Positions 1 through 40,757 of a DNA stretch of 40,757 nt are shown here, one piece after another. The stretch comes from a filamentous cyanobacterium CCP2. Its GTDB lineage: Bacteria; Cyanobacteriota; Cyanobacteriia; Elainellales; Elainellaceae. Made by a program: the position numbers and the translations under genes. The notes beneath the pieces were generated by a model, which saw only the letters and a list, made by a program, of their open reading frames with translations, did not search any database and was not told where the DNA came from. The stretch covers positions 1 through 40,757 of the forward strand of contig PVWD01000022.1 of NCBI GenBank assembly GCA_003003615.1, given 5' to 3'. Numbering within the stretch: the first letter of the stretch is position 1; every line of letters begins with the position of its first letter.

Positions 1-1443
1 CCCTTCAGGAGCGCGATCGGTGGCATAGATTTGGGCAATTTGCTTTGCCTGTTTCGTCACTTCCGACGGTTCATAATCGGTCATGGCAATTACGGTATCC
101 GCCACGTCAAAATAATCCCCGCTGCCGCCCATCACCAGGATGGTAGACACACCGCAGTCATCATAAAGCTGGCGAATCTTGTCAATAAAAGGAGTGATGG
201 GTTCTTTATCTTTGGCAATTAAAGCCTGCATTCGCCGATCGCGGATCATGAAGTTCGTCGCAGAGGTGTCTTCATCCACGAGTAAAACCGTTGCCCCCAC
301 TTCCAGAGCTTCCATAATGTTTGCCGCCTGGGAGGTGCTGCCACTGGCATTTTCACTGGAAAAGTGGGAAGTCGATCGTCCTTGCGGCAAATGGTTAATA
401 AACGGGGAAATGTCCACCCCAACAATGCTGCGGCCGTCTTCCGCCCGAATTTTGACAGCTCCTGGATCGGTGACAATTTGCTCGCGACCATCTCCAGGAA
501 TATGGTTGTAGATTCCGAGGGAAATTGCCTTGAGTAAAGTCGATTTACCATGATAACCACCCCCCACAATTAACGTCACTCCTTTGGGAATGCCCATTCC
601 TGTGATTTTGCCTTGGTTAGGGCGATCGAACTCCACCCGCAAAGAGTCAGGCGATTCAAAGGGAACAGGAGTATCCTCAGCAGGAGCAGCTTCCTGAGTG
701 GGTTTCTGGAGTGCCTTAGCCGGAGTGGCTCTGGCAAAGGGTGAAGCAGCTTGCTTGGTGGGTTGCGGTGAATGAATTGATTTGGCAACCGGAGCGGTTA
801 AGGGGCGATCGTCTACTCCACTGCGACGGGGCAAAATCGCGCCATCAGGGATAAATGCTACTAATCCGCGATCGGCGAGTTGGCTTCTGAGCCAATCGGC
901 ATCTTCAACGGTTTCAATGTGCTGCTGGATCGCGCCGGCATTGAGAGCGGCAAACTTCAGCGATCGATTTACAATTTCCAGCAAATCCTCACACAGCAAT
1001 TCCGCCGCCTGCCGTCCTAAAATCGATCGTCCTCGTGCCGGAAGCCCCACCGAAAAGCGTGCCTCCACCATGCGATCGTCAATCAAAACTGCTGTTCTTT
1101 CTAAGACTTGCTGTTTGGGACGAGCGATCGCAATTAAGCCACTCTTCCCACTGCCCCGCTTGCCGGAGAGGTTATTCGCCATGCGATCGAACTGCCGATT
1201 CAAGTAATCTCGTAGGGCAATCTCCCGACTCGGCGTGGCATAAAGCTCCTTAGGAAAGCCTGCTTTGCCTTGAGGAATCTGCACCCGCAACCGACTGGGA
1301 GCCGCAAAGGGATCGCCCTGCACATGGTCAATAATCAGCAAAAAGTCAGGAAACTTATAGCTCCCCTGAATGTCTTTATATGCCTTGTAACTCCTCTGAT
1401 CGAGATCAAGCAAAAGATCGTAAAGGCTGCGGGAAGTAGACAT
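1..1443 (-). CDS. ABC-class P-loop ATPase (PF09818-like), 3' end beyond window
   Basis: The reading frame opens at an ATG at 1443 and stays open to the left edge, giving 481 codons without a stop. The C-terminus lies outside the window. Visible motifs are a P-loop-like GGGYHGKST at residues 294-302 and a Walker B-like LLVDEDTSATNF at 387-398, followed by a conserved RDRRMQ segment. These match the family annotated as 'ABC-class ATPase', whose cellular role is not established. Residues 91-103 hold a second glycine-rich stretch (SGKRGSGKSG). About 45 residues rich in Pro, Ala and Lys (roughly 216-262) separate the N-terminal part from the P-loop part and look like an inserted flexible linker. 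The 285 bp upstream (1444-1728) hold nothing I recognise. The family call is firm; the function is unknown. Confidence 0.85.
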   Translation of the reverse strand, partial: MSTSRSLYDLLLDLDQRSYKAYKDIQGSYKFPDFLLIIDHVQGDPFAAPSRLRVQIPQGKAGFPKELYATPSREIALRDYLNRQFDRMANNLSGKRGSGKSGLIAIARPKQQVLERTAVLIDDRMVEARFSVGLPARGRSILGRQAAELLCEDLLEIVNRSLKFAALNAGAIQQHIETVEDADWLRSQLADRGLVAFIPDGAILPRRSGVDDRPLTAPVAKSIHSPQPTKQAASPFARATPAKALQKPTQEAAPAEDTPVPFESPDSLRVEFDRPNQGKITGMGIPKGVTLIVGGGYHGKSTLLKAISLGIYNHIPGDGREQIVTDPGAVKIRAEDGRSIVGVDISPFINHLPQGRSTSHFSSENASGSTSQAANIMEALEVGATVLLVDEDTSATNFMIRDRRMQALIAKDKEPITPFIDKIRQLYDDCGVSTILVMGGSGDYFDVADTVIAMTDYEPSEVTKQAKQIAQIYATDRAPEG

Positions 1444-1728
1444 GGTACAAATTCAATGAATACCAACTCAATAAAAAGCTACATAAAATCTGGGAATCAA
1501 TTTCCGATCGTAATCTTCAACACCTCTTTAGCTGATACCCAAATTACAGCAATTCCCCCAATCATCAGCGTCACAATGTCCCCACCTAGCAAATCTCGTA
1601 ACTGCTCTAGGACAAACACTTTATAGATTAGTTGGCAACTCGATATTACACCTAAGATCGCCAATGCTAATGAGATAAATCTCTAATAGAGCTAAATTAA
1701 TCAGTTTGTCAACCTGCTCTCAGCCGTC

Positions 1729-2769
1729 TTAGATAAGGTTATTGTATACGTTTACTTCTTCCAGTTGATTTGATGAGTCGTGCTCAATACAACTTTGTCC
1801 AGGTACAGTATCACTTTGATGGAGAACTGACCAAGGCTCAACAGTTGGTCGATACCACCAAGTCTCTAAACGTTCACTCTCAACGTAGTTCTTTAATGCA
1901 GGATCAGGCCAAATATGTAGTCGATTCCTGCAACCAAGCCTATCAGCAGCAATTTCAATTGCCTCCCATTGGCGTACAAAATTAGCAGCCCAATCATGAT
2001 GATGCATCACAGAATTTGCAAATTCTAGTCCAGCAGCAACCATGCGCTTTCCGTTAGAACCTCTAGCATTAATTGGTTCCCAAAACAAAACCTCTGGCTC
2101 TAAAGTTAGCAGTATTTCTAAATGACGAGTCAACGTATCAACATCCATACTTGGATGAGTGGGGGCAATTGCTACATAGAGTCTGCATCCAGCTTTTCTA
2201 CCTTGACGAAGTGCTTTGAGACGGTGAGATGGAAGTGGAGCATGAGGCTCAATTTGACGACTAAGATTATCCTCTAAATGAGGTAAGCTCATTCCCACAG
2301 TCACATTAGGGTGATTTAGTAAGCTTAGATCTTGGAGCCAAAGGGGACTGCGTGTTAGAATCCGAACTCGCTTTTTGTGCTTGAGTAAAGTTTGAACAGC
2401 AGTGCGAGTAATAGCAGCAGTTTGGTGGTTTTGATACGGATCAGTTCCAGAACATAACAATACAACCCCCTGTCCTGCTGGAGTTTCTTTCCAGCTCCGC
2501 TTACGCGAGAGTTGATTCTCTAGCTGCTCAGGAAGATTTTCCCGAACTATTAGGTAGTCCCCCCAATCCATTTGGGGATTTTTAATACCTTTATCTTTTA
2601 AGTGTGGCTGACGAGCTCTGATGACTGGAGTAGAAGGAACATAGCAGAAAGTACACCCATGAAGGCAACCTGAGGCAACATTGATGACATAATCACACAA
2701 ACCTTTCTTACTAAGGTTGCTCTCCTGCAAAGGATTTAGGATTGTCTCAGTTCCGTAAATAGCGGGCAT
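1729..2769 (-). CDS. SplB-like radical SAM protein with CX3CX2C motif
   Basis: A 346-residue protein with the radical SAM cluster motif C35-x3-C39-x2-C42 (SGCLHGCTFCYVP), expected to bind a [4Fe-4S] cluster and cleave S-adenosylmethionine. The overall pattern (N-terminal cluster motif, LLCSGTDPYQ near residue 105, VTVGMSLP near 155) resembles the COG1533 spore-photoproduct-lyase-like group, but I see nothing that fixes the substrate. It is divergent from the TcmP-type gene at 2986, with 216 bp between the two starts. TcmP means 'three-Cys-motif partner', and this protein supplies exactly such a motif, so the two probably act together. The gene lacks HIP1 cores and is more A/T-rich than the photosynthesis genes, which suggests acquisition. 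A repair or modification role is inference only. Confidence 0.8.
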   Translation of the reverse strand: MPAIYGTETILNPLQESNLSKKGLCDYVINVASGCLHGCTFCYVPSTPVIRARQPHLKDKGIKNPQMDWGDYLIVRENLPEQLENQLSRKRSWKETPAGQGVVLLCSGTDPYQNHQTAAITRTAVQTLLKHKKRVRILTRSPLWLQDLSLLNHPNVTVGMSLPHLEDNLSRQIEPHAPLPSHRLKALRQGRKAGCRLYVAIAPTHPSMDVDTLTRHLEILLTLEPEVLFWEPINARGSNGKRMVAAGLEFANSVMHHHDWAANFVRQWEAIEIAADRLGCRNRLHIWPDPALKNYVESERLETWWYRPTVEPWSVLHQSDTVPGQSCIEHDSSNQLEEVNVYNNLI

Positions 2770-2896
2770 AATAGTACGTTTATCCTACTAGACCATAATA
2801 AACCCAAAGCAAAAGCATGTGCATTGACCTTCAGAATGCCAAGTTAATAAACATGAGCATATCTTAATCCCTATATATAGCGGTCATGAAGAACAT

Positions 2897-2925
2897 TTGC
2901 ACTGTATATTGCGCTTTGTTATAAT
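2897..2925 (+). promoter_or_regulatory. Sigma70-type promoter for the TcmP-type gene
   Basis: TTGCAC at 2897-2902 and a perfect TATAAT at 2920-2925 are separated by 17 bp, the ideal spacing. A strong ribosome binding site, GGAGGT at 2971-2976, sits 9 bases before the ATG at 2986 and fixes that start. Such a complete consensus promoter is unusual among the genes of this window. Confidence 0.65.
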
Positions 2926-2985
2926 TCATTTCAGATGTTACAAATATCACAGGCTCAAAGCGGTAAACCCGGAGGTAGATGAAGT

Positions 2986-4371
2986 ATGGTGGAATGGAAG
3001 AAATACAGTCATAAGTCTGAAGTTAAGTGGACTGTGGATGGTTTGATGCTGGATATTGATCACCATACAAAAACAAAACATCTGCTTTTAGAGAGCTACT
3101 TACAAGATTGGGTAGAAACCCTTACAGGAAACTGCAAAATCGGAACAGGTCAAGTTACTCTAGTTGATGGATTTTGTGGCGGTGGAATCTACCGCGATGG
3201 TGACGATTATTGGGAAGGCTCCCCAATAAGAATGATTCGAGCGGTTGAAGCGGGTTGGCGGTCTGTGAAGGAGCGGAAGCCATATCAGGATCTGAACATT
3301 GCATATCTTTTTGTAGACGCGCAAAGGGAGCATACCGAATGCTTGAAATACCAAATTCGAGAAGCAGGATACGGTGAGCTTTTAGATAGTGGTCGGTGTC
3401 GAGTAGTGACAGGAGATTTTGAGGATCAGTTAGAAGATTGCTTGAGTTGGGTAAAACAACGGGGAGGTCATTCATTCTTTTTCCTAGATCCCTTCGGTCT
3501 AGCAGATCTACCTGGTATGTCCAGAGCGATATTATCCCTTGGCAGATCTGAGGTATTGCTTAACCATATGCAGCATGATGGATTTATGCGACCTATGGGC
3601 TGGCATCGGAGTAGGGGCAGTATAGAAACTTTCCTAGAAAAATACGGCTTCGCCAATCATTACGATTGGTGTAAAGAAATAGACAAGTTATCCACTTTGA
3701 AACAGCAAGCTCTTTTACATGATTCAGCTTTGCGTTTGTATCGTGAGTGCAGCGCACCTCGTTTCGCATGGACTTTCGCCTTCATGCGAAATCCGAACAC
3801 AGTCTATTACTATCTCATTCACCTTTCCAACAAGCCTACAGCTGTGAGTGTTATGAGGCGAACGTTATGGAAGTATAACAATTTAGACTATCAGTTTCAT
3901 TATGGAATATTCGGACTAGGCTATAGAACCCTCGATGATCTAAATCAAAACCTGCAACTACTAGATATTCACCAACGCAACTCTCAAGCATGTCAAGAGA
4001 AGCTGAGAGAGCAACTTGAGCGATTTATGTTTGCCCAGAAAGCTTTACAATTCCGTAAGTTGTTTGAAGGAACTGTTGAGCAACATCCTGCAACTCGTGA
4101 AGATTACATGGGCGTGATTCATCAAATGGTGCTAGATGGTGATTTAGAAATTATCCGAGAAGAGCGGTCACGCTGCACTTCCCGCATCTTCAATAAGGAT
4201 ATTATTCGTAAATCGGAAGCCAAACAGCTAGTCCTTCTCTCTGATAGAACATCAGAACGTATTCCTCGAAAGCGAAGAGCTTCTAGAACATCATCAGCTT
4301 CTAAACATGTAACTGCCTTAGAAACATCACTTACAAGTCAAAGTCTTCTGTTTCCTGAGTTTGAACTGTAA
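2986..4371 (+). CDS. tcmP: Three-Cys-motif partner protein (TcmP family), methyltransferase-like
   Basis: A 461-residue protein. The N-terminal part has Rossmann methyltransferase-like signatures: DGFCGGGIY at residues 61-69 (motif I position), a GSP turn at 78-80, LFVDAQ at 108-113 and FFFLDPFG at 164-171 (motif IV position). The region around 350-410 looks like a winged helix-turn-helix, as known at the C-terminus of TcmP proteins. The last 50 residues are Arg/Ser-rich and probably disordered. Family members are found beside proteins with a three-cysteine CX3CX2C motif; here the divergent neighbour at 1729-2769 carries one. The start is set by GGAGGT at 2971. No HIP1 core occurs in the gene. 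The biochemical activity of the family is not known to me. Nucleic-acid modification is suggested by the fold plus the wHTH, but this is inference. Confidence 0.8.
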   Translation: MVEWKKYSHKSEVKWTVDGLMLDIDHHTKTKHLLLESYLQDWVETLTGNCKIGTGQVTLVDGFCGGGIYRDGDDYWEGSPIRMIRAVEAGWRSVKERKPYQDLNIAYLFVDAQREHTECLKYQIREAGYGELLDSGRCRVVTGDFEDQLEDCLSWVKQRGGHSFFFLDPFGLADLPGMSRAILSLGRSEVLLNHMQHDGFMRPMGWHRSRGSIETFLEKYGFANHYDWCKEIDKLSTLKQQALLHDSALRLYRECSAPRFAWTFAFMRNPNTVYYYLIHLSNKPTAVSVMRRTLWKYNNLDYQFHYGIFGLGYRTLDDLNQNLQLLDIHQRNSQACQEKLREQLERFMFAQKALQFRKLFEGTVEQHPATREDYMGVIHQMVLDGDLEIIREERSRCTSRIFNKDIIRKSEAKQLVLLSDRTSERIPRKRRASRTSSASKHVTALETSLTSQSLLFPEFEL

Positions 4372-4432
4372 TGAGAGTTTTAGAATCATGCTTCACATCA
4401 TGCTTCACAATTTGCATTGACCACACCCAGCA

Positions 4433-4708
4433 TCATACGGATTCTCTAAAGCTCCGCGCTCCGAAATGATGCACTGCTCGATGTCCAATGCGGACAATCC
4501 AGGGCTGGGCTTCGGGGCACCGCACAAATAGCTTTCCTGTCGCAGAAAGGATATCATCTGCAACCTCAAACGCTCCGGTTTCGATATCGATCGCCACAAT
4601 TCTGCCATAATTCGCTGCTTCGACCTGTGAGCGCACCTGAAATTCATAAATCTCATCACCACGTCGAGCAATTTCTTCTTTGCTATACCGAGGTTGTCGA
4701 ACAGGCAT
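4433..4708 (-). CDS. Small conserved cyanobacterial protein, function unknown
   Basis: A 91-residue protein with an N-terminal charged helix (PRYSKEEIARRGDEIYE) and a compact C-terminal part with GRIVAIDIETGAFEVADD and WIVRIGHRAVHHFG. I recall this pattern from short cyanobacterial hypothetical proteins that often sit in front of an aspartic-protease-like gene, which would suit an antitoxin-like role; no such partner follows here, since the TcmP-type gene ends convergently at 4371. A purine-rich AGGGGAAGGGA tract lies just upstream of the start. It is 58 bp downstream of the ParA-type gene and could be co-transcribed with it. It may be an orphan remnant of a two-gene module. Confidence 0.7.
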   Translation of the reverse strand: MPVRQPRYSKEEIARRGDEIYEFQVRSQVEAANYGRIVAIDIETGAFEVADDILSATGKLFVRCPEAQPWIVRIGHRAVHHFGARSFRESV

Positions 4709-4766
4709 CAGTTTGTTCCCTTCCCCTCTACCTATTTATCTTGGCTGCGTAATTGCTTGTACTGAT

Positions 4767-5771
4767 TCAAAAAAGCTGTAGGTCAGTCTGATCTATCTTT
4801 GATCTTCTTTTGTTATTCCTGCTATCAATTCGTTCCAGTATTTCACTAACAAGAGCTTCCCACTCTTGTTGATGCTCCTGTTGTTGTTTCTTCAAATGAG
4901 GATCAGTGGGATAATATTCAATCAATGGGCAGTTTTCTGCTTCTGCTTTGCGTACAATGTCTGAACTTTTAATACGACTATTAAATATTATTGATTCATC
5001 TCCTCTCCTACGAATATTTTTTGATAGCCATTCATCAAATTCTTTTTCCCAACTTTGAAATTCTTTGTCCCATTTATTATTTTCAATGGTCGCCCTGGTA
5101 TCAACCTTAGAGTACAGAACTCCAAGTAGCTCAACTAGACAAGAAGCTTTGCACCGTCTCAGACGATCCACACATTCAACAATTTTGTCTAGTCCCCAGT
5201 ACGAATAAGCATCCAAAAGAGTGGGAACAATGAAGTAGCGGCTGAGGGAAAGACCATTTAAGGTTATCAAGCCGAGACTTGGAGGACAATCAAAAATAAT
5301 GTGAGTATAAGCCTTGTTTTCAGGATTCTTTAATTTATTTAAGGCATTGAAAAGTATATCTGTCGAGCTTAAATAGTATCGGCTATATTCAACGAGTTTG
5401 TCTTGAATCTCAATTAGCTTAAGGCTTGAGGGTAATAAATCTAAATTAAGTCCCTCGATAGGTGACACCCTAATTTCATTAATATCGATACTCTCTTCAT
5501 CATCATTCCGTAAAATCTCATTTGAAAAGAGTTTGTATAGTGTCTTGTCCTCATTATCTATTACTTTGTAATGCTCTTTTTTTAACAACGTCAGTGAAGC
5601 ATTACTTTGAGGATCTAAATCAATCAGTAGAACAGATGCTGGCTTTGTCTTCCAACCAGATCTAATCCTTCTTCTCGCTAACGTAGCGGCAACATTCACA
5701 GCAGATGTAGTCTTGCCTACACCACCTTTGAGATTAATGAAGCTGATTACTGTAGCGTTACCAATTTTCAT
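4767..5771 (-). CDS. Orphan ParA/Soj-type ATPase
   Basis: A 334-residue MinD/ParA-family ATPase. It has the deviant Walker A KGGVGKTT at residues 15-22 with the signature Lys15, a Walker A' LLIDLDPQSN around 48-57, and a Walker B HIIFDCPPSLGLI around 157-169. ParA proteins dimerise on ATP, bind DNA non-specifically and position plasmids, chromosomes or protein cargo. No ParB lies beside it. Instead a 73-residue Gly-rich membrane protein (5825-6046) lies 53 bp upstream and a 91-residue protein lies downstream, all on the same strand. A/T-rich codon use and absence of the CGATCG core mark it as foreign to the surrounding genome. It may be a plasmid-derived partition remnant or a cargo-positioning ATPase; the sequence does not decide. 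Confidence 0.88.
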   Translation of the reverse strand: MKIGNATVISFINLKGGVGKTTSAVNVAATLARRRIRSGWKTKPASVLLIDLDPQSNASLTLLKKEHYKVIDNEDKTLYKLFSNEILRNDDEESIDINEIRVSPIEGLNLDLLPSSLKLIEIQDKLVEYSRYYLSSTDILFNALNKLKNPENKAYTHIIFDCPPSLGLITLNGLSLSRYFIVPTLLDAYSYWGLDKIVECVDRLRRCKASCLVELLGVLYSKVDTRATIENNKWDKEFQSWEKEFDEWLSKNIRRRGDESIIFNSRIKSSDIVRKAEAENCPLIEYYPTDPHLKKQQQEHQQEWEALVSEILERIDSRNNKRRSKIDQTDLQLF

Positions 5772-5824
5772 AATTGCCTCACTGAAAGTAAAGCGATGGT
5801 TTAATCAACCGTACTATCAATTAA

Positions 5825-6046
5825 TCAGTTGTTTCTCACAAAACAGTCGAATGTAGCACCCATCAATGCCCCTACGATCGCACCAGAAATCTGAGCAATT
5901 AATCCACCTAAGAATGCACCACCCGCAGCAAAAGCAATCATTCGATCGCCTTTAGTTGCGATTTTCTCAAATTGAACAGAGGTCTGTTGCGCTCTGTTTA
6001 AGTTTTCTTCCAGAAATTTCCTCTTCGTTCGACCCGACGCACTCAC
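5825..6046 (-). CDS. Small glycine-rich membrane protein
   Basis: A 73-residue protein starting with GTG at 6046. A stop codon lies immediately upstream in frame, so no longer start exists; an internal ATG (Met36) would leave only 38 residues. Residues 1-35 are charged and basic (SGRTKRKFLEENLNRAQQ). Residues 37-66 form one or two hydrophobic segments with small-residue spacing (AAGGAFLGGLIAQISGAIVGALMG), which resembles a glycine-zipper membrane helix. It lies 53 bp before the ParA-type gene on the same strand and directly behind the perfect inverted repeat at 6058-6079. It could anchor the ATPase to the membrane or be a toxin-like peptide; neither is shown. The ribosome binding site is weak. 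Confidence 0.6.
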   Translation of the reverse strand: MSASGRTKRKFLEENLNRAQQTSVQFEKIATKGDRMIAFAAGGAFLGGLIAQISGAIVGALMGATFDCFVRNN

Positions 6047-6057
6047 TTAACCGCCGT

Positions 6058-6079
6058 GGATGTATGTAAGTATACATCC
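6058..6079. promoter_or_regulatory. Perfect inverted repeat, candidate operator or parS-like site
   Basis: Arms GGATGTAT (6058-6065) and ATACATCC (6072-6079) are perfect reverse complements around a 6-base spacer. The site lies 11 bp upstream of the GTG start of the 73-residue protein, ahead of the ParA-type gene. Its position suits autorepression of this small operon, or a centromere-like site used by the ATPase. Confidence 0.5.
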
Positions 6080-6080
6080 T

Positions 6081-6112
6081 AACAAAAATCCCCCACCCGA
6101 AGGCAGGGGATT
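6081..6112 (-). terminator. Rho-independent terminator of psaB with UUCG loop
   Basis: Read on the minus strand, AATCCCCTGCC pairs with GGTGGGGGATT across a TTCG tetraloop closed by C-G. This is an 11-bp stem (plus-strand 6087-6112) followed by TTTGTT. Two positions pair only as G-U in the minus-strand transcript and would be mismatches in the plus-strand RNA, so it is built for the psaB direction. It begins 28 bp after the psaB stop. Confidence 0.75.
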
Positions 6113-6140
6113 CATTTACTTATCTACACTCGATCGCCTA

Positions 6141-8369
6141 TCAACCGTATCGACTCGCAGTAGAGGCAATCAGGAAGGCGGCATAAGTCAGAACATAGCC
6201 TACCGTAAAGTGAGCCAGACCAACTAACCGAGCTTGAACGATGGAGAGAGCAACGGGCTTGTCCTTCCAGCGAACCAGGTTTGCCAGAGGAGTGCGCTCA
6301 TGGGCCCAAACGATCGTTTCAATTAGCTCTTGCCAGTAACCACGCCAGCTAATCAGGAACATGAATCCAGTTGCCCAAACCAGGTGTCCGAAGAGGAACA
6401 TCCAAGCCCAGACCGCCAAGTTGTTCATGCCGTAAGGGTTGTACCCATTGATCAACTGAGCAGAGTTTAGCCAGAGGTAATCGCGCAGCCAGCCCATGAT
6501 GGTGGGAGACGATTCGTTGAACTGAGCAACGTTACCGCTCCAAACCGCCAGGTGCTTCCAGTGCCAGTAGAACGTCACCCAACCGATCGTATTCAGCATC
6601 CAGAACATGGCCAGGTAGAACGAATCCCAAGCGGAGATGTCGCAAGTACCGCCACGACCGGGGCCGTCGCAGGGGAAGGTGTAGCCGAAGTCCTTCTTAT
6701 CAGGCATCAGCTTAGAACCACGAGCATCCAACGCACCCTTGACCAAAATCAAAGTGGTGGTATGCAGACCCAAAGCGATCGCATGGTGTACCAGGAAGTC
6801 GCCAGGGCCAATGGTCAGGAACAGAGAGTTGCTGCCACTGTTGATGGCATCCAGCCACCCACCCAGCCACACGTTAGCGTGGTTCGGCCAAGCGGTGGTT
6901 GCAATACTGTCGGGGTTCGACAGCAGCGTATCAAAGCCGTACAGCACTTTACCGTGAGAAGCCTGGATGAACTGTGCAAACACAGGCTCAATCAAGATTT
7001 GCTTTTCAGGAGTGCCGAAAGCTTGCATTACGTCGTTGTGGACGTACAAACCTAAGGTGTGGAAGCCCAAGAAAAGGGAAACCCAGCTTAAGTGAGAAAT
7101 AATCGCTTCCTTATGGTTCAGAACGCGATCGAGCACATTGCCCTTGTTCTGAGCCGGATCATAGTCACGGACGAGGAAAATCGCACCGTGAGCAAAGGCA
7201 CCCACCATGATGAAGCCAGCAATGTACTGGTGGTGAGTATAGAGAGCTGCCTGCGTTGTGTAATCCCGTGCCATGAAGGCATAGGGAGGCAACGAGTACA
7301 TATGCTGCGCCACCAGAGAGGTGATGACACCCAATGCCGCCAGGGCAAACGCCAACTGGAAGTGCAGCGAGTTATTCATCGTGTCATACAGCCCTTGGTG
7401 AGGCAGGTTGAACTGACCTTCACTCTTAGGACTGAGCAGACCCTTCTTGGAATCCAGCATTTCTTTGATGCTGTGACCGATTCCAAAGTTAGTGCGATAC
7501 ATGTGACCTGCAATGATGAAGATCACAGCGATCGCCAGGTGGTGGTGCGCCATATCCGTCAGCCAGAGAGACTCTGTTTGCGGATGGAAGCCACCTAAGA
7601 AGGTGAGAATTGCCGTTCCTGCACCTTGAGACGTGCCGAAGACATGGGCAGCCGTATCTGGGTTTTCCGCATACACACCCCAGTTACCCGTAAAGAAGGG
7701 TAGCAGTCCAGCGGGGTGAGGCGGTGTAGAGAGGAAGTTATCCCAACCCACATGCTGACCACGAGATTCGGGGATCGCAACGTGGATTAAGTGACCGGCC
7801 CAAGCCAAAGAGCTAACACCAAACAAACCAGCCAAGTGGTGATTCAGGCGAGACTCAGCATTCTTGAACCAGGACAGAGACGGACGGAACTTGGGCTGGA
7901 GGTGGAGCCAACCTGCAAAGAGGAAGACTGCCGCCAAGAACAGCAAGAAGATAGAGCCGGTGTACAAGTCACCGTTTGTCCGCATCCCTTGCGTATACCA
8001 CCAGTGATACACGCCAGAGTAAGCAATGTTAACGGGGTTGGAAGCACCTGCACGAGTGAAGGCATCCACCGCCGCTTGACCGAAGTGAGGATCCCAAATC
8101 GCATGGGCGATGGGACGGACGTTCAGGGGATCTTTCACCCACTGTTCAAAGTTGCCTTGCCAGGCGACATGGAAGAGGTTGCCAGATGTCCAGAGGAAGA
8201 TGATTGCCAGATGACCAAAGTGGGACGCGAAAATCTTTTGGTAAAGATTTTCTTCCGTCATGCCATCGTGGCTCTCGAAATCATGGGCAGTGGCAATCCC
8301 ATACCAAATCCGACGGGTGGTCGGGTCTTGGGCCAAGTCTTGGCTAAATTTTGGGAATTTTGTTGCCAT
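6141..8369 (-). CDS. psaB: Photosystem I core protein PsaB (P700 apoprotein A2)
   Basis: A 742-residue protein of full family length with 11 expected transmembrane helices. With PsaA it forms the PSI heterodimer in the thylakoid membrane, carrying P700, the A0 and A1 acceptors, antenna chlorophylls and the shared FX cluster. The FX loop [12 protein letters not shown] is intact, with cysteines at about residues 567 and 576. The C-terminal helices contain the expected [20 protein letters not shown] stretch. The start ATG at 8369 follows an AGGAC ribosome binding site. It lies 213 bp downstream of psaA on the same strand, as in the usual psaA-psaB operon, and is closed by the terminator at 6081-6112. 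Long open frames antisense to it are shadows. Confidence 0.99.
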
Positions 8370-8582
8370 AAGTCCTAATTGATGAACTCAATTAGCGATC
8401 GCTTTTCAGCTATTCGCCTCTAGTGTACTGGACTTTTGGAAAGGGACTGGGGGCTAAAGTCAGCAAATATTCATTGAAGAATTCAATGCCACCGATAACT
8501 TAGCCCTTCGTCCACGGTTCAGGTATAGGAAGGCTACACCCAAACAACCCAGTCTAGAGAGAAATCTAACCGTCAGCGAACA

Positions 8583-10850
8583 CTAGCCTACCGAGATGAT
8601 CCGTGCCAGGAAGAATGCCCAAGTTGTAACAATTCCACCTAGCAGATAGTGAGCCACCCCAACCGCGCGACCCTGAATGATGCTCAGAGCACGAGGCTGA
8701 ATTGAAGGGGCTACATTGAGCTTGTTGTGCGCCCAAACGATCGACTCAATTAGCTCTTGCCAATAGCCACGACCACTGAACAAGAACATGAGGCTGAATG
8801 CCCAAACAAAGTGAGCACCGAGGAACAGCAAGCCATAAGCAGACAGAGCCGAACCGTAGGAGCCGATGACTTGAGCAGCTTGCGCCCACAGGAAGTCGCG
8901 GAGCCAACCGTTAATGGTCAACGCACTCTGGGCAAAGTTGCCGCCTGTAATGTGCGACACCGTTCCATCTGGCGAAACCGTGCCCCATACATCCGACTGC
9001 ATCTTCCAACTAAAGTGGAAAATCACAATCGACAGGGAGTTATACATCCAGAACAAACCGAGGAAAACATGATCCCAACCAGAAACCTGGCAGGTGCCAC
9101 CCCGACCGGGGCCATCGCAGGGGAAGCGGAAGCCCAAGTTCATCTTGTCTGGAATCAAACGCGAGCTACGGGCATACAGCACACCCTTCAAGAGGATGAG
9201 AGCCGTTACGTGAATCGTGAAGGCGTGAATATGGTGAACCATGAAATCTGCCGTGCCCAGAGCGATCGGCATCATGGCAACCTTACCGCCCACTGCCACC
9301 ACATCACCACCAAAGGCAAAGCTAGCGGGAGCCAAAGCATTTGGAGCCGTATTACCTGGAGCCATTAAGTGCAGGTTTTGCACCCATTGGGCAAACACAG
9401 GCTGAAGCTGGATTGCGGTGTCGGAGAACATGTCCTGAGGACGACCCAACGCTCGCATGGTGTCGTTGTGAATGTATAGACCAAAGCTGTGGAAGCCCAG
9501 GAAAATACAAACCCAGTTCAAGTGAGAAATGATGGCATCTCGGTGGCGAATCACGCGATCGAGCAAGTTATTCATGTTGGTTGCCGGATCGTAGTCCCGC
9601 ACCATGAAGATCGCCGCGTGTGCCCCAGCCCCCACAATCAGGAAGCCACCAATCCACATGTGATGCGTAAAGATGGACAACTGAGTTGGGTAATCCGTTG
9701 CCAGGTAAGGATAGGGCGGCATGGAATACATGTGGTGCGCCACCAAGATGGTGATCGAACCCAACATGGCCAAGTTCACCGACAACTGAGCATGCCAGGA
9801 GGTAGTGAGGTTCTCAAAGAGTCCCTTATGGCCTTCGCCAGTAAATGGCCCTTTGTGCGCCTCTAGAATCTGCTTCATGCTGTGACCAATGCCCCAGTTG
9901 GTGCGGTACATATGACCCGCCACAATGAACAGCACCGCCAAAGCCAAGTGATGGTGAGCCGTATCAGACAGCCACAGACCGCCTGTAACGGGGTTCAAAC
10001 CACCCTTAAAGGTGAGGAAGTCTGCATAAGCTCCCCAGTTGAGGGTGAAGAAAGGAATGACCCCGCTGGGGATACCCCAATCCACACTGGGATAAAGATC
10101 CTTCATTAAGCCAGGATTGAGGATGAACTCATGGGGTAAAGGAATATCCTTCACAGGAACCCCAGCATCCAAGAGCTTATTAATGGGCAGTGAAACGTGG
10201 ATTTGGTGCCCTGCCCAAGACAAACAGCCCAGACCCAGCAAACCTGCCAGGTGGTGGTTCATCATGGACTCCACGTTTTGGAACCACTCCAGCTTTGGAG
10301 CACGCTTGTGGTAGTGGAACCAGCCTGCGAATAGCATCAAGCCAGCCATGACCAGACCGCCGATCGCGGTGCAGTAAAGCTGATACTCATTGGTGATACC
10401 AGACGCACGCCACAGTTGGAAGAAACCAGAGGTGATTTGAATCCCTCGGAATCCGCCGCCAACATCTGCATTCAAAATTTCTTGACCAACAATCGGCCAA
10501 ACCACCTGAGCACTAGGCTTAATGTTCAAGGGGTCAGCCAGCCATGCTGAATAATTAGAGAACTTCGCGCCATGGAAGTACATGCCACTGAGCCAAATAA
10601 ACACAACGGCAAGGTGACCAAAGTGGGCGCTGAAGATCTTACGAGATATATCTTCTAGGTCACTGGTATGGCTATCAAAATCGTGAGCGTCGGCATGAAG
10701 GTTCCAAATCCAAGTCGTTGTCTTAGGGCCCTTCGCAAGGGTGCGATCGAAGTGACCGGGTTTTGCCCACTTCTCAAAAGAAGTAGGAACTGGGTCTTTA
10801 TCGACCACGACTTTAACCTTCTGCTCTCGCTCCCGTGGGGTAGTTGTCAT
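8583..10850 (-). CDS. psaA: Photosystem I core protein PsaA (P700 apoprotein A1)
   Basis: A 755-residue protein of full length for PsaA, partner of PsaB in the PSI reaction centre of the thylakoid membrane. The FX-binding loop [12 protein letters not shown] has its cysteines at residues 578 and 587. The segment [13 protein letters not shown] contains the methionine that normally serves as the A0 ligand, and the conserved [18 protein letters not shown] is present. The start ATG at 10850 is preceded by GAGGAGAG at good spacing. psaB follows after 213 bp. An 878-bp gene-free stretch lies upstream and probably holds its light-responsive promoters. Nothing in the protein departs from the standard form. 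Confidence 0.99.
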
Positions 10851-11728
10851 TCGAGAACTCTCCTCTCTCTAGACAAGGAACGAATGCCCACCCAAACAGC
10901 AATTTCCTCGTAGAACTCACCAGAGGACTGGCGATCGGCATGATGGGGCGTACAAGACCAGATGGGAGCGTCTATGAAAATCTAGACTCCGCCTTGCTTT
11001 ACCGAGGAAACCACCTGAAGCCACTATTTCGCGACATTGCCGAAACAGCCAATAGACTGAAACAGGCAAAATTGCTAAAACAGCGTTCATGGCTTGGGGA
11101 GGTACTGACGAGCATTATAAAACTGTATTTCAACGCTCATTAAGCAGGTTAACAATATTTCAAATTGGCAAATCCTTGATCCACCGGGATTCCAGACAAA
11201 TCATCAGCAAAGAATTGGCCTTCTATTGAATATTATTCATAAATCGAAACATTTCAACGCTTTCCATAGAAAAGTGCCAAGGAGCGAGATCTCACAGGAC
11301 TTTGCAGCAACTTAATATTTTTTAAGCTTTAACCACGCTCTTATTTTTCACCTATGAATTTCTTATCTATTTCATAGAGATCAACAAATTGTTTCTGAGC
11401 ATTAAATAAACATTTATGCAAGCAAGTTTTAGTAATGTAAATGTTTTAGACAAGACACTTCAATAAATAGAAATGCATCGAAATTGGTGTAGCGCAAAAT
11501 TGCATGGATGAAGTGGGTTTGGTAGGCAGCAGCGGGGATTAGGCGTAGTTTCATCAACCCTGAGGAGGAAGATTTTTGAGCAAGCTTTTTATAAGCTGAG
11601 GCAGCATTCCCGTGCAAAATTTTGGGAGCCTTGTGGGAAGTTGCCTTCGGAGCAAGTCTCACATTCACCTTGCAGAATAGAAACTAGGTGATTCCATTGC
11701 CCTGCTAATTTACCCCGGTTAAATAGCC
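10851..11728. other. 878-bp intergenic region between divergent psaA and P-type ATPase genes
   Basis: No convincing gene lies here. A 99-codon plus-strand frame starts inside psaA and has no family resemblance. The part from about 11150 to 11480 is A/T-rich with runs such as AATATTTTTTAAGC. One candidate psaA promoter can be seen (11114-11143, minus strand). A partial TTTACATT element on the minus strand near 11440 resembles half of the HLR1 motif bound by RpaB at photosystem genes, but its second half is poor. The region most likely holds promoters for both flanking genes. Confidence 0.6.
11114..11143 (-). promoter_or_regulatory. Candidate psaA promoter
   Basis: On the minus strand a perfect TATAAT (plus 11114-11119) is preceded, after 18 bp, by TTAATG (plus 11138-11143). 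This would give a psaA 5' leader of about 255 bases; long leaders and several start sites are usual for cyanobacterial psaA. The -35 element is weak, so this remains a candidate. Confidence 0.35.
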
Positions 11729-14488
11729 ATGAAAAACTCCGCGACGGATCGCCGCCAGGAGCCTCCATATTATGAACTTCCAGCCTCAGAGGTTGTTCAG
11801 TCCCTTGGCAGCCACCCAGAGAAAGGATTGACCACACCAGAGGTTAAAAGCCGGATCGATCGCTTTGGCTTCAACGAACTTAAAGCAAAGCCCGCTAAAC
11901 CAGCTTGGTTAAGGTTCCTAGCGCAGTTTAACCAGGCACTCTTATATATCCTGCTGGTTGCCGGATTGATTAAGGCATTTTTAGGATCTTGGACAAATGC
12001 CATTGTGATTTGGGGCGTAACGGTCATTAACGCCATTATTGGGTTTGTTCAAGAATCAAAGGCGGAAGGGGCGATCGCCTCTTTAGCAGCAGCCGTTACC
12101 ACTGAGGCAACCGTCGTTCGGGATGAAAAAACCCTGCGAATTCCGTCGCGGGAACTCGTTCCAGGAGATGTGGTGCAGTTGGCATCGGGAGATAAGGTTC
12201 CTGCGGATGTACGGCTGCTGACGGCTCGCAACCTGCAAATTGATGAATCGGCTCTGACGGGTGAATCCGTCCCGGTTGAGAAAACCTATACTCCGTTGAA
12301 TGCTGGAACCCCTCTAGCTGAACGGGTCAACATGGCCTACGCTGGCAGTTTCGTGACCTTTGGGCAGGGAAGCGGGGTTGTGGTTGCCACTGCTGGAGCC
12401 ACTGAAGTCGGGCAAATTTCGCAATCCATTGAGCAGCGCGCGAACCTCAGTACGCCCCTCACCCGGAAGTTTGCCAAGTTCAGCCACACATTACTTTATG
12501 TAATCCTATCCCTGGCAGCTTTAACCTTTGCCGTCGGCTTGGGGCGGGGGCAATCCTGGGCAGAAATGTTTGAGGCGGCCGTGGCGTTGGCAGTCAGTGC
12601 GATTCCAGAAGGGCTGCCCGCAGTGGTGACGGTGACGCTGGCCATTGGAGTCGATCGCATGGCCAAACGACACGCCATTATTCGCAAACTTCCCGCCGTC
12701 GAGGCCCTGGGTGGAGCAACGGTGATTTGTTCCGATAAAACGGGTACGCTTACCGAAAACCAGATGACGGTTCAAGTCATTTACGCGGGCGGAGAACATT
12801 ACAGCATCAGCGGTACAGGCTACGACCCGGATGGCGAAATTGGTCATGTGGAAGAAAACACAGGGAGAGACTATCCCCGATCGAACCCTGTATTAAAAGA
12901 ATGCCTGATGGCAGGGGTACTGTGTAATGACTCCCATCTGGAAGTGAAAGAGGGCCGCTGGACGGTGGTGGGCGATCCGACGGAAGGGGCATTGATTACG
13001 GTGGGGCAAAAAGCGGGATATGTGCGGGCTGAACTCGCTCAAAAAGTGCCTCGGATTGATAGCATCCCGTTTGAATCAGATTTTCAATACATGGCAACGC
13101 TGAACGAAGTGCAAGACCCAACCCTGGAACTGGGTGAACCCGGCAGCCACATTATTTTTGTGAAAGGCTCAGTCGAGGCGATCGTCAGCCGAGCATCCCA
13201 TATGTTGATGGCAAATGGGCAAGCCGTACCGTTAGATACAGAAATCATTCACCAGCAAGCCGAAGCGATCGCCCAGCACGGGTTACGGGTTCTGGCCTTT
13301 GCCAAAAAGCCTATCTCCCCTGAGCAAACCACCCTGGATCATTCAGATATCGAGTCCGGGCTGATCTTCCTGGGACTGCAAGGCATGATTGACCCACCCA
13401 GAGAGGAGGCCATCCGAGCCGTCCGGGCCTGCCAAACAGCCGGAATCCAGGTGAAGATGATTACGGGTGATCACATCACCACTGCCAAAGCCATTGCCGA
13501 ACGCATTGGGCTGCAAAGAGATCGAGAGGTTCTTGCCTTTACCGGGCAGCAGCTTGAGCAAATTGATGACCAAACCCTGAAGCAAATTGCCGAGGATGGC
13601 TCTGTTTTTGCCAGGGTCGCTCCGGCTCAAAAGCTCCGTTTAGTGGAAGCGTTGCAATCTAAGGGCGAAATTGTGGCGATGACGGGCGATGGCGTGAATG
13701 ATGCCCCTGCCCTCAAGCAGGCAGACATTGGCATTGCAATGGGGGGAGCCGGAACCGACGTGGCCAAAGAAGCCTCAGATATGTTGCTGACGGATGATAA
13801 TTTTGCCTCGATCGAAGCTGCCGTTGAGGAAGGGCGCACCGTTTACCAGAACTTGCAAAAAGCGATCGCCTTCCTGCTCCCGGTGAATGGTGGCGAGTCA
13901 ATGACGATTTTGATTAGCGCGATCCTGGGTCGAGTTTTGCCGATTCTTTCCCTGCAAGTGCTGTGGCTTAATATGGTGAACTCGGTGGCAATGACGGTGC
14001 CGCTTTCCTTCGAGCCAAAGAGCCGGGGTGTGATGCAGCGTCCTCCCCTTGACCCGCGCCAGCCCTTACTGTCCAAAAACCTCTTAAAGCGCATCCTGGC
14101 CGTTTCTGTATTTAACTGGATTTTGATTTTTGGCATCTTTGAATGGGCCCGCGAAACCACTGGAGGAGATCTAGCCATTGCCCGGACGATGGCCATTCAA
14201 GCCCTTGTTGCCGGACGGGTCATTTACCTCCTGAGCATTAGCCATCTGGGAGCAGCGATCGTTGATCGGTTACGAGGTCGAGACGTTTCCATTAGCGGTG
14301 CTACGGCCGTTGGGCTGGGAATTTTAGTCACGATCGTCTTGCAAATTTTGTTTAGCCAGTGGGATTTAATGAATGCCCTCTTCCGCACGGCACCGCTCAA
14401 CCTCAATCAATGGCTAATTTGCCTTGCCGCCGGACTGCCCATGCTGCCGCTCACCATCTTTGTAAATCGAATCGATCCACCAAATTAG
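11729..14488 (+). CDS. P2-type cation-transporting P-type ATPase
   Basis: A 919-residue membrane ATPase with all catalytic motifs: actuator TGES (177-180), PEGLP in M4 (293-297), the phosphorylation motif DKTGT with Asp336, KGS (479-481) in the nucleotide-binding domain, TGD (579-581) and GDGVND (653-658). The N-terminal cation-ATPase domain and four C-terminal helices fit the PacL/SERCA-like P2 group. The M5 segment PVNGGES (718-724) keeps a Glu, but M6 reads WLNMVNSVAM (746-755), where Ca2+ pumps normally have N-x-x-T-D. The missing Asp argues against simple Ca2+-ATPase specificity; Na+, K+, H+ or another cation is possible. It is monocistronic, with an inverted repeat (14492-14518) directly after the stop. 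The start has no strong ribosome binding site. Confidence 0.92.
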   Translation: MKNSATDRRQEPPYYELPASEVVQSLGSHPEKGLTTPEVKSRIDRFGFNELKAKPAKPAWLRFLAQFNQALLYILLVAGLIKAFLGSWTNAIVIWGVTVINAIIGFVQESKAEGAIASLAAAVTTEATVVRDEKTLRIPSRELVPGDVVQLASGDKVPADVRLLTARNLQIDESALTGESVPVEKTYTPLNAGTPLAERVNMAYAGSFVTFGQGSGVVVATAGATEVGQISQSIEQRANLSTPLTRKFAKFSHTLLYVILSLAALTFAVGLGRGQSWAEMFEAAVALAVSAIPEGLPAVVTVTLAIGVDRMAKRHAIIRKLPAVEALGGATVICSDKTGTLTENQMTVQVIYAGGEHYSISGTGYDPDGEIGHVEENTGRDYPRSNPVLKECLMAGVLCNDSHLEVKEGRWTVVGDPTEGALITVGQKAGYVRAELAQKVPRIDSIPFESDFQYMATLNEVQDPTLELGEPGSHIIFVKGSVEAIVSRASHMLMANGQAVPLDTEIIHQQAEAIAQHGLRVLAFAKKPISPEQTTLDHSDIESGLIFLGLQGMIDPPREEAIRAVRACQTAGIQVKMITGDHITTAKAIAERIGLQRDREVLAFTGQQLEQIDDQTLKQIAEDGSVFARVAPAQKLRLVEALQSKGEIVAMTGDGVNDAPALKQADIGIAMGGAGTDVAKEASDMLLTDDNFASIEAAVEEGRTVYQNLQKAIAFLLPVNGGESMTILISAILGRVLPILSLQVLWLNMVNSVAMTVPLSFEPKSRGVMQRPPLDPRQPLLSKNLLKRILAVSVFNWILIFGIFEWARETTGGDLAIARTMAIQALVAGRVIYLLSISHLGAAIVDRLRGRDVSISGATAVGLGILVTIVLQILFSQWDLMNALFRTAPLNLNQWLICLAAGLPMLPLTIFVNRIDPPN

Positions 14489-14491
14489 GTC

Positions 14492-14518
14492 GTAGGGGCA
14501 TTGCAGCCATGCTCCTAC
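14492..14518. repeat. Dispersed palindromic repeat (GTAGGGGCAT type)
   Basis: Arms GTAGGGGCAT (14492-14501) and ATGCTCCTAC (14509-14518) form a 10-bp stem with one G-U pair around a 7-base loop, immediately after the P-type ATPase stop. It belongs to the GTAG...CTAC class of short palindromes seen between cyanobacterial genes. Related copies in this window are at 30786-30813 and 34272-34299. It may help end transcription, although no T-tract follows. Confidence 0.55.
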
Positions 14519-14611
14519 AATTCATGCCATCCTTCAGCAACCCTCAACAAACTCCACCCAACAAACTATCGTGGCTTCAACGAGAATGTTAGTGAAGCGT
14601 TCACATTCCCT

Positions 14612-15208
14612 ATGTCTCTTTGGCCATACATCACTCCTGGTATTCCCGATCGCCTGTTTGAACGAATCCCTGGCATCCCTTTGAGTAAGCGCGAAGTGCG
14701 GGGGTTGCTGCTTTCCATGCTGCGACTTAAAACGAACTCGGTGCTGTGGGATATTGGAGCCGGAACTGGAACCATTCCCGTTGAGGCAGGCTTACTGTGT
14801 CCTAAAGGGCAGGTGATTGCGATCGAGCGGGATGAGGAAGTGGCAAGCTTGATTCGGCGAAACTGCGATCGGTTTGGGGTGAAGAATGTAGAAGTTGTTG
14901 AAGGGAGTGCCCCAGATTGTTTGGATGAGCTAGTTAAAGCCCCAGACTGCGTTTGTGTGGAAGGGGGGCAGCCCATTAAAGAAATTTTGCAAGCGGTTTG
15001 GCAACGCCTTCAGCCTCAAGGCCGCATCGTGGCAACAGCAACCAACTTTGAAAGCCTATATGCCATTTCAGAAGGCTTAGCAGAACTACAGGTGCGGAAC
15101 ATTGAAGTGGTGCAGTCTGCCGTTAATCGGTTGGAGACACGGGGCAGCCGTCAAGTGTTTGCAGCCGTTGACCCCATTTTTGTGCTGAGTGGAGAAAAGC
15201 TGGATTAA
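14612..15208 (+). CDS. cbiT: Precorrin-6B C15-methyltransferase/decarboxylase subunit CbiT
   Basis: With a start at the ATG at 14612 this is a 198-residue class I SAM methyltransferase. Motif I, DIGAGTGTIPVE, is at residues 47-58, followed by AIERDEE, VEVVEGSAPD and the CVCVEGGQPIKEI segment. The N-terminus MSLWPYITPGIPD is the typical CbiT beginning. CbiT methylates C15 and decarboxylates the acetate side chain of the corrin precursor in cobalamin synthesis; the C5-methylating CbiE partner is not in this window. An in-frame start at 14501 would add 37 residues without family character and overlap the inverted repeat, so it is rejected. The gene ends 11 bp from a convergent gene. Confidence 0.88.
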   Translation: MSLWPYITPGIPDRLFERIPGIPLSKREVRGLLLSMLRLKTNSVLWDIGAGTGTIPVEAGLLCPKGQVIAIERDEEVASLIRRNCDRFGVKNVEVVEGSAPDCLDELVKAPDCVCVEGGQPIKEILQAVWQRLQPQGRIVATATNFESLYAISEGLAELQVRNIEVVQSAVNRLETRGSRQVFAAVDPIFVLSGEKLD

Positions 15209-15219
15209 TTCGGTGCAGA

Positions 15220-15597
15220 TTAGTTGGGTGCAGCAGACTGCCTTTGTAATTCTGCGACTTGCTCCTCCAGGATAATAATTCGCTCTCTAAGTTCAATGGC
15301 GAGGGTGGCCAAGCGATCGAACATGGGGTCAGAGGAGGGAGGAGCCACAGCAGCACTGCCCGATTCCGGCGGAGAAGAATAGGTATAGTTCAGCCCAATA
15401 CTGGAACTAATGCGCGAAACATCACTCTCTAAGCGGTTAAGGCGCGATCGAAGGGATGAGTTTTCCGTTTCCAAACGAGACACCCGCGAGGTGAGAAATG
15501 ATGGATTTTGAGCGGGGGACAAAGTTTGCCAGCCAAAAACCAGCAGCAGAGACAACACAACCACAGTCAAAAGATTGAGCCATTTAGAGGAAAACAT
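15220..15597 (-). CDS. Membrane-anchored coiled-coil protein, function unknown
   Basis: A 125-residue protein. Residues 5-22 (KWLNLLTVVVLSLLLVFG) form one N-terminal transmembrane anchor or uncleaved signal. A heptad-like coiled coil follows (residues 33-65, RVSRLETENSSLRSRLNRLE), then a Pro/Ser/Ala-rich linker (about 74-90) and a second short coiled coil to the end (LRERIIILEEQVAELQRQ). Similar short anchored coiled-coil proteins occur widely in cyanobacteria without known function. It is convergent with cbiT and divergent from the histidine kinase at 15741. It could act as an envelope or thylakoid scaffold; nothing in the sequence decides. Confidence 0.75.
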   Translation of the reverse strand: MFSSKWLNLLTVVVLSLLLVFGWQTLSPAQNPSFLTSRVSRLETENSSLRSRLNRLESDVSRISSSIGLNYTYSSPPESGSAAVAPPSSDPMFDRLATLAIELRERIIILEEQVAELQRQSAAPN

Positions 15598-15740
15598 GAT
15601 GCCATCGCCAGATCTATCTTTTTCATCCTAGAACTTTCGTCGAAGGGTTTGGTTAGCTGGCTAAGGTTCAGGGGAATCCTGTAGGGATATCTGGCTTCTG
15701 TGCTCACACCAATCTGGTTACACCAATCACCATTCGCCCT

Positions 15741-17774
15741 ATGTCCGAGCCTTATCCTGAGTTAAAAAATCATTTTGATGGTCAGCAATCTCTTAAACGA
15801 TATGCTGAGCAAGTCACCGAGCTATATCACAATGCACCGTGCGGCTATCATTCCTTGGATGCCGATGGGCTGTTTGTTCAAATTAACGACACTGAACTGA
15901 ACTGGCTAGGATATACGCGCAGTGAGCTTGTTGGCAAGAAGCAATTTGTTGATTTACTCACGCCCAACAGCATTGAAGTCTTTCAACAACATTTCTCGCA
16001 ATCCTCTCCATGCCAACCACAAGGCTGTATGCATCATGTTGAACTTGAGATGCTTCGATCGGACGGCAGTGTGATTCCGGTACTCATTAATTCAACTGCT
16101 GTAAAAGATGCTGAAGATAATTATTTACTCAGCCGATTTACTGTTTTTAATATCACCGATCGCAAAGAAACAGAAGCAGCCTTAAGACAAGCATATGAAG
16201 ACTTAGAAGTACGAGTCGCAGAACGAACCAGCGAACTGAAACAAACGGTTATTCAATTAGAACAAGAAATTCTCGAACGACAGCGCAGCGAAGCGGAACG
16301 GGAACGAACCGAGAAAGCATTGCGGCAGTCTGAATCACAACTGAGGGAGAAAGCCCAACGAGAGCGGCTCCTCAATCGTTTAACCAATCAAATTCGCAGT
16401 TCGCTAGACCTCAACCAGATTTTAAATACCGCAGTTCAAGCCATTTACCACCACCTAGAAATCGATCGGTGTACATTCCTTTGGTATCGCCTGGATGGAG
16501 ACGAGCCTTACTGGGAAGTGGTACAAGAAGCAAAGCGGCCAGAGTTGCCCAGCAGAGCAGGGCTGAAGATTCCGGCAGCCGATATTTTGCCCCTAACCGA
16601 GCAATGCTTCAAAAGACGCATTATCTGCATTGATGATGTGCAAATCATGACAGAGCGATCGTCTCAACAGTTTTTTCTGGATCAGGGGTACACTGCTGTA
16701 TTAGGTTTACCCATTCACACCCAATCTGAGGAAGTTGGCATTGTTAGCTGCACGCATTCCGTTGGCACACACACCTGGGATGCAGACGAAGTAGAGTTGC
16801 TGCAATCGGTTGCAGATAATTTATCGATCGCCATTGACCAGGCTGAGCTTTACAAACAAAGCCGCGTGACAGCCGAAATTGCCCAAATGCAGGCCCAGCA
16901 ACTGGAAAATGCGCTCCAAGAACTACAGCGCACCCAAGCCCAGATGATTCAAAGCGAAAAAATGTCTAGTTTGGGTCAATTAGTCGCAGGCGTAGCCCAC
17001 GAGATCAACAATCCAGTGAACTTTATCTACGGCAACCTCAACCACGCCAATGAATATACTCAAGATGTATTAAATCTCTTAAAGCTTTACCAAAAGCACT
17101 ATCCTGACCCCGATGCCGAAATTCTGGCCGAAGCCGAAACGATCGACCTGGAATTTATTATGGAAGATTTGCCCAAGCTGTTATCTTCCATGAAGGTAGG
17201 AGCCGATCGCATCCAGAAAATTGTGTGGTCTTTACGCACCTTCTCCCGCATGGATGAAGCAGCGTTCAAAGCGGTGAATCTGCATGAAGGCATTGACAGC
17301 ACCCTGATGATTTTGCAAAACCGTCTCAAGGCAAGGCCGGAACGTCCTGCGATCGAAATCATCAAAGAGTATGGGCAGCTACCCCTTGTGGAATGCTACG
17401 CTGGGCAGCTAAACCAGGTATTTATGAATATTTTGAGCAATGCGATCGATGCAATGGAAGAGGCGATCGGAGAGCAAGGGGCAGCCCTTCTCAACCATTC
17501 AGCCGTTCTGCCACCGCAAATTTGTATCCGCACTGAAGTCCAAAATGACCGGGCAGTCATTCATATTACCGACACTGGCCCAGGAATGCCAGAAGCCGTG
17601 AGGCAACGCATTTTTGATCCCTTTTTCACAACAAAACCTGTGGGCAAAGGAACGGGTATGGGCATGTCCATTAGTTACCAAATCGTCACTGAAAAACATG
17701 GCGGAACCCTCCAGTGCATCTCTGCACCCGGAAAAGGAACAAAGTTTGTAATTGAAATTCCAATTCGGCAATGA
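15741..17774 (+). CDS. PAS-GAF sensor histidine kinase
   Basis: A 677-residue kinase without a predicted membrane segment, so probably cytosolic. Domains in order: a PAS domain (about 22-145, ending FTVFNITDRKETEAAL), a coiled coil (145-210), a GAF domain (about 212-372), a short coiled coil, a dimerisation/phosphoacceptor box with His420 in LGQLVAGVAHEINNPVNF, and a HATPase domain with N-box QVFMNILSNAID (559-570), G1 DTGPGMP (611-617) and G2 GKGTGMGMSISYQI (635-648). The GAF domain lacks an obvious conserved bilin-binding Cys context, so light sensing is not indicated. There is no receiver domain and no adjacent response regulator, making it an orphan kinase. It ends 8 bp from the convergent EI24-like gene. 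Confidence 0.93.
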   Translation: MSEPYPELKNHFDGQQSLKRYAEQVTELYHNAPCGYHSLDADGLFVQINDTELNWLGYTRSELVGKKQFVDLLTPNSIEVFQQHFSQSSPCQPQGCMHHVELEMLRSDGSVIPVLINSTAVKDAEDNYLLSRFTVFNITDRKETEAALRQAYEDLEVRVAERTSELKQTVIQLEQEILERQRSEAERERTEKALRQSESQLREKAQRERLLNRLTNQIRSSLDLNQILNTAVQAIYHHLEIDRCTFLWYRLDGDEPYWEVVQEAKRPELPSRAGLKIPAADILPLTEQCFKRRIICIDDVQIMTERSSQQFFLDQGYTAVLGLPIHTQSEEVGIVSCTHSVGTHTWDADEVELLQSVADNLSIAIDQAELYKQSRVTAEIAQMQAQQLENALQELQRTQAQMIQSEKMSSLGQLVAGVAHEINNPVNFIYGNLNHANEYTQDVLNLLKLYQKHYPDPDAEILAEAETIDLEFIMEDLPKLLSSMKVGADRIQKIVWSLRTFSRMDEAAFKAVNLHEGIDSTLMILQNRLKARPERPAIEIIKEYGQLPLVECYAGQLNQVFMNILSNAIDAMEEAIGEQGAALLNHSAVLPPQICIRTEVQNDRAVIHITDTGPGMPEAVRQRIFDPFFTTKPVGKGTGMGMSISYQIVTEKHGGTLQCISAPGKGTKFVIEIPIRQ

Positions 17775-17782
17775 ACACAGCC

Positions 17783-18880
17783 TCAGGATACCTTTTCATC
17801 TCTTATGCGATTACTAATTTCATCCCTCGGCAGAATTCGATCGCAAAAAAACAGTGTCCCCGCTGCCACACAAATTGGAATGGCAAGTAGATTCACAAAG
17901 GGAATACTGGCTAACCCCAGGCAGACCAACCCAAACGAGCCACTGGCAGGTAAGTGACGAAATACCGTATTGAGCTTCTGGCGAAAACTAGGACGACGAC
18001 GCTCGGCTGCCGCATCAAGAAAGTCCATGCAGGCGATCGTGCTGGCAAGGCTAATCCCACCGATCGTACCAATGCCCGTACCCACACCAACAATCAGAGT
18101 AATCAGAAATAGCGGCACCCCAACCACAATCGAGAGTCCCAACTTTTTCAGCTCGTAGGAAATGGCTCTGCTAATTTCGATCGGCAACGGCACTTCCACC
18201 AGAACCATTTGCCCCGTCTTGAGCTTTTCAATCTCCTCCGACAGCTTGCCGTACCAGGGAGAACCCAGCAACACTCCAAACTGCAAAAAGATAAATCCGG
18301 TAATCAAAAACAGAATCAGCACCAGCACCACCCGCAGCAGCCCAAGGAGGACGGCAAACCCCCAGTTGGGCAAGTTGTAAACCCAGTTGGGTAGCTGAAA
18401 CCGCCAGTCCGTTAGCCAGTTGGGTAGAGAAATCCGCCAGTGGGTGAGCCAATCGGGAAGCGAAATCTGCCAGTTGGGGAAGGAAAACTTCCAATCGGGT
18501 AAGCTCCAATGGGTGAACCAGTTGGGCAAGCTCCAATTTGGCAAGCTCCATTGAGGTAAAGCAACATGCCAATCGGGTAAGTTTGCCATTCCATTCAGCA
18601 AGGCCGCAGGTTCCGGTGACTCATGCAGCACTTTGGCCGTCCAGGTGGGCAGATTCGTGAATAGGGCATCGATCGCCCCAAACCCCAAATACAGCAACCC
18701 TGCATAAAGGGTGACTCCCAAAATCAGGTTCACCAGAATTGGCATCAAAATATAGCCCCGCAGCCGAGGTGTTCTTATGAATAGCCACAACGCCCGCAAG
18801 GGGTACATCGCCCCTGCAATTAGGCTACCTAAACCACGATCGATCGGCTTTCCAAATTGAGAAATCGGTTGCTGGTTCAT
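17783..18880 (-). CDS. EI24/CysZ-like membrane protein with Trp-rich LPxW repeats
   Basis: A 365-residue multispanning membrane protein. The N-terminal RGLGSLIAGAMYPLRALWLF followed by a hydrophobic segment (about 43-68), and the C-terminal SRAISYELKKLGLSIVVGVP with further helices, match the EI24 domain family, which includes the sulfate-permease-like CysZ. Between the first and second helix, residues 101-173 carry ten LP[N/D/Q]W or FPNW motifs, at 101, 108, 113, 118, 127, 134, 141, 152, 163 and 170, separated by 1-7 residues. I know of no EI24 protein with such a repeat. The Trp spacing suggests a membrane-interface or self-associating structure. Transport function is inferred only from the family. 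It ends 8 bp from the kinase gene. Confidence 0.78.
   Translation of the reverse strand: MNQQPISQFGKPIDRGLGSLIAGAMYPLRALWLFIRTPRLRGYILMPILVNLILGVTLYAGLLYLGFGAIDALFTNLPTWTAKVLHESPEPAALLNGMANLPDWHVALPQWSLPNWSLPNWFTHWSLPDWKFSFPNWQISLPDWLTHWRISLPNWLTDWRFQLPNWVYNLPNWGFAVLLGLLRVVLVLILFLITGFIFLQFGVLLGSPWYGKLSEEIEKLKTGQMVLVEVPLPIEISRAISYELKKLGLSIVVGVPLFLITLIVGVGTGIGTIGGISLASTIACMDFLDAAAERRRPSFRQKLNTVFRHLPASGSFGLVCLGLASIPFVNLLAIPICVAAGTLFFCDRILPRDEISNRIRDEKVS
18362..18580 (-). repeat. Degenerate in-gene repeat encoding LPxW motifs
   Basis: This stretch encodes residues 101-173 of the EI24-like protein. The DNA shows repeated CCCAACTGG/CCCGATTGG cores on the minus strand. The clearest tandem units are 33 bp long and encode LPDWLTHWRIS (141-151) and LPNWLTDWRFQ (152-162). 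Shorter 15-bp units (SLPNW SLPNW) sit toward the N-terminal side. The mix of unit lengths indicates growth by slippage or unequal crossing-over. Confidence 0.8.
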
Positions 18881-19033
18881 ATTATGTTGTCTGTTGTTTA
18901 TTTACCCGCCTAGCTGTTTATCTATCTGGATAGCGTCTCTATACGATTAAGTTTGACTGGTTCTAGAGGGGGGCAGCCGTTTGGCAAAGTTTTCAGAGTT
19001 GATAGCGACTATTGCCCTGGCTGGAGGGTTTAA

Positions 19034-19498
19034 CTACTCCAAGGAATCTAGAAATGCTTTGAATTCATCAAGCTCTAGTTTATAAAGTTCCTTGAGCCGT
19101 TGCGCTTGAGCCACGACTAAAGTTGTCCGCTGTGGATCTAGGGAAATGGTATAGGCATTGCGAAAGACATGACGAAAGCGTCGCAGTTCATCCAGGCAAA
19201 AATAGGCTTCAAGGCTGAATAGGTGAGGGCGAAGTCCTTCAACATCCAGGGTCATGCGCTTAAGTAAGACCGCGTGCCATTGGCTCCGATCGTCAATTTG
19301 ATTTTCAAAAGCTCTGGCGACATTTAGGCAGATATTTTCAAAGGCGGTATACAAGTTGTGTAAGTAGTAACCCGCCAAAATTGCCTGCTCTGTATCGGCC
19401 AGGTGATTGGTATAAAGTGCAAGCCGCTGATAAAGTGCCTCAATTTCTCGAATATCGGCATCAATTGTTGCCTTGAGGAGTGCCGCTTGAGGATTCAT
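19034..19498 (-). CDS. HepT-like HEPN-family toxin
   Basis: A 154-residue all-helical protein starting at the ATG at 19498, which has GGAG 9 bases upstream. A TTG at 19513 is less likely because it precedes that site. The C-terminal part carries RRFRHVFRNAY (about residues 106-116), the RH...RNAY signature of HepT-like proteins that travel with MNT nucleotidyltransferases. In this family the toxin is a HEPN RNase neutralised by AMP transfer from the antitoxin. The spacing is Rx3H rather than the classical Rx4-6H. The gene overlaps its upstream partner by 38 bp, so the pair is translationally coupled. The family assignment is good; RNase activity is inferred. Confidence 0.78.
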   Translation of the reverse strand: MNPQAALLKATIDADIREIEALYQRLALYTNHLADTEQAILAGYYLHNLYTAFENICLNVARAFENQIDDRSQWHAVLLKRMTLDVEGLRPHLFSLEAYFCLDELRRFRHVFRNAYTISLDPQRTTLVVAQAQRLKELYKLELDEFKAFLDSLE

Positions 19499-19856
19499 AA
19501 ACGAGTTCTCCAAACTGGCGAACAGTATCAGTAAAGTGGGAGGATTGGTTCATTTCTCGTAGATCAATAGACCAATTTGGACAAGCTGCCTCCAGGTCGC
19601 GCCAGAGAGCAAAATAAGTTGCTGCGTCGGTGCCAACAACAGCGATGTCAATATCTGAATGGTTGTGGAAGTGTCCAGGACGAGTGAGAGAACCAAACAG
19701 GTAGACTTGGGTGACATTGGGGTATTGAGATACAACCTGGAAGATAGCCACGATCGCTGCCTCATGGGCTTGTTGCCGTAGGGCTTCTCTAGCCTGCTGC
19801 CGTGTCATTCCTCGCTGCCTGAAGTTCTCTCGGCATTTTTGAAAATCGATCGTCAT
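19461..19856 (-). CDS. MntA-like nucleotidyltransferase antitoxin
   Basis: A 131-residue minimal nucleotidyltransferase. The core is FGSLTRPGHFHNHSDIDIAV, with Gly55-Ser56 and the metal-binding Asp68 and Asp70; a third acidic residue is likely Asp98 in SIDLRE. The spacing between GS and DxD is 11 residues, one more than the classical GSx10DxD. A basic helical N-terminus (residues 8-40) precedes the domain. In the type VII HepT/MntA systems described in Shewanella and cyanobacteria, MntA adds AMP units to a Tyr of HepT and blocks it; Tyr116 of the neighbouring protein is a candidate. It is divergent from chlP, with about 208 bp between. Confidence 0.85.
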   Translation of the reverse strand: MTIDFQKCRENFRQRGMTRQQAREALRQQAHEAAIVAIFQVVSQYPNVTQVYLFGSLTRPGHFHNHSDIDIAVVGTDAATYFALWRDLEAACPNWSIDLREMNQSSHFTDTVRQFGELVYESSSGTPQGNN

Positions 19857-20064
19857 ATGTCAAGTGAACCAGTCCTTTGAAACTACTAATGAAACTGTTA
19901 AAGCTTTCAGTTCTCTCTATTCACACCATCAACCGCTCCCTATTCCCCCTGCTTAAATATTAAGCTCTGTTTCAATTCTGGGGATTCTGCCAGTCCAAGG
20001 CAAAAAAGGGCTAAATGTCCGTGATACGATGCGATCCGTAGCCTTAGGAGACTAGGAGAATACC

Positions 20065-21288
20065 TTGACACTACGGGTCGCTGTCGTTGGATCGGGTCCG
20101 GCTGGCTCTTCCGCAGCCGAGACATTAGCAAAAGCTGGAATTGAAACGTATTTATTCGAGCGGAAGTTGGACAACGCTAAGCCTTGTGGTGGCGCGATTC
20201 CCCTCTGCATGGTGAGTGAGTTTGACCTTCCCCCTGAGATCATCGATCGCCGGGTGCGGAAGATGAAGATGATCTCTCCGTCGAACATCGAAGTCAATAT
20301 TGGAAGCACTTTAAAAGAAGACGAATATATTGGCATGTGCCGTCGGGAAGTCCTGGATGGGTTTCTTCGTAATCGGGCGGCTCAACTCGGTGCCAAGCTG
20401 ATTAATGGAACCGTTCATAAGCTAGAGATTCCTTCTAGTTCTACTGCTCCCTACACCCTCCACTATGCCGATCATTCAGACGGCAGCCTGGAAGGGGAAG
20501 CCAAGACCCTGCAAGTGGATTTGGTGATTGGGGCAGATGGAGCCAACTCGCGGGTTGCCAAAGCCATTGATGCCGGAGATTATAACTACGCAATCGCATT
20601 CCAGGAGCGGATTCGGCTACCGGAAGACAAGATGGCGTACTACGAAGACCTGGCGGAAATGTATGTGGGGGATGATGTTTCTCCTGACTTCTATGCCTGG
20701 GTTTTCCCCAAGTACGACCATGTGGCGGTTGGAACGGGCACAATGAAGGTGAACAAGTCGCTGATCAAGACGTTGCAAGCGGGCATTCGGACTCGTGCGG
20801 CGAAGCGGCTTGAAGGTGGCGAAATCATCAAGGTAGAAGCCCATCCCATTCCTGAGCATCCCAGACCGCGCCGCGTGGTGGGTCGGGTTGCCCTCGTCGG
20901 TGATGCGGCTGGAACCGTGACCAAGTCTTCCGGTGAAGGGATTTACTTTGCGGCCAAGTCTGCCCGGATGTGTGCTGAGACGATCGTGGAGTTTTCCAAC
21001 AACGGTCAACGGATTCCCACTGAGGCGGATCTCAAGGTCTACCTGAAGCGGTGGGACAAGATGTACGGCATGACTTATAAGGTGTTGGATCTGCTGCAAA
21101 CGGTGTTCTATCGTTCGGATGCAACCCGCGAAGCCTTTGTCGAAATGTGCTCAGACATTGACGTGCAAAAGCTGACCTTTGATAGCTACCTGTACAAGAC
21201 GGTGGTTCCGGCAAATCCTTTAGTGCAGTTGAAAATTACCGCAAAGACGATCGGCAGTTTGCTGCGCGGAAATGCCCTTGCTCCATAA
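20065..21288 (+). CDS. chlP: Geranylgeranyl reductase ChlP
   Basis: A 407-residue FAD-dependent reductase that converts geranylgeranyl chains to phytyl for chlorophyll a and tocopherol. It shows the dinucleotide-binding GSGPAG (residues 9-14) near the N-terminus, the family-specific KPCGGAIPLCMVSEFDLP and MCRREVLDGFLR, and a second FAD motif VALVGDAAGTVTKSSGEG. The start is a TTG at 20065: the preceding in-frame codons run into a TAG 4 codons upstream, no ATG is available, and the resulting N-terminus (MTLRVAVVGSGPAG) matches the family. A GGAG sits at 20055-20058. Transcription ends at the hairpin 21321-21343. Length and motifs are entirely normal. Confidence 0.97.
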   Translation: MTLRVAVVGSGPAGSSAAETLAKAGIETYLFERKLDNAKPCGGAIPLCMVSEFDLPPEIIDRRVRKMKMISPSNIEVNIGSTLKEDEYIGMCRREVLDGFLRNRAAQLGAKLINGTVHKLEIPSSSTAPYTLHYADHSDGSLEGEAKTLQVDLVIGADGANSRVAKAIDAGDYNYAIAFQERIRLPEDKMAYYEDLAEMYVGDDVSPDFYAWVFPKYDHVAVGTGTMKVNKSLIKTLQAGIRTRAAKRLEGGEIIKVEAHPIPEHPRPRRVVGRVALVGDAAGTVTKSSGEGIYFAAKSARMCAETIVEFSNNGQRIPTEADLKVYLKRWDKMYGMTYKVLDLLQTVFYRSDATREAFVEMCSDIDVQKLTFDSYLYKTVVPANPLVQLKITAKTIGSLLRGNALAP

Positions 21289-21320
21289 TTGATACGACGA
21301 TCGGTTTAATAGTTTTGTCG

Positions 21321-21343
21321 GGTGGGCAATGCCCACCTTTTTT
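21321..21343 (+). terminator. Rho-independent terminator after chlP
   Basis: GGTGGGC and GCCCACC form a 7-bp stem around AAT, followed directly by TTTTTT (21338-21343). It lies 32 bp after the chlP stop. The same hairpin core recurs at 22354-22370. Confidence 0.8.
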
Positions 21344-21474
21344 ATTGATTGAACTTAAATTTGACTTCATCCTAAAGAATCACAATCCTCCAAATAACTT
21401 GGCACTTTTTATAGGTGTAGGTTCCCAATTCAATCCCTAAGATAAGAACTTACGTACAAGTCTGATAACAAATC

Positions 21475-21993
21475 ATGGGTAAGAAGAAATCAAAGAAGGA
21501 CGGTATTCAAAAGAAGCAAAAGCAAGGAGGGCTTGTAGATACCAAACGAATTGGAGCAGCCGTTGCTGGAGTTTTAGTGGGTGAACTCGTCAATGCAGCA
21601 GTTCAAAAACTCAGCCAGAAAGCCTTAAATACAAATGGCTCTGATGCCGATAAGGAAACTGGCAAAGATAACCCTAATCTTCTACAAAATGTCGTCTCAG
21701 AGATGGGAGATAGGGTTGGAAAAATCGAGAGTTCCGCAGGAAACACAGCAGAGGCAGTTCGCTCATCAGTCAGCAATCTAACGGTTAATTTATCGGATGT
21801 GATTGAAGTATTGCAGGATACTGGAGAGCAATTAAAAGAGCAATCTGCTGATGTGATTAGCACCTCGTCTGAGGCGATTTTAGGAAATGTCTCCCATGGG
21901 GCAGTCGCATTGCTTGATCGGGTGATACCAGACACTCAAAAGAAGTCTAAAAAAGACCACAAAGGTAAAAAAAGCAAAAAGAAAAAGAGTTAA
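21475..21993 (+). CDS. Lys-rich-tailed protein, function unknown
   Basis: A 172-residue protein with strongly basic ends: residues 3-17 (KKKSKKDGIQKKQKQ) and the last 18 residues (KKSKKDHKGKKSKKKKS). The middle has a small Gly/Ala/Val segment (RIGAAVAGVLVGELVNAAV, about 25-43), which may be a weak membrane or packing helix, and a long polar amphipathic helix region (about 70-145) with MGDRVGKIESSAGNTAEAV. The lysine tails recall bacterial histone-like proteins, but no known DNA-binding domain is visible. It is followed 21 bp later by a small acidic protein; the opposite charges suggest a pair. I do not recognise the family. Confidence 0.7.
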   Translation: MGKKKSKKDGIQKKQKQGGLVDTKRIGAAVAGVLVGELVNAAVQKLSQKALNTNGSDADKETGKDNPNLLQNVVSEMGDRVGKIESSAGNTAEAVRSSVSNLTVNLSDVIEVLQDTGEQLKEQSADVISTSSEAILGNVSHGAVALLDRVIPDTQKKSKKDHKGKKSKKKKS

Positions 21994-22014
21994 TTGAGCG
22001 ATCGGAGATTTTTT

Positions 22015-22317
22015 ATGACTGCCAATTCTTCTAACAGTAACGATTCCACCTTTGTAACCCCCAACCCTGAAGTACTTCAATCTGAGGAAAACCAGGCTGA
22101 GATACAAAAACGTGTACAAGCGCAAGCAGATTCAGCCGATCGAAATCCGGATGTGCCTTCCCATGTATCTGAAGCAGCTACAAAGCAGGGAACCACAGAC
22201 TTTAACCCGGATGATATTAGCCAATCTGGGGACGATGCAGCAGTTTCTGAAACCGATCGGGCAGCAGACGACACATTCAACCGTCAGATGGGGTCTGCTT
22301 TTCGATCGAGCAGTTGA
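22015..22317 (+). CDS. Small acidic polar protein, function unknown
   Basis: A 100-residue protein from the ATG at 22015, which is preceded by CGGAGA at 22003-22008. A TTG at 21994 would add seven residues but has a poorer context. The sequence is rich in Ser, Asp, Glu, Asn and Gln without a hydrophobic core (for example NPEVLQSEENQAEIQKRVQAQ), so it is probably largely disordered. It lies 21 bp behind the Lys-rich protein and is likely co-transcribed. The two could form a charge-complementary complex, which is inference. The downstream hairpin at 22354-22370 probably ends the transcript. Confidence 0.6.
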   Translation: MTANSSNSNDSTFVTPNPEVLQSEENQAEIQKRVQAQADSADRNPDVPSHVSEAATKQGTTDFNPDDISQSGDDAAVSETDRAADDTFNRQMGSAFRSSS

Positions 22318-22353
22318 ATTGGGTGAAACATATTTTTACCCAGCCGCGAGTAG

Positions 22354-22373
22354 GGTGGGTCATGCCCACCTTT
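22354..22373 (+). terminator. Terminator-like hairpin after the Lys-rich/acidic pair
   Basis: GGTGGGT (22354-22360) and GCCCACC (22364-22370) pair with one G-U around CAT, followed by only three T. It is nearly the same element as the chlP terminator at 21321. The stop codon of the Uma2-type remnant on the other strand lies inside it. Confidence 0.5.
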
Positions 22374-22620
22374 GATCTGATTCATTATTTGATTCATTCA
22401 ACTGCTGACGTAATTCCCGCAAAGTCATCCCCATGCCCTGCTCATTGGCCGTTTTTAGGCATTGAGCGATCGTTTTCTGGAGACCAATTTCTGGAAAATA
22501 ACAGCTAGTAGATGGAGTTTGATATACACCTGACTCCAATGCTGAAATTGTTAGGCGATCGGCTTTGAATAACCATACTTCAGGAACATGGTGCTGAGGT
22601 GCAAATTTACTTTTGCTCAG
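22360..22620 (-). pseudogene. C-terminal remnant of a Uma2-family (DUF820) nuclease-like gene
   Basis: The minus strand reads in one frame from about 22620 to a TGA at 22360-22362. The translation contains HVPEVWLFKADRLTISALE and SGVYQTPSTSCYFPEIGLQ, which match the end of Uma2/DUF820 proteins (IPEVWL...Y...S..FP.L). The N-terminal half with the catalytic region is missing, and no start codon or ribosome binding site suits the fragment. The frame stays open a little further upstream into the end of the HNH gene, without family similarity. Uma2 genes are multicopy in cyanobacteria and often decay. It could instead be a short expressed fragment, but that is unlikely. Confidence 0.6.
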
Positions 22621-22645
22621 GGATCTAGGAGAATCGGACTTTTGT

Positions 22646-23101
22646 TTATGAATTAGCTCTCAAGGACTGAAGCAATTGCTTCGGGTGTGCATCTTTTACG
22701 GCCGAATAAAACCTGGGGTAACGAATCATGATGTAATGTTCATATTCGTACCAATGCATTTCTCCTTTCTCCTGGTTGCACCACTGACAAATCACCCAAA
22801 AATTTCTGAAGTTCATTGAGAGCCAAGGATACTGCGCTCTAGGTAACTTGTGGTCGATCGTCTTCCCGCCGCGATCGGAGTAGCGTTCTTCACAGATCGG
22901 ACAAAACCAATCTGAGTGATCGTTCACCCATTTCTTGCTTTCCTGAGTGGTTCCACATTCGCTGTCACCATTAATATACCGCCAGCTTTCAAATGCTCTG
23001 TAATCTGCTAAATCTTGCTGAGTTAGCTTGTGATATCGCTTTTTGCCAACTGTATCGGCTAGCTTAAATAATTCCTCAAGTTCTTTATCTTCTAGATTCA
23101 C
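22646..23101 (-). CDS. HNH endonuclease, last gene of a three-gene operon
   Basis: A 151-residue protein with a complete zinc-bound HNH module: C67-x2-C70, Asp83-His84 with Pro87 (TIDHKLPRAQYP), Asn97/Asn100, and C105-x2-C108-N109-x2-K112. This is a ββα-metal nuclease, expected to cut DNA. The N-terminal 60 residues lie outside the nuclease and contain ELEELFKLADTVGKK (7-21), which is nearly repeated in the upstream protein at its residues 71-85. It follows that gene by 11 bp, so all three are probably one transcript. The A/T-rich composition and the nuclease with two partners suggest a mobile or defence-type module; no phage genes are adjacent. The target is unknown. Confidence 0.85.
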   Translation of the reverse strand: MNLEDKELEELFKLADTVGKKRYHKLTQQDLADYRAFESWRYINGDSECGTTQESKKWVNDHSDWFCPICEERYSDRGGKTIDHKLPRAQYPWLSMNFRNFWVICQWCNQEKGEMHWYEYEHYIMIRYPRFYSAVKDAHPKQLLQSLRANS

Positions 23102-23112
23102 AGTATTTCTCG

Positions 23113-23550
23113 CTAAATCTTAAACGTTCGATATGACTTTTGATGACGCTGCTTTTGAGGTGTAGGATTTTCTTTGCTGAAATCAATCACTTCTACTTCA
23201 GTATCAGGAAATTGTTTATCAATTTCTTCGGCAATCTCACTCACTTCTTTGGCAAGCTTCTGATTGAATTCTGCTCTTTCTTGATCTGTTTGATATTTAT
23301 TGCCAATGCGATCGGCTTCTAAAAATAGCTCTTCTAGTTCCAGTTCTGCAAACTCATATTTATCTAAAAATGCTTCTATTTTTTGGTACAGCTTGACAAT
23401 ATTATCCCAGCCTAAATTTTTGTAGCCATTGTTCTTCAACCACCGCCGTTCTTCTTGTTTAAGTTGATTGCGTTTCTTTGAGTTGGACTGCTGAACCTCG
23501 CGATAGCTCATTCCTTCAAAGGTTCTTTTCCTACTTTTCTGATTTGCCAT
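23113..23550 (-). CDS. Charged helical protein of the HNH operon
   Basis: A 145-residue highly charged protein. Residues 1-40 are basic (SRKRTFEGMSYREVQQSNSK) and could bind nucleic acid. RRWLKNNGYKNLGWDNIVKL (35-54) looks like a conserved core. ELEELFLEADRIGNK (71-85) matches the N-terminus of the HNH protein at 10 of 15 positions. The rest is helical and acidic, ending in a basic tail. It lies 12 bp after the coiled-coil gene and 11 bp before the HNH gene. I do not recognise the family. It may be a specificity, adaptor or antitoxin-like partner of the nuclease; this is inference from gene order and the shared segment. Confidence 0.72.
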   Translation of the reverse strand: MANQKSRKRTFEGMSYREVQQSNSKKRNQLKQEERRWLKNNGYKNLGWDNIVKLYQKIEAFLDKYEFAELELEELFLEADRIGNKYQTDQERAEFNQKLAKEVSEIAEEIDKQFPDTEVEVIDFSKENPTPQKQRHQKSYRTFKI

Positions 23551-23562
23551 TCGTGCAAAGCC

Positions 23563-24147
23563 TCAACCTAGTGTCCAACTGAACAACCGAATTAATACCT
23601 TACGAATTTCGCTGTCTTCATATTGCAGAAGAAGCTTCGTGTCTCTTGCAAGTCTAAGCCTGATTTGATCTACGATATTCTTCAAGTCTTTGTTGTCTTT
23701 CTTGAGTTGCGTATTTGCTTCAACTAATTCATCATTTTGTGTCGTTAAACCTTGAACTTTAGACGCTAAAGCATTATTCGTAGAAGAGAGTAACTGAACC
23801 TCAGCTTCAAGTGCTGCCCTTTCCTGTTCGAGTTGTTTCCTCCGCATCTCAAGATTAAGCTTGTCTGCTTCAATCAACTTGATGGATGCTTCGAGCTTTT
23901 GGTATTCATTTTTTGTCGTTTCAAGCTTTCTCTCTGCTTGGCTTCTCATCCTGCCATAGTGGGCATTGTTCTTTGCTAAGCCAGAGTTTTTTTCAGCATA
24001 GGATTTAGCCAGCTTTGCCGCACTCGGTTCACTATTTAGGACGCTAAGTAGTGCTAAACATTCCGCTTGAGAGAGAGAATCGCTAATATTTTTGTTAATG
24101 CCGTATTTTTCTTTTAAGGTATTTTGAAGCTCGTTCTTCGATGCCAT
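23563..24147 (-). CDS. Coiled-coil protein, first gene of the HNH operon
   Basis: A 194-residue protein. Residues 1-40 form a small helical domain (LKEKYGINKNISDSLSQAE). Residues 70-165 are a long coiled coil (KLEASIKLIEADKLNLEMRR, then LEQERAALEAEVQLL and later NTQLKKDNKDLKNIVDQI). The last 30 residues (LRLARDTKLLLQYEDSEIRK and onward) form a short amphipathic end. There is no signal peptide or catalytic motif. It opens a tight operon, followed 12 bp later by the charged protein and then the HNH nuclease. A GGGG purine tract precedes the ATG at 24147. It may serve as a sensor or scaffold; I do not recognise the family. Confidence 0.72.
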   Translation of the reverse strand: MASKNELQNTLKEKYGINKNISDSLSQAECLALLSVLNSEPSAAKLAKSYAEKNSGLAKNNAHYGRMRSQAERKLETTKNEYQKLEASIKLIEADKLNLEMRRKQLEQERAALEAEVQLLSSTNNALASKVQGLTTQNDELVEANTQLKKDNKDLKNIVDQIRLRLARDTKLLLQYEDSEIRKVLIRLFSWTLG

Positions 24148-24394
24148 TATCTAACCCCAGATGTCAATCAGTGCAGCCTTAACCAAGAGAAACCGATCGC
24201 TATTTTGGTTTATTGCTTGCTTTAGAAACAGTACTACTCCCTACGCTATTCCTAATTCTTCCCAGAATGTACTCGATCGGCAAAATCTCTATCCTGCCTT
24301 CATTAAAATTTCTGAAAGCTTCAACTTTGCTCAATTTTTCAAGCTAGGGAAAAAAGTCTTGGGTTAGCAAATTGAATTACAAACAAATTACCGC

Positions 24395-26222
24395 TCATGC
24401 AGGTACAGTAATCTTCTCGTTTCCTGATAGCCCAAACGCTGCATGAACCGCTTGTAATGCCGCCACTGCACTGCTTTCCGAAACAATACAGCTAATCTTA
24501 ATTTCAGAGGTGGCAATCATTTGAATGTTGATTTGCTGTTGAGCCAATGCTTCAAACATGCGCGCCGCAATACCGGGTCGCCCCAACATGCCCGTACCGA
24601 CAATGCTGACTTTTGCGATCGACGGATCAACCGTCACTTCCCCATAGCCAAACTCTGGCGCAAGTTCTTGCAACCGGGATTGCGCTTCATGGGCATCGGT
24701 TTGGGCAACGGTAAACGCAATATCGCGGGTGGCCATGCTGTCAATTAAGCGGCATCGTTGCGACTGAATAATCATATCCACGCTCACATTCAAGTCTGCC
24801 AATACCCGAAAGATTTTCGCTGCCATACCAGGGCGATCGGGGACATGGCGAATCGCAATTTGTGCCTGCTTTAGGTCGAGGGCAGCACCACGAACGGGGG
24901 GAGCCGTAGGAATGTGAGGAGCCGAGGGGACAGGAGGATATTCTAATTTTGTGTCTGATAGTTGAGTATCTGAAGCGGAGGTTTTGAGGGGAGAACAGTT
25001 GACGTTGAAGGCGGTGCAGAGAGCCTGGATCGCCCGATCGCAGTCTGCCGCATCGATCGCACAACTGACTTTCACTTCAGACGTAGAAATCATTTGAATA
25101 TTAACGCCTGCATCCGCCAAGGTTTCAAACATTTGGGCAGCAACCCCCGGTCTGCCAATCATGCCTGCTCCAGCAATGCTAATTTTTGCCATTTCTCGTT
25201 CGACCAACACTTCAGCTTCACCATCTGCTGGGTCAGTTTGACTGCGGAGAGCAGGGGCGATGGCAGCAGCAACCGCTTCAGCCCGTTTAAGGGAATTTTG
25301 GGTGACGGTAAAGGCGATGTCGTTGGTGTTGCCCTCGTGGATAGATTGAATGATCAAATCAACATCAATATTTTGCAGCGCGATTTCGCCAAACAGCCGA
25401 GCCGCAATCCCAGGATGATCGGGCACCCGCAGTAGGGCCACTTTAGCTTGGTCAGTGTCAAACTCAATGGCATCAACGGGATGGGAAATTTCTAACCCCT
25501 GAAGCGGCCGGGGTTGGGGAATGGGGGACACCACTCGCGTTCCTGGATCATCTGTCCAACTCGATCGCACCACCAGCGTAATGCCATAGTTTCGAGCAAT
25601 TTCTACAGCACGGGGATGGAGTACCTTTGCCCCTAAACTAGCGAGTTCCAGCATCTCATCAGAGGTGATTTCTGCCATCAGTTGGGCATCAGGGACAATG
25701 CGTGGATCGGTGGTGAGAATGCCCGGAACATCGGTATAGATTTCACAAAGATCGGCTTGCAGAGCGGCGGCCAGAGCTACTGCTTTCTAAATCATTGCGG
25801 CTGGTGATTCCCTGAAAACCTGCGACTACAACGACTTTGCCATTCCTTAGGTGACGTTGCAGCCGATCGGTTTCAATGCTGAGAATCCGGGCGCGGGTGT
25901 GTTCGGCTTCAGTGACAATGCCCACCTGCATTCCGGTCATGGAGATGGCAGGTTGTCCCAATTCCTGAATGGCCATACTCATCAGGGCGATCGTCACCTG
26001 TTCCCCAGTGGACAGCAACATATCCATTTCGCGGCGATTCGGCGTGGGGGAAATTTCATGAGCCAGTTTGACTAACCCATCGGTCGTTTTGCCCATTGCC
26101 GAAACGACGACCACCAGCGAGTTCCCTGCTTGCACCGTTTGGGCAACCCGTTGCGCCACTGCCTGGATTCGCTCAACCGACCCGACCGAAGTTCCACCAA
26201 ATTTTTGAACAATTAATGCCAT
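24395..26222 (-). pseudogene. lysC: Aspartokinase (four ACT domains), disrupted by a small deletion/frameshift
   Basis: The frame from ATG 26222 begins MALIVQKFGGTSVGSVERIQ, the aspartokinase N-terminus, and reads correctly to GFQGITSRNDLE (near 25787). It then shifts and stops. A second frame continues at 25783 with AVALAAALQADLCEIYTDVP and runs through four ACT domains to 24395. The conserved ITTLGRGGSDTS segment, which lines the active site, is missing at the junction around 25784. A loss of about 35 bp explains both the gap and the frameshift; restoring it gives a normal protein of about 620 residues. The enzyme makes aspartyl phosphate for lysine, threonine and methionine and is normally essential. 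The break may therefore be an assembly error rather than a true mutation. The rest of the gene looks well conserved. Confidence 0.85.
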
Positions 26223-26542
26223 ACTCCACCCACCCTGCCATTGAGAAGGCCATACTTTAGTTGAACGGGCTGCCAACTCACAAAGGAACTGACCGTTCGC
26301 TCTAGGCTCATTCCCAAGCGTAATTAATTGACTAGACAAACATCACAACAGCAGATGAAATTCTAGAAAAAACTCCAGTATCCCAGACCTACCCATTACA
26401 GGCGGCACCTACCTTTGTTATTTTTACCTTTTCATCCGTTGCCATGCTCATCGATCTATTAAAGTTAGCAGACTCAAGGGACGATCGCATCCTCTTTTGT
26501 GCCCTTAATGAGGAAGCTTAACCATACTTAATCACGCAGCCT

Positions 26543-26560
26543 GTTGTGAGCTGACACAAC
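26543..26560. repeat. Perfect inverted repeat upstream of long hairpin
   Basis: GTTGTG (26543-26548) and CACAAC (26555-26560) are perfect reverse complements around AGCTGA. It lies 19 bp before the longer inverted repeat at 26580-26621. Confidence 0.55.
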
Positions 26561-26579
26561 TTGTGCCCATAATCTAAGT

Positions 26580-26621
26580 GAGTTTGCCTCATCGACAGGG
26601 AGCGTCAGGTGGGGCAAACTC
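26580..26621. repeat. Long inverted repeat (14-bp arms)
   Basis: GAGTTTGCCTCATC (26580-26593) pairs with GGTGGGGCAAACTC (26608-26621), with two G-U pairs in the plus-strand RNA and none broken. The inner GAC/GTC can add 3 bp. The outer 9 bp are perfect in DNA. Wobble pairing favours a plus-strand transcript. No T-tract follows; the 16-bp repeats begin 4 bases later. Confidence 0.65.
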
Positions 26622-26625
26622 TTGT

Positions 26626-26689
26626 GCATAAGCTTGTTTGTGCATAAGCTTGTTTGTGCATAAGCTTGTTTGTGCGTAAGGCTGTTTGT
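26626..26689. repeat. Tandem repeat, 4 x 16 bp
   Basis: The unit GCATAAGCTTGTTTGT occurs three times without change (26626-26641, 26642-26657, 26658-26673) and a fourth time with two substitutions (26674-26689). A partial GCATAA follows. Each perfect unit contains the palindrome AAGCTT. There are no spacers, so it is not CRISPR. It could be an iteron-like protein-binding array or simple slippage. Confidence 0.9.
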
Positions 26690-26920
26690 GCATAAAATTA
26701 CGTACTTAAGACAAAATTGTGTATTCAGCCCAGTCAGATAGTCCTGCCGGTGAATGAATTTGCAACCGTAAAACTTCCAACCTCTGAAAGGGTTTAGCAG
26801 TCAACTAAGTTCCGTTTTATATTTATTACGCAGTTTCATACAGTTTTATCACGTCACTCCATCTTCAAAATTGGTTCTAAACATGTTTCGCTTGCTTCAA
26901 AATGTTGTGATTCATTTGTG

Positions 26921-27697
26921 ATGACCAGCATTCATTTATTAATCCTAATCATCGTCTTTTTTGTCACAAGTGTAATTAGCGTTGTAACCGGAAGTACATC
27001 GCTGGTTACGGTTCCGGTGATGCTGCAATTAGGCATCGAACCTCGCACTGCGATCGCCACCAATATGTTTGCCCTGATGCTGTTAAGCGTAGGTGGTGCC
27101 TTGCCTTTTCTCAGGCAAAATCGAATCGATCGGCAGCGATTACCTGCACTCATTCTCTTGACCCTAGCTGGATCAATCATGGGTGCCCTGCTGGTCTTAA
27201 TTGTGCCTTCTACTTCAATCGCTGCACTCATCCCTTTTTTCATGCTGGCGATCGCCCTATTTTCCATCGCAAACTGGAAAGCTGGCATCATTCCGGTTGA
27301 TGGCGAACCCTCACGGCTGGCGGCATTTGCAGGTTATGCAGTCACCTTTGCCCTTGGAATTTATGGCGGGTTCTTCAGCGGCGGCTATGTCACAATGCTG
27401 ACGGTTGCTTACATTTCCTTATTCCGAATGTCTTTCGTAATGGCGATCGGCATTACCAAGCTAATTAATGTCTTTTCCTGTCTGGTTGCAGTGCTGATTT
27501 TTGCGAATGAAGGCATTGTGAACTATCAACTTGGTTTAATTTTAGGCACCGTCATGTTTGTGGGCGGACTGGTGGGTGGACGGCTAGCCCTCAAATTAGA
27601 TGATGTTTGGCTGAAGTGTATTTTCATCGTCACGGTGGTTGGGTTGGCTTTAAAGCTGCTGCTCCTGCACGATCGCACCCCTAAGCAAAGCAATTAG
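26921..27697 (+). CDS. TauE/SafE-family permease
   Basis: A 258-residue integral membrane protein with about eight hydrophobic segments arranged as two similar halves, typical of the TauE/SafE (DUF81) family. Characteristic features are the N-terminal GSTSLVTVPVMLQLGIEPRT with AIATNMFALMLLSVGG, and the second-half GIYGGFFSGGYVTMLTVAYI with AIGITKLINVFSCLVAV. Members export sulfite, sulfoacetate or other small organic anions; the substrate here cannot be read from the sequence. I use the ATG at 26921; a GTG directly before it would add one residue. The long upstream region with hairpins and 16-bp repeats may regulate it. The next gene starts 91 bp later on the same strand. Confidence 0.88.
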   Translation: MTSIHLLILIIVFFVTSVISVVTGSTSLVTVPVMLQLGIEPRTAIATNMFALMLLSVGGALPFLRQNRIDRQRLPALILLTLAGSIMGALLVLIVPSTSIAALIPFFMLAIALFSIANWKAGIIPVDGEPSRLAAFAGYAVTFALGIYGGFFSGGYVTMLTVAYISLFRMSFVMAIGITKLINVFSCLVAVLIFANEGIVNYQLGLILGTVMFVGGLVGGRLALKLDDVWLKCIFIVTVVGLALKLLLLHDRTPKQSN

Positions 27698-27788
27698 GAA
27701 TAGAACCCCCTTTTCGATACACTCAGATCTGGTGAGTTCACAATTCATTTTTTGTCTCCTGCCTTCCGCCTTAGCCGTCAAACCCCCT

Positions 27789-28988
27789 ATGTCAGACCCA
27801 CAGACCATTAGCACTGCCGTTGCTAAACTCTACGACACTTATCCCTTTCCGCCAGAACCTCTGCTGGATGAGCCACCACCCGGCTACAACTGGCGATGGA
27901 ACTGGCTAGCAGCCTACAACTTCTGTACCAGACAAAAACCCGCCAAACAAGACATTCGGATTTTGGATGCCGGATGCGGTACAGGCGTTGGAACAGAATA
28001 TCTAGTGCATCTCAACCCTCATGCTCAGGTGACTGGAATTGACCTGAGTGCCGGGGCGTTGTCCGTTGCCAAAGAGCGATGCCACCGATCGGGAGCAAAC
28101 CGAGTCGAGTTTCATCACCTCAGCCTGTATGATGCCGATCGCCTCCCTGGTGAGTTTGATCTAATTAACTGCGTTGGGGTGTTGCATCATTTGCCTGATC
28201 CAATTCGCGGGATTCAATCCTTGACGAAAAAATTGGCTCCAGGTGGGCTAATGCACATCTTTGTTTATGGAGAACTGGGCCGCTGGGAAATTAAGCTGAT
28301 GCAGCAGGCGATCGGGTTGCTCCAGGGCGAGAAAAAGGGAGACTACCAGGATGGCGTGAAGGTGGGCCGAGCAGTTTTTGCTTCCTTGCCGGAAAATAAT
28401 CGGTTGGTGAAGCGAGAACAGGAACGCTGGTCAATGGAAAACAAGCGGGATGAATGCTTTGCCGATATGTACGTCCATCCCCAGGAAATTGACTACAGCA
28501 TTGATACGCTGTTTGACCTGATCGATGCCTCAGGACTCCGGTTTTTGGGCTTCTCCAACCCTCGCACCTGGGATTTAGATCGCTTATTGGGCAAATCACC
28601 AGAACTAATGGAACGGGCCAACAGGTTAGACGATCGCCAACGCTATCGCTTAATTGAACTGCTTGACCCAGAAGCCATCACCCACTACGAATTTTTCCTC
28701 GGACGTGATCCCCTGCCCCACGGGGATTGGTCATCGGATACGGCTCTGCTCAAGGCCATTCCCGAACGCCATCCCTGCATAGACGGCTGGGACGGCCGCT
28801 GCCTGTTTAACTACGATTACCAGATTGTGAATTTAGATGAAGCAGAGTGGAGATTTCTCAAGGCGTGTGATGAAAATCAGGTAGGAGACACGGTAGCGCA
28901 ACTTTTATCAGGAACAGGTTTGGAGCTTGAAGGGGTGCGATCGCTTTTAACCCAACAACTGATCCTTTTAACGCCATCTGATCAATAA
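27789..28988 (+). CDS. Class I SAM-dependent methyltransferase with C-terminal extension
   Basis: From the ATG at 27789 this is a 399-residue protein. An N-terminal LYDTYPFPPEPLLDEPPPGY region (14-33) is typical of a cyanobacterial and bacterial methyltransferase group. The Rossmann core starts with ILDAGCGTG (58-66), then TGIDLSAGAL, and INCVGVLHHLPDP at the motif IV position, followed by KKLAPGGLMHIF. The C-terminal 180 residues are a family-specific extension with HYEFFLGRDPLPHG and many Trp and Asp residues. The substrate is unknown. A GTG at 27732 would add 19 non-conserved residues and is rejected. A palindrome (29029-29044) separates it from atpI. Confidence 0.85.
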   Translation: MSDPQTISTAVAKLYDTYPFPPEPLLDEPPPGYNWRWNWLAAYNFCTRQKPAKQDIRILDAGCGTGVGTEYLVHLNPHAQVTGIDLSAGALSVAKERCHRSGANRVEFHHLSLYDADRLPGEFDLINCVGVLHHLPDPIRGIQSLTKKLAPGGLMHIFVYGELGRWEIKLMQQAIGLLQGEKKGDYQDGVKVGRAVFASLPENNRLVKREQERWSMENKRDECFADMYVHPQEIDYSIDTLFDLIDASGLRFLGFSNPRTWDLDRLLGKSPELMERANRLDDRQRYRLIELLDPEAITHYEFFLGRDPLPHGDWSSDTALLKAIPERHPCIDGWDGRCLFNYDYQIVNLDEAEWRFLKACDENQVGDTVAQLLSGTGLELEGVRSLLTQQLILLTPSDQ

Positions 28989-29028
28989 CTCATTAAGTAT
29001 TGTTACCTGTCAGTGATATGATTTTTTA

Positions 29029-29044
29029 GGGTCACATATGACCC
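29029..29044. promoter_or_regulatory. Inverted repeat upstream of the atp cluster
   Basis: GGGTCA (29029-29034) and TGACCC (29039-29044) are perfect reverse complements around CATA, 31 bp before the atpI GTG start. It follows a TTTTTT run, so it could be either an operator or part of the promoter region of the ATP synthase operon. Confidence 0.4.
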
Positions 29045-29075
29045 AGCCAACACTCTGGATATGTTCTAAAATCCT

Positions 29076-29537
29076 GTGAACTCGCCAGAAACGTCTCACC
29101 AAACCGCTCAAGATCCACAAGAGCCAGCAGTCACAACTGAAGCTCAGGAGGCTGGCACGCTGCCAGACCAACCCGATTCCTCAATGCAGGAATATTATCA
29201 GCTTCAACAGGATCTGCTGAAAGTTACGCTGATCCTAACAGGGATTATCTTTATCTCTGTCTGGATTTTCTATTCCCTTAATGTTGCTCTCAATTATCTG
29301 ATTGGAGCATGCACAGGTGTGGTTTACTTGAGAATGTTGGCTAGAAATGTGGCGCAGCTTGGACGAGAGCGGTCAAAATTGGGCAGTGCCCGACTCGCTC
29401 TTCTCATTGGGGTGATTGTAACTGCCTCACAGTTGAATCAGCTACAAATCATGCCTATCTTTTTAGGATTTCTCACCTACAAAGCTGCTGTCATTTTCTA
29501 TATGCTGCGAACGACTATCCTACCTGACTCTAATTAG
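29076..29537 (+). CDS. atpI: ATP synthase protein I
   Basis: A 153-residue membrane protein with a polar N-terminus of about 40 residues and four hydrophobic helices ([40 protein letters not shown]; and two more after residue 105). AtpI is a small assembly factor that helps the c-ring form. Its place as first gene ahead of atpB is standard in cyanobacteria and supports the call. The start is a GTG at 29076; an internal ATG at codon 37 is possible but would remove the polar leader. An inverted repeat at 29029-29044 lies just upstream. Confidence 0.85.
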
Positions 29538-29598
29538 GTTCAGGATATCCTAGCACTCCTCTAAGTTTCTGGGAAACCTATCGCACCGACTACATCTC

Positions 29599-30354
29599 AT
29601 GGAAATGTTGAACGTTCTGAATGTCCCTCACTTTTTCCTGGCTGAATTAGAGGTTGGCAAGCAATTTTACTGGCACATTGGCAATTTAGAGCTACATGGT
29701 CAGGTGTTCTTGACCTCGTGGTTTGTCATTGGGCTGCTGGTCATTGCTTCTGTCCTTGCAACTCGCAACATCCAGATGGTTCCGGCGGGGTTCCAGAACT
29801 TGATGGAGTATGCGCTGGAGTTCGTCCGGGATCTGGCAAAGACGCAAATTGGTGAAAAAGAATATCGCCCTTGGGTTCCTTTTATCGGAACGCTGTTTCT
29901 TTTCATCTTTGCTTCCAATTGGGCGGGTGCTTTAATCCCTTGGAAGTTGGTTCACTTACCAGAAGGTGAACTGGCGGCTCCTACTAGCGATATCAACACC
30001 ACAGTCGCCCTCGCGTTACTCACATCTTTGGCATATTTTTATGCCGGATTCAGCAAGAAAGGGCTGGGTTACTTTGGCAACTATGTCCAACCTGTCCCCT
30101 TTATGCTGCCCTTCAAAATTATTGAAGATTTCACCAAGCCGCTTTCCCTCAGCTTCCGTCTGTTTGGAAACATCCTGGCAGATGAGCTAGTGGTTGGAGT
30201 TTTGGTTCTCTTGGTGCCTCTGTTTATCCCGCTGCCTGTAATGGCGTTAGGACTCTTCACCAGTGCGATTCAGGCATTGATCTTTGCCACCCTGGCAGCG
30301 GCCTATATCGGAGAGGCAATGGAGGATCATGGTGAAGGACATGAGGAACATTAG
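29599..30354 (+). CDS. atpB: ATP synthase F0 subunit a
   Basis: A 251-residue subunit a of the F0 sector in the thylakoid membrane. It forms the proton half-channels against the c-ring. The essential Arg lies in the conserved [18 protein letters not shown] helix, and the final helix [20 protein letters not shown] is standard. A His/Glu-rich tail ([10 protein letters not shown]) ends the protein. It follows atpI by 61 bp and precedes the c-subunit gene by 178 bp. Length and motifs are normal. Confidence 0.98.
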
Positions 30355-30517
30355 AAATTAGGTTCCTCAGAGGGGGTATTCGCCTCCGTTCCCCCGGCAA
30401 ACAAGTGTTTCAGGTGTTGCATTGGTTTACCAAAGCCACAACGCTCTGGAAACATCGGTAGCGTAGCAACGCTAACCTACAACTGCGCTCGTTTCGTTGT
30501 TTATTTAGTGTAACTAA

Positions 30518-30778
<261 letters not shown>

Positions 30779-30785
30779 ATTCTTT

Positions 30786-30813
30786 GTAGAGGTGCGATCG
30801 ATCGTGCCTCTAC
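30786..30813 (+). terminator. Intercistronic hairpin after atpE (attenuator or processing site)
   Basis: GTAGAGGTGCGATC (30786-30799) is followed at once by GATCGTGCCTCTAC (30800-30813). All 14 positions pair in RNA, two as G-U, giving about 12 bp of stem with a minimal loop. A T-rich CCTTCTTTATTATTTT follows. The GTAG...CTAC ends place it in the same dispersed palindrome class as 14492-14518. Confidence 0.55.
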
Positions 30814-30878
30814 CCTTCTTTATTATTTTGGTCGTTTTCGGAGTATCACCCCTCTCTATCTCACCGGGGTAAAAGAAT

Positions 30879-31370
30879 ATGATTCACTGGACTATCCTGC
30901 TTGCTGCTGAAGCTGCTGCCGAGGGCGGTAAAGGTGGACTGTTTGATATTGATGCCACGCTGCCATTAATGGCGGTGCAATTCATTGTTCTTGTCATTTT
31001 ACTGAACGCGGTTTTCTACAAGCCATTGGGCAAAGCGATCGACGATCGGAGTGCCTACATTCGCACGAATTTGTCCGATGCGAAGGAACGCATCTCAAAG
31101 GCAGAGAACCTGGCTAGACAGTATGAGCAAGAACTAGCGGACACTCGTCGCAAGTCTCAAAGCATCATTGCTGAGGCAGAAGCAGAGGCAGAACGAATTG
31201 CGTCCGGGCAAATTGCCGAAGCTCAAAGGGAAGCTCAAGCCCAGCGAGAAGCAGCCCAACGTGAGCTAGACCAGCAAACGCAAGAGGCATTGCAATCGCT
31301 GGAGCATCAGGTGGATGACTTGAGCCGTCAGATTCTAGAAAAGTTGATTGGGTCACAGACGGTTGGTTAA
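30879..31370 (+). CDS. atpG: ATP synthase F0 subunit b' (second stator subunit)
   Basis: A 163-residue stator subunit with one membrane helix ([20 protein letters not shown], about 30-49) followed by a long Ala/Glu/Gln-rich coiled coil that reaches the F1 head. Photosynthetic organisms have two different b subunits; this one precedes atpF, the usual order for b' (atpG or atpF' in cyanobacterial naming). An acidic, Ala-rich N-terminal tail precedes the helix. It lies 100 bp behind the c gene, after the hairpin, and 18 bp before atpF. Confidence 0.95.
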
Positions 31371-31388
31371 GCAAAGCAACGATACTGA

Positions 31389-31940
31389 ATGGTAATCATG
31401 GGGACTTTCATAGTACTGGCTGTTGAGGCGGTCGCGGAAGCGGAGGAGTCGGGGTTTGGCATAAACTTCGATATCCTTGAGACAAATATTATTAACCTGG
31501 CGATCATCATTGGCGTTCTAATTTACTTTGGTCGCGGATTTCTAGGCAAAACCCTAGCCGATCGCCAAGCTCGAATTGCAGAGTCAATTCAAGAGGCGGA
31601 GCAGCGTAAGAAAGATGCGGCGGCGGCCCTTGCCGAAGAGCAGCAAAAGCTGGCACAGGCACAAACCGAAGCATCGCGTATTTTGGCTGAAGCAGAGGAG
31701 CGGGCAAAGGTTGTACGGGAAGCCGTTCTGGCAAAGGCTCAAGACGATATTGAGCGAATGAAGGCGGCGGCGGCTCAGGACTTATCTAGCCAGCAAGACC
31801 GGATCATGAACGAGCTACGGCAGCGCACGGCAGCCCTTGCCCTGGAGCGGGTTGAAGCTCAACTCAAATCTGGTTTGGGTGAATCTACTCAGCAACAGTT
31901 GCTCGATCGCAGTATAGCCAGTATTGGAGGTCATGCATGA
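31389..31940 (+). CDS. atpF: ATP synthase F0 subunit b
   Basis: A 183-residue stator subunit b. The N-terminal part has one membrane helix (NIINLAIIIGVLIYFGRGFL) after an acidic leader (AVAEAEESGFGINFDILETN). The rest is a long right-handed coiled coil rich in Ala, Glu and Gln that binds the delta subunit. The start may be the ATG at 31389 or at 31398 (MGTFIVLAVEA). The stop overlaps the atpH start by 4 bp (ATGA), indicating translational coupling. Confidence 0.96.
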   Translation: MVIMGTFIVLAVEAVAEAEESGFGINFDILETNIINLAIIIGVLIYFGRGFLGKTLADRQARIAESIQEAEQRKKDAAAALAEEQQKLAQAQTEASRILAEAEERAKVVREAVLAKAQDDIERMKAAAAQDLSSQQDRIMNELRQRTAALALERVEAQLKSGLGESTQQQLLDRSIASIGGHA

Positions 31941-32497
31941 GATCCACGCTCCTTTCCACAGAAATTGCTGAACCCTATGCCCAGGCGTTAATGTCTTTGG
32001 CGAAGGATGATGATCTGGTCGATCGCATTAATGAAGATATTGGTTCATTGCTGAATCTTCTCAAGGAATCAGATGAGTTGCGGCTCTGCATGGCTAGCCC
32101 CATGTTTAAGCCAGAGCAGAAGAAGGGGGTTTTGAATCAGTTGGCCGGTGGTGATCAGCTTCATCCCTACACGCACAACTTTTTAATGCTGCTGATCGAT
32201 CGCGGTCGGATTGCTTTCCTGGAACCCATCTGCAAGCAGTTTCAAGCTCTGGTGCGCCAACTCAAGCAGGCTGTCCTAGCAGAGGTGACTTCAGCGGTAG
32301 AGCTTTCCGAGGAGCAGAAAGAGTCCATTCGCCAGAAGGTGACTGCCCTCACCCAAGCCCAGCAGGTTGATCTAGACATCAAGGTTGACCCGAATCTCAT
32401 CGGGGGTGTCATCATCAAAGTGGGATCGCAAATCATCGATCTTAGCCTCCGAGGTCAACTCCGCCAGCTGGGAATGCGGTTGACTGGAGCGAGCTAG
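31937..32497 (+). CDS. atpH: ATP synthase F1 subunit delta
   Basis: A 186-residue OSCP/delta subunit that links the top of F1 to the peripheral stalk. The N-terminal helical domain starts with EIAEPYAQALMSLAKDDDL. The C-terminal domain ends with the family signature DPNLIGGVIIKVGSQIIDLS. It overlaps atpF by 4 bp and is followed after 131 bp by atpA, with no hairpin between. The length is normal. Confidence 0.97.
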   Translation: MRSTLLSTEIAEPYAQALMSLAKDDDLVDRINEDIGSLLNLLKESDELRLCMASPMFKPEQKKGVLNQLAGGDQLHPYTHNFLMLLIDRGRIAFLEPICKQFQALVRQLKQAVLAEVTSAVELSEEQKESIRQKVTALTQAQQVDLDIKVDPNLIGGVIIKVGSQIIDLSLRGQLRQLGMRLTGAS

Positions 32498-32628
32498 GAC
32501 TGAGGGTTGGCAGCTCAAAATTATCTACAGGCGGATGGAATAAGTAATTCTCGCTCTCCTTTCCCGCTCCGCAATCTCCACAACGGTTTATCCTCCACCC
32601 TTTATTCTTTACTCAAAGAGAAAAGCAA

Positions 32629-34149
32629 ATGGCAATCAGCATTAGACCAGACGAAATTAGCAATATTATTCGCCAGCAGATTCAGCAGTACGACCAGGAC
32701 GTGCAAATGTCCAATGTTGGTACAGTTCTCTCTGTAGGGGACGGTATCGCCCGCGTCTATGGCTTAGACCGCGTCATGGCAAGCGAACTGCTGGAGTTTG
32801 AAGACGGCACGATCGGTATCGCCCTAAACCTGGAAGAAGATAACGTGGGTGCGGTGTTGATGGGCGAAGGGCGCGGCATTCAGGAAGGCAGTACCGTTAA
32901 GGCCACCAGCAAAATTGCTTCGATTCCGGTGGGCGATGCCATGCTGGGTCGCGTGGTAGACTCCCTGGCCCGTCCGATCGACGGTAAGGGTGATATCCAA
33001 ACGGCTGAAACTCGCCTGTTGGAATCGGGTGCGCCTGGCATCATCGATCGCCGTTCCGTTTGTGAACCTCTCCAAACTGGAATTACTGCAATTGATGCGA
33101 TGATTCCCATCGGTCGTGGTCAGCGAGAACTGATCATTGGCGACCGTCAAACTGGAAAAACGACGATCGCAGTCGATACAATTCTGAACCAGAAATCGGA
33201 AGATGTGGTCTGCGTATACGTGGCGATCGGTCAAAAGGCTTCCACTGTGGCTCAGGTGGTGGAAACCTTCCGGGAAAGAGGCGCGTTGGATTACACGATC
33301 GTTGTGGCTGCAAATGCGAACGATCCCGCCGCTCTGCAATACCTGGCTCCTTACACGGGAGCAGCCCTGGCAGAATACTTCATGTACAAGGGCAAGCACA
33401 CCCTGGTCATTTACGATGACTTGTCTAAGCAGGCACAAGCTTACCGTCAGATGTCCCTGCTGCTGCGTCGTCCGCCCGGTCGGGAAGCCTATCCTGGCGA
33501 CGTGTTCTACCTCCACTCTCGCCTGTTGGAACGGGCTGCAAAACTCAACGACGAGTTGGGCAGTGGAAGTATGACCGCTCTACCGATCGTAGAAACCCAG
33601 GCGGGTGATGTCTCTGCTTATATTCCTACCAACGTTATTTCCATTACAGACGGTCAGATCTTCCTGTCCTCTAACCTGTTCAACTCTGGTCAGCGTCCGG
33701 CGGTGAACCCTGGTATCTCCGTATCCCGTGTGGGTTCGGCAGCTCAAACCAAAGCCATGAAAAAGGTTGCGGGTAAGGTGAAGCTGGAATTGGCTCAGTT
33801 TGACGAGTTACAAGCCTTTGCCCAGTTTGCTTCTGACCTAGACAAAGCCACACAGAACCAGTTGGCGCGGGGTCAACGGTTGCGGGAAATTCTGAAGCAG
33901 CCTCAGTACTCCCCACTATCTGTGGCGGAGCAAGTTGCCCTCATCTACTCCGGAATTAACGGCTACTTAGATGACATCCCCACCGATAAAGTGGTGACTT
34001 TCACTAAGGGACTGCGGGATTATCTGAAAACCAGCAAGGCTCGTTACATGGAAATCATTGGCTCTGAGCGGCAGCTCAACGAAGAAGCAGAAGGTCTGCT
34101 GAAGGAAGCGATCGCCGAGTACAAGAAGACTTTCTTTGCAACGGTTTAA
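32629..34149 (+). CDS. atpA: ATP synthase F1 subunit alpha
   Basis: A 506-residue non-catalytic alpha subunit of F1. Walker A GDRQTGKT is at residues 171-178, the Walker B-like [10 protein letters not shown] is present, and the signature [17 protein letters not shown] is intact. The N-terminal helix [14 protein letters not shown] contacts delta. It lies between the delta and gamma genes, as in other cyanobacteria, where beta and epsilon are encoded elsewhere. Codon use is typical of a highly expressed gene. Antisense open frames inside it are shadows. Confidence 0.99.
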
Positions 34150-34271
34150 TCAGGAATTGGGATCGGGGGTCAGGGGTCAGGAATTAGAGTGAAGCGAAGC
34201 ATTTGCGATGCACTGCCAATTGTTATCTCATTCTGATTCTTGATCCACCCCCACTCCCTATTTCCCTTTGT

Positions 34272-34299
34272 GTACGGGCGATTTGCAGATCGCCTCTAC
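34272..34299. repeat. Dispersed palindromic repeat before the gamma gene
   Basis: GTACGGGCGAT (34272-34282) pairs with ATCGCCTCTAC (34289-34299), with one mismatch and one G-U pair, around TTGCAG. It has the GTA...TAC-ended form of the cyanobacterial interspersed palindromes. A low-complexity run with repeated CTACTCC follows up to the gamma start, and GGGGTCAGGGGTCAGG lies upstream at about 34166-34181. Confidence 0.5.
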
Positions 34300-34326
34300 C
34301 CCCTACTCCCTACTCCCTAAACTGTT

Positions 34327-35277
34327 ATGGCAAACCTCAAGGCAATTCGCGATCGAATTCAATCGGTCAAGAATACGAAAAAAATTACAGAAGCGATGCG
34401 CTTGGTGGCAGCGGCGAAGGTGCGACGCGCCCAGGAGCAGGTGATTGCGACTCGTCCGTTCGCCGATCGATTAGCGCAAGTTCTTTATGGTTTACAGACT
34501 CGCCTCCAGTTTGAAGATGTGAATTTGCCGCTATTGAGAAAGCGGGATGTTCAGACCGTTGGACTTTTGGTGGTATCTGGCGATCGGGGGTTGTGTGGCG
34601 GTTATAACGGTAACGTGATTCGTCGGGCAGAAAATCGAGCAAAGGAACTTCAGGCAGAAGGGCTGAATTATCGGTTTATTTTGGTCGGGCGGAAAGCCAC
34701 GCAGTACTTCCAACGGCGGGAACAGCCTATCAGCAAAACCTTCACTGGCTTGGAGCAGGTGCCAACGGCTCAGGAGGCTTCTCAAATTGCGGATGAGCTA
34801 CTGTCGCTATTTCTCTCTGAGGAAGTCGATCGGGTAGAGCTAATTTACACCAAGTTCGTTTCAACGATTAGCTCTCGCCCTGTGGTGCAAACGTTGCTTC
34901 CTCTTGATCCACAAGGTTTGGAAGCTTCAGATGATGAAATTTTCCGCCTGACTACCCGCGAAGGAACGTTTCAGGTGGAACGGCAGCGGGTTGATGCATC
35001 TGCGTCAAGACCATTGTCAAAAGATATGATCTTTGAGCAAGATCCAGTTCAAATTCTTGATGCGCTGTTGCCGCTCTATCTAAACAATCAATTGCTGCGG
35101 GCCCTGCAAGAATCGTCTGCCAGTGAATTGGCTGCCCGCATGACGGCAATGAGCAATGCCAGTGAGAATGCGAGTGAGCTAATCAAAACGCTAACGCTCT
35201 CTTACAACAAAGAGCGGCAGGCGGCCATTACCCAAGAAATTCTGGAAGTGGTTGGTGGAGCCAATGCGCTAGGCTAA
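34327..35277 (+). CDS. atpC: ATP synthase F1 subunit gamma
   Basis: A 316-residue gamma subunit, the rotating central shaft of F1 (atpC in cyanobacterial naming, atpG elsewhere). The N-terminal [20 protein letters not shown] and the C-terminal [20 protein letters not shown] helices are standard. Residues about 195-235 contain the insertion typical of photosynthetic organisms but without the redox-active Cys pair of plant chloroplasts, as expected in cyanobacteria. It starts 177 bp after atpA, behind a palindromic repeat, and has no clear ribosome binding site. The palindrome at 35318-35343 terminates the cluster. Confidence 0.98.
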
Positions 35278-35317
35278 CAGGCTGACCTCATTCCAGGAAA
35301 ATCCAAGATGAATACAA

Positions 35318-35343
35318 GGGCGGTTCATGAACCGCCCTTTTTT
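35318..35343 (+). terminator. Rho-independent terminator of the ATP synthase cluster
   Basis: GGGCGGTTCA and TGAACCGCCC (35318-35337) form a perfect 20-base palindrome, giving roughly 8 bp of stem around a 4-base loop, followed by TTTTTT (35338-35343). It lies between convergent genes, 40 bp after the gamma stop and 16 bp before the stop of the HlyD-type gene. The T-tract serves only the plus direction. Confidence 0.85.
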
Positions 35344-35359
35344 ATTATCCACCGATCGC

Positions 35360-36967
35360 TTACCGTACAGTCCTCAGGTTATCCACCTGTCGCCGAAATT
35401 GATCAGTAAAGATACTCATCACCGTTCGATCGCGCGTAATGACATTTGCCGTAATGGACATTCCCGTTTGCAGAGGAATATCTCGCCCACCCGCCCGAAT
35501 GAACTGGCGATCCATTTCAACCTTAACCGGGAACCGATAAAACGGATTCACTTGGTCAGGAGGCAATGCATCTGAGCCAATGTGAACGATCCGGCCTTTA
35601 ATATCTCCAAATTCGCTAAAGGGAAAGGTGTCAATCCGGACATCGACCGGCATCCCTACTTCAATGAAGCCAATATCCCTGTTGGTGACAAAAACTTCAG
35701 CAACGAGAGCATTTGTAGGTACCACTTTCAAAATGGGTTCGCTTGAATTTGCCACAAACCCAGCCCCTCTGGCTTGCAAGTCGAAAACCACTCCATCCAC
35801 AGGAGCGCGTAGCTCTTGATATCGTAAAGTCAACTCTGCCTGGCTCAGTTGGCTATTCACTTCAGCGAGCCGCGTCTCATTGTCCAGAATACGCTGATTC
35901 AACTGGCTGTCAATTGTGGCAATTTGCTGTTCATTCGCAGCAATTTTTTCTCGCAAATCCGTGCTAGACAGGGAAATTGTGTTTTGGAGACGTTCGCGGG
36001 CCTGGGCGATGGCAAACTCCAAACGCTGCTCCTCTTGAGTCAGGCGTTGTACTTCCGACTGAGACTCCAGCACCTGCTGCTCTTGGCGAGTTACCTGCAA
36101 TCGTTGGATGCCGCCTTGTTCTAGCAAAGGCCGCAAATCAGCCAACACATCCTCATCAATCGATAGACTCTGCCGGGCCGTAGCAAGCTGGGTTTGCACC
36201 TGGTTCAATTGCTCTTGAAGCTGAGAAACCTCTAAGCGAGCCGCCGCCTCACGAGACTGAGCCTCTGATAAGTTATCTCGTAACCGTGCCAATTGATCCG
36301 GAGTGAGGCTAGCATCCGTCGTTCCATTCAACTGCGCCTGATACAGCCGGTTCTCCGCGAGGAGGGCGGCCCGATTTGCCGTCAACGCCTGAATTTCAGA
36401 GGAAAGATCAAGCTGTTGAAGCTGGGTTGAGTCAGGGGGGGCAGTTGTCCCATTTAGCTGAGAGCGCAGGAATTGGTTTTGCCGCTGAAGTAGAGACTGC
36501 ACTTGCCCCAAAGATTCCCGTTCTGCGGTAGCGGCTGTCGGGTCAAAGCGCATTAGCACATCCCCTCGATTCACCCGCTGCCCTTCTTCGACATAAATTT
36601 CTTCCACCACGCCGCCAACCGGAGCCTGCACCGGCTGCACCTGTCCTTCTGGCTGGAGTTGCCCAGTAGCAGGAACAGCTTCCTCAATGCGGGCGATCGA
36701 TGCCCAAATGATCGCAACACTGGCAAACCCCACAATGCCCCATAAAATGGCTCGTGACCATAGGCTGGTTTGCTGTAAAATCACTGGCTGGTCAAAGGCT
36801 TCGACGCGGGTGAGTTTACCCGATTCAGATTCCTCCACCAATTCACCATCAACCGCCGATTGATCGATTTCGTCCCTTGGAGCAAGGACGATCGATTGCT
36901 GCTGTCTATCTGAACCGTTACGTTTTGGGTCGTTTTGACCGTTTTGACCATTGCGTCGAATCATCAT
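35360..36967 (-). CDS. HlyD-family periplasmic adaptor of a type I secretion system
   Basis: With the ATG at 36967, chosen because AAGGAG lies 9 bases upstream, the protein has 535 residues. A cytosolic polar N-terminus with N/G/Q repeats (RRNGQNGQNDPKRNGSDRQQ) is followed by one membrane helix (about 72-93), a lipoyl-like half-motif (QAPVGGVVEEIYVEEGQRVN, near 115-134), a very long periplasmic coiled coil (about 150-375), the second lipoyl half (LRAPVDGVVFDLQARGAGFV) and a beta-barrel domain. This layout bridges an inner-membrane ABC exporter and a TolC-type pore. It lies 62 bp behind the ABC transporter gene and belongs to that operon. A start at 37072 would overlap that gene and is rejected. 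Confidence 0.92.
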   Translation of the reverse strand: MMIRRNGQNGQNDPKRNGSDRQQQSIVLAPRDEIDQSAVDGELVEESESGKLTRVEAFDQPVILQQTSLWSRAILWGIVGFASVAIIWASIARIEEAVPATGQLQPEGQVQPVQAPVGGVVEEIYVEEGQRVNRGDVLMRFDPTAATAERESLGQVQSLLQRQNQFLRSQLNGTTAPPDSTQLQQLDLSSEIQALTANRAALLAENRLYQAQLNGTTDASLTPDQLARLRDNLSEAQSREAAARLEVSQLQEQLNQVQTQLATARQSLSIDEDVLADLRPLLEQGGIQRLQVTRQEQQVLESQSEVQRLTQEEQRLEFAIAQARERLQNTISLSSTDLREKIAANEQQIATIDSQLNQRILDNETRLAEVNSQLSQAELTLRYQELRAPVDGVVFDLQARGAGFVANSSEPILKVVPTNALVAEVFVTNRDIGFIEVGMPVDVRIDTFPFSEFGDIKGRIVHIGSDALPPDQVNPFYRFPVKVEMDRQFIRAGGRDIPLQTGMSITANVITRDRTVMSIFTDQFRRQVDNLRTVR

Positions 36968-37029
36968 GGCGGAAGGCTCCTTAATAGGTCGGGGATTTAC
37001 TCCACAAATGCTTAGGGATTGGCTTAACG

Positions 37030-40000
37030 TCAGGCTTCTTCGCTGGTCGCTTGTTGCTGCTGATACAGGCAATAATACCGTCCACGGAGTTCCATCAATT
37101 CATCATGTTTGCCAATCTCAACGGGCGATCCCTTATCCATCAGCAAAATCACATCAGCATTGCGAATGGTGCTGAGTCGGTGCGTAATAAAGAAAACTGT
37201 ACGACCCTGAAACGCTTCAGCCAAATTGAGACAGACCCGGCGTTCTGAATCATAATCCAGCGCACTCGTCGCCTCATCGAGGATCAGCAGGCTCGGATTT
37301 TGCAGCACCGTTCGGGCGATCGCAATTCGTTGGCGTTGTCCTCCGGAAAGCGAAGCTCCCCGTTCACCAACTCTGGTGTTGTAGCCGTTGGGCAGCTTCA
37401 TGATGAACTCGTGGGCAACTGCAATTTCAGCAGCGCGGATGATATCCTCTGGGGAAGCATCGGGGCAGGTAATGGCGATATTCTCCTGAACCGTTCCTTC
37501 AAACAAAAGGGGTTCCTGGGGAACAATACCAATTTGCCGTCTGAGGGAATATAGTTCCACCTTGCCGATGTCGTACCCATCAATCAAAATCCGCCCCACT
37601 TCCAGGTCGTACAAGCGCGGCAACAGCTTCATCAGAGTGCTTTTACCCGATCCACTCTGACCCACAATGCCAACAAAAGCTCCCACTGGAAATTCTAAGT
37701 TGACATTGGAAAGCTGCCAGGGGCCGCTCGTGCCAAACCGGAAGGAAACATCATCAAAGGCGACAGCCCCCTGAATCGCAGGCATTGGAATGTTTTGGCG
37801 ATCGATTTCATCTGCTTCCGGAGCCGCATCCACAATATCGCTCAACCGCTCGATCGACAGGCCCACTTCCTGGAAGTTTTGCCACAGTTGCGCCAATCGC
37901 AGCAAAGGACTGGTGACATACCCAGCAATAATTCGGAAGGCAATCAGCTGCCCCAGAGACAATTCCTGTTGCAAAACCAGATACGCTCCCACCCAGATCA
38001 CCAGCAGACCGGATAGCTGGTTCAAGAAATTACTGGCTGAGCCTGCCGTTGTGGAAGTCAGAACGGTTTTGAAGCCAGCACTAACATAGCGGGCATACCG
38101 TTGTTGCCATTGCCAGCGCGATCGTAACTCCATGTTCTGCGCCTTCACCGTCTGGATACCAGACATTACCTCCACCAAGTAGGATTGGGTTTCAGCATTG
38201 CGTTCGGCTTTGGTGCGAAGCTGTTGCCGAATTAGCGGTGATGCCACAACCGCCAGCAAGATAAACAGTGGCACAGTGACAAGGGAAACCAGCGTCAAAA
38301 CCCAGCTATAGAGCAACATCACCACGATGTAGATCACTGAGAAAACGGCATCTAACACAACCGTTAAGGCAGTTCCCGTTAAGAATTGCCGGATATTCTC
38401 CAACTCATTGATCCGGGTGGCCAGTTCACCCACCGGGCGGCGTTCAAAGTATCGCAAGGGCAACCGCAGCAGATGATCAATAATTTCCGACCCCAGCGTC
38501 ATGTCGATTCGGTTCGTTGTGTCAACAAACAGGTAAGTTCGCACACTGCTAAGAATTGCCTCAAAGATGGCAATGATCACCAGGAAAATTCCTAAAACGT
38601 GGAGTGTGCTAACGCTTTGTTGCACGATCACCTTGTCGATGATCACCTGGATCATGAGTGGGTTTGCCAGTGCGAAAAGTTGGACGAAGAAGGAGGCGAC
38701 AAAAACCTCAATCAGCACTCGGCGATATTTTTGAATGGAGGGCAAAAACCAATCCAGCCCAAAACGTTTCTGCGGTGTCTGGCGGGTGGATTGCAGCAGC
38801 AACACTTCACCCCGATCGCCCCACGTTTCGATAAATTCTGAGGGTTTACGGCGAATAATGCCCAGTTCTGGGACAGCAATCACCATTTCCCGCTCATTGA
38901 TGCTGTAAATCAGAGCCAGACTATCTTGCCATTCCACCATTGCAGGAGCTTCTAGCCGACTCACAGCACTGGCAGGTACCATTACCAATTGGGCGTTCAA
39001 CCCCAACATTTCTGCAACCGCACCACACAAATCCAGCGAAATGCCCCCTAACCGCTCCATTTGGCTAACCAACACCCGCCGAATCACATCCCGTCGAAAC
39101 GGCATATTAAAGTGCTGGCAGAGCATTTGGAAGCAGGCCATTGCGACGTCTGGCTGCCCTTTGCCCCGCACAAATGGAAACTTAGTTGGTGTAGGCTGCA
39201 AGCCGCCCTTGTAGGTCGGTTCAGGATCAGGGGGACGATCGGGGGCGTAGGGAATATCGTCTGAGGAAAGATTATCTGTAGCGTCTTGGGTAACGAGCGA
39301 TGCGTCTGCATCCCGTACTGGAGTATCTGCAATACTTTGGGGATCAGCAATGCTCTGCGGGTTGGTAATGGTACCTGGAAACCCAATAACACGGGCAGGT
39401 CTGTCGCCAGTGACTTCGAGATATGCCCCCATTTCGACTGACTTGGAGTTCATATTGACTCGACTGGCAACGGGGTAATTATTAATCTCCCCCCCACTCA
39501 CCAGCCACAGCCGATCGCGCTCCAATTGGTTTAACGGCGTTCGTCCGGGCGGCAAATTGCAAACCACCGCAGAAGACACCGCATGAAAGGCTAACTCCTT
39601 TAAGTCCGCATCGCCGATCGCCTGTCGGTCTAGCTCTGCCCCCAATAGCTCAAAGACTTCAATCAGGGGGCACTGTTGCCGGAATGCCAGAGCGAGTTGA
39701 GGTTCGCGTTCCAGCAACACCAGAAAGTCTGAGGCGGAAAGCGTCAGGCAAATCGTTTCATTAGAAGCGATCGCCGTTTCACAAGCAACTCCTCGAATCA
39801 GCCCAACCCAGCCCATGATGGCTCCGGGTCGCAGCAATTCCAGCGTAACAGGACGCTGAGTCCGAGGGTCATAGCCCAACAATCGTACTTGCCCTTCATA
39901 GAGGATGGACAGTTGGGCTGGCATTTTGTCTCGCACCAGGATTGCCTGCCCCATGCGATAGCGCAGTAGTTGGAAGCGATCGGTTAGATAGGCCAACGAC

Positions 40001-40071
40001 CCGGATGAAAGCTGATCAAACGGGGGGACAGTGGCGAGGAAATCTTGAACGGAGGCTTTTGTGTAGGTCAT
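37030..40071 (-). CDS. Type I secretion ABC transporter with cNMP-binding and degenerate C39 domains
   Basis: A 1013-residue HlyB-like exporter. Domains in order: a cyclic-nucleotide-binding-like domain (about 10-150), a second regulatory stretch and Pro-rich linker with the short repeat DPQSIAD (to about 290), a C39-peptidase-like domain (about 295-430), six membrane helices (about 450-720) and an ATPase domain. The last has Walker A GQSGSGKST (804-812), signature LSGGQ (908-912), Walker B LLILDE (928-933) and His964. In the C39 domain the catalytic Cys position reads Val (PDVAMAC, Val309), so it should bind but not cut substrate, as in HlyB. It overlaps the upstream parvulin-like gene by 4 bp. 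The secreted substrate is not encoded in the window. Confidence 0.93.
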   Translation of the reverse strand: MTYTKASVQDFLATVPPFDQLSSGSLAYLTDRFQLLRYRMGQAILVRDKMPAQLSILYEGQVRLLGYDPRTQRPVTLELLRPGAIMGWVGLIRGVACETAIASNETICLTLSASDFLVLLEREPQLALAFRQQCPLIEVFELLGAELDRQAIGDADLKELAFHAVSSAVVCNLPPGRTPLNQLERDRLWLVSGGEINNYPVASRVNMNSKSVEMGAYLEVTGDRPARVIGFPGTITNPQSIADPQSIADTPVRDADASLVTQDATDNLSSDDIPYAPDRPPDPEPTYKGGLQPTPTKFPFVRGKGQPDVAMACFQMLCQHFNMPFRRDVIRRVLVSQMERLGGISLDLCGAVAEMLGLNAQLVMVPASAVSRLEAPAMVEWQDSLALIYSINEREMVIAVPELGIIRRKPSEFIETWGDRGEVLLLQSTRQTPQKRFGLDWFLPSIQKYRRVLIEVFVASFFVQLFALANPLMIQVIIDKVIVQQSVSTLHVLGIFLVIIAIFEAILSSVRTYLFVDTTNRIDMTLGSEIIDHLLRLPLRYFERRPVGELATRINELENIRQFLTGTALTVVLDAVFSVIYIVVMLLYSWVLTLVSLVTVPLFILLAVVASPLIRQQLRTKAERNAETQSYLVEVMSGIQTVKAQNMELRSRWQWQQRYARYVSAGFKTVLTSTTAGSASNFLNQLSGLLVIWVGAYLVLQQELSLGQLIAFRIIAGYVTSPLLRLAQLWQNFQEVGLSIERLSDIVDAAPEADEIDRQNIPMPAIQGAVAFDDVSFRFGTSGPWQLSNVNLEFPVGAFVGIVGQSGSGKSTLMKLLPRLYDLEVGRILIDGYDIGKVELYSLRRQIGIVPQEPLLFEGTVQENIAITCPDASPEDIIRAAEIAVAHEFIMKLPNGYNTRVGERGASLSGGQRQRIAIARTVLQNPSLLILDEATSALDYDSERRVCLNLAEAFQGRTVFFITHRLSTIRNADVILLMDKGSPVEIGKHDELMELRGRYYCLYQQQQATSEEA

Positions 40072-40748
40072 GAGGCGGTGGAGGCAGGAGTAGAGTGATG
40101 GAACGAAATAGAACCCAGCTTTTCTAGTTGATCACTCAGCCAGGTATTGAAACATTCATCGAGCAGCCGACGACGCATTGCCTCATCCAGTTGGGCGGGA
40201 ATAAACTTTTCTAGACGAACTAAAACCAGCCACTCACCAACGCGGGTGGGTGGACATAGCTGTCCGGGTTGGCTCAAAGTCAGCAACTGGGCAAGCGTTG
40301 GGTGGGGTACACTCAGCTCAACCGGGCCAATTAAACCATCGGTTTGGGCTTCTGGCCCTTGGGAATAGGTGCGGGCCAATTCGCCAAGAGATTGTTCACC
40401 CTCCAAGATGCGGAAGTAAAGCTCTTGGGCAATACCCATATCTTTGGTGCGAATCAGGGAGTAAATCACTTTATCAAGCTGATTTTTTCGGCTCAAAAAG
40501 TAGGATTCCAACTTGGGGGCCCAGGTTTCTTGCTTAAACTTCTCAATTCGCACGCCACGAGTCGCTAACGCCTGTAGCTGTTCTTCAGACATCCCATACC
40601 GACCCAACCATGTCTTACGGGCTTTTTCATCCCCAATCTGCGCCTGAGTGTAAAACTGCTCACAGGCTTCAGCCGTTTCCTCAGGAGTGCATTCGATCGC
40701 ACCGATCGCCTGATCGATCAAAATTTCCTGAATAAATTGTGGCAGCAT
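40068..40748 (-). CDS. Parvulin-like peptidyl-prolyl isomerase of the secretion operon
   Basis: A 226-residue protein with an N-terminal SurA-like helical region (FIQEILIDQAIGAIECTPEE) and a parvulin-type rotamase domain (about 110-190: LGELARTYSQGPEAQTDGLI, then VGEWLVLVRLEKF). There is no signal peptide in the visible part, so it may act in the cytosol on the substrate or on the exporter. Its stop overlaps the ABC transporter start (ATGA, 40068-40071), so the two are coupled. The ATG at 40748 is 9 bases from the right edge, so a start further upstream cannot be excluded. The operon promoter is outside the window. The cyanobacterial pattern of PpiC-type gene, cNMP-ABC exporter and HlyD supports the call. 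Confidence 0.82.
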   Translation of the reverse strand: MLPQFIQEILIDQAIGAIECTPEETAEACEQFYTQAQIGDEKARKTWLGRYGMSEEQLQALATRGVRIEKFKQETWAPKLESYFLSRKNQLDKVIYSLIRTKDMGIAQELYFRILEGEQSLGELARTYSQGPEAQTDGLIGPVELSVPHPTLAQLLTLSQPGQLCPPTRVGEWLVLVRLEKFIPAQLDEAMRRRLLDECFNTWLSDQLEKLGSISFHHSTPASTAS

Positions 40749-40757
40749 TCGGTAACC

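Follow-up and report, generated by a model that had tools for sequence, protein, structure and literature searches.

At one end of contig PVWD01000022.1 of the filamentous cyanobacterium CCP2, a gene for a radical SAM protein (rSAM below) stands back to back with a gene for a TcmP-type protein. An earlier note on this DNA took the two for a mobile nucleic acid modification, repair or defence module. Do these genes really belong together, and if so, what could their products do? Below, the window is the whole stretch of DNA analysed (40,757 nucleotides) and SPL stands for spore photoproduct lyase.

The locus and its composition

Both genes lie exactly where the earlier note had placed them (Table 1). 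The 2,643 bp of the pair contain no CGATCG while the window has 3.24 per kb; by a simple Poisson estimate, the chance of a CGATCG-free pair is about 2e-4. No other CGATCG-free interval in the window is as long as the one that contains the pair (3,083 bp, 1505-4588). The GC content is 42.3% in the pair vs 48.9% in the window, so both compositional features described before, CGATCG absence and A/T-richness, are real. The A/T-rich, CGATCG-poor stretch does not end with the pair but extends across a ParA gene as far as about 5875, which possibly makes the islet larger than the pair. Its part at 4433-5771 holds a 91-aa ORF without a family match and the gene for the ParA-type ATPase, both missing beside psaB in relatives. 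It may be the remains of a mobile element.

The 216 bp divergent region shared by the two genes is there as described, but the near-consensus tcmP promoter reported in it matches 10 of 12 consensus positions at a chance level. Since shuffling of 2770-2985 yields about as many comparable sites (1.5 per shuffled region on average), support for this promoter is weak.

Table 1. Features of the rSAM-TcmP locus, in window coordinates
Feature	Position	Strand	Basis
rSAM, SPL-like radical SAM protein, 346 aa	1729..2769	-	ORF; PF04055 over cut-off
C106, SPL hydrogen-atom-donor position (C140 in the Geobacillus enzyme)	2452..2454	-	alignment, 34-residue spacing
CX3CX2C [4Fe-4S] motif, residues 35-42, then Y43	2644..2667	-	80/80 relatives
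C25, additional cysteine before the CX3CX2C motif	2695..2697	-	80/80 paired-type relatives
Intergenic region, 216 bp, divergent	2770..2985	.	possible sigma-70 site inside
Possible sigma-70 site TTTGCA-N18-TATAAT	2896-2925	+	10/12 consensus positions; no better than chance
TcmP, 461 aa; RlmJ/Trm1-like methyltransferase core and C-terminal winged helix	2986..4371	+	TIGR04474
K31, putative equivalent of RlmJ K18 by first-helix position	3076..3078	+	89/90 TcmPs with a letter there
Motif I, DGFCGGG, SAM-binding loop	3166..3186	+	D61, G65 in 90/90 TcmPs with letters there
Motif IV, DPFG, replacing RlmJ DPPY	3487..3498	+	D168 in 93/93 TcmPs
Winged helix PF22560 'GMT-wHTH', residues 316-392	3931..4161	+	9.7e-8, over cut-off

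The radical SAM protein

The cysteines Cys35, 39 and 42, from which a CX3CX2C radical SAM protein had been proposed, are present, and PF04055 is matched at 34.6 bits (cut-off 29.5). A PDB sequence search gave no convincing solved relative; such relatives were found by fold comparison only. The predicted model of rSAM (AF2, pLDDT 89) has SPL as its best PDB match (Z 20.4, 259 residues), the next family reaching 16.5.

In SPL the hydrogen donor is C140/C141, and the radical is relayed by the tyrosine following the cluster motif (PMC5368176). According to a sequence alignment anchored by the fold match, the donor region FEAAC(140)TSD of SPL, with a lysine 34 residues on, corresponds to VVLLC(106)SGTD in rSAM, where R140 stands 34 residues on. 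Across 80 rSAMs, C25, C35, C39, F41, C42, Y43 and R140 are invariant. Position 106 alternates with position 111: C106/P111 is found in 55 of these proteins, S106/C111 in 24 and S106/P111 in one, C111 being the donor-position cysteine of the archaeal rSAMs. That the placement of the donor cysteine can differ is known within SPLs themselves, as the Clostridium enzyme has it on the opposite side of the pocket (PMC5368176). By these comparisons rSAM is built like SPL: its cluster cysteines are intact, and the alignment puts Y43 in the place of the relay tyrosine and a cysteine at, or close to, that of the hydrogen donor.

None of C25, C106 and C111 is present in the 17 unpaired PA0069-like relatives from the same phylum. 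Pairing with TcmP therefore goes together with additional cysteines, which lie at the SPL donor position or close to it.

Membership of rSAM in several named families was considered and rejected, as all scores stayed below the cut-offs: SPL (PF20903, 12.2 vs 27; TIGR04070, 10.9 vs 400), PA0069 (NF033668, 84.9 bits vs 360), Rv2578c (71 bits vs 430) and Radical SAM mobile pair protein B (TIGR04470, 47 bits vs 410).

rSAMs of Okeania, Lyngbya and a Microcoleaceae MAG carry an intein-like insert of about 310 residues within the cluster motif (L143:3151-5124, L144:3941-5908, L145:6861-8819, L146:6858-8825), with the junctions ...CTFC-LAPETLILYSD...FFANGLATHN-CYVPSTP. This insert recalls the intein-bearing Rv2578c family of NCBIfam.

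The TcmP protein

The earlier assignment of TcmP with a winged helix is borne out by TIGR04474, matched over residues 27-297 (140 bits; cut-off 53), and by PF22560, also over its cut-off. The predicted model (AF2) is of middling confidence, with a mean pLDDT of 66.5 and 80-95 in the core. RlmJ is the best structural match of this core (Z 17.8, 217 residues) and Trm1 the second (Z 15.6), with other methyltransferases scoring lower. The activity of RlmJ requires K18 of the first helix and D164 of the DPPY motif (PMC3814359). Among 93 TcmPs, K31, D61, G65, D168 and an acidic residue at position 111 are almost or wholly invariant. TcmP thus combines a core of the RlmJ/Trm1 type, in which the SAM-binding and the K-D catalytic residues are conserved, with a winged helix. 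It likely binds SAM, and methylation of an exocyclic amine is possible. As its motif IV reads DPFG, not DPPY, TcmP may instead lack methylation activity and only bind SAM or a base.

The divergence of TcmP is about double that of its rSAM (median distance ratio 2.08 over 496 non-independent pairs). This is as expected for a target-facing subunit, although weaker constraint would look alike.

Conservation of the pair

In a set of 386 cyanobacterial genomes, there are 11 intact close homologues of rSAM, the window's own included, the other ten having 60-68% identity to it. All 11 adjoin TcmP, as does a decayed copy in genome G030. Two more decayed copies are short fragments: the second copy of G060 (L088) lies with a TcmP fragment, that of G068 (L089) without one. 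No TcmP adjoins the more distant rSAMs (27-34% identity).

A GTDB scan of about 85,000 species genomes, with a few loci overlapping this cyanobacterial sample, gave 60 rSAM loci (47 cyanobacterial and 13 haloarchaeal). Of the 60, 57 have an adjacent TcmP, some of these TcmPs being interrupted. It is missing at L105, L149 and L151; the rSAM of L151 seems to lie inside a prophage. An rSAM falling into an SPL clade devoid of TcmP neighbours, which would speak against a partnership, was looked for in vain. Hence rSAM and TcmP are evolutionary partners, and their pairing is both real and specific.

The arrangement of the pair is flexible: cyanobacterial pairs are divergent in 23 cases and tandem in 23, so divergence itself is not conserved. 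No third gene recurs beside the pair; the ParA gene and the 91-aa ORF of the window were not seen to recur.

Several loci deviate from the simple pair. Both genes have decayed to fragments at L087:9249-9895 and L088:9282-9800, and the TcmP fragment of L088 matches the end of TcmP in the window with 89% identity. At L105:3742-5639 the rSAM gene without TcmP divergently faces another methyltransferase-like gene, followed by a ParA-type gene. rSAM without TcmP is also found on viral contigs and in a probable prophage (L165:5965-6918, L166:320-1411, L151:7686-8930); judged from sequence, two phosphoadenylyl-sulfate-reductase-like genes are located upstream of rSAM in L165. Most haloarchaeal loci (L148, L152-L159, L161, L162) have two rSAM paralogues per single TcmP. 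Paralogues of one type are extended at the N-terminus, with a zinc-ribbon-like CxxC...CxxC region in the added part.

DUF5131 and the exchange of partners

Seen from the side of TcmP, the earlier claim needs correction: rSAM is a partner of TcmP but not its usual one, as most TcmPs adjoin DUF5131 (PF07505). Out of 59 TcmP matches in the 386 cyanobacterial genomes, 43 are beside DUF5131, 12 beside rSAM and four beside neither. Of these four, a stop codon interrupts one, and the other three, fragmentary matches among them, score under the family cut-off, so no intact solitary TcmP was seen in these genomes. The genome of the window itself has no DUF5131 match.

The profiles of rSAM and DUF5131 match distantly (hhalign probability 74%, E 2.8e-5), with the alignment covering the cysteine motif and the strands after it. 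The cluster motif of DUF5131 is mostly CX6CX2C, with CX3CX2C in two genomes, and its donor region reads VNS(78)MSD with K112 34 residues on. As DUF5131 is distantly related to rSAM, the slot beside TcmP holds one or the other SPL-like radical enzyme; at our locus it is a distinct SPL-like rSAM that occupies the place of DUF5131.

A tree of 93 TcmPs, quickly built and with some long branches, requires five changes between rSAM and DUF5131, at least three of them forced by strongly supported branches. Since each TcmP partner is either rSAM or DUF5131, TcmP has swapped its radical SAM partner three to five times on this tree, and exchange of partners has happened more than once. A single rSAM group is thus found with TcmPs of several deep subfamilies: the long one with the winged helix, the short one, the Pseudanabaena type and the haloarchaeal ones.

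DUF5131 can do without TcmP. It is solitary in 33 of 76 matches in cyanobacterial genomes, and in phage records DUF5131 is much commoner without TcmP than together with it (161 records with DUF5131, about ten with TcmP). Such asymmetry would suit a toxin-antitoxin-like system in which TcmP makes a harmful mark on nucleic acid, rSAM or DUF5131 prevents or removes it, and the partner found alone in phages serves as their antidote. The absence of TcmP as an intact solitary gene, the rSAMs without TcmP on viral contigs and in the probable prophage of L151 and the joint decay of both genes in L087 and L088 point the same way. However, the asymmetry is equally expected if TcmP is useless without a catalytic partner, and the variable gene order of cyanobacterial pairs is unlike that of typical toxin-antitoxin operons, so we consider this explanation improbable.

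Mobility and the question of defence

The rSAM-TcmP pair is horizontally mobile, as the earlier note had claimed. Its distribution is patchy: two of the 36 genomes of the window's family have a full-length rSAM, in both cases beside TcmP, and 14 relatives lack the islet at distances of up to 1.5 kb from psaB. Pairs sit on conjugative or large plasmids; on a Haloarcula plasmid the pair adjoins an integrase gene, and in Nostoc sp. C052 a plasmid-borne pair directly adjoins BREX genes. On pSymA of S. meliloti (L191:3346-9007), the gene of the phage-defence helicase Hna comes first, then those of a short and a long TcmP and last that of DUF5131; size, sequence and PMC12445080 served to identify them. 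Two TcmP types share one DUF5131 at this locus.

The same observations bear on another explanation, namely a pair modifying tRNA or rRNA, dispensable yet housekeeping-like. The nearest folds of TcmP, RlmJ and Trm1, are indeed RNA methyltransferases, but a patchy, plasmid-borne and fast-evolving pair with no recurring translation genes beside it makes this a very improbable reading.

For a location in defence islands, we compared 122 proteins encoded within two genes of 33 cyanobacterial pairs with 120 control proteins from random stretches. With family counts being a crude measure and gene calls mechanical, the neighbours matched 63 PADLOC families, none with more than one member, and the controls 99. 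There is no excess of defence models, so the flanks show no general enrichment in defence genes and the expected island location did not materialise. What speaks for the defence module of the earlier note is the match of TcmP to PADLOC candidates and the single pairs beside BREX or Hna. A defence role is therefore possible, with the pair probably being a variant form of a phage-defence candidate that has hardly been studied.

Proposed activity and its significance

We give about even chances to the pair being a two-component enzyme, mobile and active on nucleic acid, which it would modify or repair. The earlier proposal as a whole is partly supported; in favour of its nucleic acid part, the structure models of both proteins point to nucleic acid chemistry. 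TcmP would bind DNA or RNA via its winged helix and methyltransferase core, present a base and perhaps methylate its exocyclic amine. rSAM would then generate a 5'-deoxyadenosyl radical and take hydrogen from the presented base or lesion, and the product radical would be quenched by C106 of rSAM (C111 in archaea), as in SPL. With less weight, we speculate that the role lies in mobile-element conflict rather than in housekeeping, such as the making of a DNA or RNA mark or the processing of phage modifications. We lean this way because the pair is patchily spread and occurs on plasmids, TcmP with DUF5131 is a PADLOC candidate, and single pairs lie next to BREX or Hna.

The main rival is DNA-damage repair, in which a photoproduct, alkylation or crosslink would be the lesion recognised by TcmP and then directly reversed by the SPL-like rSAM, in the way SPL treats spore photoproduct. 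The SPL architecture of rSAM and the position of its hydrogen-donor cysteine are in line with this, and so is a putative TcmP/DUF5131 cluster of M. tuberculosis, Rv2734-Rv2735c-recX-recA, which responds to mitomycin C (PMC5057432). Rv2735c, a putative TcmP gene, is co-transcribed with recA (PMC3062782), and a BCG gene carries a TcmP-domain annotation (PMC7387457). On the other hand, the patchy spread and the fast divergence of TcmP are unusual for core repair, no repair gene recurs among the neighbours, and the 23 divergent cyanobacterial regions contain no LexA-like box (RGTACNNNDGTWC) that would indicate SOS control. We consider this repair reading unlikely.

A tentative extension of the two-component enzyme reading, on the doubtful side in our opinion, is that of a radical-SAM/methyltransferase complex that edits or erases bases by radical chemistry, has modular partners and takes part in mobile-element conflict in bacteria and archaea. 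The methyltransferase-fold subunit of such a complex would pick the target and possibly give a methyl group, while an interchangeable SPL-type radical subunit would do the radical chemistry on the DNA or RNA base.

TcmP is a widespread protein, and the use of the same partner slot by two SPL-like radical SAM families argues for radical chemistry as the common activity. Concrete residues are now available for mutation: C106/C111 and C25 in rSAM, K31 and D168 in TcmP. If the substrate is DNA or RNA, the pair would add to the modification, repair or defence enzymes of bacteria and archaea one that has two components and works by radical chemistry.

Comparison with known systems

rSAM resembles SPL in the fold of its model and in the cluster motif and, going by sequence alignment, has a putative relay tyrosine (Y43), a cysteine at the hydrogen-donor position and the 34-residue spacing to K/R. 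It differs from SPL in sequence (about 14% identity), in having F41 where, by sequence alignment, SPL has its first relay tyrosine (Y97 in B. subtilis), and in being paired with TcmP. Its hosts are not known to form endospores. By sequence the nearest named families are PA0069 and Rv2578c, but within the phylum, C25, C106/C111 and TcmP neighbours are all missing from PA0069-like relatives. Radical SAM mobile pair protein B (TIGR04470) is a distantly similar mobile radical SAM protein, and the haloarchaeal loci with two rSAM paralogues recall it; here, however, the partner of rSAM is TcmP.

RlmJ, the 23S rRNA m6A2030 methyltransferase, and Trm1 resemble TcmP in the core fold, the catalytic K and D residues and the SAM-binding motif. 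TcmP departs from RlmJ in motif IV, where DPFG stands in place of DPP(Y/F), and from both enzymes in its additional C-terminal winged helix, in its mobility and in being always paired as far as seen.

The closest known systems are PDC-M30 and PDC-M41, PADLOC candidates for phage defence with TcmP as component A and DUF5131, the 'phage Gp37/Gp68 family', as component B. The window's TcmP matches PDC-M30A (5.7e-19), further TcmPs paired with rSAM match PDC-M41A, and in all of them the partner of TcmP is an SPL-like radical enzyme with a three-cysteine motif. The difference lies in component B: rSAM, with its CX3CX2C, C25 and C106/C111, matches no PADLOC model.

In the open-access literature we found no direct work on the function of TcmP or DUF5131. 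The pairing of TcmP with a three-cysteine protein is known already, by name and as a PADLOC candidate. For three points no report was found in the literature searched: that a distinct SPL-like rSAM with pair-specific cysteines stands in for DUF5131, that it has spread to haloarchaea, and that TcmP has an RlmJ-like core with a conserved catalytic dyad.
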